A stretch of DNA of 64,000 bases from Lachnospiraceae bacterium. Lineage in GTDB: Bacteria > Bacillota > Clostridia > Lachnospirales > Lachnospiraceae. The notes below the pieces were generated by a model. That model was not told the DNA's origin. It saw only the letters and a program-made list of their open reading frames with translations, and did no database searches. A program made the translations under genes and the position numbers. The stretch covers positions 1 through 64,000 of the forward strand of contig JAGACK010000017.1 in assembly GCA_017614155.1 (NCBI GenBank), read 5' to 3'. Positions 1 to 64,000 of this stretch are shown piece by piece (position 1 is the first letter of the stretch; each line of letters begins with the position of its first letter).

Positions 1-31
1 CTACCTGTTCGATTAATGCTACAATGTTCAT
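1..31 (-). CDS. 5' end of an unidentified gene (cut by window edge)
   Basis: An ATG on the minus strand at 31 opens a reading frame MNIVALIEQV that runs off the left edge. An AGGAGG-type ribosome binding site lies about 7 bases upstream (complement of 42-47), and a TATAAT -10 box (complement of 73-78) sits further upstream, so this looks like a true gene start. Ten residues are too few to name the product. Confidence 0.6.
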   Translation of the reverse strand, partial: MNIVALIEQV

Positions 32-100
32 GAGAGTGGCTCCTCCTTAGTATTTGTTTTTTAGCCAAAACCATTATACCTTAGAGGATGTTCACTCTCA
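31..100 (-). promoter_or_regulatory. Promoter/leader of the cut gene with an 8-bp inverted repeat
   Basis: The minus strand carries TATAAT (complement of 73-78), with no good -35 box at 17-base spacing. TGAGAGTG at 31-38 and its exact complement CACTCTCA at 93-100 bracket the -10 region and the start codon. The upstream copy falls at the expected -35 position, so it could be an activator or repressor site. Function is inference from position only. Confidence 0.35.
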
Positions 101-195
101 TTTCTTTTTCTTTATTCAACTGACAAAATCTTTACTCTATCCCATAGTTATAAGTAGAAAAAAATGATATCATCTAATAAAAAGGAGGATAAGAA

Positions 196-618
196 ATGTC
201 TGTTATAAGCGACAGGGAATTGCTTGAGATTGCCGCCGAGGCAAGAAAGGCTTCATATTCGCCCTACTCGGGTTACAGTGTCGGAGCCGCGCTTCTTGCA
301 AAGAGCGGAAATGTATATACAGGCTGCAATGTGGAAAATGCTGCATTTACTCCGGGAAACTGTGCCGAAAGGACGGCAGTGTTCAAGGCTGTAAGCAGCG
401 GCGAACGGGAATTTGAGGCGATCGCCATCGCCGGCGGGAAAAGCGGTACGGATCCGAAAGATGCCTGCTGGCCCTGCGGAGTATGCAGACAGGTGTTGAA
501 TGAATTTGTGGATGCAAAAAACTTCCGGGTCATCACGAATTCACCGTCCGGAGAACCTGCAGTCCGCTCCTTCGGCGAACTCCTTCCGTTCGCCTTCGGA
601 CCGAACAATCTGAAATGA
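196..618 (+). CDS. cdd: Cytidine deaminase
   Basis: This 140-residue protein is the usual size of the small homotetrameric cytidine deaminase, which hydrolyses cytidine and deoxycytidine to uridine forms in pyrimidine salvage. The zinc site is visible: Cys56-Ala-Glu58 (NCAERT, Glu58 the proton shuttle) and Cys94/Cys97 in PCGVC. The substrate-binding CNVENA stretch is at 44-49. An AAAGGAGG ribosome binding site ends about 7 bases before the ATG. The gene stands alone and ends tail-to-tail, one base away, with the membrane-protein gene on the other strand, so it is probably monocistronic. Identity is firm from the motifs and length. Confidence 0.95.
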   Translation: MSVISDRELLEIAAEARKASYSPYSGYSVGAALLAKSGNVYTGCNVENAAFTPGNCAERTAVFKAVSSGEREFEAIAIAGGKSGTDPKDACWPCGVCRQVLNEFVDAKNFRVITNSPSGEPAVRSFGELLPFAFGPNNLK

Positions 619-619
619 A

Positions 620-991
620 TTAATCTGAAAGATATTTTTTCTGCATGTTCATTGAAAAGATTCCGAACAGAATGACGAGCGCCATTGCCACAAGAGATGT
701 TACCACAGGTGTCTTTTCGGGAAGCATCACTCCCATGGCAGGCAGAGCCCAGGTCGACACGCCGCACAGGATCAGTATTAAGCCCAGGACCAGGCTGGGG
801 AGGAACATGTTGCTTATGTATTCATCCTTGTGAGGCGCATTTTCAGTATCTATACCCCGGCTTACCAGGGATTTTGGTATCTTTGAGGCTATTTTCATCG
901 ACAGGGCGCCATATATGAGATATATACCGGCGCCTATTATGACATAATCCAGAAAATTGTCCGCTTTTTCAAACATACCTAATTCGTTCAT
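620..991 (-). CDS. Small membrane protein of unknown function
   Basis: A 123-residue protein starting at the ATG at 991, which has an AAGGGG ribosome binding site; a longer frame upstream to 1027 lacks one. Three hydrophobic segments are visible: near residues 14-32 (DYVIIGAGIYLIYGAL), 58-78 (FLPSLVLGLILILCGV) and 92-112 (VTSLVAMALVILFGIF). A charged loop separates the first two. There is no signal peptide or catalytic motif and I do not recognise the family. It converges on cdd with one base between stop codons. Confidence 0.7.
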   Translation of the reverse strand: MNELGMFEKADNFLDYVIIGAGIYLIYGALSMKIASKIPKSLVSRGIDTENAPHKDEYISNMFLPSLVLGLILILCGVSTWALPAMGVMLPEKTPVVTSLVAMALVILFGIFSMNMQKKYLSD

Positions 992-1121
992 ACTTATCCC
1001 CTTCCTGATTGTATCTGAAAAAAACAATTCGGTCTTTTAGCATTGCAAAAATAATAAATATATTGTATATTGTGAAGAGTGATGTAAATAACATCAAGTT
1101 ATAGTTGTGAGGTGTTCCGTT

Positions 1122-1499
1122 TTGGAAAAATCGGATGTAAAAGTTCTGATATGCGATGATTCGCTCCTTGCCAGAAAAAACCTGACTGACAAGCTCGGAC
1201 AGTGCGGAGTGAAAAATATACTTACCGTTACTGACGGCCAGTCTGCTGTTGATACATATAAAGCAGAAAGACCGAACATTATTTTCCTTGATGTTGTTAT
1301 GCCTGTCAAGGATGGTATCACTGCTCTTCGTGAGATAAAGGACTTTGACAAGGATGTATATGCCATCATGGTCTCTTCCGTAGGTACACAGATGCATATC
1401 AGGGAAGCTATAAAGTGCGGGGCCAAGGATTTCCTTCAAAAACCGGCATCTCTTGAACAGGTTCAGGTAGTCATCGATCATCTTCTAAGCAGGGACTGA
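1122..1499 (+). CDS. CheY-like single-domain response regulator
   Basis: A 125-residue stand-alone receiver domain. The acidic pocket Asp12/Asp13, the phosphoacceptor Asp57 (IIFLDVVMP), Ser85/Ser86 and Lys107 (FLQKPAS) are all in the expected places. The start chosen is TTG at 1122, because a GAGGTG ribosome binding site lies 7-8 bases before it. A GTG at 1107 in the same frame would place that site inside the gene. There is no output domain, so it should act by protein contact, as CheY does on the flagellar switch. CheR (6248) and PilZ (53206) genes also lie in the window. It converges on threonine synthase. Confidence 0.88.
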   Translation: MEKSDVKVLICDDSLLARKNLTDKLGQCGVKNILTVTDGQSAVDTYKAERPNIIFLDVVMPVKDGITALREIKDFDKDVYAIMVSSVGTQMHIREAIKCGAKDFLQKPASLEQVQVVIDHLLSRD

Positions 1500-1508
1500 T
1501 TTCTTTTT

Positions 1509-2984
1509 TTAAGAAAGAAATTCGGTCACTGCTTTTTTCATATCCTCTTTTTCAATCTCGTTTTTGTGCCTTACAGGCGCATTTTTTATTTCCTTTACTG
1601 CCTGAGGGATCTCTGTATTGCTTATCGAAGAAAGCTCGTCGATGAGAGTCATGTCATCCTTTCCCACGCTTTCGCCGGACAGCGCTTTCATAACGCTTGA
1701 GGCGAATTTATAGGGACTTGCGGTAGATGCTATCACTGTTTCTTCTCCGGTCAGCTGGTCTTTCAGGGAATTGTATACATATGACGCCACAGCTGTATGG
1801 GTGTCTATCACATAGCCGGTATCGTCATAAAGTCTCTTTATCTCGCCCAGAGTCTCTTCTTCTGTGGCAAAGCCTTCCATAAAATCGGAAAGCTGTTCTT
1901 TCATGTCTGCGTCGATCTCATACCTGCCCGATCCTGTCAGGCTGTTCATGAGCGAGGCGCATTTCTCATCATTATTTCCTGTCAGATGATATATCAGTCT
2001 TTCAAGGTTGCTGGATATCAGTATGTCCATAGATGGTGAGCAGGTAAGGATGAACGGCCTGTTTTTGTCATAAACACCTGTCTTCAGGAAATCAAAGAGC
2101 ACTTTGTTGTCATTTGAGGCACATATCAGCTTGTTTACAGGAAGTCCCATCCTTTTTGCGTAGTAGGCGGCAAGGATATTTCCGAAATTTCCGGTAGGAA
2201 CGCAGATGTTGATCCTGTCATTTGCATTTATACGGCCGTCTTTAAGGAGCCTGCAATAAGCATATACATAATAAACGACCTGGGGAAAGAGCCTTCCGAT
2301 ATTGATCGAGTTTGCGGAAGAAAAACAGAAGCCCTTTTCCTTCAGTTCTTTATTGTATTGAACATCATTAAAGATGGCTTTTACTGCGCTCTGGCAGTCA
2401 TCAAAATTGCCGTTCACGCCTACAACGCTTGTATTGCTTCCTGTCTGGGTGACCATCTGGAGCTTTTGTATGGGGCTTACTCCGTCTTTTGGATAAAAGA
2501 CCATTATCCTGGTCCCGGGAACATCCGCGAATCCGGCCAGGGCAGCCTTTCCGGTGTCTCCGGATGTAGCAGTAAGTATCACTATCTCCTCTTTCAGATC
2601 ATTCTTCTTTGCTGCCGCAGTCATCAGATGAGGCAGGATCGAAAGAGCCATATCCTTGAAAGCGATGGTCTTTCCATGGAACAGTTCAAGATAATAAACA
2701 TTCCCTGCGTATACAAGCGGCGCGATCTCGGGTGTATCAAATTTCTCATCATAAGCCGATGCTATGCAGCTTTTAAGCTCATCCTCGGTAAAGTCATCAA
2801 AATAGAACTTCATGACTTCATAGGCAAGCTCCCTGTAATCAAGCTCTTTCAGTTCATCAAAAGTTTTGTCAAAGGTAGGGATCTCCTGTGGCACAAAAAG
2901 TCCCCCGTCATCGCTCAGTCCTTTTAGTATGGCAAGACTGGCGGGAAGCTGCAGATTCTTGTTTCTCGTACTGTTATATAACAT
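1509..2984 (-). CDS. thrC: Threonine synthase
   Basis: This 491-residue PLP enzyme converts O-phosphohomoserine to threonine, the last step of threonine synthesis. The PLP-binding lysine is Lys110 in HGKTIAFKDMA, and the SGDTGKAAL phosphate-binding loop follows. Length and N-terminus (LYNSTR) fit the long, bacterial/yeast type of ThrC. A GGAGG site precedes the ATG. A promoter is visible at 3051-3079. No other aspartate-family genes are adjacent, so it appears to be transcribed alone. Confidence 0.95.
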   Translation of the reverse strand: MLYNSTRNKNLQLPASLAILKGLSDDGGLFVPQEIPTFDKTFDELKELDYRELAYEVMKFYFDDFTEDELKSCIASAYDEKFDTPEIAPLVYAGNVYYLELFHGKTIAFKDMALSILPHLMTAAAKKNDLKEEIVILTATSGDTGKAALAGFADVPGTRIMVFYPKDGVSPIQKLQMVTQTGSNTSVVGVNGNFDDCQSAVKAIFNDVQYNKELKEKGFCFSSANSINIGRLFPQVVYYVYAYCRLLKDGRINANDRINICVPTGNFGNILAAYYAKRMGLPVNKLICASNDNKVLFDFLKTGVYDKNRPFILTCSPSMDILISSNLERLIYHLTGNNDEKCASLMNSLTGSGRYEIDADMKEQLSDFMEGFATEEETLGEIKRLYDDTGYVIDTHTAVASYVYNSLKDQLTGEETVIASTASPYKFASSVMKALSGESVGKDDMTLIDELSSISNTEIPQAVKEIKNAPVRHKNEIEKEDMKKAVTEFLS

Positions 2985-3050
2985 GATGACCTCCGTGGAA
3001 GGATTGCCTGTATTTTCAGGAATTATCCCTTTATCAGACTGACTTGCATA

Positions 3051-3079
3051 ATTGTATCACATATTTCCTGTAATTGTAA
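3051..3079 (-). promoter_or_regulatory. Probable sigma-A promoter of thrC
   Basis: On the minus strand a TTACAA -35 (complement of 3074-3079), a 17-base spacer and a TACAAT -10 (complement of 3051-3056) lie about 65 bases before the thrC start. It abuts the -10 box of the divergent AP2/HNH gene. Confidence 0.5.
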
Positions 3080-3091
3080 TCACTATTGTGG

Positions 3092-3097
3092 TATCAT
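3092..3097 (+). promoter_or_regulatory. Extended -10 box immediately before the AP2/HNH gene
   Basis: TGGTATCAT (TATCAT at 3092-3097 with a TG extension) ends only 7 bases before the ATG at 3105, and no ribosome binding site is present. Transcription would start at or next to the start codon, giving a leaderless message. This is inference from spacing. Confidence 0.4.
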
Positions 3098-3104
3098 ATC
3101 TTTC

Positions 3105-3893
3105 ATGACAGGAATATTCAAAACAAACAAAAAGGATGGCACGGTCTACTATCGTGCATCCATAACCTACAAAGGAAAGCACATAAGCCTCGGGAGCAGC
3201 GAGTCCGTAGAAAAAGCCGAACTCATGTACCGCACTGCCGTGAAGGTCGTAAAGACAGACTGCGTCATAGAAGAATACCAGGATTATGCGGGCATCCCTT
3301 TCAAAAAATATATCACGCTGATAAATTTCAGGGATAACGGGATCTATATAAAGAACCCCATAGTATTGAGAAGGACTTATTTTTCTTATTATCTGTCTCC
3401 TGATATCGAACTCAAATTTGATATGGAAGACCTCTTTTATTATTCGGAACATGCGATAATGAAAAGAGGCCGCCATCTTTTTGTGACCGCCTACGGCCTG
3501 CAGGAAAACATCATGTCGAGATACGGGATAGGCGGGTTTGCGGTTCCGGGAAAGGACTACATCTTCGAAAACGGTGATGATACGGATATGCGTTATTCAA
3601 ATATCCGTGTCATAAACAGGTTCAGAGCCGTAAGGGCCGTTAAGGAAGGCCTGAGTACGGCCTATGAGGTAAAAATCCATCTGGACGGCGACTGGAAGAT
3701 CGGGAGATTTCCCACAGAGGTGCTTGCGTGTGTGGCTTACAATAAGGCGTTGGACGAGGCCAAAAAGCATTCCCTGAAGCCGAGAAGCAGCTATATCTAT
3801 ATCGATGAGCTGAATGCCAGGCAGTATGCGCAGATTTACTCTGTCGTAGAGCTCCCGCAGAAATATCTGGAATATTTAGATCAGATTCACTAA
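3105..3893 (+). CDS. AP2-like / degenerate HNH domain protein
   Basis: 262 residues with a three-part layout. Residues about 15-47 (YYRASITYKGKHISLG...AELMYRTA) and about 187-220 (YEVKIHLDGDWKIGRF...ACVAYNKALDEA) both look like the three-strand-plus-helix AP2/ERF-type DNA-binding fold of phage-type homing endonucleases. Between them, residues about 139-172 (ENGDDTDMRYSNIRVINR) resemble the DNR.SNL.lv end of an HNH nuclease, but the His pair that coordinates metal is missing. It is therefore more likely a DNA-binding remnant or domesticated regulator than an active nuclease. It may be translated from a leaderless message. The last four bases overlap the GH25 gene. Family assignment is by pattern only. 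Confidence 0.55.
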   Translation: MTGIFKTNKKDGTVYYRASITYKGKHISLGSSESVEKAELMYRTAVKVVKTDCVIEEYQDYAGIPFKKYITLINFRDNGIYIKNPIVLRRTYFSYYLSPDIELKFDMEDLFYYSEHAIMKRGRHLFVTAYGLQENIMSRYGIGGFAVPGKDYIFENGDDTDMRYSNIRVINRFRAVRAVKEGLSTAYEVKIHLDGDWKIGRFPTEVLACVAYNKALDEAKKHSLKPRSSYIYIDELNARQYAQIYSVVELPQKYLEYLDQIH

Positions 3894-5038
3894 CGTTCTG
3901 AATAAGAGATAAGGCAGATGTCGAGCGACACCTTCGATTCAACTCCGTTTACGGTTCCTTCGTTGTTGTACTGGCGGATGGCATAGCGGTAAGGGTAATC
4001 ACATTTCTCATCTGTATCGAAAAGCCAGACCCCGTATCTTTGCAGCATGACGGGGTTCATGTCCTTTACAAGCCTTTCCTTTGTTCCGCCTATCATGGGA
4101 GTGTAGCCGTATGCGGCTATCGTCTCGCAGAATGCTATGGCGCAGTCAGTGAGAGCTGAAGCGCTCAGGTTTTCTGTACGGTAGGTGTCATTTGCGATCG
4201 ATTCGCTGTCAAAGACAACCGGATATTTGAGCTTTTTTCCGGCCAGGGCCACTATGCAGTAATTTGCCTCTTCTATCGCTTCCTCTCTTGTGACAGCCTG
4301 CGAAAAGAAATATGCTCCCACATCGATGCCGTTTGCCGAGCAACCCTGGACATTCATGTCAAAGTAATCATCCATCTGTATGTTGCCTGTTGAGTATCCC
4401 CGTGACCCGAGCTTCAGCATGGCGAATTCAACTCCGTCCTCTCTTGCTTTTGCCCAGTCTATGTTGCCGTTATTCTTCGAAACATCTATACCGAAGTGAG
4501 AAGCCGGCTTTCCGTTGATGCTGTAGGTCAGCCTGCCGTTCCCGTCAAGGGAAAAACCGTTATCGGAAAGCTCGTTGAGGGAGATGCTTCGGCTTATAGC
4601 CACATATTCGGGCTCTTCTCCTTCATTTTTGATATTGAACCTGTTTTCGGCGTCCTTTTCTTCTCGTTCCTTTGCCGCGGCATCTTCAGATATTTTTTTC
4701 AGGAGCTCGTCCTTCTCCTTCCTGATGTCGTTTTTGTTTTCGGATACGACCACATCCCTGTCATCAGAGTCATACATATTCCAAAATGAAAGCTCGTCAG
4801 AGGTGCGCTTGTTGCTGCCGGCGACATATTCGGGCTTTTCGTTGTTTTCGGGTTCGTCTGCGGATACGGTCGGAAGTGTCGAATTGGTATTTACTTCTCT
4901 CCTGCCGGATTTTTTGTTTGAGGAAAGGGTAAGGAGCAGGATGCCGAGAATGGCAAGCGACGCGACGATACAGCCGACTGCTATTCTCTTGCCGGCATTT
5001 ACCCCGTCATTATACGAATCATCATTAAACATTGACAT
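3890..5038 (-). CDS. Membrane-anchored GH25 lysozyme-like protein
   Basis: 382 residues from the ATG at 5038, which has an AGGAAGGG ribosome binding site; the frame continues upstream without one. A single membrane segment lies at 18-38 with no cleavage site. It is followed by a charged linker rich in Glu and Lys (about 95-145) that may be coiled. The GH25 muramidase domain spans about 182-380: HFGIDVS with Asp185, GNIDW, AYFFSQA, and PVVFDSE with Asp277/Glu279, matching the family's acidic active-site residues. It would cut peptidoglycan on the outer face of the membrane. Divergent from the exonuclease gene and overlapping the AP2 gene tail-to-tail by 4 bases. Confidence 0.85.
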   Translation of the reverse strand: MSMFNDDSYNDGVNAGKRIAVGCIVASLAILGILLLTLSSNKKSGRREVNTNSTLPTVSADEPENNEKPEYVAGSNKRTSDELSFWNMYDSDDRDVVVSENKNDIRKEKDELLKKISEDAAAKEREEKDAENRFNIKNEGEEPEYVAISRSISLNELSDNGFSLDGNGRLTYSINGKPASHFGIDVSKNNGNIDWAKAREDGVEFAMLKLGSRGYSTGNIQMDDYFDMNVQGCSANGIDVGAYFFSQAVTREEAIEEANYCIVALAGKKLKYPVVFDSESIANDTYRTENLSASALTDCAIAFCETIAAYGYTPMIGGTKERLVKDMNPVMLQRYGVWLFDTDEKCDYPYRYAIRQYNNEGTVNGVESKVSLDICLISYSER

Positions 5039-5119
5039 GTTTTTGCCCTTCCTGTTCATGTGTGGTAAGATTATACTTGATATGAAAATATTAGTCAAAA
5101 AAAGGAACCCGGAGGAAAT

Positions 5120-6223
5120 ATGCAGACTCTGAAAAATACTGTATCGGATCAGAATATGAGATATCCCGTCGAAAGGCTGGGAGATCCCGAGAAGCTTCTC
5201 TTTGTCGATATAGAGACCACCGGGCTTTCGCCTTCGGATTCGTTTATCTACCTGATAGGATGTCTTTATATCAGGAACGGCACCTGGCGTACGGTCCAGT
5301 TCTTTGCCGACAATGCCGGGGATGAGGAATCCGTTCTTTATTCGTTTTATAATTTTGCCCTTCCCTTTAATACTCTTATAACATATAACGGCAACCGGTT
5401 TGACATCCCCTTCCTTCAGGAAAGGCTGAACAGATACGATATGCCTTTTGATCTGGATAATTACAACGGCGTTGATATCTACAAGCGTCTGCGTCCGTAC
5501 AAGGCGCTCTTTGCTCTTCCGGATATGAAACAAAAGACAGTTGAGAGTTTTCTTGAAATAGACAGGGATGATGAAAAAAGCGGAAGTGAGCTCATAAAGG
5601 TATATCTTGATTATGCGGAAAGGCCTTCCGAGTTTTCACAGAATCTCCTGCTGCAGCACAATTATGACGACATCTGCGGCATGAAGGCCATTCTTCCGAT
5701 GCTTGCCTACAGTGACCTTTTTAATGAGCCTATCAAGGCCGAGAAAGCCGTCAAGAACAATTACAAGGATTATAACGGTTATCTGCGCTCGGAACTTATC
5801 ATAGAGTTTTCATTTCCGGTGACTGTCCCGAAGAGTGTTTCGGCAGGATTTACGGACTGCTATCTGATGGTCGGCGGAAACCGGGGGAAACTGCGTATTT
5901 CCATGTATACGGGAACTCTGAAATTCTTTTATCCCAACTACAGGGATTATTATTTCCTTCCTGATGAGGACCGTGCCATTCACAAGTCGGTAGGTACCTA
6001 TGTCGACAGGGACAGGCGCGTTCAGGCGACAGCTTCAACCTGTTATTCAAAAAAGAAGGGCGTATTCCTTCCCGAATGGGATGAGATAGTCACTCCGGTA
6101 TTCTATGAGAATTACCGGGATAATACCATGTATTTCGAGCTTGGCGAAAACATAAAAAATGACCCTGACATATTTACAAAATACGCTTCCCACATCATGG
6201 ATACCATAATGAAGGAAGCGTAA
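5120..6223 (+). CDS. YprB-type ribonuclease H-like exonuclease
   Basis: This 367-residue protein has a DEDD exonuclease fold in residues about 25-200: FVDIETTG (Asp30, Glu32), TYNGNRFDIPFL with its Asp, and HNYDDICGMKAI near residue 185 giving the last acidic pair. This matches the RNase_H_2 / YprB family, whose cellular substrate is uncertain. The C-terminal 150 residues form a separate beta-rich region with no motif I recognise. GGAGGAAAT precedes the ATG. It is divergent from the GH25 gene and converges on cheR. Confidence 0.8.
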   Translation: MQTLKNTVSDQNMRYPVERLGDPEKLLFVDIETTGLSPSDSFIYLIGCLYIRNGTWRTVQFFADNAGDEESVLYSFYNFALPFNTLITYNGNRFDIPFLQERLNRYDMPFDLDNYNGVDIYKRLRPYKALFALPDMKQKTVESFLEIDRDDEKSGSELIKVYLDYAERPSEFSQNLLLQHNYDDICGMKAILPMLAYSDLFNEPIKAEKAVKNNYKDYNGYLRSELIIEFSFPVTVPKSVSAGFTDCYLMVGGNRGKLRISMYTGTLKFFYPNYRDYYFLPDEDRAIHKSVGTYVDRDRRVQATASTCYSKKKGVFLPEWDEIVTPVFYENYRDNTMYFELGENIKNDPDIFTKYASHIMDTIMKEA

Positions 6224-6247
6224 GGTTTTTGAGTCGAGGTTTTAGTT

Positions 6248-7027
6248 TTATTCAACCTTCCTGTAATAGAAAGAATTTTCTCTTTTCAGTCCTATCTCTT
6301 TGTATTTCATGATCTGCTCGGTACTTCCTATGAAGAGCAGGCCTCCGATTTTGAGAGAATCGGAAAACTTCTTGAAGACTTCAGCCTTTGCTTCTTCGGT
6401 AAAATAAATGAGCACATTACGGCAGACTATGAAATCGTAGTTTGTATCATATTTGTCTTTCAGCAGGTTGTGCTCCCTGAATGTGACATGGGATTTTATC
6501 TCATCCGATATCTGATAGGACGGTCCAACCTGAGTGAAATACTTCTTTTTGAATTCCGGAGGAACACCTGCGATGCTCTTTTCGTTGTAGAGCCCAACCT
6601 TTGCCTTTCCCATGACAGTCTTGTCAAGATCCGTGGCAAATATCCTGATATTGCTCATCGGCATATGCTTTGAGAATGCCATGACAAGCGAATACGGCTC
6701 ATCACCTGTCGAACATGCTGCGCTCCAAACCTTGAGGTTTCTTCCGAACCTTTTGATCAGATCAGGCAGGAACTGTTCATCCAGCAGTTTCCACTGATCG
6801 GGATTCCTGTAGAACTCGGAAACATTTATCGTGATATAATTGATGAATTCATCAAAAACTTCCGTTCTGGTCTTTAATGCATCAACATATGCAGGATAAC
6901 CCTTTATTCCGTTTTTGTTGATGAGTGAATCGATCCTGCGCTTCATCTGCTGCTCTTTGTATGCGTTAAGATCGATATGTGTCATCTTCAGGATCTCGGC
7001 TTTGAAATCCTCATAAGTATCTCTCAT
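6248..7027 (-). CDS. cheR: CheR-type chemoreceptor glutamate methyltransferase
   Basis: 259 residues. The N-terminal helical CheR domain (about 1-75, with KRRIDSLINKNG) precedes an SAM-binding methyltransferase domain. Visible motifs are VWSAACSTGDEPYSLVM, IFATDLDK and VCRNVLIYF. CheR methylates glutamates on chemoreceptors during adaptation. The start overlaps the rpsA stop by 4 bases (ATGA), so it is translationally coupled to ribosomal protein S1. No other chemotaxis gene is adjacent except the CheY-like gene 5 kb away. Confidence 0.93.
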   Translation of the reverse strand: MRDTYEDFKAEILKMTHIDLNAYKEQQMKRRIDSLINKNGIKGYPAYVDALKTRTEVFDEFINYITINVSEFYRNPDQWKLLDEQFLPDLIKRFGRNLKVWSAACSTGDEPYSLVMAFSKHMPMSNIRIFATDLDKTVMGKAKVGLYNEKSIAGVPPEFKKKYFTQVGPSYQISDEIKSHVTFREHNLLKDKYDTNYDFIVCRNVLIYFTEEAKAEVFKKFSDSLKIGGLLFIGSTEQIMKYKEIGLKRENSFYYRKVE

Positions 7028-8175
7028 TCAGCGTTGTCCTCTGATGTTGTTTCACTTTCTTCCGGCTTTGTGTCATCTGCTGCTTCTTCGGTAGCTTTTT
7101 CCTCCTCTTCCTTTACCGGCGGAGGAAGAAGCGCCTTTATGGAAAGACTGATCTTCTTTTCGGACTCATCAAAATCAACCACCTTTGCAGTTACGGTATC
7201 GCCGGTCTTTAATATATCTGACGGCTTTGCAATGTGATCATGTGAAATCTGTGAAACATGGAGCAGTGCATCTATACCGGCTTCAAGTTCTACAAAAGCT
7301 CCAAAATCGGTCATTCTTGCGACGCGACCGGTAACTTCGTTTCCTACGGCATACTTCGAAGCTGCATCGATCCAGGGATTCTGATCCGGGAATTTCATGG
7401 AAAGCGCAACCTTGTTTCCGTTAATGTCCTTGATAAGTACCTTTACGGTATCTCCGACATGAAGAAGCTTCTTCGGGCTCTCAACATGTCCCCATGACAT
7501 CTCTGATATATGGAGAAGTCCGTCAAGACCACCAAGATCAATGAATGCACCGAACTCGGTAATGTTCTTGACAACACCTTCAACAGTATCGCCGACATGA
7601 ATCCTCTCGAACAGCTCTTTCCTGAGGGCTTCGTTCTTTTCCTTGATGAGAACCTTTCTGTCACCGATTATCCTGCGCCTGCGGGGATTGAATTCGGTTA
7701 TGATGAACTCTATCTCCTGATCCATGTACTTGTTCAGATCTCTTTCGAATGTATCCGAAACAAGGCTTGCGGGAATGAATACCCTGGAATCCTCAAAGCC
7801 TACGGAAAGACCTCCGTCGAGTACCTTTATGACTTTTGCCTTCAGTACTTCTTTGTTGTTGAAAGCTTCTTCAAGACGCTTGTTGCCTTTGTCCTGGGCA
7901 AGTCTCTTGTATGTGAGAACTACCTGTCCGTCACCGTCATTAACTTTCAGGACCTTTGCTTCCATCTTGTCACCTACATTGACAACGGTGGTAAGATCCA
8001 GGGACGAGTCGTTCGAATATTCGTTTTTGGTAATTATGCCGTCGGCCTTATAGCCGATGTTAAGCACTATCTCATCCGGTTTAACAGAAATAACGCTGCC
8101 TTCTACGACCTCTCCTGTGTGTATTGTTTTGAATGATTCATTAAGCATTTGTTCAAATGACATTTCCTCTGACAT
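7024..8175 (-). CDS. rpsA: Ribosomal protein S1 / S1 RNA-binding protein
   Basis: 383 residues with four S1 OB-fold repeats at about 17-86, 101-167, 188-256 and 273-342. The repeats contain the usual FGAFVEL/FGAFIDL and LLH(I/V)S motifs. An acidic Glu-rich tail follows. Four repeats instead of the six in E. coli S1 is normal for Firmicutes. The GAGGAGG ribosome binding site lies inside the last codons of ispH, whose frame overlaps by 23 bases. In many Clostridia ispH and rpsA are fused into one protein; here they are separate but overlapped. Confidence 0.92.
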   Translation of the reverse strand: MSEEMSFEQMLNESFKTIHTGEVVEGSVISVKPDEIVLNIGYKADGIITKNEYSNDSSLDLTTVVNVGDKMEAKVLKVNDGDGQVVLTYKRLAQDKGNKRLEEAFNNKEVLKAKVIKVLDGGLSVGFEDSRVFIPASLVSDTFERDLNKYMDQEIEFIITEFNPRRRRIIGDRKVLIKEKNEALRKELFERIHVGDTVEGVVKNITEFGAFIDLGGLDGLLHISEMSWGHVESPKKLLHVGDTVKVLIKDINGNKVALSMKFPDQNPWIDAASKYAVGNEVTGRVARMTDFGAFVELEAGIDALLHVSQISHDHIAKPSDILKTGDTVTAKVVDFDESEKKISLSIKALLPPPVKEEEEKATEEAADDTKPEESETTSEDNAE

Positions 8176-9013
8176 ATCTTTGAACCTCCTCGATAATATA
8201 GTTTGGGGTGGATGCCCCGGCGGTTATGCCTACACACGCAGATGATCCTGACAAAGAAAAACTCTGTGAAACCAAATCCTCAAGTGTCTGTACAAAAACC
8301 GTATTGTCACACAATCCTTTGCATATCTCATAAAGCTTTCGGGAATTTGAACTGGAAGCTCCCCCGATGACTATCATGCAATCCGCTCTGGAAGCAATGT
8401 TCAAAGCCTCTTCCTGCCTCATGGACGTAGCATTGCAGATTGTATTCACAACATTAACACTATACTCTTTTTTTGTGAATATTTCAATAATATCTTTAAA
8501 TTTATTGATATTGAAGGTGGTCTGTGAAACAACGCATACACGGGAGTTTTCGGCCGCTTCAAACTGTTCGGCCTCACTGACTGAACTGATGACGCTCACA
8601 TTTTTTCCCGCAAAGCTCAGAATGCCTTTTACCTCGGGGTGATCACGGTCGCCTGTGATAACGATATGGGCTCCTTTTTGCGACTCTTCACGGACTATAC
8701 GGTGGATCTTGAGTACGAAAGGACAGGTTGCATCAACAAGCTTCAGGCCCTTTTCGCGTATCAAATCGTATATCTCTTTTTCTACACCGTGGGATCTTAT
8801 TATCACGGTCCCGGAATCAAGGCTTTTCAGCTCTTCCACCCCGTTCAGAACTCTGACGCCTTTTTTTGCCAGATCGTCCACGACCTGCTCATTATGGATT
8901 ATCGGGCCGTAGGTATAGATTTTACTGCCTTTTTCAGCTTCGCTGCAAACCATATCCACGGCTCGTTTTACGCCGAAACAGAAGCCGGCGCTCTTTGCGA
9001 CTATCACTTCCAT
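8153..9013 (-). CDS. ispH: 4-hydroxy-3-methylbut-2-enyl diphosphate reductase
   Basis: 286 residues. IspH reduces HMBPP to IPP and DMAPP, the last step of the MEP isoprenoid pathway, using an iron-sulfur cluster. The three cluster cysteines are at Cys12 (GFCFGVKRA), Cys97 (DATCPFV) and Cys193 (NTICNATSMRQ). The catalytic Glu lies in DHPEVKG near 127, and QTTFN is at 164-168. It sits 10 bases after cmk and overlaps rpsA by 23 bases, in the usual clostridial order. Confidence 0.95.
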   Translation of the reverse strand: MEVIVAKSAGFCFGVKRAVDMVCSEAEKGSKIYTYGPIIHNEQVVDDLAKKGVRVLNGVEELKSLDSGTVIIRSHGVEKEIYDLIREKGLKLVDATCPFVLKIHRIVREESQKGAHIVITGDRDHPEVKGILSFAGKNVSVISSVSEAEQFEAAENSRVCVVSQTTFNINKFKDIIEIFTKKEYSVNVVNTICNATSMRQEEALNIASRADCMIVIGGASSSNSRKLYEICKGLCDNTVFVQTLEDLVSQSFSLSGSSACVGITAGASTPNYIIEEVQRYVRGNVI

Positions 9014-9023
9014 TCAGGTATCC

Positions 9024-9683
9024 TTACATCATGCTGATGATTTTTTCAACGACCTGCTCTATGCTCATTTCGCTGGTATCAAGCTCGACGGCATCCCAGG
9101 CCTTTACCAGGGGGGATTCCTTTCTTGTGGTATCCCTGTTATCTCTTTCGATGATCTCCTGCTTTATCTGTTCGAGGTCGCATTCCATTCCTTTGGAAAT
9201 GTTTTCGTCATAGCGCCTTTTTGCCCTTACATCCGCGGAGGCAGTCATAAAGACCTTTAAATATGCGTCAGGCAGGACCTTTGTTCCGATGTCCCTTCCA
9301 TCCATCACAACATTTTCCTTTGCGGCAAGAGACTGCTGCAGAGCGACAAGCCTTTCCCTGACTTCACGGACGACAGAAGTTTTTGATGCGGCATTGCTGA
9401 CCTCTTCCGTCCTGATATAGTCATTTACATTTTCGCCGTTTAATATAACGCACTGGACACCATCCTCGTACCTGATCTCAATCTCTGCTTCCTTTGCAGC
9501 GTCGATTATGGCTTTTTCATCATTGATATCAACTCCCCGGCGCAGCATGAAAAGCGCCATGGCCCTGTACATCGCGCCTGTATCAACATAGATGTAATTC
9601 AGTTTTTTTGCGATGAGCTTTGCAATGGTGGATTTTCCGGCTCCCGCAGGCCCGTCTAAAGCTATGTTTTTTATCATATTCAA
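9024..9683 (-). CDS. cmk: Cytidylate kinase
   Basis: 219 residues. The P-loop GPAGAGKST lies at about 12-20, followed by YVDTGAMYRA for CMP binding, MDGRDIGTKV and the RAKRRYDE lid arginines. The enzyme phosphorylates CMP and dCMP. An AAAGGAGATTG site precedes the start, and 10 bases separate it from ispH. Together with ispH and rpsA this is the conserved cmk-ispH-rpsA run. Confidence 0.95.
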   Translation of the reverse strand: MNMIKNIALDGPAGAGKSTIAKLIAKKLNYIYVDTGAMYRAMALFMLRRGVDINDEKAIIDAAKEAEIEIRYEDGVQCVILNGENVNDYIRTEEVSNAASKTSVVREVRERLVALQQSLAAKENVVMDGRDIGTKVLPDAYLKVFMTASADVRAKRRYDENISKGMECDLEQIKQEIIERDNRDTTRKESPLVKAWDAVELDTSEMSIEQVVEKIISMM

Positions 9684-9745
9684 TCTCCTTTTTTATTTTA
9701 TAAACCGTGTATAATCATTTCTGCCGCATGCAGGAATCCCGGTGG

Positions 9746-10984
9746 TTATCGTTGGCTTTTTGAAGCCACGGACATCGCCGCTGCATAGGCGCTGCTCCAG
9801 GCTATCTGCAGGTTATATCCTCCGGTCAGGGCATCAATATTAACCACTTCGCCGGCAAAATACAGACCTTTTATCTTTTTGCATTCAAAGGACTTTGGAT
9901 CCAGCTCCTTTACATCCACTCCGCCCCTTGTTATTACAGCCTCTTCAAAACCGCGAAGCGAAAGTATCGTAAGCCTGAGATCCTTTAAAAGGCAGGCAAG
10001 ATTTGTCCTCTCCTCTTTTGTAATCATGTTGGCTTTCTTGTCACGGGGGATCCCCGAAAGCTCGACAATGACAGGTATCATTTTTGAAGGGAGGAGGTTT
10101 TTCAGGCAGTTTGCAAAATCTCTGTTTGAATTCTCCTTCAGTTCCCTTACCAGTCTCGCATCAAGAACCTTTAGTTCAAGGGCAGGCTTCAGGTCTATAT
10201 GTAGGACGGGCCTTTTCCTGAATATTTCCGGATCGCACAACGAAGAAGCAGAAAGGATAACCGGTCCCGAAACACCGAAGTGCGTGAACAAAAGCTCTCC
10301 GAAGTCGCTGTAGACGCTTCTGTCATCGCAGGTAATATCTATGCTTATATTCTTCAGGGTCAGGCCCTGCATACGCCTGCATATTTCCTCTCTGATGTTA
10401 AACGGGACCAATCCCGGAAAGCAGGGAGCAACCTTCAGTCCGGCTTCTTTCGCAAATCTCATCCCGTCTCCGTCGGAACCTGTTGAACTGTATGAAAGGC
10501 CGCCTGTAGCAATGATTATATTATCCGACAGAAATGTCTTTTCACCGCATCTTATTCCGAAGGCCGAACCGTCCTTTATCATGATTTCGGTTACCTTCGT
10601 GTTATATATTATGCTTTTTGGGGGAAGGTTTTTCAGCAATGCCTTTATTACATCGGATGATCTGTCGCTTTCGGGAAACACCCTGCTTCCCCGCTCTGTT
10701 TTTGATCGAAGGCCCAATTCTTCAAAGAAAGCGATGACATCATAATTTGAAAATGCATTCAGAGAAGAATACATGAAAGAAGGATTGGTGCATATATTGG
10801 CGATGATCGTGTCAAGGTCTGAAGCGTTGGTGAAATTGCACCTTCCCTTGCCGGTAATATAAAGCTTTTTCCCGGCTTTTTCGTTTTTTTCGATGATCAG
10901 AGGGCGGAGCCCCTGCCTGACAGCTGTATTTGCAGCCATAAGGCCTGCAGCACCCGCTCCTGCTATAATAAGATCGTATTTCAC
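9746..10984 (-). CDS. BaiN/HI0933-family FAD-dependent oxidoreductase
   Basis: 412 residues. An N-terminal dinucleotide fold starts at residue 5 (IIAGAGAAGLMAA). The family signature KLYITGKGRCNFTN follows, with IIATGGLSYSSTGSDGDG mid-protein and a C-terminal GLYFAGEVVNIDALTGGYNLQIAWSS FAD motif (split here by description only). The family includes the bile-acid reductase BaiN, but most members have no known substrate. The start is GTG at 10984, immediately after the TAA of the tetR-like gene, so the two are coupled. It precedes cmk as in many Clostridia. Confidence 0.87.
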   Translation of the reverse strand: MKYDLIIAGAGAAGLMAANTAVRQGLRPLIIEKNEKAGKKLYITGKGRCNFTNASDLDTIIANICTNPSFMYSSLNAFSNYDVIAFFEELGLRSKTERGSRVFPESDRSSDVIKALLKNLPPKSIIYNTKVTEIMIKDGSAFGIRCGEKTFLSDNIIIATGGLSYSSTGSDGDGMRFAKEAGLKVAPCFPGLVPFNIREEICRRMQGLTLKNISIDITCDDRSVYSDFGELLFTHFGVSGPVILSASSLCDPEIFRKRPVLHIDLKPALELKVLDARLVRELKENSNRDFANCLKNLLPSKMIPVIVELSGIPRDKKANMITKEERTNLACLLKDLRLTILSLRGFEEAVITRGGVDVKELDPKSFECKKIKGLYFAGEVVNIDALTGGYNLQIAWSSAYAAAMSVASKSQR

Positions 10985-11539
10985 TTATGCACCGGAAAAA
11001 GCTATATAAGTGGCAACAAGGAGTTCTTCGATTTCCTTCTGCGACATATCAAAATCATTTTTCAGCACCATGCAGGCGATACCGTGGATAAAGATCCACA
11101 TCCTCATGAAAAGCACCGAGAACTCATCCATCGATACGCCGTGAAGTTTTTTGAACTCTCCGACGATGAAGTTGTTATCGCCGCCGTTTATGAGGTCATA
11201 CATGCTCTTTTCGGACTGGATATCGTCAAAAAAGATGATCCTGAACAGATTTGGATATTCTGAAGCAAAACGGATATATACAAGCCCGAGATTTACAAAA
11301 GGGGTGTCGTTTACGGAGGGTGAGCCCTTGTAAAAATCCGAATAGAAATCTTCGCATTTATGGAGCAGGTCTTTTTCAAGATCTGCCATGTTCTCATATA
11401 TCCTGAATATGGGCTGGGTCGAACAGCCGCATTTTGATGCAAGGTTCCTTGCGGACAGCTTTTCCCTGCCCTGATCCCTTACAAGAGCAAATGCTCCTTC
11501 AAGCAGAAGTTCCCTGGTCACAACCTGTTTTCTTGCCAT
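10985..11539 (-). CDS. TetR-family transcriptional regulator
   Basis: 184 residues. The N-terminal helix-turn-helix (about 8-52, SARNLASKCGCSTQPIFRIYENM) fits TetR/AcrR proteins. The C-terminal part has the FRIIFFDD region and regular helices of the ligand-binding domain. An AGGAGAT site precedes the ATG. It is the first gene of the operon leading into the FAD oxidoreductase and cmk. Its ligand and operator are unknown. Confidence 0.82.
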   Translation of the reverse strand: MARKQVVTRELLLEGAFALVRDQGREKLSARNLASKCGCSTQPIFRIYENMADLEKDLLHKCEDFYSDFYKGSPSVNDTPFVNLGLVYIRFASEYPNLFRIIFFDDIQSEKSMYDLINGGDNNFIVGEFKKLHGVSMDEFSVLFMRMWIFIHGIACMVLKNDFDMSQKEIEELLVATYIAFSGA

Positions 11540-11633
11540 ATATATCTCCTGTGATCATATTGCATAATTGTATAAATGCACCTGTTATTTTAATTCAAAT
11601 ATAATACATTTTCAAGAGTAAATTTAAGGATGA

Positions 11634-11663
11634 AAAAACCCGGCAGAGACCTGCCGGGTTTTT
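11634..11663 (-). terminator. Rho-independent terminator of the decarboxylase operon
   Basis: A perfect GC-rich hairpin (ACCCGGCAG / CTGCCGGGT with an AGAC-type 4-base loop) lies 20 bases after the oadA stop. It is flanked by A runs on one side and T runs on the other, so it could stop transcription in either direction. Confidence 0.9.
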
Positions 11664-11682
11664 GAAAAACATCCGATATTTC

Positions 11683-13092
11683 TCAGACAGGATATGCCTT
11701 TGCGTCCTTATTGCCCTTTGTAAGATCAACACCATCCTGCTGAGCTTTTCTGTATTTGAAGAAATCGACAGCGACCTGAGGGAAAAGCGCATATGAAAGT
11801 GTATCTTCGGGCTGCTGCTTCCACTCCTTGACTTCTTCTTCGAACTTTGCAAGCTGCGGCTCGATGAGGTCTGCGGGACGGCAGGTAATGGGCGTCTCGC
11901 CGGGGATTATCTTTGCAACAACCTCGGGATTCATGGGCTTTACAGTCTGGCCGTACTTGCCGCGGCACAGATCCTTTGTCTGTTCCGTTGCGACCTTGTA
12001 TCTTTCGCCCATGAGGACATTCATGACTGCCTGGGTTCCTACTATCTGTGAAGAAGGAGTAACAAGAGGCGGCTCGCCGAAGTCCTTGCGGACTCTGGGC
12101 ACCTCTTCGAGAACCTCGTCAAGCTTGTCGATCTTGCCCTGTTCGTCAAGCTGCTTGATCATGTTCGAAAGCATTCCGCCGGGAACCTGATATCTCAAAG
12201 TGTTGATATTCACACCCATGACCTTCGGGCTCAAAAGTCCGCTCTTTAACACTTCTTCCCTGTAGGGCTCGAAATGCTTTGCGATCTTTATGAGGAGCTT
12301 GAGGTCAAGCCCGGTATCATAGGGCGTTCCTTCCAGTGCTTTTACCATAACCTCGGTTGCAGGCTGAGATGTGCCCATTGCAAGAGGCGACGATGCGCAG
12401 TCGATCACATCCACTCCGGCTTCTACAGCCTTCAGATATGTCATGGATGCGACACCGGAGGTATAGTGTGTGTGAAGCTGGATCGGAAGCCTTGTATTTG
12501 ACTTCATGGCCGTAACCAGATCATATGCTGCCTGAGGCAGAAGCAGTCCGGCCATATCCTTGATACAGATAGAATCAGCGCCGAGGTCTTCGATTCTCTT
12601 TGCTATATCTTTCCAGTAATCAAGTGTATATGCATCTCCGAGTGTATAGGAAAGGGCGATCTGGGCATGTCCGCCTTCCTTTTTTGTGGCCTTTACGGCT
12701 GTTTCAAGATTTCTGAGGTCGTTTAAGCAGTCAAAGATCCTGACTATATCGATACCGTTTGCAACAGATTTCTGTGCAAAGTACTCAACAACATCATCCG
12801 AATAATGGCTGTAGCCGAGGATATTCTGTCCGCGGAAAAGCATCTGCAGAGGCGTTGTCTTGCATTTTTCCTTGATCTTTCTAAGCCTCACCCAGGGATC
12901 TTCCTTCAGGAATCTGAGACATGAATCAAATGTTGCACCGCCCCAGCATTCTATTGAATGATATCCTACCTGCTCCATCGTATCGAGTATAGGGAGCATC
13001 ACTTCGGTAGGCATTCTTGTAGCTATTAAAGACTGGTGGGCATCACGCAGTATTGTTTCGGTAATGCCGACCTTCTTGATCGTATCTGCCAT
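11683..13092 (-). CDS. oadA: Oxaloacetate decarboxylase alpha / 5S-type carboxyltransferase
   Basis: 469 residues of the pyruvate-using carboxyltransferase barrel, as in OadA, the transcarboxylase 5S subunit and PycB. Visible features are ILRDAHQSL with the metal-binding Asp, CWGGATFD, SICIKDMAGLL with the carboxylated-type lysine, and PIQLHTHYTSG with two metal histidines. It lacks the C-terminal biotin domain of full-length OadA; the biotin carrier is the separate gene at 14281. It would move carboxyl groups between oxaloacetate/pyruvate and biotin. Last gene of the five-gene operon, with AGGAGGAAC before the ATG and a terminator after it. Confidence 0.9.
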   Translation of the reverse strand: MADTIKKVGITETILRDAHQSLIATRMPTEVMLPILDTMEQVGYHSIECWGGATFDSCLRFLKEDPWVRLRKIKEKCKTTPLQMLFRGQNILGYSHYSDDVVEYFAQKSVANGIDIVRIFDCLNDLRNLETAVKATKKEGGHAQIALSYTLGDAYTLDYWKDIAKRIEDLGADSICIKDMAGLLLPQAAYDLVTAMKSNTRLPIQLHTHYTSGVASMTYLKAVEAGVDVIDCASSPLAMGTSQPATEVMVKALEGTPYDTGLDLKLLIKIAKHFEPYREEVLKSGLLSPKVMGVNINTLRYQVPGGMLSNMIKQLDEQGKIDKLDEVLEEVPRVRKDFGEPPLVTPSSQIVGTQAVMNVLMGERYKVATEQTKDLCRGKYGQTVKPMNPEVVAKIIPGETPITCRPADLIEPQLAKFEEEVKEWKQQPEDTLSYALFPQVAVDFFKYRKAQQDGVDLTKGNKDAKAYPV

Positions 13093-13124
13093 GTTTTATG
13101 TTCCTCCTAAATATTTTTTATAAA

Positions 13125-14252
13125 TCAGACTATTCCGAAAACTGCCATAAAGGTTCCCGCAACAACAGCGGTTCCGATGACACCTGCCACATTCGGTCCC
13201 ATGGCATGCATCAGAAGGAAATTGGTGGGATCTGTCTCTGCTCCGACCTTCTGTGAAACTCTGGCGGCCATAGGTACTGCAGAAACTCCTGCAGATCCGA
13301 TCAGCGGATTTATCTTGCCGTGAGTAAGTATGCACATCAGTTTACCCAAAAGAACTCCGGCCGCTGTACCAAACATGAAAGCAACAAGACCAAGACAGAC
13401 TATTTTCAGTGTTGTTGAATTCAGGAAAGCCTCAGCACTTGTTGTAGCACCAACAGATGTTCCGAGAAGGATGACAACTATGTACATCAAAGCATTTGAT
13501 GCGGTCTCGGTGAGCTGTCTTACAACACCGCATTCTCTGAAGAGGTTTCCGAGCATCAGCATTCCGATGAGAGGTGCTGTTGTGGGAAGTATCAGAGATA
13601 CCACTATGGTAACAATAATCGGGAAAAGGATCTTTTCAAGCTTGGAAACAGGACGAAGCTGTTCCATTTTGATCGCTCTCTCCTTTTTTGTCGTGAGAAG
13701 CTTCATTATCGGAGGCTGAATGACAGGCACCAGTGACATATATGAGTATGCCGCAACAGCTATAGGTCCGAGGATATCGGTCTGACCAAGCTTTGATGCA
13801 AGGAAGATCGATGTAGGACCGTCAGCCCCGCCGATGATAGAAATTGAAGCAGCAGCCCTGTCATTGAAGCCGAAGGCAATAGCTCCAAAGTAAGCTGTAA
13901 AAATACCGAACTGAGCCGCGGCCCCAAGCCAGAAGCTCTTGGGATTGGCGATCAGCGGTCCAAAGTCGGTCATGGCGCCGACTCCCATGAATATCAGCGA
14001 AGGAAGGATCGCCCACTCATCCAGTTTGTAGAAATAGTGGAGGAGTCCGTTTTCCGCCATAATATCGGGATAGATATTTACCAGAAGCATACCGAACGAG
14101 ATCGGTACAAGAAGTAAAGGCTCAAATCCCTTTGCAATCGCAAGATACAGAAAGAAACATGCGACAATGATCATGATCACATTTCCGATACTCATTGTCG
14201 TGATCGCGGACTGACTTGCGAGATTGCTTATAGTATTAGCAATATAATCCAT
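13125..14252 (-). CDS. oadB: Na+-translocating decarboxylase beta subunit
   Basis: This 375-residue, very hydrophobic protein has about nine to eleven membrane segments. It carries the family motifs [28 protein letters not shown] and, near the end, [14 protein letters not shown] and [13 protein letters not shown]. OadB/MmdB/GcdB decarboxylates carboxybiotin and couples this to Na+ export. It is placed between the biotin carrier and the 5S-type gene. The sodium-binding region DFGPL and the GGADGPT loop are intact. Confidence 0.94.
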
Positions 14253-14280
14253 TTTTTGACCTCCAAAGTCACATCACATC

Positions 14281-14655
14281 TTATTTCAAAGTAGCAAGAA
14301 GTCCGCCTGCCTCGCAGGGATCTCCTACGGCACAGTCGATGCTGGCAACTGTTCCGTCTGAAGGGGCTACAACAGGGATCTCCATCTTCATGGCCTCTAT
14401 GGTAACAACAGCGTCACCCTTCTTTACTGCGTCTCCGACATTCTTTTCAATCCTGAATACCTTACCTGCAGCACCTGCCTCGACTCTGATAGAGCCTGCG
14501 CCTGCAGATGCCGGCTTGGGTGCGGGTGCGGCAGCGGGAGCTGCTTTGGGAGCAGGAGCAGCCTTGGGTGCTGCTGCAGGAGTTGAGCCTGCGCCTGTCT
14601 CTTCGACAGTTACGTCATATGTTGTTCCGTTAACCGTGATAGTGTAGTTTTTCAT
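14281..14655 (-). CDS. Biotin carboxyl carrier protein of the decarboxylase
   Basis: 124 residues. A short N-terminal beta segment leads into an Ala/Pro-rich flexible linker (about 24-54). The biotinyl domain (55-124) contains the biotinylation site EAMKM, with Lys90 the modified residue. The carrier swings between carboxyltransferase and the membrane subunit. It resembles MmdC/GcdC and the transcarboxylase 1.3S subunit. It is the only biotin carrier in the operon and so must serve both carboxyltransferases. Confidence 0.93.
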   Translation of the reverse strand: MKNYTITVNGTTYDVTVEETGAGSTPAAAPKAAPAPKAAPAAAPAPKPASAGAGSIRVEAGAAGKVFRIEKNVGDAVKKGDAVVTIEAMKMEIPVVAPSDGTVASIDCAVGDPCEAGGLLATLK

Positions 14656-14681
14656 AGTTTTTTCTCCTATCTGAAATTTGT

Positions 14682-15473
14682 TTATCTGCGAATTATTGAA
14701 CGTACCACAAAACCATCACCCGAAGGAGATACGCTTCCTCCTGCAGGAGATGCACCTTCATATGCCGCAATTGCGGCAGTGATAACAGCTATCAGCTCAT
14801 TATCATCGGCAGCCTCTTCTTTTTCGATGATCTGGCTTATTGTATTATCGACTGCCTTTGCTGCAGGACTTGCAGCAGCTGATTTCTTCTTTGCAAATCC
14901 GTCCTGAAGATCAGGTATGAATTTGAACAGGCTGATGATGAGACTTAAGAAAATCAGGATAACGAAGGTCGTACCCATACCGAGAACCGTGTTCAGTCCA
15001 GCTTTTCTCAAGTTCTCTGCAAAGGTGTAATCACAGTTTGTCGTGATGGATTCGATCTTGTTCCTTTCATTCAATGTGACTACGATCTTTGCATCTCTTT
15101 CGACACCGTCAACATCAAATGTTGCGGTAATACTGTCATCCGTGGAAGCCATCAGCGGTTCGCTTATATCGATAACTCCGCCCATCTCATCCACGGCATC
15201 CATATATCCAGAAACTCCGGAGAGAAACGCCTTTCCGTCGATGGAATACCCGTACTGCTTGAAGAAATCTTCGATCTCATCAGGTTCCATCGCAAGGAGC
15301 TCATCTTTGTAGGAAGCATCCATCGTCGTGATGCCGTTTATTATACCGGCAGATGCAGCAATGGCCGAATCGCTTACCTCAAGATTTTCTCCTTTCTTTG
15401 CACAGCCAAAGGAAAGAACTCCGAGTATGAGGACACATGAAATTATCAGGCTTTTCTTTATAAAACTTTTCAT
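14682..15473 (-). CDS. Lipoprotein-OadG-like gamma subunit
   Basis: 263 residues. A signal peptide ends in a lipobox LSFGC (Cys24). An extracellular domain of about 130 residues follows that I do not recognise. A membrane segment at about 164-184 (GTTFVILIFLSLIISLF) then leads to a cytoplasmic Ala-rich tail, as in OadG/MmdD. OadG normally is a small (about 80-120 residue) single-span subunit that holds the complex together. Here it carries an extra lipid-anchored outer domain. It is second in the operon. Confidence 0.72.
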   Translation of the reverse strand: MKSFIKKSLIISCVLILGVLSFGCAKKGENLEVSDSAIAASAGIINGITTMDASYKDELLAMEPDEIEDFFKQYGYSIDGKAFLSGVSGYMDAVDEMGGVIDISEPLMASTDDSITATFDVDGVERDAKIVVTLNERNKIESITTNCDYTFAENLRKAGLNTVLGMGTTFVILIFLSLIISLFKFIPDLQDGFAKKKSAAASPAAKAVDNTISQIIEKEEAADDNELIAVITAAIAAYEGASPAGGSVSPSGDGFVVRSIIRR

Positions 15474-15491
15474 GCTTTGTCCATCCTTTCC

Positions 15492-16925
15492 TTATACACT
15501 TCCGTGCTTTTTATCGGGTCTGTCCTCTCTCTTGCCGTAGAGCATCTCAAACGCACCGATCACATATTTTCTGGTATCAGCCGGATCGATGATTGTATCA
15601 ACATAGCCTCTCTTGGCGGCTGATGCGACGCTGTCCTGCAAAGCATCATATTCCTTTGCTTTTTCATCGATAACCGAACTGCCCTCTCCGTCATACATGA
15701 TGGATGCAGCGTTCTTTGCATCCATGGAACCGATCTTTGCTCCGGTCCATGCATATGTATAATCAGCACCAAGGGCCTTTGAGTTCATGACTACAGCAGC
15801 GGTACCGAATGCTTCTTTGATATAGACATTTACCTTGGGAACTGTGCTGTCGCAAAGTGCATAGACAAAGGCGGAAGCAGCTGCTGCGATATTCTTTTCA
15901 GCGCATTCGCAGGTGCAGTAACCCTTTGTATTTGTAAATGTAAGAACGGGGATATTGAAGGCGTCACAGAATTTAACGAACTTTGTGGCCTTCTTCAAAC
16001 CGGATACAGTAAGGACAGGATCAAATTTCTCTGCGCTCTTTCCGTCTTCGCCGGTGATATCCGTCCTGTTTGCGATACATCCGACCGTCTGTCCGTCAAG
16101 TCTGACAAATCCGGTAACCATCGATTTTCCGTATGCAGACTTGATTTCCAGGAATTCATTGTTATCTGCGATCTCCCTGAATGCAGCCGCTGTATCTCCG
16201 GTGCAGGCGCTTATCACGGATGAAGCCCTGTTCAGATCATCGCTGCAGTCAATGAGAGCATCCTCTTCATTGTTTGAAGGAAGGAAAGAAACAAGCTCTC
16301 TGATCGATGCAAGGATGTTTTCCTCTGAACCTGTAAAATCAACAGTTCCGCACTCTCCGCTCTGGAATGCAGCCGAAGCTGTATCTTTCTTCTCTTCGTA
16401 ATTATCCTTGACTGCATTGGGAGAATTCACAAACAGCTTTGCCTTGCTTTCCTCCATAAAGGTGAAATCAGTAAGAGAAGGTATCAGCGCAAGTCCGCCT
16501 CCGCAGTTGCCAAAAACAGCAGTGATCTGTGGGATTACTCCGGAAGCTGCTGCCTGGTGCCTGTAAATGCTTCCGAATGCATACAGAGCATCGGTTGCCT
16601 CTTCAAGTCTCAGGCCTGCCGAATCGATCAGTCCGATCACCGGTGCGCCGGTCTTCATTGCCAGCTTGTAGAGATTGACGATCTTTTTGGCATGCATTTC
16701 GCCTACAGCACCCGCAAGAACGGAAGCATCCTGGCTGTACACATAAACCAAACAATCATCGATGACTCCGTAGCCGGTTATGACACCGTCGCCGGGAGCC
16801 TTCTTCGTTTCGAGATTAAAATCGGTGTTTCTGGCTGTGACTTCAGCACCGATCTCAACGAAACTGTTTTCGTCGAGCAGAGAAAGGATCCTTCTGCCCG
16901 CTGAGCTTGTTGTGAGATTGCCCAT
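15492..16925 (-). CDS. 12S-type acyl-CoA carboxyltransferase (MmdA/PccB family)
   Basis: 477 residues with two crotonase-like halves. The N-terminal half has GDGVITGYG, FGNCGGGLALIPSL and the oxyanion region. The C-terminal half has TNTKGYCTCECAEKN and KEAFGTAAVVMNSKALGADY. This family moves CO2 between biotin and an acyl-CoA (propionyl, acetyl or glutaconyl). At 477 residues it is somewhat shorter than the usual roughly 510. First gene of the operon, with GGAGG before the ATG. Which acyl-CoA it uses cannot be read from the sequence. Confidence 0.85.
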   Translation of the reverse strand: MGNLTTSSAGRRILSLLDENSFVEIGAEVTARNTDFNLETKKAPGDGVITGYGVIDDCLVYVYSQDASVLAGAVGEMHAKKIVNLYKLAMKTGAPVIGLIDSAGLRLEEATDALYAFGSIYRHQAAASGVIPQITAVFGNCGGGLALIPSLTDFTFMEESKAKLFVNSPNAVKDNYEEKKDTASAAFQSGECGTVDFTGSEENILASIRELVSFLPSNNEEDALIDCSDDLNRASSVISACTGDTAAAFREIADNNEFLEIKSAYGKSMVTGFVRLDGQTVGCIANRTDITGEDGKSAEKFDPVLTVSGLKKATKFVKFCDAFNIPVLTFTNTKGYCTCECAEKNIAAAASAFVYALCDSTVPKVNVYIKEAFGTAAVVMNSKALGADYTYAWTGAKIGSMDAKNAASIMYDGEGSSVIDEKAKEYDALQDSVASAAKRGYVDTIIDPADTRKYVIGAFEMLYGKREDRPDKKHGSV

Positions 16926-16959
16926 CTTGTGACCTCCATAAAATATTATAAATATACAC

Positions 16960-16975
16960 TTAACTGGTGAGTTAA
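16960..16975. promoter_or_regulatory. Operator-like inverted repeat before the decarboxylase operon
   Basis: TTAACT-GGTG-AGTTAA is a perfect 6-bp inverted repeat with a 4-base spacer, 35 bases upstream of the first gene of the operon. A TATAAT-like -10 box lies just downstream of it on the minus strand (complement near 16945-16950). It looks like a repressor or activator site; the binding protein is unknown. Confidence 0.45.
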
Positions 16976-17026
16976 AATCGCACTGTGAACTAGTATAACA
17001 TAGGAAAAAACAAATTTAAAGAAAAT

Positions 17027-17638
17027 TCAGACGCCTACATCAACCTTTTCTTCGGTATCCTCCGAAGTTTCCTTCCCGAGTCTTTCATCCGCCTCTTCTT
17101 CGGCCTGTTCCCTGAAAGATTCAACCTTGTCCATTGTCATCTCCGGAAGATCGTCTATCGATCCGACGCCGAAGGCACGCAGAAATTCCTCGGTGGTCCC
17201 GAACAGTATCGGATGTCCCGGCGCATCAAGCCTGCCGAGCTCCTTTACCAGATCATATTCAACCAGCTTGTTTACGGCATGATCACAGCTGACGCCTCTG
17301 ATATTTTCAATCTGCATCTTCGTCACGGGCTGCTTGTAGGCTATGATCGACAGTGTCTCAAGCACTGTGTCCGTAAGCGTATAATCCTTCGGTGCCTTTG
17401 CGACCTTTACGAGATATTCATACAGCTCGGTCTTGGTGCACAGCTGGACTTTGTCATCTATAGTCAGTATGGTTATCCCGCTCTCCGGTAGGGCATACCT
17501 TTCCTTCATGGCTTCGATAGCAAATTCAACATCTATCCTGTCTTCGCCCGATACTTCCGAAAGCTTGTCTATCTCTATGGCTGCGCCGGTCGTGAATAGT
17601 ATCCCCTCTATGACAGACTGCAATTCTTTACTGTTCAT
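17027..17638 (-). CDS. scpB: Segregation and condensation protein B
   Basis: 203 residues with paired winged-helix domains (about 1-80 and 85-165). It carries the ScpB signatures IEGILFTTGAAI, TLSIIAYKQPVTK and the GHPILFGTTEEFLRAFG stretch. The C-terminus is acidic. ScpB dimers bind ScpA in the SMC condensin complex for chromosome segregation. Two bases separate it from the ScpA stop; it ends this gene run. Confidence 0.94.
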   Translation of the reverse strand: MNSKELQSVIEGILFTTGAAIEIDKLSEVSGEDRIDVEFAIEAMKERYALPESGITILTIDDKVQLCTKTELYEYLVKVAKAPKDYTLTDTVLETLSIIAYKQPVTKMQIENIRGVSCDHAVNKLVEYDLVKELGRLDAPGHPILFGTTEEFLRAFGVGSIDDLPEMTMDKVESFREQAEEEADERLGKETSEDTEEKVDVGV

Positions 17639-17639
17639 A

Positions 17640-18392
17640 TCATGCCACCCTGTTTACCTTTATTATCATATCTGAATCGATATCATCCTGTGATACCGTG
17701 AATTCCCCGGTCTTCATCATCTCAAGTATTATCAGGAAAGTTACGATTATCTCCTGTCTGGAGCTGCTCTTTTCAAGCAGCGCCCTGAAGGAAAAACTCT
17801 GATGGCTGCATGCATAGTTCCTGATGTAGCTCATTTTTTCCTCAGTGTTTATCTCTTCCTTTTCGATCTTTCCGAATTTTGATCTGATTGGATCGAACTT
17901 GTCCTCCTGCCGCCTCATCAGTTCCTTGAAGATATCGTTCAGCTTTGACAGGGTCGTATCCGCCAGCAGCTTTTCATAATCGACCGGAGGCTTCATGTCA
18001 GTGATCTCTTTTGGCATGGTGGACGGCTTGAAAAGGCAGTGCCCCGCATCGATATGCATATCCTTGAGTTCATAGGACATGTATTTATATACCTTGTATT
18101 CGAGCAGTTTCTGGACCAGCTCGGTTCTCGGATCGATCTCCTCTCCTTCTTCATCGACTTCCTTCGGAAGCAGCATCCTGCACTTGATGTCAAGCAGCGT
18201 CGAAGCCATCACGACAAAGTCGCTCATTTTGGACAGATCCTCTTCCTCCATGCTTTCCAGGTATTCCATATACTGCCCGGTGATGAGAGCGATCGGTATA
18301 TCGTATATATCAACTTTATTCTTGTCGATCAGATGAAGGAGCAGATCGAGAGGTCCTTCAAATGATTCAAGCTTAACTTCTATGGTTTCCAT
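17640..18392 (-). CDS. scpA: Segregation and condensation protein A
   Basis: 250 residues. The kleisin N-terminus FEGPLDLLLHLIDKNKVDIYDIPIA is clear in outline (shown here as two parts: FEGPLDLLLHLI, then NKVDIYDIPIA). A helical middle and a C-terminal winged helix (ISRQEIIVTFLIILEMMK region) follow. ScpA bridges the SMC heads and binds ScpB. It lies two bases after the metallophosphoesterase and two before scpB. Confidence 0.94.
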   Translation of the reverse strand: METIEVKLESFEGPLDLLLHLIDKNKVDIYDIPIALITGQYMEYLESMEEEDLSKMSDFVVMASTLLDIKCRMLLPKEVDEEGEEIDPRTELVQKLLEYKVYKYMSYELKDMHIDAGHCLFKPSTMPKEITDMKPPVDYEKLLADTTLSKLNDIFKELMRRQEDKFDPIRSKFGKIEKEEINTEEKMSYIRNYACSHQSFSFRALLEKSSSRQEIIVTFLIILEMMKTGEFTVSQDDIDSDMIIKVNRVA

Positions 18393-18393
18393 T

Positions 18394-19200
18394 TTATTCT
18401 TCGCCTGAAAGAGTCACTATAATGAGCTCGGGCTTGTTATTGATCCTGATATTTATCGTATGCGAGCCGAGTCCCCTGCTGACAAGCATCTTTGTGCCGT
18501 TCATTTCGTATATTCCCGAATCATACTTCGGAAAGAGCCTGTATTCGGGAGATACCAGTCCTCCCACCTTCGGGAGCCTGACTATCCCGCCGTGGACATG
18601 GCCGGAAAAGACGAGATCCGGACCGTATTCACAGTAAGCCTTAAAATGTGAAGGGTCATGAGCGAGCAGCACATTGTAGCTGTCTTTGTCGACGGGGCCA
18701 AGCCAGGATACTAGTTCATCCCCGCTTGTGTATCTGTGGAACACTCTTCTGTAGTATTCATGAGGAATATCAAGTCCGGTTATGACAACATTAGTATCAT
18801 CTATTCTGTAGCCTTTGTTTCCTATGAGTTTTACGCCGCTTTTGACAAGTCCGTAGACCAGCTCGTTGCGCTGCCTTTTATAGCAGTCATAAAGGAACAG
18901 CCTTTTTTCATGATTGCCCACTCCGTAATATACGGGATAATGTTTTGCCAGCCTGAATAATAAAAACATGCCGGCAGTCTGTGAAGCATTTTTCCCGGCC
19001 TCGATCAGGTCACCTGCTATGGCGATGATATCGGGAGACTCATCTTTGATGGCATTGATAAGCACTTCATTGCACCTGCCGTAGACACAATTATGAAGAT
19101 CGGCCAGTACGGCGATCTTCAGTGGCTTTTTCACCTTGCTGCTTTTAAATTCATACCGGTTTATCTCAAAAACCGTATTCGGGTCCCATTTAATGATCAT
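18394..19200 (-). CDS. Calcineurin-like metallophosphoesterase
   Basis: 268 residues with all metal motifs: LADLHN (Asp, His), IAGDLIEAG, GNHEKR, LLAHDPSHF and FSGHVHGG. It resembles the YkuE/YaeI group of metallophosphoesterases but has no clear membrane anchor. The start overlaps the stop of the small acidic gene by 4 bases (ATGA). The substrate is unknown; known relatives act on lipid or nucleotide phosphoesters. Confidence 0.85.
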   Translation of the reverse strand: MIIKWDPNTVFEINRYEFKSSKVKKPLKIAVLADLHNCVYGRCNEVLINAIKDESPDIIAIAGDLIEAGKNASQTAGMFLLFRLAKHYPVYYGVGNHEKRLFLYDCYKRQRNELVYGLVKSGVKLIGNKGYRIDDTNVVITGLDIPHEYYRRVFHRYTSGDELVSWLGPVDKDSYNVLLAHDPSHFKAYCEYGPDLVFSGHVHGGIVRLPKVGGLVSPEYRLFPKYDSGIYEMNGTKMLVSRGLGSHTINIRINNKPELIIVTLSGEE

Positions 19201-19349
19201 TTGATATCGTAATCGTCGTCATCTGAGACTTCTATATCGTATTCGGGCTCGCTCTTTTTGCTGACGGGCGGGATCTTCAGAGGGTTCTTTATCATCCCGG
19301 GCTTCTCGTCTACGGGGATGTCTTTTTCTTCATCAACCATATCATTCAT
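19197..19349 (-). CDS. Small acidic protein of unknown function
   Basis: About 50 residues from the ATG at 19349 (or 47 from the ATG at 19340). It overlaps the yebC stop by 8 bases and the metallophosphoesterase start by 4. It is rich in Asp, Glu, Lys and Pro, with a DDDDYDIK-type acidic end and no hydrophobic segment. Its tight overlaps at both ends argue that it is a real translated link in the operon. I do not recognise it. Confidence 0.5.
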
Positions 19350-20070
19350 TCCAGTTATGATAAACCGACTGCACGTCATCGTTTTCGTCAAGCAGGTCTA
19401 AAAGCTTTTCGAGATTTTTGATATCATTTTCATCAGAAAGATCAACATAGTTCTGAGGAAGCATGACAACCTCGGCAGAAACCATTTTGATCCCCTCTTT
19501 TTCAAGCGCCTCACGGACTGTCTCGCAATCCGAAGGTGCTGTCAGTATCTCAAAGCTGTCCTCTTCTTCCGAGAAATCTTCCGCTCCTGCATCAAGAGCC
19601 ATCATCATCAGATCATCCGCTTCCAGATCGCACTCCTCCTTGTCTATGATGATCTGTCCTTTTTCATCGAACATGAACGAAACGCAGCCCGGTGTTCCCA
19701 TGTTCCCGCTTCCCTTAGTGAAAGCAGAACGTACATCGGCAGCCGTCCTGTTTTTATTATCAGTCAGCGTGTTGACTATGATCGCTATGCCTGCAGGACC
19801 GTAGCCTTCATAGGTGCAGTATTCATAGTTTACGCTGCCGCCGTCACCGGATGCCTTTTTGATGCCGCGCTCTATGGTATCGTTGGGCATATTGTTCGCC
19901 TTTGCCTTTGCGATGACTGATGCAAGTTTGAAATTGTTCGCAGGATCAGGGCCTCCCTCTTTTACCGCAACGGCGATTTCACGGCCTATGATGGTAAAGA
20001 TCTTTCCCTTGGCCGCATCATTCTTTTCCTTCTTGTGCTTGATGTTTGCAAATTTAGAATGTCCTGACAT
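19342..20070 (-). CDS. yebC: YebC/PmpR-family translation or transcription factor
   Basis: 242 residues beginning [18 protein letters not shown], the family's hallmark N-terminus, with [18 protein letters not shown] and [13 protein letters not shown] following. YebC proteins were described as DNA-binding regulators and more recently as ribosome-associated factors easing polyproline stalls. The start overlaps the stop of the CBS-domain gene by one base (TAATG). Confidence 0.93.
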
Positions 20071-20906
20071 TACTGTTCTCCTTTTTCTTCATTATGAATC
20101 TTTTTTACTCTTACCTTTTGGATCACATGGTTGCTGATCGATACCACATGAAAATTGTAGCCTTCGTAAGTTTCCTCAAATATTTCTCCGGATTTCGGGA
20201 CATGTCCCAATGCCTGCGTCAGAAATCCGTTCAGGGTCTCAACCCCGTTCTCGGGAAAAGTTATGTTCAGCATTTCTCCGAGTTCATCAAGATGTGTCAG
20301 TCCGTTTATGATGTAGGTGTCACCGGCGAGCTGTCTGATGTTCATCTCATCGGTATCATATTCGTCGAGGATGTTTCCTACGATCTCTTCAAGGATATCC
20401 TCCATCGTGACTATACCGGCTGTCTGTCCGTACTCGTCGACTATGATGACCATATGGACTTTTCTTTTCTGCATGAACCTGAAAAGAGAATCTATCTTTC
20501 TGGTCTCGGGAACAAAGACCGCATCCTTTATAAGCCCGTCAATCTCATTTATGCTCTTCTGCTTCAGCTCATCATTAAAGCCTGCCCGTACTGCATCCTT
20601 GAAATAAATGATGCCCGTGACATTGTCTATATTGTCCTCATAGACGGGAAATCTCGAATTTGAGCCGTTTACCATCTGCTTTACAACATCTTCAAGAATG
20701 CTGCCCGCTTCAAAGCCAGTCACATTTTCCCTGTGGGTCATGACATCACGGACTTCCTTGTCATCGAGTTCGAAGATATTGTTTATCATACGGGCTTCGG
20801 ATTCCTCTATGTCTCCGGAATCGGTGCCCTCGCTGACGATGGATTTTATCTCATCCTCGAGTTCATCCTCGCCCCTGTCTTTTGACAAAAATCTTAAAAA
20901 CGCCAT
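20070..20906 (-). CDS. CorC/HlyC-like CBS-pair protein
   Basis: 278 residues. Two CBS motifs (DVMTHRENV... and [25 protein letters not shown]) span about 55-185, and a CorC_HlyC transporter-associated domain covers about 190-270. There is no N-terminal DUF21 membrane domain, so it is the soluble CorC type rather than the full membrane transporter type. It is linked to divalent cation handling in known relatives. A promoter lies at 20926-20954, so it may start a second transcript within the run. Confidence 0.85.
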
Positions 20907-20925
20907 ATTATTTCACCGACAAACT

Positions 20926-20954
20926 AATATACAATAATAAAAACTTATAAGCAA
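20926..20954 (-). promoter_or_regulatory. Probable internal promoter before the CBS-pair gene
   Basis: On the minus strand TTGCTT (complement of 20949-20954), 17 bases, and TATATT (complement of 20926-20931) lie in the 56-base gap between nnrDE and the CBS-pair gene. Confidence 0.5.
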
Positions 20955-20962
20955 TCTTATTT

Positions 20963-22441
20963 TTATCTGATGCCTTCGATAATGTCGCGCGCCATGACAC
21001 CGGCCTCGCCAAGCTTGCCTGAGGCACAGTCTCCGGCTTTTCCATGAATGGCGCATCCTCTGCAGGCTGCATCAAACGGAGCGACGCCCTGCGCCAGAAG
21101 AGATGCTATGATTCCGGTAAGCACATCTCCGCTTCCGGCTGTTGCCATTCCGCTGTTTCCGTTCAGGTTAATACAGGCTTTTTTTGACGGGTCGGCAATT
21201 ACCGTCCTTGCATCCTTTAATACGCAGATGAGGTTATAGCTTTCGGCAAAATCCAGAGCAGTATCAAGGAGATGCTCCGTGATATCATTTACTGAAAGTC
21301 CGGTAAGACGGGACATTTCGCCCACATGCGGAGTGATGATGATATCACGGCTTTCGTTTATCAGCATTCCCGGATCGTCCGATGCGATATTCAGTGCATC
21401 CGCATCCGCAACGATCGGCACCGGGGAATTCTCAAAAACAAATCTGACCAGCGACTTTGCATCATCTGAATATGAAAGTCCCGGTCCTATAGCGACCACA
21501 TCGCACCAGCTGAAACACTCCTCTATCTCATGGAGAGGATCGTTTTCATCATAGACATTTACGATGGCTTCCGGCACGGTCTCCTGGAGTATCTCGCGGT
21601 TTTCCGATGCGGTATAGACCCTGACCATACCGCAGCCTGTCCTGAATGCGGCATTTGCAGCAAGGACAGCGGCGCCGGACATTTTCTTTGAACCGGCTAT
21701 GAGCAGCACCTTTCCGAAGGTTCCCTTGTTTGAATATCTGATCCTTTCGGGCAGGACTATGTCTTCATCCGAAAGAGCTTTTACCTGCGGTCCGGAGGTT
21801 ATGGATTTATCCGTGATTCCTATGTCTTTTCTGATAACCTCATTGTTGAAAGCAGCGCCGGGATACAGCACATTTCCGATGCACTTGAATGCAAAGGCAA
21901 CAGTGATATCTGCAAGCACAGCCATTCCCATGACTCTGCCGGTAGAGGCGTTTACTCCGGAGGGTATATCAAGGCTTACCGTAAAAGAACCTTTGTCATG
22001 AAGAGTGTTAAAAGCCTTTATTGTTTCCAGATAGAGGCCTTCAGGATTTCTGTTCAATGATATGCCGAAAAGCGCATCTATCAGAAGGGAATACTCCTTC
22101 TGAGGAACGGCAGGCGTGATCTCTGTATCCGGACACAGAGCAAGCAGAGCCAGGTACTGTGTTTTTTCGGTTTCGCTCATCTTTTCGGTGCCGCCCGGAA
22201 GTACTATGTCAGCGATATATCCTTTTTCGGCAAGTATGCGGGCCAAAGCGAGCCCGTCTCCGCCGTTGTTTCCGGGTCCGCAGGCTATGCAGACTTTATT
22301 TAGCGGAAGATCCCTTTCAAGCAGTACATCATATGCTGCCAAAGCTGCCCTTTCCATCAGTACTTCAGAACTCACATGCAGATGCGTTGATGTATATTCA
22401 TCTGCGCTGTGTTTTTCTTCGGCTGTCAGGATGTATTCCAT
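20963..22441 (-). CDS. nnr: Bifunctional NAD(P)HX epimerase/dehydratase
   Basis: 492 residues. The N-terminal YjeF_N epimerase domain (about 1-205) has CGPGNNGGDGLALA and LDIPSGVNASTG. The C-terminal ribokinase-like dehydratase domain (about 220-490) has KVLLIAGSKKMSGAAVLAA, ITPHVGEMSRLTG and ATAGSGDVLTGIIASLLAQG (in parts). It repairs hydrated NADH and NADPH. It overlaps the upstream coiled-coil gene by one base (TAATG). Its place two genes after the NADH sensor Rex gives this run a nicotinamide-redox theme. Confidence 0.94.
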   Translation of the reverse strand: MEYILTAEEKHSADEYTSTHLHVSSEVLMERAALAAYDVLLERDLPLNKVCIACGPGNNGGDGLALARILAEKGYIADIVLPGGTEKMSETEKTQYLALLALCPDTEITPAVPQKEYSLLIDALFGISLNRNPEGLYLETIKAFNTLHDKGSFTVSLDIPSGVNASTGRVMGMAVLADITVAFAFKCIGNVLYPGAAFNNEVIRKDIGITDKSITSGPQVKALSDEDIVLPERIRYSNKGTFGKVLLIAGSKKMSGAAVLAANAAFRTGCGMVRVYTASENREILQETVPEAIVNVYDENDPLHEIEECFSWCDVVAIGPGLSYSDDAKSLVRFVFENSPVPIVADADALNIASDDPGMLINESRDIIITPHVGEMSRLTGLSVNDITEHLLDTALDFAESYNLICVLKDARTVIADPSKKACINLNGNSGMATAGSGDVLTGIIASLLAQGVAPFDAACRGCAIHGKAGDCASGKLGEAGVMARDIIEGIR

Positions 22442-23172
22442 TATCCGTCGTTTGTCTCCTTTTTATCTCCGGGAACTTTTCCTTCTGCGATGTTCTTTAT
22501 CGCCTGTTCCTTCATTTCCTGTTTCTTGCGTTCTTCTGCCCTTGCCTGGGCAGCAGCTATCATCTCCTGTTTTTTCTTCTCCACATCATATTTGATATCA
22601 AAGATGCTGATGACTTCAGAACCGAAGATGTCATGCATATAGGAATAAAGCTCGACATTCTTTACTTCCTTCTGCTGCTTTTTGAGGATGTTCTTTTTCA
22701 GTTCCATCCTCATCTCCTTGATCCATGCTCCGATGTTTTCTATATCCTCGGTATTCTCAAGAAGCACATCATAACAGTAGTCCATCGAAAGAAGCATGAG
22801 CTGGTAGTTTTCCTCGTCAATCATCTTTGGAAGATCGAGCAGCCTGTCTTCACATTCCTGCAGCTTTTCGTTCGCCTCATCTATAAGTCTCCTGCTCTCT
22901 GCGACTTTTTTTGACTGGGACGCATCCATATTCAGCTCACCGTCCGGCATGTTCTCAACTATCTCATCCATGAGGGTGGCCTTGACCTTTTTGAGCGACT
23001 TTATCTCATCCTGTACGCGGGCCTGCTCCTTCAGCAGAGAGTTCAGCGCATCAACATGAGGCTTCATTTCAGGAAAGTCGCCTGTGTTGAACAGCTTGTG
23101 CCACTTATTATCAAGAGTGAGCACGGGTACTCTTTTGTTTTTCAGGGCCTGTTCAAATACATCCTTTGCCAT
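22441..23172 (-). CDS. Coiled-coil protein of unknown function
   Basis: 243 residues, largely helical and charged. Long coiled-coil segments are likely at about 45-125 (KEQARVQDEIKSLKKVKATL and onward) and 160-230 (a Lys/Glu/Ala-rich stretch). The N-terminus VPVLTLDNKWHKLF is the only non-helical part. There is no signal peptide or membrane segment. It lies 18 bases after rex and overlaps nnr by one base, so it is co-transcribed with both. I do not recognise a function. Confidence 0.7.
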   Translation of the reverse strand: MAKDVFEQALKNKRVPVLTLDNKWHKLFNTGDFPEMKPHVDALNSLLKEQARVQDEIKSLKKVKATLMDEIVENMPDGELNMDASQSKKVAESRRLIDEANEKLQECEDRLLDLPKMIDEENYQLMLLSMDYCYDVLLENTEDIENIGAWIKEMRMELKKNILKKQQKEVKNVELYSYMHDIFGSEVISIFDIKYDVEKKKQEMIAAAQARAEERKKQEMKEQAIKNIAEGKVPGDKKETNDG

Positions 23173-23190
23173 GTCATCCTTCCTGTCCTA

Positions 23191-23823
23191 TCAGTTCATC
23201 TGCCGAACCTTCACGCATGACAGCTTCATCAGGCTGTCAAGAAGATGCACATTTTCAACTGCCACATCGTCAGGCACATCAAGATCCGTGTTTGAAAAAT
23301 TCCAGATGGCGCGTATGCCGTAATCAACCAGCTTGTCCTTCAGGGTATTTGCGGAGTTTACCGGAACAGCAACTATCGCGATATCAATATCGTTTTCTTT
23401 GATAAAATCCTCCAGCTCCGAATTTGAGTGGACTTCTATACCGTGCAGGAATTTGCCGATCTTTACCGGATCGACATCAAACATTGCCTTGATGCGAAAA
23501 CCTGCATTTATGAAATCGGGGTTTCCGGCCAGGGCGGTGCCCAGGCTTCCGGCCCCGCAAATGATGAGATTGTGCGGCTTGTCAAGTCCCAAAAGCTTTC
23601 CTATCTCTCCGTACAGGTAATTGACATTATAACCGTAGCCCTGCTGTCCGAAGCCGCCGAAATTGTTGAGATCCTGTCTGATCTGTGATGCTGTCACATT
23701 CATGAGCTGCGACAGATCCTTTGATGATATCCTCTCAGTGCCCTGCTCCTTCAGTTCTCCCAGATATCTGAAATACCTGGGGAGCCTGGCGATGACGGTC
23801 TTTGAAATCTCCTTTGCCTCCAT
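23191..23823 (-). CDS. rex: Redox-sensing repressor Rex
   Basis: 210 residues from the ATG at 23823, which has a GAGG site at suitable spacing. The frame also has an ATG at 23859 (222 residues) without one; the shorter form places RLPRYFRYL where B. subtilis Rex has it. Winged helix at about 10-75 (ASQIRQDLNNFGGFGQQGYGY in two parts); NADH-binding fold with ICGAGSLGTAL; C-terminal swap helix. Rex releases DNA when NADH is high. Its own promoter contains a Rex-like box (23896-23913), implying autoregulation. Confidence 0.94.
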   Translation of the reverse strand: MEAKEISKTVIARLPRYFRYLGELKEQGTERISSKDLSQLMNVTASQIRQDLNNFGGFGQQGYGYNVNYLYGEIGKLLGLDKPHNLIICGAGSLGTALAGNPDFINAGFRIKAMFDVDPVKIGKFLHGIEVHSNSELEDFIKENDIDIAIVAVPVNSANTLKDKLVDYGIRAIWNFSNTDLDVPDDVAVENVHLLDSLMKLSCVKVRQMN

Positions 23824-23884
23824 GCGGATAAACCTCTTGCTTTGATTTGTACTTTTCATGTGTTATTATCTATATCAGTTTCTG

Positions 23885-23913
23885 ATTATACTACCTTGTT
23901 AAAAAGTTGACAA
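23885..23913 (-). promoter_or_regulatory. rex promoter with overlapping Rex operator
   Basis: On the minus strand TTGTCA, 17 bases, TATAAT. The -35 and spacer contain TTGTCAA-CTTT-TTAACAA (complement of 23896-23913), one mismatch from a perfect TTGTTAA-N4-TTAACAA Rex box. The same site lies 10-28 bases before the ABC-F start on the plus strand. Confidence 0.75.
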
Positions 23914-23923
23914 CCTTCGCATT

Positions 23924-25870
23924 ATGATACTTCAGTGTTCAAACATCACAAAATCCTTTGACGGGAAAGACATAATAAGAACCTGCTCCTTTCATATAGA
24001 AGAGAACGAAAAATGCGCCATTGTCGGAAGCAACGGCGTGGGTAAATCCACTCTCCTCAATATGATAACCGGAAGGATCAGTCCCGATTCCGGAAATGTT
24101 GTTGTAAGTTCCGGACAGACCCTGGGATATCTGGCCCAGTCGGATGCGGTGGATCCGAAGAAAACCATCTGGGAAGAGATGCTTTCGGCAAAACAGGCCC
24201 TGCTTGATGAGGAAAAAGAGATCAGAAATCTTGAAGTCCGCATGAAAAGCCTTTCGGGCGATGAACTTGAAAGCGTGATGAAAAGATATTCAGTTCTCAA
24301 TTCGCATTTTGAACTGGAAGGCGGTTATGCCATCAATTCCGAGATCATCGGAGTATTAAAAGGTCTTGGCTTTTCCGGGGAGGATCACGGAAAGCTTACC
24401 GGTACTCTCTCCGGCGGCCAGAAGACCAGGGTTGCGCTTGCAAAGCTTCTGCTTTCCAAACCATCGATCATCATACTTGACGAGCCAACCAACCATCTTG
24501 ACTTAAGCTCTGTCGAATTTCTCGAGGGATTTCTGCGCGCCTACAAAGGCGCCGTCCTTGTAGTATCCCATGACAGATATTTCCTCGACAGGATCGTCAC
24601 AAAGATCATTGATCTTGAAAACGGTGTCTGTACTGTATATACAGGCAATTACACGGATTATGCAGCAAAGAAAAAACAGGCAAGGGATATCGCACTGAAG
24701 GCCTATCTGAACAATAGGGCGGAGATTGAGCATCAGGAGGAAGTGATAAAAAAACTGCGCTCCTTTAACCGGGAAAAATCCGTGAAGCGCGCGGATTCCA
24801 GACAGAAGCTCCTCGACCGGATGGAACATGTCGAAAAGCCTCCGGAATTCAATACAAAGATGAATCTTGTAATAACGCCTTCCATAATGAGCGGAAAGGA
24901 TGTTCTCTCTGTTGAAGGTCTTTCCATGTCCTTCCCCGGAAAGCCGCTGTTTGACGATATTTCTTTTGAGATAAAAAGAGGCGAACGAGTAGCATTGATC
25001 GGAAATAACGGCACCGGAAAGACAACCATGTTAAAGATCCTGACAAAGAACCTGCGGCCTTCTTCGGGTCATTTCAGGCTCGGCACCAATGTGAAGATCG
25101 GTTATTATGATCAGGAGCAGCAGCTGCTGACTCCGGGCAATACTCTGTTTGACGAGATATCCGACGCCTATCCTGACATGGACAACACCTCGATAAGAAA
25201 CACACTGGCGGCTTTTCTGTTCTGCGGCGAGGATGTCTTCAAGCTCACCGATGTGCTGTCAGGAGGTGAAAGAGGCAGGATCTCCCTGGCAAAACTGATG
25301 CTTGGAAACTCAAATTTCCTGATACTGGACGAGCCGACAAACCACCTTGATATCGACTCAAAGGAAGTGCTTGAAAACGCTCTGAACGAGTACGAAGGTA
25401 CAGTCTTTTTCGTAAGCCACGACAGATATTTCATCAATTCTGTCGCCACAAGGATACTGGATCTGACATCAGCCGGTTCAGACGGATTTCATCATATCGT
25501 AAACTACATAGGAAACTATGATTATTATATTGAAAAGAAAGCGGAACTGACAGCTGCAGCCGGGATCGCCCCTTCTTTGCCATCCGGAGGCTCTGCTTCA
25601 TCTGATACGGATAATAAAAACGACTGGGAATCTCAGAAGGCCGAGAAAGCCAGACAGCAGAAACTTGAGCGCGATCTGAAAAAATGCGAGGAAGAGATCT
25701 CCGCTCTTGAAAAGCATCAGGAAGAAATAAATGAGCTCCTTACACATGAAGACATCGCTACCGATGTTTCAAAGTGCATGGAGCTCACGAATGAACTTAA
25801 TGAATTATCTCAAAAGCTTGAAACGCTCTATGAACGCTGGGATGAGCTTTCCGGCTGTTCTGTCATTTAG
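23924..25870 (+). CDS. ABC-F family ATPase
   Basis: 648 residues with two ABC domains. The first has GSNGVGKST, LSGGQKTRVALAKL and LDEPTNHLD; the second has GNNGTGKTT, LSGGERGRISLAKL and LDEPTNHLD. A linker of the P-site-tRNA-interaction type lies around 245-300, and a C-terminal coiled coil covers about 575-640. There are no membrane segments, as expected for ABC-F factors that act on ribosomes (YdiF/Uup type). No ribosome binding site is evident before the ATG at 23924. It shares its upstream region, including the Rex box, with rex. The last 8 bases overlap the convergent C1-peptidase gene. Confidence 0.9.
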   Translation: MILQCSNITKSFDGKDIIRTCSFHIEENEKCAIVGSNGVGKSTLLNMITGRISPDSGNVVVSSGQTLGYLAQSDAVDPKKTIWEEMLSAKQALLDEEKEIRNLEVRMKSLSGDELESVMKRYSVLNSHFELEGGYAINSEIIGVLKGLGFSGEDHGKLTGTLSGGQKTRVALAKLLLSKPSIIILDEPTNHLDLSSVEFLEGFLRAYKGAVLVVSHDRYFLDRIVTKIIDLENGVCTVYTGNYTDYAAKKKQARDIALKAYLNNRAEIEHQEEVIKKLRSFNREKSVKRADSRQKLLDRMEHVEKPPEFNTKMNLVITPSIMSGKDVLSVEGLSMSFPGKPLFDDISFEIKRGERVALIGNNGTGKTTMLKILTKNLRPSSGHFRLGTNVKIGYYDQEQQLLTPGNTLFDEISDAYPDMDNTSIRNTLAAFLFCGEDVFKLTDVLSGGERGRISLAKLMLGNSNFLILDEPTNHLDIDSKEVLENALNEYEGTVFFVSHDRYFINSVATRILDLTSAGSDGFHHIVNYIGNYDYYIEKKAELTAAAGIAPSLPSGGSASSDTDNKNDWESQKAEKARQQKLERDLKKCEEEISALEKHQEEINELLTHEDIATDVSKCMELTNELNELSQKLETLYERWDELSGCSVI

Positions 25871-28800
25871 TGACATTTATATATATCGTATGTCTGACAT
25901 TTCCGCATCTAACTGTCACAGTCGATAACCCCTTCGTCACTTTAACTGCCTGTACGACACCATTCTTTACCTTCACTCCGCCTTTTGCAGACCATGTCAC
26001 CTTGTTGATATTGGTCGGCGATTCCGGGAATATATCCACGAAAAGAGTATCTTTCTGTCCTTTGCGAAGCTGCCCGATCGTATCTCCGTTAAGGAGCCCC
26101 AGGCTGTCCTTTGAAATGAACATGAGCTGGATCGGAACATTTACTGTAACCTTGCAGCGGTTTACATTGGTCAGTCCCGTCTCATTGTCGGTTACTTTTG
26201 CTATCAGATAAGCCGACCCTGCTCCGCATGCGGATACAGTGGCTGTCGCGATGGCGTTTTTGCCGGACGGATAAGCGCTGCTTTCGGCTTCGCGGATCTT
26301 TATCACATCCTCATTTGAGGAGATCCAGTCAACGCTGACGCTTTCCGCCTTTTCGCTTTTTGAAAGCACGGCAGTCACGGTACCGGTATTTCCAAGTCCT
26401 GTTATCTTCACGGATGCTTTCCTGAATCCAAGCTTGTAGCTTTTATCCGGTGATGATACGGGTTCCAGGTTCGGATCATCAATTTGGACCTGACAGTTTT
26501 CGACCATAGTCAATGTCTTTCCGCCTGCATCCTTTGTCTTTATCTTTGCCGTCAGTGTGACGCTTCCTGCTTTTTTTGCAGTGAGGACACAGCCCTGAAC
26601 GCTTCCTGTTGCAGAAGCCAGTTTTTTGTTGTCAACGGACCAGCTTATCGTCCTGTCGGCAGCAGAAGTATAGGGTTCAACATTTGCCATGACAACAAGC
26701 TTTTCGCCAACCTTAATCCTGTCTTTTTGCCTGAACAGACTTACCTTTTCGATCTCTTCGGTAACGCTAACGGAACAGGATGCTGTCTTATTGCCGCAGT
26801 AAACCGTTATCGTCGCGGTTCCCTGACCGAAGCCGGTTACCTTACCGTCGTCGGTCACTCTGACTACTCTGGTATTGTTCGATCTGAAATGATATTCGGG
26901 TACCTCGCCCGTTGATGTCACGACAGCGGCATCCAGATAATATACATCTCCCTTTGCAAGCTTCAGGGATTTGATCTTTTTACGCTCAGAATTGACAATG
27001 GCAAGGCTCTTTATCTTTCCGTCGAATTCTTCTTTTTCAGGCGGCTCCTCATTTTCCTCATCGTCACTGGCTTCCACTATCGTGATATGAGCCGTTCCGG
27101 TTACATCATTATAATTTGCCGGATCAGGATTATAGACAACCCGGGCGTTTATCTTTTGCCCCACATCATCATATCTTTTGGCAGTATCTTCATCGCTTCC
27201 CCACCTGAAGCCGGCAGGCAGCCTGTCTGTGATATCAGAAAGACTCTTTCCTTTTGGAAGCGTCATGGCATCAAGCGTGTTCTGTGCACTGTCAGGGATG
27301 ACTGCATTTGCTTTTATTACCACGACATCAATATAGGTTTCCCTGTTGTTGAAGTTGGTATCATCCGGCGTGAAAGTTGCAGGATAATAGCCTCCCGGGA
27401 CGCTTAAAAGCGTGGACGGATCATTCCAGCGCCATGTACCATCCATATTTCCGGAAGGATTTATAAGTGTGATATCCGAAAGCGCAAGTCCCTGTCTGTA
27501 GGTCACATCAGGCACAACAGGATCCATGACATAGGAGTCCGCTTTGTTTACATGTATCATCACATTTCCGGATGCAGTAAGGTAGTCATCCGTATCCTCA
27601 GGGGTAAATACAACCTCATAAAGGGTACTGTCACTGTCTGATAAGGAGGGCTCTATCGACGGGTCCATAAACCTGAAAGTTCCCGGGACATCATCATCTC
27701 CGCTTTTTGCGGTCCCGGTTACAAGTGATGAATAGAGCCACTGTCCGTATCTGATTGCCGTAGCGGAAAGGTCTGTCAGAGTCACTGAAGCCTTGTTTAC
27801 TCTTACGGTGATGTTAAATTCCTTATCGGGCTTGCTTCTGTCTTCATAGGTAAAAACTGCCTTGTAGTTTCCTCCGGGAACAGTTAGCAGTTTCTGCGGT
27901 TCTTTCCATCTCCACGAACCGGCCGGATTACCGACAGGATTATTTATGGTTATGTCGGAAAGCGTTCTTCCTGCCTTGTAGGTCTGATCGTCCACACCGG
28001 GAACAGCTATCGTGACATCTCTTTCATTTACAGTGACGGATACCTCACCATAAGCTTTTTCATAATTGTTTTCATCTTCAGGCGTAAACATCACTGCATA
28101 CCGTGCAGTTCCGACAGGAGGTGCTGTCATCGGCAGATTAAAAGCAAAACTGCCGGGTACTTTAACACTCCCGTTTTTTGCCGTTCCCGAAATGATCGAA
28201 TCCTTGATCCTTTGACCTGATACGATATCGGTAGCCGTAAGGTTCGAAAGAACCGGAGTGGCCTTATTAATGGAAAAATTCACGATCTTTTCATCTTTGT
28301 AATTACCGGTTCCTTTTATCTTTACTTTGGCATTGTTTCCTGCGTTGATATTTTCCGAGTATTCAAGTTTATAATCTGTCCCCTTTTCGAGGGTTTTCCC
28401 GTTTACTTTTACAACAAGATCATCCTGGGTAATAGCCGCTCCGGTATAGGTCTTGTTCGTTACACCGGAAACCTGACACTGGGAAACGCTTGCATAGTCA
28501 ATATATACCAGCACATCTTTGGTTCCGGAATATACACCGTTTCCTGAAGCGGTAACGGTAAATGAACTGTTGGCGTCTTTGACAGTTGTATTATTATTTA
28601 TGATCTTGTAGTCTTTGCCTGGCACCAGTGCTCCCCTGGTTGTATGCCACAGTTTAAGATCGGATATAACAGGAAGTTCGCCGGTGTATTCTACCTCGAC
28701 TTCTGAATCATTGACAATATTATAGACTTGTGAACCATCCGGAAGGGTGGAATACTTTCTGGCATTCAGATCGATTCTGTTTCCGTTGCTTCTTGCCAAT

Positions 28801-30965
28801 CCGTATCTGCTGCCGGTGAAATTTCCCATCCCGATAAGATCAATATGCTGGTTTTCCGTTGAATCAACAACAGTATCCGGGTCATCAACATAATAATCTG
28901 TTCCCTCAACAAGATAGTTTCCGTTAAGAGAAAGCTGATAATATTTGGCTACATCTTTTTTTCTGTAGAATGGAGAAAAAAGCCATGCAAAGCTTTCAAT
29001 GTCTTTCTCGACCAACTTCCCGTTATTGTAAGTCCAACTTGTTGTATCGCCCAGATATGCCGGTTCAATGTCAAAGGTCAGGGTTCTTGAGCCGGTACAG
29101 ATCCCGCCGGCCGTATGCTTTACCAGAACAGTCCCGCGCCCTGTCCCGACATTAAGGTTGTCTCCGTATTCCAATGTGTAATTGCCGGTCATGGGGACAA
29201 CCGTACCGTTCTTATCCTTGACAGTCACCATTGGTCTGATCTGTGCTCCGGTATAATTATACTTTGGTTTTTTCAGCGAAATATTCGCTGTTGAAAGATC
29301 TGTTGCTACGGGGGCAACCGTTGAGGTGTTTCTTGTGAATGCTTTCAGTCTCGGAGTAAAGACTGTTGTGTCCAAATGATTTGATCCGTTCTGGGCAAAG
29401 GTCTTTTCATTTGATGTATCGATGATGAACTGTATCCATCCATTGTTGTCATAGCTCTGGTCTGAAAAGATCGAAAATCTTGTTCCGTCAGTTCTTTTCA
29501 GTACAACAGCAAATTCTTTTCCTTCTTCTACTGTGGGATCATTATCAAAAACGGTGGTATAATATCCTGAATTCTGTACAGTTACATTTTTTGATGCAAT
29601 TATGTTGTCTTCATCCATGAACCATTGTCCTGAAGTTGCATCGGTAAGTGCATCATTATGATTATTCACATATAAGGATACGGTATATTCGCCTGTATCA
29701 AACACGGCAAACCCTACCCTGTCTACTATTTCTGCTCCATTAGCGGAATCGTTTGCCTGGGCTGTATAAATATTTGCAGCCCTTGTAACAGTCGAGGTCC
29801 ATCTTCCGTAAGAACCGTCATATTCATAGACAGTTTCAAAACTGTCAGCCCTGTCGATCTTATAGGCTATCGCGTATCGGCCGGATCCCGAAAAAGCATT
29901 GTCAGCATAGGAAATATACTGATAACCGTTATCACCTACATCTGATCCCCATGAATTCTTGAACTTAAATCCGCCGTTGATCGGACATGAATTGAAAGAC
30001 GCAGAAGAAAACGCATTGCCTGTTTTATCGCCAAAATTTGACTTGTCTAAGGTATCATCCCATCCGATAAGACATACGGCATGATCTTCATTATAATGGT
30101 ATTTTGCCCTGTATCCATAAGTTAGTTTGTCACTGGCAAAACCGTTATAGTTTGTGGCGTCAATTCCGATGGTTACGGCTCCGTAATCCTTTATTGCCTG
30201 TTTTATAGCTGTCAGATCATCCGAAGGGATGATCTTTGCTTCTACAAGACTGGCTGCCCTGTCTGCATATCCGCTTGTTCTTGCTTTGCTCTGCAACACA
30301 GGCGCAACCTGGCTGGCCAGGAGCCATGTTGTAAATATATTGTTGTTACCACCTGCTCCCTTTACAACTTTGTCTCCGGCTGTCAGATTCAGCGGGTCAT
30401 TTCGGTGGCTTGATACAAAAGCATCCTCCAGCTGATCCTCATTATAATTGGTCGAAAGATCTCCAAGTCCCGTCTTAATTGCAGACTGTTCAAGAACAGC
30501 TGAGGCAGAATAAGCCCAGCAAATGCCCTCCTGCCCCTGATTCTTTACGGAGGTTATCTCTGTGTTGATATTCGGCAAATATACACTTTCCAGACTTCCG
30601 GCCGGATCCTCACATCCTTCGGGATAATATGTGTCCGGAACATCCATTTCGACCGGGATATAACCGGTTCCGTAAACATCTCCCGCTGTTCCTGAAGCTT
30701 CTTCGTCTGAAACCGTGATCATATCATCAGATACAGTCCGAGCATCATCTTCTTCGGCATCATTATCGGAAATCCTGTCTGTGGGAGTTTCATCTTCGGT
30801 ACCATTTTCTGAAACAGTTCCCTGTCCGTTTTCTTCCGCCTCTTTTTCAGACACGGAAACCGGAGGCATATCCTCAGTGCCGTAGACCTGATACAGATTG
30901 CCTGCAAGCAGACAGAGCGTCAGAAGAAGAACTATTGATTTTTTCAGATCGTATCTGTTTTTCAT
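25863..30965 (-). CDS. Secreted C1-family cysteine peptidase with Ig-like repeats
   Basis: 1700 residues. A signal peptide (1-29) is followed by an acidic spacer with repeated TVSE/ISDN/TVSDD units (about 35-95). The papain-like domain (about 118-400) has active-site Gln/Cys149 (NQGQEGICWAYSA), His295 (EDHAVCLIGWD) and Asn337 (KFKNSWGSD). A lectin-like beta domain follows to about 550. After it come MBG-like repeats (YNYTGAQIRP, KTYTGAAI and so on) and several Big_2-type domains to the end. There is no LPXTG-type signal, so anchoring is by the repeats or absent. AAAGGGAG precedes the ATG. Likely degrades extracellular protein. Confidence 0.9.
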   Translation of the reverse strand: MKNRYDLKKSIVLLLTLCLLAGNLYQVYGTEDMPPVSVSEKEAEENGQGTVSENGTEDETPTDRISDNDAEEDDARTVSDDMITVSDEEASGTAGDVYGTGYIPVEMDVPDTYYPEGCEDPAGSLESVYLPNINTEITSVKNQGQEGICWAYSASAVLEQSAIKTGLGDLSTNYNEDQLEDAFVSSHRNDPLNLTAGDKVVKGAGGNNNIFTTWLLASQVAPVLQSKARTSGYADRAASLVEAKIIPSDDLTAIKQAIKDYGAVTIGIDATNYNGFASDKLTYGYRAKYHYNEDHAVCLIGWDDTLDKSNFGDKTGNAFSSASFNSCPINGGFKFKNSWGSDVGDNGYQYISYADNAFSGSGRYAIAYKIDRADSFETVYEYDGSYGRWTSTVTRAANIYTAQANDSANGAEIVDRVGFAVFDTGEYTVSLYVNNHNDALTDATSGQWFMDEDNIIASKNVTVQNSGYYTTVFDNDPTVEEGKEFAVVLKRTDGTRFSIFSDQSYDNNGWIQFIIDTSNEKTFAQNGSNHLDTTVFTPRLKAFTRNTSTVAPVATDLSTANISLKKPKYNYTGAQIRPMVTVKDKNGTVVPMTGNYTLEYGDNLNVGTGRGTVLVKHTAGGICTGSRTLTFDIEPAYLGDTTSWTYNNGKLVEKDIESFAWLFSPFYRKKDVAKYYQLSLNGNYLVEGTDYYVDDPDTVVDSTENQHIDLIGMGNFTGSRYGLARSNGNRIDLNARKYSTLPDGSQVYNIVNDSEVEVEYTGELPVISDLKLWHTTRGALVPGKDYKIINNNTTVKDANSSFTVTASGNGVYSGTKDVLVYIDYASVSQCQVSGVTNKTYTGAAITQDDLVVKVNGKTLEKGTDYKLEYSENINAGNNAKVKIKGTGNYKDEKIVNFSINKATPVLSNLTATDIVSGQRIKDSIISGTAKNGSVKVPGSFAFNLPMTAPPVGTARYAVMFTPEDENNYEKAYGEVSVTVNERDVTIAVPGVDDQTYKAGRTLSDITINNPVGNPAGSWRWKEPQKLLTVPGGNYKAVFTYEDRSKPDKEFNITVRVNKASVTLTDLSATAIRYGQWLYSSLVTGTAKSGDDDVPGTFRFMDPSIEPSLSDSDSTLYEVVFTPEDTDDYLTASGNVMIHVNKADSYVMDPVVPDVTYRQGLALSDITLINPSGNMDGTWRWNDPSTLLSVPGGYYPATFTPDDTNFNNRETYIDVVVIKANAVIPDSAQNTLDAMTLPKGKSLSDITDRLPAGFRWGSDEDTAKRYDDVGQKINARVVYNPDPANYNDVTGTAHITIVEASDDEENEEPPEKEEFDGKIKSLAIVNSERKKIKSLKLAKGDVYYLDAAVVTSTGEVPEYHFRSNNTRVVRVTDDGKVTGFGQGTATITVYCGNKTASCSVSVTEEIEKVSLFRQKDRIKVGEKLVVMANVEPYTSAADRTISWSVDNKKLASATGSVQGCVLTAKKAGSVTLTAKIKTKDAGGKTLTMVENCQVQIDDPNLEPVSSPDKSYKLGFRKASVKITGLGNTGTVTAVLSKSEKAESVSVDWISSNEDVIKIREAESSAYPSGKNAIATATVSACGAGSAYLIAKVTDNETGLTNVNRCKVTVNVPIQLMFISKDSLGLLNGDTIGQLRKGQKDTLFVDIFPESPTNINKVTWSAKGGVKVKNGVVQAVKVTKGLSTVTVRCGNVRHTIYINVTK

Positions 30966-31038
30966 GTAAAACTCCCTTTGAGAATCGGCTTATTTTACAG
31001 TTCTTGTATTATATATGATAGCTTTTGATGGGAAATGC

Positions 31039-32241
31039 TTATTTCTCCATGTTTTCCGCTATCTTCTTTATGAAGTCCTCAGTGTTCAAGGTATGTATGT
31101 CCTTCATGGTCGTCAGATGCACCAGATCCTTTGTCATGTAGCCGCTTTCGATAGTAGAAAGAGTTGCCTTTTCAAGCCTGTCCGCAAAATCAATGAGGCC
31201 CTGATTGTTGTCAAACTCTCCTCTTTTTCTGAAGGCACCGCTCCATGCAAAGATCGTGGCAACAGGGTTTGTGGAGGTCTCTTCCCCTTTCAGATGTTTA
31301 TAATAATGACGCTGCACGGTTCCGTGAGCCGCCTCATATTCATAGACACCCTTGGGAGAAACAAGGACACTCGTCATGAGCGCCAGAGAACCGCAGGCGC
31401 TTGAAACCATGTCGCTCATCACATCACCGTCATAATTTTTGCATGCCCATATAAATCCGCCCTCGGACTTCATGACGCGGGCAACTGCATCATCGATGAG
31501 TGTATAGAAATAAGTGATGCCCGCTTTCTCAAACTTTGCTTTGTATTCCTTATCAAATACTTCGTTGAATATATCCCTGAATCTGGCGTCATATTTCTTT
31601 GAGATCGTATCCTTGGCTCCAAACCATAGTTCCTGCTTTGTTGAAAGTGCATATTCAAAGCAGCATTTTGCAAAGCTTTCGATGGAGGCGTCTGTATTAT
31701 AAAGACCCTGGATGATGCCCGGTCCCTTGAAATCAAAGATAGTCTGTCGAATCTCTTTGCCGTTTTCATCTGTGAAAACAAGCTCGGCTTTTCCGGGACC
31801 ATCGATCTTCATCTCGGAATTCTTGTAAACATCACCGTAGGCGTGACGTGCGAGTGTGATGGGCTTTTTCCAGCTCTTCACATTGGGCTCGATGCCTTTG
31901 ACGCTTATCGGCGCACGGAAAACAGTTCCGTCAAGGATGGCACGGATGGTCCCGTTGGGACTTTTGTACATTTCCTTTAAATCATATTCCTTCACCCTGT
32001 CGGCATTGGGTGTGATGGTAGCGCATTTGACTGCGACACCGTATTTTAAGGTCGCATTTGCCGAATCTATAGTAACCTGATCATCAGTCTCGTCCCTGTG
32101 TTTTAAGCCAAGGTCATAATACTCGGTCTTCAGGTCAACATACGGCAGGATCAGGTCGTCCTTGATGTACGCCCAAAGGATCCTTGTCATCTCATCTCCG
32201 TCCATCTCTACAAGCGGTGTGGTCATTTTGATCTTTTCCAT
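31039..32241 (-). CDS. icd: NADP-dependent isocitrate dehydrogenase
   Basis: 400 residues of the eukaryotic-like (type II) homodimeric IDH, beginning [16 protein letters not shown]. The substrate loop [19 protein letters not shown] and the metal-binding [17 protein letters not shown] are present. So is the NADP-binding [11 protein letters not shown] with its Arg-His pair. It makes 2-oxoglutarate for glutamate synthesis. No citrate synthase or aconitase gene lies nearby. It is preceded by AAGGAGAAT and followed upstream by the LRR gene. Confidence 0.95.
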
Positions 32242-32282
32242 TTTTTGATTCTCCTTTATCTGAAGGGAAGCTGTTTCCCTGT

Positions 32283-33377
32283 TTATTGAGGCAGTGTGAT
32301 CAGAGGTCCATTGTATCGATCCTTTCTGAAAATATTATCAAAACCCAGTCCTTTCAGCCTGTTTGACAGGGTATCTATGGCTGATTTGATATATGGATTG
32401 CGTGTCACATAGGTCGTGGTCTCAGGATCCCATTTTCCAACCGTTGAGCCCGGCGCAGACGATTGAGCTCCGGATTCTCCTGCAGATGCCCCGTTTCCCG
32501 ATGCGCTGTTTGAGGAAGAGGAATCAGTCGATGCCGAGCCGCCGGAAACGCTTGCATTATACAGATCCTTTTTCAGTACGATATCTGCCGCTTCAAGCTC
32601 TGTACCATAATCAAATTTTGCATTAAACGCATCAGCGTTGGCACCGCTGACAGTTGAATAATCACCGCCGCAGTTAAAGAACGCAGTCTCGTCAATGGCG
32701 ACATTCTTATAGCCGAAGTACAGATACTCCAGGTTCTTGCAGTCCCTGAAGGCATATTCCTGGACGGATTTGATAAATGACGGCATATACACATATCTCA
32801 GGCCTGAGCAGTATGCAAAGTCGTAGGGTGATATGGTCGTTACCTGTTTTGAACAGACAACCTTTTCCAAAGTCGGATTTCCCCAGAAGGCATAATTATA
32901 TATCGTCTTTACCGAGTCCGGCATATGATAAACTATCCTTCCGTTTCCGGGCAGGAAGGAAATGAGCTTTTTCACATTATCATCATAGAGAGCCCCGTTG
33001 CTGAAAATGAAATGATCATTGTCCCCGGAAAGATCCACCGTCGAAAGAGAAACATCTCCGGCAAATGCCCCCGGCTCTATGGTTCTTACTGTCGAAGGTA
33101 TATAGACATAGGACAGGTTCGGACACATGGCAAAAGCGCTCTCTCCTATCCTTGTCACTCCCTCGGGGATATAGACGGATTCCAGATTGACGCATCCATA
33201 ATAAGCACGGTTTCCGATATAGGTGAAATCAGGATCGATGCTGACAGAAATAAGGGCGTCATCATTCATGTATTCCTCCTTGTGAACACCGTCGGCATAT
33301 ACGCACTTTAACGGCAGTACCGAAAGCACTGCCGTTAAGCTAAAGAGGAATAAAGTTTTGCTAAGAAGTCTTTTCAT
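32283..33377 (-). CDS. Secreted BspA-type leucine-rich repeat protein
   Basis: 364 residues starting at the ATG at 33377. Signal peptide 1-29 ([20 protein letters not shown]...). About six LRR_5 repeats (I.IPE.V..IGE.AF..C.NL..V.IP type) cover about 50-250, then a Ser/Gly/Ala-rich linker (about 265-310) and a short C-terminal segment. No sorting signal. The ATG comes 4 bases after the stop of the larger LRR gene and has no ribosome binding site of its own, so translation is probably coupled. The role is likely adhesion; the ligand is unknown. Confidence 0.85.
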
Positions 33378-33381
33378 ATTG

Positions 33382-36300
33382 TCACGCAGGCATGGCCTTT
33401 GGCTTCGGATCTTTCTTGAGGAACAGGAAGATAGAAAGCGCCGCCAGTCCGATGCTGATAAACCACTTGGGACTGATGGGATCACCGGTCTTCGGAGTCG
33501 AATCCATCACACCATAATCCAGGTTTGATATATCCACATAGAATCCGTAGGGCGAGAAGTGGGGTGCCACAAAGGTTGCACACTCGCGTCCCTGCAGCAT
33601 TGAATACTGCGTGTTCAGATCCTCGAGATTTCCGGTGGCATCAACTGCCGCCATCCTGTTGTTCGCTCCGTACTGTGCAAGCGAATCAGGCAGAGGCAGT
33701 GTCATGGTCACGGTCACGCCGGTTGAATCCACAGGATTTCCGTTCTCATCACGAAGCGAGATATCCATCGAATAATAACGGATATTGTCAAGTGATCCGT
33801 ACCTGTTTATGAGAGCCTGACGGAAGCTGTTCTCGGCCTCTTCGCTTCTTGTGATGATGACCTGGTATCCGTCAGCCGTTCCGCCGTTGATGGCATCAAT
33901 ATGTGCGGCTCTCAGCAGATTTGAAAGTTCCTCATCCGTTGCGGGCCTGACTGCTCCGCTGTTTCTCTGTGCAGATCCGCCCGAAGTCGTGGTCCTGCTT
34001 GAATTTGATCCGCCCGAGCTCGAAGATGACTTTGAGCTGCTCGAAGAGGCTGACGAACTACCCGAACTTGACGAACTGCCTGAGCTGGACGAACTTTTGC
34101 TTGATGAACTTCCGGAAGAACTCGAGGAGCTGGAGCTTGTCGTGCTCTTTTCTTTTGTTATGGCAAATCTCGAAGAGGTATAGGTATCGAAATAATAATC
34201 ACCCATACCGGTTATCGTTGCTATCGCCTGTTTCTTTTTGCTTATCTTGGTGCAGGTGACAGCATAATCAACGCCTTCTACCAGAGTCTTTCCTGTTGTG
34301 CGGTCTACAAGCACGATATTTGCGGACACATTGTTCTTGCTGTCATAGGTTCCTCCGGATATCGTCAGATCTATGGTCTTTCCGGGAGGTGTGGGGCTTC
34401 CTGTTATATTCTCCGAAACGCTCTTTTTGATGGAGAAGTAACTGGTTCCCTTTTTGCCCGCATAGTTACCGATACCGTTAATGCTGATGCTTCCTGTGTG
34501 GCCCATGCTCTTGTTATCATGAGAACCGTCACCGTAAGTGAGCGTATAGTCTTCTCCTTCAACAAGTATTATGTCATGGTTAGCCGTGCTTCTGACGATC
34601 GGCTTCGGAGTTATCTTTGTTCCAGTCCACTTGAACACCCCGGGACCTGTATAATTGTAATCCACATCAAAGTCGCCGTAGCCGGGTGTGGGCGTTGGTG
34701 TAGGGCCGGGATCTGACCCGTCTGTAACCTTGAAGGTTCCCGTTAGTGTCCCTTCGTAGTCTCCTGTTCCAGTCAGTGTAAAAGTATATGTTCCCTTATC
34801 GATCGGAGTAACGGCAAGTGCATTCATAGTATAGTGTGTTCCGCTTGTAAGCATTGATCCGCCGTCAACTACATAAAAATCTCCGCTGGTGAATGTCCCG
34901 GGTTCCCATGGTATTTCCTTGCCGGTCCATGCACGAATCGCATATGTCCCGTCAGAAGACTTGTTTCCGTTATAGATGATAGAACATGATGAAAGGCCCT
35001 TCTTTGTTTCTTCCGACTGAGATGTGGTACCAAGCCAGTAAAGGTTGTCCTTTGTATCACCTGTATCATTCTGACGGCACATTGTATAAGTTGTATCGCC
35101 CTGTGCCGTACTCCTGAAATAGTATGCGTCATCTTTGGGTGAAGATGTGGTGTAATCAAAGATATTCTGCTTTCCTTCCTCATAGGACATATATCCATTA
35201 TATATACGGAACAGTGGCTGTGAGGAATTGTGAATTGCAAGATTCTGGAATGAACCCTTATCAAGTTTTGCAATATTTTCAGCTAATGTCACACGTATCA
35301 GTGAGTTTGCACCGTTAAAGCAGTTCTCAGGTATTTCGGTCACGCTCGAACCGGTGGTTGAAAAGATCTGCAGGTTCTGATTATCTGAAAATGCACCTTT
35401 GCTGATCTCGTCTACTGCTCTGCCTTTAATGGCTGCAGGAACAGAATAAGTGGTCGTCGGAGAGTTTTCAAGCATTTCAGCTATACGGTAATTCCCACCG
35501 GCTGCAGGAGGCGTGCCAACAGAGGTGATTCCTGCAACAGTCGAAGGTGCATACAGCACACCGTTTTCAGCATAGCAATAGTCACTTGCTGCATCCACAG
35601 TGATATCTGTCAGAGCATCGCATCCCTTAAAAGGAAGTGTTCCGACATCATAAAGTGTCATCGGAAGCGCGACCTCGTTCAACGCCGTACACTCCTGGAA
35701 CTGTCCGTTTGCCAGTTTTTTCAGACCGTATTCATTTCCATCTGTACCGGTAGATGAAACCGCCTCAAATTTCTCGATATTCTTGTCGTTATAGAACAGC
35801 GTGTCTGAGATTTCCTCAACACCCCCGGGAACTTTGCATGCTTTTATCCCGGTATTTTTATTGAGCCCGGATCCAGTAATGGTGGTTGCTACTTTTGAAA
35901 GAGTCTTATCTTTTTCAACAATAAGAGTCACATCGTCATCATCCGGCCCGTATTTTCCGGACGCTCTGAATTCAATATTATTTGCCATACAATATTCGTA
36001 GGCATTTTCTCCATCCGCAGTCGTTTTGCTCCGCATGTCTCCATAAACAAAGAAACTGCTGTTACCGGTCGGGAATACGGGGGGCTTTGAAGTATCATCT
36101 TCTAATTGTGTTGTATTCTCGGATGACATGATAACATTATCAAGATTTGTCATCTTGTTGAATGCTCCGGCGGATATGTAATCCACAGTAGGCGGAACAG
36201 TTATAGAGGTGATAACCCTACTTCCCATATTGCTGAAAGGATTCTCCCCAATCGATGAAACCTGTACACTTCCTGTAGGACCCGTCACAGTGTCCGGAAT

Positions 36301-37575
36301 CAGGATTGTGTTGGGATGATCCATATTGTTTGAGATGTAGCCATTGACATTGATATTTACAAGCTGACCGGTGCTTGTCACATCAAAATACTTGCTGGCA
36401 AATCCACCGGTATCATCCTTGCAGATATAGGTAATACCATTTGCCATACAGTAATCATAAGCACTTGTAAACTTTGTAACACCGTCAACCTCAATATAGC
36501 GGTAGCCTCTTATCTTAAAGTTTTCATTCAGTGCTGTGGGAAGAGAACCGTCTATCGTAATATCATTATTATTCTCTGTAGCAGAGTAAACAGGACCATT
36601 TGTCAGGTCAATGGTCTCAAGCTTGTTGCAGTCCTTAAAAAGTCCGCTTACAAGAGCAGGCAGTGTATTTGGGAAAGTAACAGTAATAAGATTGCCACAT
36701 CCGTCAAATGAACCCGATCCTATGCCTGCAAGTCCACCGGGAAATGTAACCGTTGTCAGATTCTCACAACCTGAAAAAGTGTCTGTCCCAATTGAATTGA
36801 ATTTGCCTTCAAAGGTTACCGTTTGGAGATTTTTGCAATCCTTAAAAACAGCATTCAGTAACTTAACTTCACTTGAAACACTGTCCGGACCTTTAACGGT
36901 TATGCTGCTTTTGAGATCGGATCCTTCAAATGCATTGTTTCCCATATAACTGAATGATCCGGTTTCGGGCATGCCGCCAAGTCCTGATTTGTAAAATGCC
37001 ATGTCTCCGATGTTTGTATTTCCGGCTGAAGAAAGAAAACAGTTAGCAAGCTTAGTACAGTCTTTAAAGGCCCTGGCGCCAACTTTGTTTGTATTTCTGC
37101 CGGTATATTGCGAAAGATTTGGACAGCTTTCAAAGACACCATCTTTTATCTCTATAACATCATCTGCCGTAACGTTTGTAATATCTCCGAAAATATTTGA
37201 ATTTTTAAAAGCGTTTGAATCTATTACCGTACATATATATGTTTTGGATGTATCCATGGGATCGGTGATCGTGCCAAGTGTAATGTTGCTTTCGGTGGCC
37301 GAAGTATCACTTTTGCCGATATCCTTAAGCATCACTGTTCCGGGTGTGGCTAAAGTCTCATACTCATAGTAAAGATTGCCTTCTGTTATGTTTATAGTCT
37401 CGCCCGCGGCGCCTGCAGCTTCTTCACTATCTTCTGCGGCTCTTGAAGGAGTCGCAGGTATAGCTGCTACTATCAACGCAGATACCATAAGAAGAGCCGC
37501 TATGGTTCGCCTTGCAGCCCGGTTTAAGTATCTCCTGCTCTTTTTCTTTTTTGTTGTGGTCTTTTTTGCAGCCAT
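33382..37575 (-). CDS. Cell-wall-anchored BspA-type LRR protein with sorting signal
   Basis: 1397 residues from the ATG at 37575 (GGAGGAAG site 5 bases before; an upstream in-frame TTG is not needed). A Lys-rich signal peptide (1-46) is followed by about 15 LRR_5 units to about 860. MBG-like repeats follow, then a poly-Ser/Gly linker of about 60 residues and a small beta domain. The end is TPKTGD (Thr1360) plus a hydrophobic span and a basic tail. That is a sortase signal, and a class B sortase gene lies 8 kb away. One of three giant surface proteins in this block. Confidence 0.88.
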   Translation of the reverse strand: MAAKKTTTKKKKSRRYLNRAARRTIAALLMVSALIVAAIPATPSRAAEDSEEAAGAAGETINITEGNLYYEYETLATPGTVMLKDIGKSDTSATESNITLGTITDPMDTSKTYICTVIDSNAFKNSNIFGDITNVTADDVIEIKDGVFESCPNLSQYTGRNTNKVGARAFKDCTKLANCFLSSAGNTNIGDMAFYKSGLGGMPETGSFSYMGNNAFEGSDLKSSITVKGPDSVSSEVKLLNAVFKDCKNLQTVTFEGKFNSIGTDTFSGCENLTTVTFPGGLAGIGSGSFDGCGNLITVTFPNTLPALVSGLFKDCNKLETIDLTNGPVYSATENNNDITIDGSLPTALNENFKIRGYRYIEVDGVTKFTSAYDYCMANGITYICKDDTGGFASKYFDVTSTGQLVNINVNGYISNNMDHPNTILIPDTVTGPTGSVQVSSIGENPFSNMGSRVITSITVPPTVDYISAGAFNKMTNLDNVIMSSENTTQLEDDTSKPPVFPTGNSSFFVYGDMRSKTTADGENAYEYCMANNIEFRASGKYGPDDDDVTLIVEKDKTLSKVATTITGSGLNKNTGIKACKVPGGVEEISDTLFYNDKNIEKFEAVSSTGTDGNEYGLKKLANGQFQECTALNEVALPMTLYDVGTLPFKGCDALTDITVDAASDYCYAENGVLYAPSTVAGITSVGTPPAAGGNYRIAEMLENSPTTTYSVPAAIKGRAVDEISKGAFSDNQNLQIFSTTGSSVTEIPENCFNGANSLIRVTLAENIAKLDKGSFQNLAIHNSSQPLFRIYNGYMSYEEGKQNIFDYTTSSPKDDAYYFRSTAQGDTTYTMCRQNDTGDTKDNLYWLGTTSQSEETKKGLSSCSIIYNGNKSSDGTYAIRAWTGKEIPWEPGTFTSGDFYVVDGGSMLTSGTHYTMNALAVTPIDKGTYTFTLTGTGDYEGTLTGTFKVTDGSDPGPTPTPTPGYGDFDVDYNYTGPGVFKWTGTKITPKPIVRSTANHDIILVEGEDYTLTYGDGSHDNKSMGHTGSISINGIGNYAGKKGTSYFSIKKSVSENITGSPTPPGKTIDLTISGGTYDSKNNVSANIVLVDRTTGKTLVEGVDYAVTCTKISKKKQAIATITGMGDYYFDTYTSSRFAITKEKSTTSSSSSSSSGSSSSKSSSSSGSSSSSGSSSASSSSSKSSSSSGGSNSSRTTTSGGSAQRNSGAVRPATDEELSNLLRAAHIDAINGGTADGYQVIITRSEEAENSFRQALINRYGSLDNIRYYSMDISLRDENGNPVDSTGVTVTMTLPLPDSLAQYGANNRMAAVDATGNLEDLNTQYSMLQGRECATFVAPHFSPYGFYVDISNLDYGVMDSTPKTGDPISPKWFISIGLAALSIFLFLKKDPKPKAMPA

Positions 37576-37609
37576 ATTGACTTCCTCCAAACCCGTTTCG
37601 GGCTATGAT

Positions 37610-40600
37610 CTACTGAGTGACAAATACTTTTATCTTAACCGTTGTGCCGTTTATCTTTGCGGAAACAGTTGTCTTTCCCTGTTTTCTTCCCTCTATTATA
37701 CCGTTTTCATCTGCAAAGGCAATTTTATTGTCTTTGCTCTTCCAGATAACATGCTGTGATATATCTGGTGCATCTATTACAAACCTTGTTCCGGTTTTGA
37801 GAGTCAGGAGATATTCATTGGTCGCTGTCCTGCCTATCCTTTGATCCTCAGTGGAAAGATCCGGATCTTCAACATGAACCTTTGTACTGTAATGCATCCC
37901 GTTATAGGAACAGGACACTACTGATGTACCAACATTTACGCCATAAACAGTTCCCATGGTCTTAGGATCAGAGCCCAAAAGAACTATATCTCCTTCGTTT
38001 GTGGCGCTCCAATGGGCTTTTTTATTGTTTACTTTATAATAAGACAGTTTTTCGTTCTTTCCGACATTGATATAAGTCTCGGTTTTGGAAGGAATCGTAT
38101 CCACGGTCACTTTCATTGTCTTTACTCGTGTATCTCCTCTCCTTCCTATCAGGGTGGAAACTCCGCAGGCTTTTGCCTTGAGTTGCCCGGTCACGCTCAC
38201 CCTGACTATACCATCATCCCAGGCAAGCCAGCCGGATTTATCAAGATCCCTGGTCCCGCTTTCATCACTGAGTCTCCAGTCAAGCTTATTCGGCTTTTCA
38301 CCATTTACGGCTATGCTGTGAAGATCCAGCGTCTGTGCCGGACGGAGCGTAAATGCATATACTCCGTCAAATGTTGCGGGAGCTGTAAATTTATCTGATA
38401 CAGTAACCTTGCAGGTGTAGCCTTTACCGTTCATATATGCGGTAATATTGGCCTTTCCTTTTGCCAGTGCCGTAATGACGCCTTCATCAACAGCAGCAAC
38501 CCTGGGATTTGAAGAGGCCCATGCTATGTTGAGACCACCGGAATAGGAAACCGTAATCTTCTGGGTGCTTCCAACTCCCATTGTAAGCTTCTTTGCAGAC
38601 AGTTCCGGATCAACAACCTTTATCTTGTACTGCACATTAGGAGTTACAGCAGTATTAGTTATCGTAACAGGCACATTTGATGGATTTTTTGCTTTTGCTT
38701 TCCCTGTCTTTTTATTGATTGTCACTATCTGCTTATTTGATGTATTCCATATGCCGGGACCGAAATCATAGGACTGTCCTTTTACCATGGTAATATTATC
38801 CGGATCTGACAAATCCATCTCTTTGTCCATTCCTGAGTGTACATCATCTTTCGAAACGGTCTGAGAGATAAACCTTGCTGTAAGGATCAGATCCTTTTCA
38901 ACCGGATCCGAGAAGTTCCACTTCCAGTTTCCTTCATACCACCCCATGAATATATGCCCGCTCTTCTCAGGATCCGGAGGCCTTTTAACAACCTGTCCGA
39001 GACTTACTATCTCTTTTGCGATCTCCTCACCGTCAACAATGAATTTCACCTTTGCGTGTCCGACAGGAGCAGGAGGATCTGCTTTCTTGAAATGTGCAAT
39101 GATAGTATGACCGGTCTCGACTTTTATAAATGTATACGAATTTGTTGAAACTGTTATAGATGATCCGTCAATATCAAGATAGTCGAGTTCATATCCATCC
39201 AATGCATCAAAATAGAAAGTAGCATTCTGACCGTCAATCACAGGGACTTCACCACCCGGCGAGATCATTCCGAAACTGTCCGCGCAACTTGCCGATATTA
39301 TATGTTTGACAACGGGTATCTCCCTGAAATACACTGTAACAGTATGATTTTTACTGATACTTTCGAGGATATACGAATTTCCCTCAAAAGGAGTATCCAC
39401 ATTATCTATTTTTAGAAGATAAGCTTCATATCCGGTCTTTGGAGAGAATGTAAATTTCTGGCTTGCGCTCTCTTTTACACTAAATGTACCGCTTGGCGCT
39501 ATACTTCCGTAAGTTGTAGGAGATGCAACAGCAGTTATCTTGTAGGACGGTGCAGTCACCCATTTGGCATAGATTGTAATATCATCCTTTACCTGTGAAC
39601 TGAAATCGTAAGGAGTTGTCAGAGAACTGTTTTTGTACCAACCGCCAAACCGGAAACCGGCCTTTGATGGAATGGTCGATACAGAAACGGTCTCACCGTA
39701 GACTACGATCTGTGAAGGGATAACTGATCCGCCGTTAGTTTCAAAAGTAACCTTGCATTTGCGTACGAGCCAGTTTGCATACAGCCATCCGTTTTCTGTG
39801 ACTTTCTTTGATGAAAAATCCCATTTTTCAGTTTTTATATAGTTTTTGTTTGGATACCATCCGTCGAGAGTATATCCTTCTCTTGTGACCGTAGGCTCAG
39901 GGAGAAGGCTTCCGTAAGACACAGTCTTTTTAGTAAAATTGATCACAGCATCAGAACTGACCTTGTCAAATGACACCGTAAGCATCACGGGCCCCCAGCC
40001 CGCATATATGGTAACATCATGATCCGGCATCAATTCGGTGCTGAAATCATAAGAAACCGTACACTGCTTGTTTTTATACCATCCCAGGAAATCAAAACCG
40101 GTTCTTTCTGGGTCGCTTGAAGGTCTTATAACCTTGTCCTGATAATAAACCTGCTGTGTGGCTAAACTGCTGCCATTACTTTCAAAGGTTACGGTATATT
40201 TTTCCTTTTCCCATGCTGCATAAAGAGTAATATCAACATCCACATCGGAATCAAAATCATATTCATATCCTGCTTCACATTCAGATATAGTATACCAGTC
40301 CTTTAATTTGTAACCCGTCTTTGTAGTGGCCGGAATGTCTTTTTTATAAAGTTTCTGCCCCGAAACAACTTTTATGGGAGATATCGGTGTACCTCCTGCT
40401 GTGTTAAAGGAAACAACATGAGCTTCTTTCCACTTGGCATACAGCCAGGCGTCTGCATATATTCCTGATGAAAAATCAAAATAATTTTTCAGTTCGACAT
40501 CTTTACACCAACCCAAAAGCTTAAAACCGTCTTTATCGATCTTCGGTTCTGTAAGTTTTTTTCCATAATCGACTGTTTGTGCTGAAACTGACGGTCCGCC

Positions 40601-41986
40601 GTTCGAATCAAACGATACGGTAAAGGTCTTCATTTTCCAACCGGCATATATAGTTATGACGCCGGCAACTGCATCACCATCTGATACTGTTTTGTTAAAA
40701 TTCCACGGATCAGTACAGGCTTCATCACGATACCAGCCTGTAAAATAAAAATTTGTATGCTCCGGGTCTTCAGCGGGTCTGGTTACCTTTTCCCCATATT
40801 CCAGACCTGTTATGTCAGAAGGCGTCTTAGTCGCACCCTGAACGGTTTCTGAATTACATTTAAACTTTACTGTATATTTTATCTTTTCATATTTGGTGTA
40901 TAGTTTGATGTTCTCGTTGACCTGATAATTGTCTAGATCAGTATATACATTACCGGGATCTGTATACCATCCGGCAAATGTATAGCCATCATATCGCGAG
41001 GGCTCAGGGACTCCCGTAAGTTTCTGCGAAAAAGCCACATTTTTTATAACTGTATTGGAAACAGACTGGTCCGGTCTCCTGTATTCAAGAGTTACCGTGC
41101 GCGGCTGTGGATCCCAATGAGCATGAAGTGTTCTGTCTCCGGTTATCGGAGTAGAAAAATCCCATTTGGTCCCACCATCTTTTTCCGTGTACCAACCAAG
41201 AAAATCATGTCCGGTTCTTGTCATATTTGGTGAAACTGCAGTACTGCCATCGTCTATATGCTGTAACCATTGATCGGCATAATCAAATTTTCCGCCATGC
41301 CCGATAAACTGAACATCATAAACCCTCATCCATTTTGCGTATAGAGAAAAACTGCTGCTTTCGGTACCACCAAAGTTATATAGCGTGTTATAAGATGTAT
41401 CTTTATACCAGTCAAGAAAACGGTATTTATCACGGGTTGGGTCGGGATCCGGTTTTGTTACAACAGTGATGTTTTCTTCAATTCTCTGAGAAGAAACAGA
41501 AGAACCGCCCATAGAATTAAAATCAATAGTATGAAGCTGCACCCAGTGCTGCTTTATATCTAGTGTAGAAGTAACCGGTGTTGAGAATTTAAATTCCACA
41601 GAAGGGTTTGAACCAATATACCAATTCTTAAATCTCCAATCTCCAACCGCATCCGTAATTTCATCTCCAATATTCGGAGATTGAGGAACCCTGCCGACAC
41701 TTACAATAGTCGAACCATCATCCACATCAAAAGTTTCGTATGCATTCTCTTCCCTGTTCCAAATATGTACAGTATGTTTTGGAGCATCTCCTGCAGCCTC
41801 CTCAGCCAAAGTCTGTAGATCTTCTTCAGCCGCTTCAGGCATTGTCTGTTCTTCAGCTTGAACAGCAGATCCATATTCCTCATCCGCATATATATAAGCA
41901 CCGGAAAAAGGCTCAGCCGTCATCAGGAAGATGAGGACAAAAGCCATTATTCTTGCTATTCTTCTCTTTATCAGATTTAGTCGCAT
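37610..41986 (-). CDS. InlB B-repeat surface protein with Big_2 domains
   Basis: 1458 residues from the ATG at 41986, preceded by GAGGTG. Signal peptide 1-35 (RRIARIMAFVLIFLMTAEPFSGA in parts). About twelve InlB/Listeria-Bacteroides repeats of roughly 70 residues follow, each with VTFDSNGG...GY.F.GWY....YDF...V..D.TLYA.W. Then come two GHT/VYF beta units and three or four Big_2-like domains at the C-terminus (KMTKGQSYDFGPG..., AALAKGKANITAYMNGK). There is no wall-anchor motif. Expected to be an adhesin or a structural surface protein. Confidence 0.85.
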   Translation of the reverse strand: MRLNLIKRRIARIMAFVLIFLMTAEPFSGAYIYADEEYGSAVQAEEQTMPEAAEEDLQTLAEEAAGDAPKHTVHIWNREENAYETFDVDDGSTIVSVGRVPQSPNIGDEITDAVGDWRFKNWYIGSNPSVEFKFSTPVTSTLDIKQHWVQLHTIDFNSMGGSSVSSQRIEENITVVTKPDPDPTRDKYRFLDWYKDTSYNTLYNFGGTESSSFSLYAKWMRVYDVQFIGHGGKFDYADQWLQHIDDGSTAVSPNMTRTGHDFLGWYTEKDGGTKWDFSTPITGDRTLHAHWDPQPRTVTLEYRRPDQSVSNTVIKNVAFSQKLTGVPEPSRYDGYTFAGWYTDPGNVYTDLDNYQVNENIKLYTKYEKIKYTVKFKCNSETVQGATKTPSDITGLEYGEKVTRPAEDPEHTNFYFTGWYRDEACTDPWNFNKTVSDGDAVAGVITIYAGWKMKTFTVSFDSNGGPSVSAQTVDYGKKLTEPKIDKDGFKLLGWCKDVELKNYFDFSSGIYADAWLYAKWKEAHVVSFNTAGGTPISPIKVVSGQKLYKKDIPATTKTGYKLKDWYTISECEAGYEYDFDSDVDVDITLYAAWEKEKYTVTFESNGSSLATQQVYYQDKVIRPSSDPERTGFDFLGWYKNKQCTVSYDFSTELMPDHDVTIYAGWGPVMLTVSFDKVSSDAVINFTKKTVSYGSLLPEPTVTREGYTLDGWYPNKNYIKTEKWDFSSKKVTENGWLYANWLVRKCKVTFETNGGSVIPSQIVVYGETVSVSTIPSKAGFRFGGWYKNSSLTTPYDFSSQVKDDITIYAKWVTAPSYKITAVASPTTYGSIAPSGTFSVKESASQKFTFSPKTGYEAYLLKIDNVDTPFEGNSYILESISKNHTVTVYFREIPVVKHIISASCADSFGMISPGGEVPVIDGQNATFYFDALDGYELDYLDIDGSSITVSTNSYTFIKVETGHTIIAHFKKADPPAPVGHAKVKFIVDGEEIAKEIVSLGQVVKRPPDPEKSGHIFMGWYEGNWKWNFSDPVEKDLILTARFISQTVSKDDVHSGMDKEMDLSDPDNITMVKGQSYDFGPGIWNTSNKQIVTINKKTGKAKAKNPSNVPVTITNTAVTPNVQYKIKVVDPELSAKKLTMGVGSTQKITVSYSGGLNIAWASSNPRVAAVDEGVITALAKGKANITAYMNGKGYTCKVTVSDKFTAPATFDGVYAFTLRPAQTLDLHSIAVNGEKPNKLDWRLSDESGTRDLDKSGWLAWDDGIVRVSVTGQLKAKACGVSTLIGRRGDTRVKTMKVTVDTIPSKTETYINVGKNEKLSYYKVNNKKAHWSATNEGDIVLLGSDPKTMGTVYGVNVGTSVVSCSYNGMHYSTKVHVEDPDLSTEDQRIGRTATNEYLLTLKTGTRFVIDAPDISQHVIWKSKDNKIAFADENGIIEGRKQGKTTVSAKINGTTVKIKVFVTQ

Positions 41987-42017
41987 ACTGCACCTCAAAA
42001 CTTAATGTCGGTATCTG

Positions 42018-42197
42018 TCACATTCTTGCAGCATTTTTCTTTGGGTTCACACGCTTGAACTGGCGAAGAATCTCATCGGACAATTCAGGCGATTCATCAT
42101 CAAATGTGATTTTTTCAGGTTTTGAACTGTGTAAACTTTTTATCTGCTCATCAGACGGTCTATCATCTTTTTTTATCATCATTCTAACTGTTGCCAT
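42018..42197 (-). CDS. Small BrnA-like putative antitoxin
   Basis: 59 residues from the ATG at 42197, with GGAGGAAG about 11 bases upstream; it overlaps the fusion gene before it by 14 bases. The middle FDDESPELSDEILRQF matches the acidic DDE.PELTDE motif seen in BrnA-type and related short antitoxins that sit beside BrnT toxins. The usual C-terminal ribbon-helix-helix of full BrnA is absent, so DNA binding is doubtful. The end is basic (RVNPKKNAARM). Toxin neutraliser is inference from motif and gene order. Confidence 0.55.
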   Translation of the reverse strand: MATVRMMIKKDDRPSDEQIKSLHSSKPEKITFDDESPELSDEILRQFKRVNPKKNAARM

Positions 42198-42594
42198 AAT
42201 AGAGCTCTTCCTCCTTTTTTGTTGCAAATCTTGCGGATATGAGTCTTATTGTGTTACCCCGGTCCGTGTAAACAACAAAAAGAACATCTCCAACTTTGCC
42301 AATTGTGTAATATCTGTCCTCTTCGTCACTATGAATCTTTCCGCCATAAACCAGGAGATCGAATTCTTTCGAAAAAGCGTCGTACAGCGCAAATTTGAAC
42401 TCCCTGTACCTTTTATTGCTTCCAAATTTCGTTGACGAAAGAGATCTGTCCTTAGGTTCTATATAAAGATCGATATCCGAATCGTTTCCGGCCTCATTTC
42501 TGGAATACGAACCAAACAAAATAACAGTACCAAGTATATCCGAGTACAGGTCACAGATCGATCTTAATTTCTCAATCAGTTCTTCTTTTCCCAT
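42184..42594 (-). CDS. Nucleotidyltransferase-BrnT chimeric protein (putative toxin)
   Basis: 136 residues from the ATG at 42594. Residues about 1-84 form a minimal nucleotidyltransferase of the MNT type: GS at 28-29 (LFGSYSRNEAGNDSDIDLY) with Asp40/Asp42, and a third acidic residue in EFDLL near 79. Residues about 85-133 match the C-terminal half of BrnT RNase toxins: H88-S-DEEDRY, TIGK, LFVVYTDRG, IRLISAR, AT..E...LYY. The BrnT N-terminal strand and helix are replaced by the NTase. It is followed, with 14-base overlap, by a BrnA-like gene. Both halves look intact at the motif level. Confidence 0.6.
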   Translation of the reverse strand: MGKEELIEKLRSICDLYSDILGTVILFGSYSRNEAGNDSDIDLYIEPKDRSLSSTKFGSNKRYREFKFALYDAFSKEFDLLVYGGKIHSDEEDRYYTIGKVGDVLFVVYTDRGNTIRLISARFATKKEEELYYGNS

Positions 42595-42770
42595 AATCCA
42601 CCCACTCTTATTGTATATCGGCACATATGGTATGTTTCTTTATATCAAAACAGCGTATCAGCAACTCTGTCGAAAAATACATAATAATCCGCTTATATTA
42701 TACTCCAAAAACATGTTTTATTACAAATATTCAAGTTTACATAATTCAAGACACAGAAAAGTATCTATCG

Positions 42771-43568
42771 TTACTGATACATGAACTCCAGCCGTTTATA
42801 GATCTGCTTAAAGTCAAGTCTGCATTCGCCGTTCCAGATGGCTACGGGTATGCTGTCTTCAAAGGTGTAGTGTTCAGGCATGTCTGATTTATTGAAATCA
42901 TAAACCATTACTTTCTTTTCCTCGGGAAAGACCAGCCAGTACTCTTTTACTCCGGCTTTTTTGTATTTCTGAACCTTGATGAAAATGTCCACGGTAACTC
43001 TTGACGGCGATATCACTTCTATCACAAGATCCGGAGCTCCGACAATACGCTCTTTTGTTATCTTGCTCCTGTCGCAGACAACGAGGACATCAGGCTGCAC
43101 CATGGTTTTGTCATCACAGTCAAGCTGAACATCGGTAGGCGCTACAAAAGGAACGCACTCACGGTTGTTATTCCGTATATAATCCTTTAGCAAAAAACTG
43201 ATCTCCAGCCCTAAGGCCTGATGTATGGTGGTCGGAGCAGCCATATCATAAAACTGACCGTCTATGAGCTCAATCCTGGCGCCCTCCGGAAGGGCAATAT
43301 AATCTTCGATAGTCTTTTCAGTTTTTTCGTAAGTCACAGAATCATGTTCGGCTGCTATGTATTCAGCTGCAGCGTCAGCAACAGCCAGAGGTTCATGATC
43401 ATCCGACAGCGCTTTTGTCAGGGCGCACAAAGTATCATATCTTGGAGACTCCGTCTCGCCGCTCAGGATCTTCTGCACGGTACCGATCGGCACTCCCGAT
43501 AGTTCTGAAAGCATTTTGTTGGAATATCCTAGTTCCTTTTTCTTTTTTTTGATCTCTTCTATTGTCAT
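42771..43568 (-). CDS. XRE helix-turn-helix / Uma2 (DUF820) nuclease-like protein
   Basis: 265 residues from the ATG at 43568 with a GGAGG site. Residues 1-60 are an XRE helix-turn-helix (KMLSELSGVPIGTVQKIL). Residues about 85-255 are a Uma2-type PD-(D/E)XK domain: ARIELIDGQFYDM, VQPDVLVVCD, APDLVIEVISPS and a following K.QKY..AGVKEYWLV. Most Uma2 proteins have no HTH. A terminator-like hairpin lies immediately upstream of its ribosome binding site. Known relatives are abundant in cyanobacteria and have no proven role. Could be a self-regulating nuclease. Confidence 0.75.
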   Translation of the reverse strand: MTIEEIKKKKKELGYSNKMLSELSGVPIGTVQKILSGETESPRYDTLCALTKALSDDHEPLAVADAAAEYIAAEHDSVTYEKTEKTIEDYIALPEGARIELIDGQFYDMAAPTTIHQALGLEISFLLKDYIRNNNRECVPFVAPTDVQLDCDDKTMVQPDVLVVCDRSKITKERIVGAPDLVIEVISPSRVTVDIFIKVQKYKKAGVKEYWLVFPEEKKVMVYDFNKSDMPEHYTFEDSIPVAIWNGECRLDFKQIYKRLEFMYQ

Positions 43569-43585
43569 ATCAGCCTCCAAAAAAA

Positions 43586-43624
43586 ATAATAAAACCGTAA
43601 ATCACCCGTTTACGGTTTTATTAT
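43586..43624 (-). terminator. Strong hairpin with U-run abutting the next gene's RBS
   Basis: A perfect 16-bp stem (ATAATAAAACCGTAAA class) with a 7-base loop, followed on the minus strand by TTATTTTTTTT, ends transcription of the adenylating-enzyme gene. The U-run runs straight into the GGAGG of the XRE-Uma2 gene, so read-through or a regulated terminator may control that gene. Confidence 0.8.
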
Positions 43625-43671
43625 ACTACTGATCGCTTATAAACACAACCGACATTAGCCCGTATATGGGT

Positions 43672-45213
43672 TTAAAACAACACTTCCTTCAGGGCGTTCC
43701 TGTCGATCTTTCCGTTTTTATTCAGCGGAAGGCAGTCAAGCTGAACCGTTTTTCCCGGGATCATGTATGGCGGAAGCTTGATGCGCATACTCTCCGATAC
43801 GCTTTCCTTTTGGGCTGTTCCCGAATAAGCCAGGCATATACGCTGCTTTTTTTCATCATAGAGACAGCAGGCTCGTTCAACGCCTTCGGCAGACATAGCG
43901 GCATTTTCTATCTCGCCAAGCTCTATCCTCTGCCCCATGTGCTTGATCTGGAAATCTTTTCTCGAGATATAATAAAGGCGTCCATCTTCATCATATCTGC
44001 CGAGATCTCCGGTCCTGTAGATCCTCTCGTAATAGTCCTTGTTCAGAGGATTTTGTACAAAAGCAGCATCCGTTTTCTCTTCGTTTTTCAGATAGCCTAT
44101 GGCAAGGCAGGTTCCGGAAACGCAGATTTCGCCTTCAACGCCGGGGTTCGTCACGGGATTATCCCGATCATCGAGCAGAAAGACCTTTTCGTTTTCAAAG
44201 GGCAGGCCTATCGGTATATTCTCGCCTTTCTCATATTCGCGGTCGAGTATATGATAGGTACAGTTACAGGTGATCTCAGTCGGTCCATAAAGGTTTATAT
44301 ATGTTGCTTCAGGCAGGAATTTCCGCCACTTGTTCAGCTGCTTCACAGGCATCTGCTCGCCGGAGAACATGATCATGCGCAGCCTGTCCGGTATCCTGTA
44401 TTCCAAGCCGTTCATGATCGACACAAAGCACATTGCCGATACAGCCCAGATTATGACTGTAACATTTCCGTCGCAAAGATAATCCATCAGTACCGAAGGG
44501 TTTGAAAAATACTCCCTGGGGATCAGCATTACCTGTGCTCCCGTGTAAAGCCCGCTGTAGATATCCTTTACTGAGACATCAAAATCAAAGGGCGCCTGGT
44601 TTGCGATGATATCGCTGTCGTTTATCCCGAAGTCCTTCGTAAATACCTCTATGAAATCAATGACGGATCTGTGGGATACGAGCACTCCCTTCGGGTCGCC
44701 TGTGGAGCCGCTTGTAAAATTCACATAGAGAGGCAGAAGGTCGTAAAACTCTCCTCTCCTTTTGCTCAATAATACGCTGTCAATGGGGGTATTTTGGGTG
44801 TCTTCAAGAATTTTGCGGATATTGGATACAGGCGTCTTTGCCGAGCCTGAAAGGATCTCTTGCAGTCCCTTTTCATTTTCATTATCAGTTATCACAATGA
44901 CCGGATCAAGGATAGATATGACGCGTCCTGCCCTGTCTGCAGGCTGTCTGACATCTACAAAGGAATAATAAGCGCCGATGTAAGCTCCCGCCATCATTAT
45001 GATAATGGCATCAACGCTTTTTTCCATATAAAAAGCAACGGCTCTTCCCTGATCTGCCATAGGAAGGACATTTCCCGAAAGAAATGCGCACGCCGCCTGT
45101 TTTGCTTTTCTTTGCAGTTCTTCGAAGGTGATGCTCTTTGACGGATCGGAAAAAGCGATCCTGTCCGGATAGAGATCTGCCGACCTGTCGAGCATATCTG
45201 TAATGTTCATCAT
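43672..45213 (-). CDS. DltA-like amino-acid adenylation enzyme
   Basis: 513 residues from the ATG at 45213 (an ATG at 45210 is equally possible). ANL-superfamily motifs are complete: FTSGSTGDPKGV, NLYGPTEITCN, YRTGDLGRYDEDG, KHMGQRIELGEIE and the C-terminal NKNGKIDRNAL lysine. Closest in type to D-alanine:carrier ligase and NRPS adenylation domains. No carrier protein, DltB or condensation gene is adjacent, so the acceptor is unknown. It overlaps the end of the GIY-YIG gene (ATGATG/TGA), which suggests coupling. Confidence 0.8.
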   Translation of the reverse strand: MMNITDMLDRSADLYPDRIAFSDPSKSITFEELQRKAKQAACAFLSGNVLPMADQGRAVAFYMEKSVDAIIIMMAGAYIGAYYSFVDVRQPADRAGRVISILDPVIVITDNENEKGLQEILSGSAKTPVSNIRKILEDTQNTPIDSVLLSKRRGEFYDLLPLYVNFTSGSTGDPKGVLVSHRSVIDFIEVFTKDFGINDSDIIANQAPFDFDVSVKDIYSGLYTGAQVMLIPREYFSNPSVLMDYLCDGNVTVIIWAVSAMCFVSIMNGLEYRIPDRLRMIMFSGEQMPVKQLNKWRKFLPEATYINLYGPTEITCNCTYHILDREYEKGENIPIGLPFENEKVFLLDDRDNPVTNPGVEGEICVSGTCLAIGYLKNEEKTDAAFVQNPLNKDYYERIYRTGDLGRYDEDGRLYYISRKDFQIKHMGQRIELGEIENAAMSAEGVERACCLYDEKKQRICLAYSGTAQKESVSESMRIKLPPYMIPGKTVQLDCLPLNKNGKIDRNALKEVLF

Positions 45214-45467
45214 TTCATATATCCCTTTATCAGTTCTTCTTTTTGCGGGCGTGTCAGCTGCTTTATAGCCCATTCCCTGCTCATAGCCTCTCTCTTTGTT
45301 GCAAACTCCTCACTGTAAACAAGCCTTGCCGGAAGCCTGGACCTTGTGTATTTTCCGCCCTTTCCTGCGTTGTGAGTCCTTACACGCTTTTCGATATCGT
45401 TGGTATAGCCTGTATAATAAGTGCCGTCCGCGCATTCAAGGATATATGCATAATGCTTTTCTTCCAT
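45210..45467 (-). CDS. GIY-YIG domain protein (UPF0213/YhbQ type)
   Basis: 85 residues: YAYILECADGTYYTGYTN carries the GIY-YIG core, followed by a conserved Arg (KRVRTHNAGKGGKYT) and Glu (SREWAIK) as in the small YhbQ group. Members are thought to be structure-specific nucleases, largely uncharacterised. It follows sortase by 1 base and overlaps the adenylation gene. Confidence 0.9.
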   Translation of the reverse strand: MEEKHYAYILECADGTYYTGYTNDIEKRVRTHNAGKGGKYTRSRLPARLVYSEEFATKREAMSREWAIKQLTRPQKEELIKGYMK

Positions 45468-45468
45468 A

Positions 45469-46266
45469 TCAGTATCCCGTCAGCTTGCAGACCACGACAA
45501 ACCTGCCGTTATCCTCCTCATAATCACAGGTTGAAAGGAGCAGCAGCCTGTCTCCCCACTGCGCCGTTACTCCGGTCTCATACATGGCAAGAGCCTTGAT
45601 ATTGTCGACTCCGGTCATGAATTCAACTTCATCGGCAGGATCGATGAAATCATAATAACGGAAACCGATGTCGTTATCCCTGTAGACTCTTGATTCAAAC
45701 GCAGCCATCACGGTATATGTACCATAATCATAGATTGTATTGAAAGTCACAGTCTGGTGGCTTCTCCAGTAGGACTCCTTCTTGTATTCATCGAGGTTTC
45801 CGAACATGGCGCCCGATTTCATGTTGTGCCCGTAAATGATGTAATTGACCGTCGGCTTGATCACATCGCATCGGTCGTCCATGAAAAGCGAACCGTTCTT
45901 GTCCTCCTGCTGGTCGAAATTGTGGTTCAGATAATAAGAGCCGTTCCCTACAAGCGATTTCATTACCGGATAATTAATATCCGTTCCGTTTATCGTTATC
46001 CAGCCGATGATGTTCTGATTCTTTGTAAGCAGCGCTTCAAACTCGGGCAGAACTTCAGGTGTCCAGTCAACCTCCTCACCTTCTTTTTCCGGAGGAGCCT
46101 CTTCTATCGGAACAACTCTGTGCTCGGATATCGGCGCCTCGACCCGCTTTGAAAGCTGCGAAACATCATCCTTCGTCCTTTTCATCTGATAATAGTACCA
46201 GAATACATACCCGAAGCTTATGAGCGCGATCGCTATGCAGATTATACGGAAAATTTTGTTCTTCAT
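45469..46266 (-). CDS. srtB: Class B sortase
   Basis: 265 residues. An N-terminal membrane anchor (about 5-25) precedes the sortase barrel. Catalytic residues: His in YIIYGHNMKSG (about 145), Cys247 in LLLLSTC and Arg255 in GRFVVVC. The YIIYGHNM...MFGNL pattern and lengths fit class B. It should attach proteins such as the TPKTGD-ended LRR protein at 33382 to the cell wall. No ribosome binding site is obvious before the ATG; a 33-bp inverted repeat lies 13 bases upstream. Confidence 0.9.
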   Translation of the reverse strand: MKNKIFRIICIAIALISFGYVFWYYYQMKRTKDDVSQLSKRVEAPISEHRVVPIEEAPPEKEGEEVDWTPEVLPEFEALLTKNQNIIGWITINGTDINYPVMKSLVGNGSYYLNHNFDQQEDKNGSLFMDDRCDVIKPTVNYIIYGHNMKSGAMFGNLDEYKKESYWRSHQTVTFNTIYDYGTYTVMAAFESRVYRDNDIGFRYYDFIDPADEVEFMTGVDNIKALAMYETGVTAQWGDRLLLLSTCDYEEDNGRFVVVCKLTGY

Positions 46267-46278
46267 GAATGAAAAATT

Positions 46279-46364
46279 GGAGACAGGGGGACGGTCCTTT
46301 TGTCTCCTTTTATTGTCAGTTTTCTATCCCAAAAAGGAGACAAAAGGACCGTCCCCCTGTCTCC
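46279..46364. repeat. REP-like perfect 33-bp inverted repeat
   Basis: GGAGACAGGGGGACGGTCC... (46279-46311) and its exact complement (46332-46364) flank a 20-base loop. Each arm itself begins and ends with GGAGACA/TGTCTCC. This GGGGGACGG...TTTTGTCTCC sequence is a dispersed element in many genomes, often linked to TnpA_REP-type (Y1) transposases. No transposase is nearby. It could also act as a terminator or mRNA-stabilising hairpin between nitroreductase and srtB. Confidence 0.85.
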
Positions 46365-46376
46365 CTCTTTATTGAA

Positions 46377-46919
46377 TTATTTTACTGTCAGCAGATCAGC
46401 GACTTCCTTGCGCTTCGGAGCCTGAGGATCTTCTGCGGGATGTCCGAGAGCGATAAGAGAAGAAACCGACTGGCCTTCGGGAACACCGAGGATATCGACC
46501 ACCTTCTTTTCATCATAGATGCCCATTATAACAGTTCCGAGCCCGGCTTCATGCGCCGCCAGACAGAAGGTTGCTGCACAGATGCCCGCATCAAATGACT
46601 GCCAGTGAGTCTCCTTTGATGTCGAGAATGATCCGTCCCTTTCATATCCTGCCCTCTTGTCTACAGTAGTTTCAACTATCAGCACCGGAGCACCGTTAAT
46701 GATATTCTTGTTGCCTTCATACCCCATAACCGCTTCATCGGCAATCTTTGCCTTCAAAGCCTCGTCAGTCACTGCGATATACCTGACCGACTGTGAATTC
46801 TTCCATGTGGGAGAAAACCTGGCCAGATCCACGAGCTTCTCAATATCAGCCTGACTCACCTTCTCATCAGTAAACTTCCTTACGCTTCTCCTGCCCCTGA
46901 TACAATCCAATACATCCAT
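46377..46919 (-). CDS. Nitroreductase-family flavoprotein
   Basis: 180 residues of the FMN-dependent nitroreductase fold: IRGRRSVRKF near the start (FMN phosphate-binding Arg), FSPTWKNSQ, and GLGTVIMGIYDE near 130. The C-terminus is ALGHPAEDPQAPKRKEV. It is short, as in the minimal group found in anaerobes. Substrate unknown. It is 19 bases after the leuS start region and ends just before the REP-like repeat. Confidence 0.88.
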   Translation of the reverse strand: MDVLDCIRGRRSVRKFTDEKVSQADIEKLVDLARFSPTWKNSQSVRYIAVTDEALKAKIADEAVMGYEGNKNIINGAPVLIVETTVDKRAGYERDGSFSTSKETHWQSFDAGICAATFCLAAHEAGLGTVIMGIYDEKKVVDILGVPEGQSVSSLIALGHPAEDPQAPKRKEVADLLTVK

Positions 46920-46938
46920 CTTTGATACCTCCTGTAAA

Positions 46939-49350
46939 TCATTTACATACTATGTTTATTATTTTGCCCGGTACGTAGATCTCTTTTATTATATTTCCGG
47001 TAAGCTTGCCCTCTACAGCCTTCTTTCCAATCTCGATTGCCTCTTCCTTTGAAGCGTTCACGGAAATGTTTACGGTGGCTTTGAGCTTTCCGTTTATCTG
47101 TACGGCGATCTCCTTTGTATCCTCTTTCATGGCATCGGCATCAGCCACGGGCCACTTCTGCGCAAATACCGAATCCTCATGTCCGAGATCCTTCCAGAGT
47201 TCTTCGGCAATATGAGGGGCAAAGGGAGCAAGGAGAATGGTATAGGTCTCGACTGTCTCCTTGTCTATGCCGCCGTTCCTTGACATTTCTCCAAGCTTGT
47301 TGTTGAACTCCATGAACCCTGATACAACAGTATTCAGCGAGAATGCATCAAGCCTTGTTGTGATCGTATGTATCAGCTGATGGCGTATCCTTGTAAGCTC
47401 GGGTGTGGGCTCGATGAATTTATCGAGGTTGCCCTGCACAAGGTTCCAGTATTTGGAAAGGAATCTGTATACTCCGTCGATACCCCTGTCATCCCATTCG
47501 GAATCAAGCTCAGGCGGTCCGACGAAAAGCTCGTAGAGACGCAGGGAATCGCAGCCGTAGTCGCGTACGAGATCGTCCGGGGAAATGACATTACCCATGG
47601 ACTTGCTCATCTTCACGCCGTTTTTTCCGGTAACCATACCCTGGTTAAAGAGCTTGATGAAGGGCTCATCAAAGTCAACGACTCCTATATCATGCAGGAA
47701 CTTGGTATAGAATCTGGAATACAGAAGATGCAGGACTGCATGCTCCACTCCGCCTATATACATATCAACAGGCAGGTATTTGTCAGCCTTTTCCCTGTTC
47801 ACAAGCTCGCTGTCGTTCTTATTATCCACATAGCGCAGGAAATACCAGGATGAACCCGCCCACTGGGGCATGGTGTTCGTCTCCCTCTTTGCATCCTTCC
47901 CGCATTTCGGGCACTTGCAGTTTACCCATGAATCGATAGCTGCCAGAGGAGATTCTCCGGTTCCGGTCGGCTCGTATTTTTCAACATCGGGCAGTGTCAG
48001 AGGAAGCTCCTCCTCGGGGACCGGGACATTGCCGCAGTCAGGACAGTGCACGATCGGTATGGGTTCTCCCCAGTAACGCTGTCTTGAGAACACCCAGTCT
48101 CGAAGTTTGAAGTTCTTCTTTGCCCTTCCTATGCCCTTCTTTTCAACGATATGCGGAGCCTCTTTTTTGAGCACTGCGCTTTCCATGCCGTTCCATTCAC
48201 CGGAATTGATCATGGTCCCTGCGGCTTCGGTATAGGCCTCCTCCATATTCTTTATCTCTTTGCCGTCCTTTGCTATGACCTGGATGATCGGGATGTCAAA
48301 CTTCTTTGCAAATTCAAAGTCCCTGTCATCATGGGCAGGAACACACATGATCGCGCCCGTTCCATAATCAGCGAGAACATAATCGGAAAGCCAGATAGGT
48401 ATCTTTTCGCTGTTTAAGGGATTGATGGCATAGGTTCCCGTGAAGACACCGGTCTTTTCTTTGTTCTGAAGCCTGTCGACATTTGATTTGTTGGCCGCAT
48501 CCGCGATGTATTTTTCGACAGCAGCCCTTGTCTCATCAGTTGCAAGAGATGCTGCAAGAGGATGCTCGGGTGCAAGCACCATGAAGGTTGCGCCGAAAAG
48601 CGTATCAGGTCTTGTGGTATATACCGTGATCTTTTCTTCTCTTCCGTCTACGGGGAAGTCAACCTCGGCACCATAAGAACGGCCGATCCATTCGGTCTGC
48701 ATCTTCTTGACCTTTTCAGGCCAGTCGAGCTTGTCGAGATCATCAAGCAGCCTGTCTCCGTATTCGGTTATCTTTAACATCCACTGCTTGAGATTCTTTT
48801 TTGTGACTTCGCTGTGACACCTTTCGCACTTGCCGTCAACGACCTCTTCGTTTGCAAGTCCCGTCTTGCAGGAAGGACACCAGTTTATGGGCATCTCCTT
48901 TTCATAGGCCAGGCCTTTTTTGAACATCTGGACAAAGATCCACTGTGTCCATTTGTAGAATTTCGGATCTGTGGTATTGACCTCCATATCCCAGTCGTAG
49001 ATGGCAGCGATCTGATTGATCTGCCTCTTTATGTTCTTTACATTCTCGGCAGTAGAAACCGCAGGATGTATCTTGTTCTTGATCGCATAGTTCTCGGCAG
49101 GAAGGCCGAATGCATCCCAGCCCATGGGATGTATCAGATAATAACCGTTCATCAGCTTGTAACGGCTCCAGACATCTGAAATGACATATCCTCTCCAATG
49201 TCCCACATGAAGCCCGTTTCCCGAAGGATAAGGGAACATATCCAGACAGTAATACTTGGGCTTTTTGCCGTCATTTACATTAATGGGCTTATCTTCCCAA
49301 TTCTTCGTCCATTTCTGTTCGATCTCCTGATGATTATACGGTTTAGACAT
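46939..49350 (-). CDS. leuS: Leucyl-tRNA synthetase
   Basis: 803 residues, full length for a bacterial LeuRS. HIGH-like motif GLHVGHWRG near 45; zinc-binding CPSCKTG...CERCHSEV and a second CPDCGNV...CPKCGK set; the editing domain at about 220-410 with [14 protein letters not shown]; and KMSKS in [11 protein letters not shown] near 565. C-terminal anticodon and LeuRS-specific domains follow. The ATG has an AAGGAGAAT site. The 90 bases upstream are too short for a T-box riboswitch. Confidence 0.97.
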
Positions 49351-49441
49351 TTTTTCATTCTCCTTTTTTTGGATCTGTATGACCCGAAGTATGCGGAAAT
49401 CTATACTATCCGCGCAAAAATTTATTTTATCATCAAATCAC

Positions 49442-50941
49442 TCAATACTCAACCCTGCGGTATATCTCCATTGCACTCGTCGTGCGGAAAAGCTCATAAT
49501 GTCCGAATACATACTCCCTTGTGTCAATGTCGTCAAAATCGGCCATTTTCTCGGATATGATCCATTTAGGTTTCTTTTTATCAAGGTATTCAAGGACATC
49601 ACTTTTTATCTTCGGATCAAGATGAAGGAAATAAGGCAGATTGACCGGATATTTGTTTGTCGGCAGTTCTCCGGTTATCTCATACCAGATCATCCCCGAT
49701 TCAAGGTCGTATATATCATCTCTTTCATAAAACGGTATCGCATCATACGCATCCAGACACCCCTCATAATAGGTGTTTTCGGGATACCGGAAGTAAACGA
49801 GGTTTTCAGAAAGCTTGTCATAGGCCGGATTAATGTACCTTGCGCATATCAGTATAATAAACGCAAATACGGCAAGGAATGAGCAGAATCTCTTTTTGTC
49901 AAATTCCTGTACGATACGGTCAAAGAGCAACCCTGCTTCTATAAGGAGCATCACCCACACCGGGAGCTCGTTGATAAAGTAATATGTGTAAGGGGTTCCC
50001 AGATGAAGGAGCAGCCAGGACAGCAGTGAAGATATCAGCAGAAAAAGGCTCCTGTACCTTCCCTTCGGGTCGAATCTTATAATAAGTACGGAAGAAATGA
50101 ATCCCGCATAGCAGAAGCACAGATTCTTTTCCCAGTCCAATGAAAAAGTCTCGTAATAATCCGTAGAACGCCTGAACGCAAATACAAAAGCGCTGTATAT
50201 GAAGTCGCCGAAGGCGCCGTTAAAGATGAAATAAGCGCATACCGGAACAGCAACAATACAGGCTCCTGCCGCAAAGAACAGCAGGAATCTCACCAAAATC
50301 CCGGTATTTTTTGTCCTAATCAGAAATATCCCGGCAAGAATCACGCCGGAGACAATAAATGAAGCCAGCGTAGGTTTTGAAAGAAATATTATCGCAAAGG
50401 AAAGACCCAGGACTGTGCCTGCGGTTTCATGCCCCTGTGCCCTGCCGCTTTCTGTCAGGGTTTTCAGCATAGAAAGGATCAGATAAATGCAGGCAAAGCT
50501 AAAGGGCAACATCATCTCTTCGCAGGTATTACCGCCCCACAGCAGCGAGGTATATGCCAGATAATAGAGAAAAAGAACCGCAAAGGAGCCTTTTTTCGAA
50601 AGATAAAGCCTGCAGATCTTGATGATAAAAACGGATGACACAGCGCCTGCGATGCATTCGAGGATGAAAATGCCGGTCCGGCCCGTTTTTATTATCTGTC
50701 CGAGCGCTTCGATGAAAAAGAAGACAGGGCCTTTCAGGTCAAAATAATCCCTGTAGGGAACGAAGCCCTTTGTTACCGCCCTGCCCATGAGTGTGTACCA
50801 GGCGCTGTCATATCCGTATTCATAGGGGAACAGAGGGCTGGTCCAGCTGGCTGATATCAACACGAATATGCAGCCGCAAATACAAGCGGCTGCATACCCC
50901 CATAAATACTCATATTTCAATAAGTCTTTAATCTTCTTCAC
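49442..50941 (-). CDS. GT39-like membrane glycosyltransferase
   Basis: 499 residues with about ten to twelve membrane segments. Between the first two, DSAWYTLMGRAVTKGFVPYRDYFDLKGP (given here as motif region 41-68) carries the acidic residue and G..PY.D..D.K.P pattern of PMT/ArnT-type polyprenyl-phosphate-sugar glycosyltransferases. A C-terminal soluble part follows. It would transfer sugars on the outer face. The start overlaps the EF-G paralogue's stop by 14 bases. No other glycan gene is adjacent. Confidence 0.75.
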   Translation of the reverse strand: MKKIKDLLKYEYLWGYAAACICGCIFVLISASWTSPLFPYEYGYDSAWYTLMGRAVTKGFVPYRDYFDLKGPVFFFIEALGQIIKTGRTGIFILECIAGAVSSVFIIKICRLYLSKKGSFAVLFLYYLAYTSLLWGGNTCEEMMLPFSFACIYLILSMLKTLTESGRAQGHETAGTVLGLSFAIIFLSKPTLASFIVSGVILAGIFLIRTKNTGILVRFLLFFAAGACIVAVPVCAYFIFNGAFGDFIYSAFVFAFRRSTDYYETFSLDWEKNLCFCYAGFISSVLIIRFDPKGRYRSLFLLISSLLSWLLLHLGTPYTYYFINELPVWVMLLIEAGLLFDRIVQEFDKKRFCSFLAVFAFIILICARYINPAYDKLSENLVYFRYPENTYYEGCLDAYDAIPFYERDDIYDLESGMIWYEITGELPTNKYPVNLPYFLHLDPKIKSDVLEYLDKKKPKWIISEKMADFDDIDTREYVFGHYELFRTTSAMEIYRRVEY

Positions 50942-53024
50942 TGATATCTACAAGCTTATCCTTCCTTGCTTCTATCTCCTTCTGCTGTACATCGAACGGA
51001 GCCTGTTCATATCTGTTGAATTCATACATGTAATCTCCGGTTCCTCCGGTCATGGAACGAAGGTCTGTATTGTATCCGAAAAGGCTTGCCTCTGGGATCT
51101 CGGCTTCAACGGTCTGCTTGCCGTTTCCGATGGGGTTCATTCCCATGACTCTCGCGCGTCTCTTGTTGAGATCTCCCATGACATCTCCGGTATACTTGTC
51201 CGGAACAGTGACCTTGAGGGTCATGATCGGCTCAAGGAGCACAGGTGTTGCCTTGAGAAATCCGTCCTTGAAAGCCATCCTTGTTGCCATCTTGAAACTC
51301 TGCTCAGAGGAATCGACCGGATGATATGATCCGTCATAAAGTGTTGCCTTTACGCCTACAACAGGATAAGCTGCAAGCGGTCCGCGGATCACCGAATCAG
51401 CCAGGCCCTTTTCAACTGCCGGGAAGAAGTTCTTGGGAACAGCACCGCCTACGACTTCTTCTGCAAATTCATAGGCTTTGCTCATATCGCCCGAAGGCGT
51501 GAACTTCATCTTTACATGTCCGTACTGTCCGTGGCCTCCGGTCTGTTTCTTGTATTTGCCTTCAACATCGCTGTTTCCTATGATGGTCTCCCTGTATGCG
51601 ACCTTCGGCTCGGAAAGCGTTATTTCAACCTTGTAGTCGGAAGCCAGCTTGCTCTTTACGATCTCAAGATGCTGATCGCCCATGCCGACGAGAAGCGTCT
51701 GCCTGTTCTCGCTGTCGTTTATATTCTTCAGGGTCAGATCTTCTGCGGTCATCTTTGCAAGCGCCTGGGAAATCTTGTCGATATCGCCCTTGTTGACGGG
51801 TCTGTATCTCATGGATGTGTAAGGAGTCGGTATCTGAAGCATCGGGAAATGCACGGTTGTCGCCTTTGTTGAAAGCGTATCACCCGTCCTGGTCTTTTCA
51901 AGTTTTGAAAGGGCTCCTATATCTCCTGCATGAAGCTCTGCTATCTCCGATGCCTTTGATCCGCACATCGTGTAGAGCTTTGATACCTTTATCTCTGCAT
52001 CCGCAGTGTCATTATAGAGAACGTCGCCGGTCTTCAGTACGCCGGAAGCCACCTTGATGAGTGAATACTTGCCGATGAAAGGATCGATGATCGTCTTGAA
52101 TACGAAGGCGCTCTTTGCCTTCGAGAAATCATAATCGGCCTCAAAGACTTCCGATGTCTTTGTATTGATCCCGGCAAACTTCCTTCCCTGCGGCGAAGGA
52201 AGATATTTGACTATATCATCAAGAAGCGTATATACGCCCTTTTCCTGGGTGCTTGAACCGACGGATATCGGAACTATGGTGCCGTCACAGACAGAGAGCT
52301 TTAACGCTGCCCTGATCTCGGCATCCGAGAATGTATCTCCTCCGAAATATCTGTCCATGAACTCATCGGAAGTTTCAGCAACTGCTTCCATCAGCGAATC
52401 CCTGTAAAGCTGAAGATTCTCTTTTGAATAATCGGGGATATCGCATTCAACTGCCTCTCCCTTGTCATTCCAGCGGTATCCTTTCTCGGCAACGACATTT
52501 ACATAGCCGACGAACTTCTCATCCTCCCTGATCGGGAAATGGAAGGGAGCAATCTTCTTTCCGTAAAGCTCTGTCAGTTCCTCAAGTACATTCTTGAAAG
52601 AAGCATTGTCTATATCCATGTTTGAAACATAAAAAGATCTCGGTATATTGTATTTTTCGCACAGATCCCAGGCCTTTTTCGTGCCCGGCTCAACTCCGGA
52701 CTTTCCGTTTATCACTATGATTGCAGAAGCAGCTGCGCTCAGAGCTTCCTCAACCTCTCCGACAAAATCGAAATATCCGGGCGCATCGAGGATGTTTATC
52801 TTGCAGTCATCCCACTCTATCGGGATCACCGAAGTGCTGATCGAGAACTTTCTCTTCTGCTCTTCCTTTGAATAATCGCTGATGGTAGAACCGTCATCAA
52901 TCTTTCCCATCCTGGTCGTCATTCCCGAAACCTTTGCCATTGCCTCGGCAAGCGTGGTCTTGCCTGCTCCTCCGTGTCCAAGAAGAGCTACATTTCTGAT
53001 CTTGTCTGTGGTGTAAATCTTCAT
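50928..53024 (-). CDS. EF-G paralogue (EF-G2-like translational GTPase)
   Basis: 698 residues from the ATG at 53024 with GGAGGAAGG before it. All five EF-G domains are present. The P-loop GHGGAGKTT is at 16-24. G3 reads DAPGYFDF (80-87), so the catalytic His of DTPGH is Tyr84, and G4 reads SNMD (134-137) instead of NKMD. Such changes mark the EF-G-like family of Clostridia and Actinobacteria, of uncertain role, rather than the housekeeping FusA. It is not next to rpsL/rpsG/tuf. Confidence 0.88.
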   Translation of the reverse strand: MKIYTTDKIRNVALLGHGGAGKTTLAEAMAKVSGMTTRMGKIDDGSTISDYSKEEQKRKFSISTSVIPIEWDDCKINILDAPGYFDFVGEVEEALSAAASAIIVINGKSGVEPGTKKAWDLCEKYNIPRSFYVSNMDIDNASFKNVLEELTELYGKKIAPFHFPIREDEKFVGYVNVVAEKGYRWNDKGEAVECDIPDYSKENLQLYRDSLMEAVAETSDEFMDRYFGGDTFSDAEIRAALKLSVCDGTIVPISVGSSTQEKGVYTLLDDIVKYLPSPQGRKFAGINTKTSEVFEADYDFSKAKSAFVFKTIIDPFIGKYSLIKVASGVLKTGDVLYNDTADAEIKVSKLYTMCGSKASEIAELHAGDIGALSKLEKTRTGDTLSTKATTVHFPMLQIPTPYTSMRYRPVNKGDIDKISQALAKMTAEDLTLKNINDSENRQTLLVGMGDQHLEIVKSKLASDYKVEITLSEPKVAYRETIIGNSDVEGKYKKQTGGHGQYGHVKMKFTPSGDMSKAYEFAEEVVGGAVPKNFFPAVEKGLADSVIRGPLAAYPVVGVKATLYDGSYHPVDSSEQSFKMATRMAFKDGFLKATPVLLEPIMTLKVTVPDKYTGDVMGDLNKRRARVMGMNPIGNGKQTVEAEIPEASLFGYNTDLRSMTGGTGDYMYEFNRYEQAPFDVQQKEIEARKDKLVDISEED

Positions 53025-53085
53025 ACCTTCCTCCAAATATAGAGATATTTTGCCGATCCTTATCCCCCTGACCGACAATACACTA

Positions 53086-53110
53086 ATTTTACAGGAAAAT
53101 GTCAGAATTT
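53086..53110 (-). promoter_or_regulatory. Probable promoter of the EF-G paralogue
   Basis: On the minus strand TTGTAA, 17 bases, TAAAAT (complement of 53086-53091) about 62 bases before the start. Divergent from the PilZ promoter. Confidence 0.4.
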
Positions 53111-53144
53111 ACAAGTTTGATTAAGCAAGTCACGGGACGCCGTC

Positions 53145-53173
53145 TTGAAGTAGAAGGTTTTATATTGTAAAAT
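53145..53173 (+). promoter_or_regulatory. Probable promoter of the PilZ gene
   Basis: TTGAAG (53145-53150), 17 bases, TAAAAT (53168-53173), 33 bases before the ATG at 53206. An AAGGGGG ribosome binding site follows it. Confidence 0.55.
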
Positions 53174-53205
53174 GTATCCATATTTATCATTTCAAGGGGG
53201 TACAT

Positions 53206-53553
53206 ATGGCTGAGGTTGAAAGAAGAAAAGAAAGAAGGAACGATCTTTCCATCAGGATAAACATCAACAGACTGGACCAGAAGGAAAAGACGCCCATTAC
53301 TGTCGATGTTCTCGATGTTTCAAAGGCAGGCATCGGTTTCATCAGTGATGTGGAGCTTGAGAGCGGCGCCATCTATGAAGCTGATATCACCATCTGGACC
53401 GGTGATACTATCCATGCGTTTATCGAGATCGTTCGTGTCAGCGCTCAGGAAGGCGGCGGCATCTACGGCGGCATCTTTGTCGGAATGCCCGAATCTGACT
53501 GGTCAAGGATAAGAGTATATGAGACTTATCAGGATTTCGGGGAGCAGGAATAA
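53206..53553 (+). CDS. PilZ-domain protein
   Basis: 115 residues. RRKERR near residue 6 and DVSKAGIGF near residue 42 are the two c-di-GMP binding motifs of PilZ (RxxxR and (D/N)xSxxG). The rest forms the small beta barrel, ending YGGIFVGMPESDW. No other domain is attached, so it would act as a stand-alone c-di-GMP receptor, perhaps on motility or surface polysaccharide. It is the only plus-strand gene in this part. Confidence 0.85.
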   Translation: MAEVERRKERRNDLSIRININRLDQKEKTPITVDVLDVSKAGIGFISDVELESGAIYEADITIWTGDTIHAFIEIVRVSAQEGGGIYGGIFVGMPESDWSRIRVYETYQDFGEQE

Positions 53554-53582
53554 AAAAGCCGGGCCTTTAACAAACTGTAAGG

Positions 53583-54857
53583 TCATTTAGACTGCAGTTT
53601 TTTCAGGTCACAAAAAAATCCGGGATAAGATATATTGACACATTCAGTATCATCTATAACGACAGGACCGTCGGAGGCAATGGCGGCTACAGAAAAGCTC
53701 ATTGCTATCCGGTGGTCTTTTTGTGTCCTGATATCTGCTCCATGAAGCCTTTCGACGCCGTTTATGATAAAGCCGTCATCTGTTGGCTCTATATCGGCAC
53801 CCATGCTTTTCAGTCCTTCGCTTACAAGCTCTATTCTGTCGGATTCCTTGACCCTAAGCTCGGCAGCATCTTTTATTATCGTCCGTCCCTCACTTAATGA
53901 AGCAGCAACGGCAATCAGCGGGATCTCGTCGATAAGCGCGGGGATTATGGAGCCTTCTATGACTGTACCCGAAAGCTTCGAATACCTGACCCTTATGTCG
54001 GCGACTCTCTCTCCTGCCTGTTCAGTTTCATTAATAAGCGCGATATCTGCTCCCATTGACAGGAATGTCCTTATTATGCCGTCGCGGGTCGGATTTATGC
54101 CGACATTTTTTATGATGATATCAGAACCCGGCGTGATAAGCGCCGCGCCGATGAAATATGCAGCGGAGGATATATCTCCCGGGACAGTTATCTCCCGGCC
54201 CTTAAGCTTCTTTCCGGGATGAAGGATGACCGAAGTCCCGTCAGTTTCAATATCCGCGCCGAAGCCCTTCAGCATCAGCTCGGTATGATTCCTTGACACG
54301 ACATCCTCTGTGACGGTGGTATCTCCTTTTGCATACAGTCCCGCAAGAAGGATCGCCGATTTGACCTGGGCCGATGCTACCTTCATATGATAATCAATGC
54401 CGTGAAGGCTGCACCCTTTGATAGAAAGAGGAGCGCAGCCATTATCCCTGACCGATACGATATCTGCTCCCATCTGTGAAAGAGGCTCCATGACTCTCTT
54501 CATCGGACGCTTCTGTATGGACTCATCCCCGTTAAGGACTGTATCAAAATCCTGACCTGCAAGGATCCCCGATATTATCCTTGTCGTTGTGCCGGAATTG
54601 CCCGTATACAGTTCGTTTGCCGGCTTTACAAGGCCCTTAAGTCCAACGCCCTGTATCGTTACGGTATTCCCGTCTGTCTTTATATCAACGCCCATATCCC
54701 TGAAACATCTGATGGTCGAAAGACAGTCGTCACTTAGAAGAAAGCCTTTTGCAACTGTGGTCCCTTCCGAAATGCTCCCGAGCATTACTGCCCTGTGGGA
54801 TATGGATTTGTCGCCCGGAACGGTTATCTGCCCTCTGAGGGCATGGTTCTCATGCAT
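53583..54857 (-). CDS. aroA: 3-phosphoshikimate 1-carboxyvinyltransferase (EPSP synthase)
   Basis: 424 residues. VPGDKSISHRAVML near residue 12 binds shikimate-3-phosphate; GNSGTTTRI near 85, RPMKRVMEPLSQMGA, and ELRVKESDRIELV in the C-terminal half are all present. It makes EPSP in the shikimate pathway. It begins six bases after tyrA ends and is the last gene of the pheS-pheT-queA-tyrA-aroA run. Confidence 0.96.
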   Translation of the reverse strand: MHENHALRGQITVPGDKSISHRAVMLGSISEGTTVAKGFLLSDDCLSTIRCFRDMGVDIKTDGNTVTIQGVGLKGLVKPANELYTGNSGTTTRIISGILAGQDFDTVLNGDESIQKRPMKRVMEPLSQMGADIVSVRDNGCAPLSIKGCSLHGIDYHMKVASAQVKSAILLAGLYAKGDTTVTEDVVSRNHTELMLKGFGADIETDGTSVILHPGKKLKGREITVPGDISSAAYFIGAALITPGSDIIIKNVGINPTRDGIIRTFLSMGADIALINETEQAGERVADIRVRYSKLSGTVIEGSIIPALIDEIPLIAVAASLSEGRTIIKDAAELRVKESDRIELVSEGLKSMGADIEPTDDGFIINGVERLHGADIRTQKDHRIAMSFSVAAIASDGPVVIDDTECVNISYPGFFCDLKKLQSK

Positions 54858-54863
54858 GTTCTT

Positions 54864-55712
54864 CTATCCTATTATCGAATCACGGTATTTTTTTGAAGTA
54901 TCAAAGATTTCAAAGAGCGCTTCGCTGTCACCCTTTTCGATCAGAGCGGTCACATTTTCAAGTTCTTTTATGTATTTTCTCATCAGATCGGTTATGTTTT
55001 CCCTGTTTTCAAGACAGATCTGCTGCCACATGGTCGGATCGGAGGACGCAACACGCGTGATATCCTTGAAGCCTCCGGCAGCCGATATGCGCATATATTC
55101 CTCGGGCGTATCCTCATCTTTTACAAGCTTTACCAGAGAATAGGCCGCCATATGCGGAACATGCGATATGGCAGCTACTATAAAATCATGGAGCGAAGGC
55201 TCGACTATCACAGGATTTGCCCCGATGCCTCTGACAAGTACCTCCAGTTTCAGGACATGGTGTTCCTTTGCTGTCTTTGAAGGAGTCAGATAATAATAGG
55301 CGTCCTTCAAAAGCTGCGCCGAAGCGTTGTCATATCGTACCTTTTCTTTTCCTGCCATAGGGTGTCCCCCGATGAATACAGTTTCGGGAAGTATCCTTTC
55401 AACCGCCTCATGGATACCGGATTTTACCGATCCGACATCAGTCAGTATCGTTTCGGGCTCAAGATAAGCCTTAAGCTTTTCAAGGAATGAAATATTGGTC
55501 TTGACCGGAGCGCAAAGAAATATAATGTCACATCCTGCAAATCCGTCGGTTATATCCTGAAGTCCCAGATCCACAGTGCCTTCCGCAAGGGCTTTTTCAA
55601 CAGAATCAGCGGACCTGTTTGCAGCTACGATGAATGTATCCGGATATGCCTGTTTTATTGATTTTGCAAGCGAACCGCCGATAAGGCCCAGACCTATGAT
55701 ACCGATCTTCAT
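54864..55712 (-). CDS. tyrA: Prephenate dehydrogenase
   Basis: 282 residues. IIGLGLIGGSLAK at residue 4 is the NAD-binding loop; VKTNISFLEKL, LTDVGSVKSGI and FIGGHPMAGKE follow, the last with the catalytic His. The C-terminal helical dimer domain is complete. No ACT domain is present. It converts prephenate to 4-hydroxyphenylpyruvate for tyrosine. Together with aroA and pheST it gives the run an aromatic amino-acid theme. Confidence 0.93.
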   Translation of the reverse strand: MKIGIIGLGLIGGSLAKSIKQAYPDTFIVAANRSADSVEKALAEGTVDLGLQDITDGFAGCDIIFLCAPVKTNISFLEKLKAYLEPETILTDVGSVKSGIHEAVERILPETVFIGGHPMAGKEKVRYDNASAQLLKDAYYYLTPSKTAKEHHVLKLEVLVRGIGANPVIVEPSLHDFIVAAISHVPHMAAYSLVKLVKDEDTPEEYMRISAAGGFKDITRVASSDPTMWQQICLENRENITDLMRKYIKELENVTALIEKGDSEALFEIFDTSKKYRDSIIG

Positions 55713-55768
55713 TTCGTCACCTCGAAAAATTATTTATTATCAGAGCAAAACTGCCGCAAAGAACAGGT

Positions 55769-56806
55769 TCATAAAATCAGCATGGCATCCCCGAATGAGA
55801 AAAACCTGTACCTTTTCCTGATGGCTTCCTCATAGGCCTTTAGGATGTTTTCTCTGCCGGCAAGCGCTGAAACCAGCATCAGGAGCGTGCTTTCGGGAAG
55901 ATGGAAATTCGTGATGAGGCCGTCAAGAACCCTGAAACGGTATCCCGGGTAAATAAAGATATCCGTGCTGCCGGAAGCCGCCCTTACAATGCCGTTTTCG
56001 TCACAGGCAGATTCGACAGTACGGCAACTTGTCGTACCCACGCATATCACGCGTCCCTTTTCTTCTTTGGTCCTGTTTATCGTATTGGCTGCTTCTTTGG
56101 AAACACAAAAGCTTTCGCTGTGCATATGATGATCAAGGATATTTTCGGCCTTTACCGGCCTGAATGTGCCAAGCCCTACATGAAGAGTCACATATGCTGT
56201 TTTTACACCCAGATTTTCTATCTTTTCGAGAAGCTCCTTTGTGAAATGAAGTCCTGCCGTAGGTGCCGCGGCAGAACCTTCATATTTTGCATAAACAGTC
56301 TGATACCTGGTCTTGTCACCGAGCTTATGTGTGATATACGGCGGCAGCGGCATCTGCCCCAGCTCATCCAGGATCTCTTCCCAAATTCCAGTATAATAAA
56401 AACCTACCAGCCTGTTGCCATCGGGAAGGACTTCTTTTATTACAGCCTTCAGACGACCGTCCGCGAATATGACCTTCGCACCCTCTTTCAGCTTTTTTCC
56501 GGGCTTTACTATCGCTTCCCAGGTATCAGCGCCTTTATTATTTAGAAGCAGGATCTCGACGGCAGCGCCGGTATCTGCTTTTGTTCCCAGAAGTCTTGCG
56601 GGTATCACCTTCGTATCATTGAGGACAAGACAGTCGCCTTCCCTGAGATAGGCTGTGATATCTGTAAATTTCCTGTGCTCAAAACCACCGGTAGTCCTGT
56701 CAAGGACAAGAAGCCTCGAATCATCCCTTTTTTCAAGAGGGTCCTGCGCTATCAGTTCAGGCGGCAGTTCATAATAAAAATCACTTTTCAGTACCGGCTT
56801 TTCCAT
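55769..56806 (-). CDS. queA: S-adenosylmethionine:tRNA ribosyltransferase-isomerase
   Basis: 345 residues, typical for QueA, which makes epoxyqueuosine on tRNA. Motifs: [45 protein letters not shown] and the C-terminal [18 protein letters not shown]. It overlaps the pheT stop by one base (TAATG type). No queG or tgt is in the window. Confidence 0.96.
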
Positions 56807-59226
56807 TATGATCGAAGCTCTATTCCCATCGATGAAAGCCCGTTCAGTATCTTTTTCATTGCCGCATTTACTTCATCATCGGAAAGAGTCTTTTCCCTGT
56901 TCCTGAAAACTATGTTAAAGGCCATTGATTTGTGTGATGTCACAATCTGATCCCCTTCATAGATGTCAAACAGAGTACAGCTTTCCAGTATCTTTCCGCC
57001 TCTCTGGATAATCATATCCTCTATCGAGCCCTCAAGCACTTCCTTCGGTACAAGGATGGATATATCCCTTGATACGGCAGGGAACTTTGCAATGCCGGAA
57101 TATTTCCTGTCAAATACTGCCTTTTGGGTGATCTTCGGCATGTCGAGTACAGCCACATACACCTCAGCCTTTGCCATATCATATGCCTTGCAGGTAAGCG
57201 GATGGACCTGTCCTATAAAACCTATCTTTTCATTTTCATAGATGATATCTGCCTGGCGTCCCGGATGCAGATACGGCCTGCCGCTTTCGGGATCGTAATG
57301 AGGCCTTTTGTTCATGCCGGCTTTCAGCAGAAATTCTTCGATAACTCCCTTCATCGTATAAAAATCGCCCTCGCCGTAAAAGCCGAATGTCAGCTGCATC
57401 CTCTCATCGGGAAGCTTTTCAAGCGGAAGGCTCTCCGGGATATAGATATTTCCGAGTTCATATAGCCTCACATCCTTATTCTTCCTGTTGAAATTTGTGG
57501 AAAGGGATGTCAGTATGCCGTTTAATGACAAAGTCCTCATTATGGAGAAATCAACACCCAGAGGATTTGAAATGGTTATGGCTTTTCTTTCAGGCGCATC
57601 AGCAGGAAGCATCAGTTTGTCAAATACAGCGGGACTTTCAAAGGAATAGCAGAATCCCTGGGAAAATCCGAAGCTTTCAGCCACATTGCGCGCAAGTTCC
57701 TCTACGCGCAGCTTGAAAGGAAGGCTTCCGACACATTCCGGATCATCCGGAAATGTAACAGGTATTTTGTCATATCCGAAAAATCTCGCGACTTCTTCCG
57801 AGGTATCGGCAAAGCCAAGGAGATCCTGCCTGAAGGTCGGGCATACCAGTTCTTTTGAAGAGGCGTCATACTCAACTTCCACTCTTTTCAGATATGAGAT
57901 CATGTCTTCCCTGGAAATATCCGTGCCGAGATAACTGTTGATCCTGTCGGGCTCAAAAGGTATCCGTTTGGGTTCAGGAAGGCTGTCATATACATCGACT
58001 TTTCCGCCTATGACCACACCGCAGCCAAGTTCTTCCACAAGCGAGCATGCTCTCTGCATGGCTGCAAGGGCATTATTGGCATCCAGTCCCTTTTCAAAAA
58101 TTCCGGATGCATCAGTACGAAGACCTACTCTCCTGGCTGATTTTCTGATATTTGTTCCGTTAAAGGTCGCAGCCTCAAAGAGGACCGTCTTCACATCTTC
58201 GGTTATCATGGAATTCTCACCGCCCATGATGCCTGCTATACCGACCTCCTTCTGTCCGTCACAGATCATGAGCACCTCAGAGTCGAGTTTTCTTTCTACT
58301 CCGTCAAGCGTGGTGAAGATATCCCCGTCTTTTGCTCTTTTTACGATTATCTTTTTGTCCGCTATGGTCGAATAATCAAAGGCGTGCATGGGCTGTCCGT
58401 ATTCAAGCATCACATAATTTGTAATATCCACAAGGTTATTTATGGGCCTGATTCCGCTTGCGCGAAGCCTCTTTTTCATCCAGTCAGGCGACGGACCGAT
58501 CTTTACATCTTTCACAACCCTTGCCACATATCTGGAACAAAGATCCCTGTCCTTTATCTCGACAGATATGTAATCCTCTGTCTTTTCATCATTTCCCGCC
58601 TCTTTGACATCGGGATATTTAAAAGGCAGATTAAAGGTTGCCGCAGCTTCCCTGGCTATTCCCATGACACTGTAGCAGTCAACCCTGTTTGAAGTGATCT
58701 CATATTCAAACACAGTATCGTCAAGACCCATGAAAGCTATCGCATCGCTTCCTACCGGAGCATCCGGAGGCAGTATATAGATCCCGTATTCGGGCGCCTC
58801 GGGATAGATGTCTCTTGTAGAACCGAGTTCTTCAATTGAACACATCATTCCGTTCGATTCTATTCCACGGAGTTTTCCGGCTTTTATCTTTACCCCGTTT
58901 TCGGGATTCCCTCCGTCGTGATCGCCTGCAACCTTTCCTCCGTCAAGAACCACGGGGACAAGATCGCCTTCTTTTACATTGGGCGCGCCTGTAACTATCT
59001 GCGTCGTCTTTTCACCGACATCAACCTGGCAGACTATCAGCTTATCGGCATCGGGATGCTTTTCAATTTTCAGTATCTTGCCGACAACGATGTTTTCCAG
59101 GTTTTTATCAAGTCTCCTGTATCCTTCGACTTTTGTCCCGGAAAGTGTCATGGCATCGGCAAATTCGCTGTCCGTGCAGTTCAGGTCCGGTACAAAGGCT
59201 TTTATCCATGATAATGGTGTTTCCAT
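56806..59226 (-). CDS. pheT: Phenylalanyl-tRNA synthetase beta subunit
   Basis: 806 residues, full length. An N-terminal tRNA-binding (OB) domain lies at about 40-150, the B3/B4 editing core with [10 protein letters not shown] at about 210-400, the B5 domain (about 405-475), then the catalytic-like module and the FDX anticodon domain at the C-terminus ([12 protein letters not shown]). With PheS it forms the alpha2beta2 enzyme. It follows pheS by 34 bases. Confidence 0.96.
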
Positions 59227-59260
59227 ACTGATTCTCCTTTAATTGCAAATATCTTTGTGA

Positions 59261-60283
59261 TTAGAACTGGTTCAGAAATCTGATATCGTTCTCGTAGAGC
59301 AGCCGCATGTCATCAATCTCGTACTTTAACAGGGCGATCCTTTCCAGCCCTACACCGAAAGCAAACCCGGTGTATTCATGAGGATCCACCCCGCTCATCT
59401 CAAGGACATGAGGGTGCACCATCCCGCATCCGAGGATCTCTATCCAGCCTTCTCCCTTACAGAAACGGCATCCCTTTCCCTTGCATTTGAAACAGCTCAC
59501 ATCCATTTCGGCTGAAGGCTCGGTAAATGGGAAATGATGGGGACGGAACTTGACTTTTGTATCCTCCCCGAAAAGCTTTCTGGCAAATTCGACCAGAGTT
59601 CCCTTCAAATCTGAAAAAGAGATATTTTTGTCTATAACAAGTCCTTCTACCTGATGAAAAGAAGGAGAATGCGTGGCATCGACTTCATCTGCCCTGAAAA
59701 CCCTTCCCGGGCTTATCATCTTGATGGGAAGCCTTCCCTTTTCCATTTCGTGGACCTGTGTACCGGAAGTCTGCGTACGAAGAAGGATATCCCCGTTTAT
59801 ATAAAATGTATCCTGCTCATCCTTTGCGGGATGTCCCTCCGGAATGTTCAGAGCCTCAAAATTGTAATAATCCTTTTCGATCTCCGGTCCTTCCACAACT
59901 TCATAGCCCATACCTATAAAGATACGCTCCAGTTCTTCCAGCGCGATCGTATTTGGATGACGATGTCCTTTCGGTTCCTTTGAAGCAGGAAGCGTAACAT
60001 CTATCTTTTCCCGCTTGAGTCTTTCATTCAGAGCGGCAGCTTCCATCTTTTGCTTTGCTTCCTCGAGAGCCTTTTCGATCTGATCCCTGGCCTCGTTTAC
60101 CATTGCACCGATCTTTGGCCGTTCCTCCGCGCTGACATCTTTCATGCTTTTAAGTACACTTGTCAGTTCGCCTTTTTTTCCGAGGATGGCAACCCTTACT
60201 TCATTCAGCGCATCCAAAGCGCCCGCTTCTTCTATCTGCTTTAAGGCTTTCTCCTGTATGCTCTGCAGATTTTCCATTATCAT
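59261..60283 (-). CDS. pheS: Phenylalanyl-tRNA synthetase alpha subunit
   Basis: 340 residues from the ATG at 60283, seven bases after GGAGG. ATGs at 60289 and 60277 are also in frame but their spacing is worse. A coiled N-terminus is followed by a class II catalytic core: [33 protein letters not shown] (in parts), motif 2 [19 protein letters not shown] (in parts) and motif 3 [15 protein letters not shown] Cys-rich insert [17 protein letters not shown] is typical of Clostridia PheS. Promoter at 60324-60352. Confidence 0.95.
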
Positions 60284-60323
60284 GATCATTCCTCCGAAAG
60301 TTTTTTCGATAAACACAACCCAT

Positions 60324-60352
60324 AATTTATCACATTTTGGAAATGTTGTCAT
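60324..60352 (-). promoter_or_regulatory. pheS promoter with an inverted repeat in the spacer
   Basis: On the minus strand ATGACA, 17 bases, TAAATT (complement of 60324-60329). The spacer is almost exactly filled by the inverted repeat ACATTT-TGG-AAATGT at 60332-60346, a good position for a repressor. No T-box structure is visible. Confidence 0.5.
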
Positions 60353-60395
60353 TAAATTATCGTAAGCGTTATTTACGAATTTTGCTTAAGAATTA

Positions 60396-60428
60396 AAAGG
60401 ACCGCGCATATTAAGTGCGCGGTCCTTT
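60396..60428 (-). terminator. Rho-independent terminator of the alanine-rich gene
   Basis: AAAGGACCGCGCA and TGCGCGGTCCTTT form a perfect 13-bp stem with a 7-base loop, 25 bases after the stop of the alanine-rich protein gene. The symmetric A/T ends would also work in the other direction. Confidence 0.9.
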
Positions 60429-60452
60429 ATTCATATCAAATCTGTTTAAGAA

Positions 60453-61997
60453 TTAATAGATGCGAGGCCATGCTGAAGGATTTGCAAGAAGGAAGATGTA
60501 AGCTGCATTTCTTGCTGCCTCATACTTTACAACTGCAAATGCTGTATTAGCTGCAGCCTGGTTCTCAACTGCTGTAATGTTGAGAGCTGCTGCGATCTTT
60601 GCATTTTCAAATGCTGCATGAGCTGCGCTTGCTGCGTTTGCTGCTGCAGCGGCTGCTGCTGCCTTTGCTGCTGCGTTTGCTGCTGCAGGGCCAACCTCTG
60701 CTGCCCTTGCTGCTGCGATACCGTTAACAAATCCGCAAAGCTCAGTCTGCTTTCCGATGATGATTCCGTTTGTCTTTGCCCTTGCTGCGCTGTTGAATGC
60801 TGCGATATTTGCGGCGCTGTCACGATAAATCTTTGCTACGTTTGCATCAGAAGCTGCCTTTGAAGCTGCCCTGTTAGCCTTGTCTGCCTTTACTATTCCG
60901 TTGCCGTATGAACCTGCAGCTGCAAGTGCTGCTGAAGCTGCTGCGTTGAATTTTGCGTTCTGTGCGCTCTTTACAGCATTGTCGGTATCGTAAACTGATT
61001 TCCACATTGTTCTTATGGCGTTATTTGTATCGGCTTTAGCTTTTTCGGCGGCTGCTGCGGCTGCTGCGGCATTTGCGGCATTTGCCTTTGCATCAGCAAC
61101 TACTGCGTCAGCTGCTGCAACTGCTGCTGTAGCCTTTGCTGCTTCGATTGCGGAATCAACTGCAACCTTTGTCTGTGCATCAAGCCTTGCATCAACCTCA
61201 CCGACTTTTCCGATGTACTTTTCAACCTGTGCACGGCTTGAAGCCAGATCCTTCATCTCTTTCTGTGCATTGCTTACATAGATGTTTGCAGTATTCTTAA
61301 CCTGGGTTGCATAAACCTGAGCATTCTGTGCTGTTGCCTGTGCATAGTAGTTTGCCTGTACAACCTTTAATGTATCGTTTATCTGCTTTGTGCCTATCTC
61401 TTTTCCGGCCCTGTATGCTGCAACCTCGTTATCGCAGGAAACCTTGATAACGTTGAGCATTTCTTTGTACTCTCCCTCACGGGCAGCCTTCTTTGCCTGA
61501 TAATCAGCTGCAAGAGCGTTAAGCTCAGCGTCTGCTGCTATTTTGAATGCTGCTGCATCTGCTGCCTTTGCGCTTGCTGCTGCAAGAAGCGCATTCTTCT
61601 GTGCTACTGCTGCTGCTCCTTCGGCATCAACCTTTGCCTGAGCTGCTGCACAGTCGTTGATCTTCTTTGCAAGAACTGCCTGCTGGGCTGCTGCCTGGGC
61701 TGCTGCAACTGCTGCTGCATCTGTCTTGCACTTTACGATAGCTGCTGCATTATTGGCTGCGATACCTGCCTGAACAGCTGCTGAGGTCGCATTGACCGAA
61801 TTGAGTGCAGCGCCTTCAACTGCTACCGAGTTGCTCACCCTTGCATTGTAAATAGAAGTGATCCCGCTGTTTACAGTGCCCTCAAGCGCCAGCCTTGCAG
61901 CAACAGCATCATCTACCGGATTGGCAAATACCTGAACTGCAAACAGCGCGCTGAACGCCGCAACACTTATAACTCCGAATAATCCCTTTTTTCTCAT
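60453..61997 (-). CDS. Secreted alanine-rich, coiled-coil-like protein
   Basis: 514 residues from the ATG at 61997 with GGAGGAGAGG before it. Signal peptide of about 25 residues (MRKKGLFGVISVAAFSALFA). The mature part is strongly biased, about two-fifths Ala, with Lys, Asn, Asp, Val and few aromatic residues: A.A.AA....A repeats that would form long helices. There is one short C-terminal hydrophobic stretch and no anchor signal. No enzyme motif. The DNA is rich in GCT/GCA codons. I do not recognise the family; a filamentous or structural role is a guess. Confidence 0.75.
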   Translation of the reverse strand: MRKKGLFGVISVAAFSALFAVQVFANPVDDAVAARLALEGTVNSGITSIYNARVSNSVAVEGAALNSVNATSAAVQAGIAANNAAAIVKCKTDAAAVAAAQAAAQQAVLAKKINDCAAAQAKVDAEGAAAVAQKNALLAAASAKAADAAAFKIAADAELNALAADYQAKKAAREGEYKEMLNVIKVSCDNEVAAYRAGKEIGTKQINDTLKVVQANYYAQATAQNAQVYATQVKNTANIYVSNAQKEMKDLASSRAQVEKYIGKVGEVDARLDAQTKVAVDSAIEAAKATAAVAAADAVVADAKANAANAAAAAAAAEKAKADTNNAIRTMWKSVYDTDNAVKSAQNAKFNAAASAALAAAGSYGNGIVKADKANRAASKAASDANVAKIYRDSAANIAAFNSAARAKTNGIIIGKQTELCGFVNGIAAARAAEVGPAAANAAAKAAAAAAAANAASAAHAAFENAKIAAALNITAVENQAAANTAFAVVKYEAARNAAYIFLLANPSAWPRIY

Positions 61998-62343
61998 GAG
62001 AATCCTCTCCTCCTTTGAATATGTTATTTTTGTTTTATTCAGTTCACATGTTTCAAACATGCTTCACATAAATGCAAACACATTTGAAACATGTGATGCT
62101 GACATTTCGCATTATAATAACACCATGAACAAAAAAAAAGATTACATAAACACGCAATTTTGTCTTTATGTCAACAACAAAAACCACCCGTTATTCAATC
62201 GGAATAAAAATACACATGATACTGTATTTTGAAAAATTGTTTCAATACAACATCATGTGTTTTCAAAATTTACATAAAATCCGTGTTTCAGACTTTTGTT
62301 AACATAAAAAGTAAAAAAAATTTACATAATTTTTTTTATTACC
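61998..62343 (-). promoter_or_regulatory. Palindrome-rich 5' region of the alanine-rich gene
   Basis: This 346-base AT-rich gap has no gene. A TATAAT -10 (complement of 62111-62116) would give a leader of about 105 bases. TCACATGTTTCAAA (62044-62057) and TTTGAAACATGTGA (62083-62096) form a perfect 14-bp inverted repeat inside that leader. A second repeat, ATTTTGAAAA (62226-62235) and TTTTCAAAAT (62260-62269), lies upstream. TTTGAAA/TTTCAAA recurs at least four times. Confidence 0.6.
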
Positions 62344-63144
62344 CTATGTTATAGAAGAATCTATCCTGATAAGCTCCTTCAGAACCCCCCTTTTTTCATA
62401 GCCTTCACATATATGCAGTGCTCTCTGCTTCACTTCTTCGGGGGCATTTGCAACCGCGAAGCTTATACCTGCGACATCCAGCATGGTCATATCATTTCCG
62501 TTATCGCCAAAGGCTGCAGTCTCTTCTTTTTTTATGTGAAAGAAATCCATAACGGACTTTAAGGCTCTTCCTTTGTCAACTTTGAAGTCGACAAAATCAA
62601 CCCACTCCTCTCCTGCCATAAAACAGTGACAGATCTTTTCATTTCTGGGGATGATAGCCTTTTCTCCCGTTTCCCTGATGCTTCCCTTCCTGTAAACGGC
62701 GACCTTGATTATATCACCGGGGGTATCAAGGACATCATCAACTACTTCGACATTATTGTTGTAACCGTATCTGATAAGATTTACAAAGTCCTCGTTTTTT
62801 GATTCTATAAGGCTGACTCCCGGACATGATACTATGATATCGGTATCAGGAAAGCCCCTTAAGAATCTGACGATGTCCTCTGCATCCTCTCTTTTCATCT
62901 TTACCACATCTATATCGGTTTCACGGCATCTGATATGGGCTCCGTTTTCAGCTATGAAGATCAGATCATTCTTTACCGGACTGAACATATTTGCTATGCT
63001 GTGGTACTGGCGGCCGCTGGCTATCGCTATGATAACGCCTTTTTTCTTCAGGCTTTCTATCACAGGAAATATCTCGGGATATATCCCGGCGGAAGAATCC
63101 TTTACAAGCGTGCCGTCCACATCACTGGCTATAAGTTTTATCAT
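62344..63144 (-). CDS. Cof-type HAD-superfamily phosphatase
   Basis: 266 residues from the ATG at 63144, four bases after GGAGG. The first motif DVDGTL is near residue 7 with both catalytic Asp residues; SGR near 46; a C2-type cap; and the fourth motif FGDNGNDMTML near 215. Cof-type enzymes act on sugar phosphates, FMN or pyridoxal phosphate. The substrate is not evident. It lies 41 bases after ppk. Confidence 0.9.
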   Translation of the reverse strand: MIKLIASDVDGTLVKDSSAGIYPEIFPVIESLKKKGVIIAIASGRQYHSIANMFSPVKNDLIFIAENGAHIRCRETDIDVVKMKREDAEDIVRFLRGFPDTDIIVSCPGVSLIESKNEDFVNLIRYGYNNNVEVVDDVLDTPGDIIKVAVYRKGSIRETGEKAIIPRNEKICHCFMAGEEWVDFVDFKVDKGRALKSVMDFFHIKKEETAAFGDNGNDMTMLDVAGISFAVANAPEEVKQRALHICEGYEKRGVLKELIRIDSSIT

Positions 63145-63185
63145 CATTCCTCCATACAAAGTCAGCTGTCGCTTTATGGGATGGC

Positions 63186-64000
63186 CTACAGCTTTGTTTC
63201 CGGGATAAATACTCTTTCATTATACAGTTCGGCTTTCTTTCTGGCTTCGCTGTCAGCCATTTCGCAAAAGACGCTTTGGGCGCAGACGCTTTCCTGTCCT
63301 GAACGCCTTCTTGCCTTCACATAACTGCCGTCAGGCTGCAGAACGGAAGCCTTTACATTATCGTCAAGCTGGATCTGAAGGATCATCCGAAGTTCTTCCT
63401 TAAGCTCCTCATTCTCTATGGGAAACAGGATCTCCACTCTTCTTTCAAGGTTTCTGGGCATCCAGTCTGCCGAACCGCAATAGATCTCCTCGTTTCCTGA
63501 ATTATAGAAATAAAAGATCCTCGCATGCTCCAGGTAAGTCCCTACTATGGATCTGACAGTAATGTTTTCGGAGATCTTTTCAATGCCGGCCTTAAGCGAG
63601 CATATGCCCCTGACGATCAGATCTATCTTTACACCGGCCATCGATGCAGTGTACAGCGCTTTTATTATGTCGCTGTCGCATACGGAATTCATCTTCGCGA
63701 TTATCCTTCCGCCGGATCCTGAAAGCGCATGCTCCGTCTCCCTTCGTATGAGGTAAAGAAATCTGTCTTTCAGCCACAACGGAGCCACGGCAAGCTTGTT
63801 CCATGCCACGGGCTCCGAATAACCTGACAGCATGTTGAATACAGCGGTTGCATCTTCGCCGTAAGGTTCGCTGCAGGTAAAGAAGCCTATGTCTGAATAC
63901 AGCTTTGCAGTTGTATCATTATAATTTCCTGTACCCAGATGAACATACCTTGTGATACCGTCTTCCTCCCGTCTTACCACGAGAGTTATCTTTGAGTGAA
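63186..64000 (-). CDS. ppk1: Polyphosphate kinase (C-terminal part, cut by window edge)
   Basis: About 271 residues continuing past the right edge. HSKITLVVRREEDG runs into YVHLGTGNYND, the conserved PPK1 segment, followed by NKLAVAPLWLKDRFL, RIIAKMNSVCDSDIIKALY and the VGTYLEHARIFYF stretch with its conserved His. The C-terminus is SADWMPRNLERRVEILFPI and onward, typical of PPK1. It reversibly makes polyphosphate from ATP. The N-terminal half is outside the window. Confidence 0.94.
   Translation of the reverse strand, partial: HSKITLVVRREEDGITRYVHLGTGNYNDTTAKLYSDIGFFTCSEPYGEDATAVFNMLSGYSEPVAWNKLAVAPLWLKDRFLYLIRRETEHALSGSGGRIIAKMNSVCDSDIIKALYTASMAGVKIDLIVRGICSLKAGIEKISENITVRSIVGTYLEHARIFYFYNSGNEEIYCGSADWMPRNLERRVEILFPIENEELKEELRMILQIQLDDNVKASVLQPDGSYVKARRRSGQESVCAQSVFCEMADSEARKKAELYNERVFIPETKL

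Follow-up and report, generated by a model that had tools for sequence, protein, structure and literature searches.

We found that the window, by which we mean the whole 64,000-nucleotide stretch analysed here, carries an in-frame chimera that joins the core of an MNT-type nucleotidyltransferase to the C-terminal half of a BrnT toxin and is followed by an overlapping gene for a short BrnA-like antitoxin. With a probability of about two in three, we read the locus as a recombinant remnant of two unrelated toxin-antitoxin (TA) modules, in which the toxin has been disarmed and the antitoxin gene survives. The features of the locus are collected in Table 1.

Table 1. Features of the chimeric locus and its flanks, in window coordinates.
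Feature	Position	Strand	Basis
Chimeric gene, 136 aa, nucleotidyltransferase core + BrnT C-terminal half	42184..42594	-	ORF translation, Pfam
Nucleotidyltransferase core, codons 1-85	42339..42594	-	Pfam PF18765/PF01909; identity to G026; DNA similarity ends at 42339
BrnT C-terminal half, residues 86-136	42187..42338	-	PF04365 positions 37-77 of 77; identity to standalone BrnTs
Short BrnA-like antitoxin, 59 aa, no RHH part	42018..42197	-	ORF; similarity to antitoxins of BrnT loci
Replaced segment, BrnT half + antitoxin, 342 bp; in G026, 472 bp (nucleotidyltransferase tail + HEPN)	41997..42338		Locus map, blastn
Upstream syntenic flank, 269-aa XRE-type HTH (PF01381) + Uma2 (PF05685), 78% identical in G026	42771..43580	-	Pfam, synteny
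Downstream syntenic flank, 1462-aa protein, 47% identical to G026 counterpart	37610..41998	-	Synteny

The chimeric gene starts with ATG at position 42594, with an alternative GTG start at 42624, 30 bp upstream. In Pfam scans, the full protein matches BrnT (PF04365) with 51.3 bits (cut-off 34.5) and the nucleotidyltransferase families PF18765 and PF01909 with 35.3 and 34.2 bits (cut-offs 26.9 and 21) at residues 8-83. Scanned separately, each half matches only its own family: residues 1-86, taken with ten upstream residues, give nucleotidyltransferase-type families alone, and the last 50 residues give BrnT as the sole match, with 48.0 bits over profile positions 37-77 of 77. These results confirm the first-pass annotation, which had proposed a nucleotidyltransferase-BrnT fusion beside a BrnA-like gene and had expected the two profiles in these two parts. 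The true BrnT similarity lies at about residues 88-128. The Pfam BrnT alignment also takes in residues 56-85, adding only about 3 bits; we rejected this part as homology, since the same residues are present in standalone nucleotidyltransferases. Additionally, the PDC-S09 models of PADLOC, which carry no description, match parts of residues 9-82, and a PHROGs family described as ribonuclease toxin matches residues 54-134. The MntA equivalog of NCBIfam scores 27.5 bits, below its cut-off of 60, which may miss true relatives too.

The C-terminal half is most similar to the standalone BrnT of genome G390 (71% identity), followed by four BrnTs of the same genus (64-67%), with lower values for others; in a search of 99 related genomes, the chimera matches standalone BrnTs from about residue 81 onward. 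The motifs HSDEEDRY, IRLISAR and ATKKE are present as initially reported. RNase activity of BrnT depends on D6, E7, K9, R41 and E78 (PMC5086665), and that of a relative on K17, H18 and E86 (PMC10714953). Placed by motif and by eye, the equivalents of R41 and E78 are kept in the chimera as R94 and E128, and the entire N-terminal half of BrnT is absent, including D6, E7 and K9 and the KH pair of these residue lists (PMC5086665, PMC10714953). A hybrid RNase toxin is thus unlikely, although BrnT-like proteins without some of the toxicity residues have been argued to be possibly active (PMC11090510). Some other BrnTs, inspected by eye, carry an insertion of roughly 30 residues within the C-terminal half and have short antitoxins alongside (L023 on contig 54 of the chimera's genome, G000; L068; L072).

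The catalytic motif of the N-terminal half is intact. The segment noted earlier as GS...DID at residues 28-42 is an exact GSX10DXD (G28, S29, D40 and D42), and D79 supplies the third aspartate. Residues 1-85 are 81% identical to a standalone MNT-type enzyme of G026, a genome of the same genus; for residues 1-90, the search of the 99 related genomes gave 79% (G026), 66% (G003) and 46% (G004) identity to same-genus standalone enzymes, one of which is encoded by a contig titled Lachnospiraceae bacterium RUI563. When eight such enzymes were combined into a profile, it matched MNT antitoxins of solved structure, 8xeh at 1e-4 and 5yep at 0.004. The relatives of the enzyme half adjoin a HEPN gene in G026, G003, G164, G329, G219, G027 and G037, and also in G758 and G672, which argues that this half derives from an antitoxin-type enzyme. 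The HEPN protein of G026 matches PF05168 with 27.8 bits (cut-off 22), and the RX4HXY motif is absent from six HEPNs of these pairs. The G026 pair is therefore consistent with a class II HEPN/MNT pair as described in PMC7641770. The authors of that paper give MNT as the antitoxin in class I, and for class II they are aware of no biochemistry, the TA role being untested (PMC7641770). A 2009 prediction had named MNT as the toxin (PMC2701414), as did the first reading of this locus; this assignment is not borne out, for in the HEPN/MNT systems tested experimentally the antitoxin role belongs to MNT (PMC7641770, PMC11586414). In G219 (C20:2168-2675), another nucleotidyltransferase gene adjoins a HEPN match with two stop codons, so toxin loss may occur in HEPN/MNT modules too.

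The HEPN partner is missing from the assembly of the chimera's genome, and the tail of the enzyme from the chimera itself. No HEPN match was obtained in the assembly of G000 at E<=1, while seven of eight other genomes, selected for carrying a related enzyme, contain one at E<1e-30; the exception is G004, whose enzyme is only 46% identical. The lost tail includes residues that are invariant in eight relatives, L97, I101, D104 and G105 in G026 numbering. Judged by distance from the third aspartate, the equivalents of MntA Q85 and Q87, which hold adenosine (PMC7641770), would also fall in the lost tail. In other MNTs the C-terminal helix binds HEPN; the Legionella MNT works without this helix (PMC11586414), and loss of the tail need therefore not kill the enzyme.

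Next, we compared the locus with that of G026, where the same site holds a 126-aa nucleotidyltransferase gene and an overlapping gene for a 126-aa HEPN protein. The gene order agrees with that of the window, except that in G026 the 533-aa gene and the HTH-Uma2 gene are separated by two additional genes. As demonstrated by blastn, DNA similarity runs from window position 42647 to 42339 (79%) and resumes from 41996 on (84%), and the 342 bp in between have no DNA similarity to G026. The break at 42339/41996 thus indicates that half a BrnT and a BrnA-like gene have taken the place of the enzyme tail and the HEPN gene. A similar short stretch, TAT Gxx Gxx AAG, is present close to the join in the enzymes and in the BrnT of L031; its last codon is not in every enzyme. 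The four flank proteins are 91, 74, 78 and 47% identical to their G026 counterparts; the last of these, the 1462-aa protein, evolves fast, as the three other neighbours reach 74-91%. Outer flank genes were named by eye as sortase, GIY-YIG and ligase-like. On the minus strand at 33382-41998, the window encodes two very large proteins of 1402 and 1462 aa, which look repeat-rich and secreted by eye.

This arrangement also bears on the idea that two loci were misjoined in a draft assembly. In its favour, the G000 genome is in 59 contigs and no second genome of the species was seen; however, the 342 bp foreign piece has DNA-similar syntenic flanks on both sides, so that a misjoining would have to have happened twice. 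Nor did the assembly yield another close copy of the BrnT half, and both ORFs and their overlap are intact. We consider an assembly artefact highly improbable.

The 59-aa protein encoded after the chimera gives no match in Pfam (including PF14384), NCBIfam or PADLOC, and only a chance-level match in PHROGs. Antitoxins from eight other BrnT loci, some long and some short, share 33-40% identity with it across 40-53 residues, and its N-terminal half and gene position are common to antitoxin partners of BrnTs. The first-pass annotation had called it a truncated antitoxin without a clear DNA-binding domain. The RHH part is indeed missing, but the protein has the ordinary local form and is not abnormally truncated: BrnTs with complete profile matches, too, can have an RHH-less antitoxin of 59-64 aa as neighbour. 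RHH-less BrnA-like antitoxins of this size are common beside BrnTs in the family (L038-L045, L023, L031). The short antitoxin of L038, beside a complete BrnT, has no PF14384 match either, and a longer antitoxin (L010/L032) reaches only 13.8 bits against the cut-off of 26.1.

The 14-bp overlap noted earlier was confirmed, with the antitoxin start inside the end of the chimera. The same arrangement, with the antitoxin starting inside the BrnT end, occurs at 12 of 13 loci in one set and 15 of 20 genus loci in another, the sets being partly shared; the latter count took in 20 of the 22 genus BrnT loci, its motif having missed G039 and G020:C5. The five genus loci without the overlap include two of the five loci with a broken toxin, the other three having it. 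Given how frequent the overlap is, overlapping translation may favour keeping the BrnT end here, but this is not a general need, since the non-overlapping loci keep their antitoxin.

The fate of other BrnT loci is informative. Among the 22 BrnT loci of the genus (23 rows), the toxin is broken in five, namely G033, the chimera itself (G000:C10), G011, G044 and G000:C7, two of which (G044 and G000:C7) are fragments below the Pfam cut-off, and draft-genome frameshifts can be sequencing errors. An antitoxin ORF is kept at all five, which makes toxin-first disarmament the best reading. Two more genomes of the family, G346 (near a contig end) and G326, have lost the toxin N-terminus or carry a frameshift with the antitoxin present. 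Similarly, an intact toxin is missing from 10 of 43 homologues of the brnTA locus of P. putida (PMC7280312). The remnant on contig 7 of the chimera's own genome (L075:3515-3649) consists of a 45-aa C-terminal BrnT fragment followed by a 77-aa antitoxin ORF. Against this pattern, stop codons interrupt the C-terminal half of BrnT as well as the antitoxin frame at L073 (G451 contig 7, 186300-188000), outside the genus, where toxin and antitoxin both look broken. An apparent N-terminal BrnT motif at G000:C10 was rejected as a chance match in the leader of the enzyme.

The surviving antitoxin might still be in use. As a solitary anti-addiction protein, co-expressed with the nucleotidyltransferase, the 59-aa protein would neutralise other BrnTs, for instance the two that G000 encodes on contigs C39 and C54. 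These two further BrnT loci have complete profile coverage, and the antitoxin ORFs retained at every broken genus locus are in keeping with such a role. However, the C39 and C54 BrnTs each have their own antitoxin, and where these align with the 59-aa protein their identity to it is about 38% and about 34%, respectively, which leaves this role unlikely.

We also analysed how the two halves of the chimera have evolved. Of 44 positions at which five standalone enzymes are invariant, the enzyme half keeps 43; the five relatives served as controls and, in a similar test, each differed at 0 to 4 out of 43-48 positions. The BrnT half keeps all 22 positions that are invariant among six BrnTs. Private changes in the enzyme half number five in G000 and eight in G026. 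Between these two genomes, the enzyme halves differ by 30 synonymous and 17 nonsynonymous codon differences (dN 0.133, dS 1.44). In branch dN/dS tests of the enzyme half, at saturated synonymous sites, a separate ratio for G000 fits better (p=0.013) and neutrality is compatible with the data (p=0.79); the same tests on G026, likewise at saturated sites, give p=0.12 and 0.69. For the BrnT half, again at saturated sites, a separate ratio is not favoured (p=0.43) and neutrality is rejected (p=0.02). Because the synonymous sites are saturated and the results point both ways, we give the codon tests no weight in either direction; the fusion would be either recent or constrained. An AlphaFold2 model of the chimera has pLDDT values of 84-96 in blocks of the enzyme core and 49-62 in blocks of the BrnT half; the input alignment was shallow and misplaced the first residues of the BrnT rows, and the low confidence of the BrnT half may reflect this.

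The in-frame join and the intact ORFs, with neither half looking decayed, count against a mere remnant and could mean selection. Under a functional alternative, the BrnT half would serve as a docking adapter through which the BrnA-like antitoxin controls the MNT nucleotidyltransferase, which would no longer serve HEPN and would modify a new RNA or protein target. The intact catalytic motif in an uninterrupted frame, the conserved positions of both halves and the preserved antitoxin overlap all agree with such a hybrid. Against it stand its occurrence in a single genome of the sets searched, the loss of the enzyme tail, the low-confidence model of the BrnT half and, for the enzyme half on the G000 branch, a neutrality that is not rejected in a test confounded by saturation, and we judge it quite improbable. 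If true, a working hybrid would mean that one recombination rewired an antitoxin enzyme into a different module, despite the strict pairing reported for HEPN-MNT (PMC2701414).

The chimera seems to be alone as far as we searched. No second fusion was found in 99 related, 48 genus, 397 family, 392 order and 398 phylum genomes, sets that overlap and each include G000. A tblastn search of plasmids returned five records, none covering 80% of the query; phages and viral contigs contained no such fusion at the sensitivity used; and among genome contigs there was one relative, a standalone enzyme, apparently on the G003 contig. Nine long-frame stretches with matches (L066-L074), hand-chosen and not exhaustive, include no such fusion. 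A wider family of such fusions is therefore rejected within these genome sets, plasmids, phages and viral contigs. What the first-pass annotation had named as a ground for refutation, a fusion confined to this one genome and produced by random recombination, fits the survey, but a single occurrence is no proof of lost function. In the literature, searches by title or abstract for BrnT with nucleotidyltransferase, fusion or HEPN returned no described fusion of this kind, as had been supposed, with most subscription papers lying outside the search.

Together, our data suggest the following history for the recombinant remnant. The site would originally have held a class II HEPN/MNT pair of nucleotidyltransferase and HEPN, a state that G026 presumably retains. 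Either a single replacement took place, or a brnTA module was gained and a deletion came later; in both cases the enzyme would have lost its final ~30 residues, BrnT its N-terminal half and the site its entire HEPN gene, and the remaining parts would have been joined in frame at codon 85/86. Because it overlaps the BrnT end, the intact short antitoxin would probably now be translated from the message of the nucleotidyltransferase. Since the N-terminal catalytic residues of BrnT are gone and no HEPN partner is present, neither parent activity is expected, and we infer that the chimera is now neither an RNase toxin nor a HEPN antitoxin. What persists would mainly be an antitoxin, possibly able to bind BrnTs, carried on a disarmed toxin fragment.

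The locus thus provides a case of two unrelated TA modules merging, mapped to the base against a relative, with the likely states before and after in one genus, and an example of toxin loss that leaves the antitoxin gene in place. It also carries a warning: an above-cut-off Pfam match to BrnT can stem from only half a toxin, fused with an antitoxin-type enzyme.

Among known systems, HEPN/MNT modules with proven AMPylation are assigned to type VII. The chimera resembles a class II HEPN/MNT pair in residues 1-85, which match the enzyme at the same site of G026 and keep GSX10DXD, but it has no HEPN gene, its last residues, in place of the ~30 of the enzyme, are BrnT sequence, and its neighbour is BrnA-like. 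HEPN-MNT modules have been reported to be strictly unique pairs, some domain fusions excepted (PMC2701414). With BrnT/BrnA type II TA systems (PF04365/PF14384), it shares residues 86-136 and the overlapping antitoxin gene, as in most related loci; here, however, the N-terminal half of BrnT (D6, E7, K9, KH) is missing, and the antitoxin has neither an RHH part nor a PF14384 match. The single-gene BrnT-BrnA fusions described in PMC11980606 likewise contain BrnT sequence in a fused protein, but they join the toxin to its own antitoxin, whereas here half a BrnT is joined to an unrelated antitoxin-type enzyme. A parallel in outcome is found in the broken brnTA loci related to that of Pseudomonas putida, where an antitoxin homologue stands without an intact toxin ORF (PMC7280312); in those loci the toxin is truncated or lost, whereas in the present locus it is fused in frame with a gene of another module.
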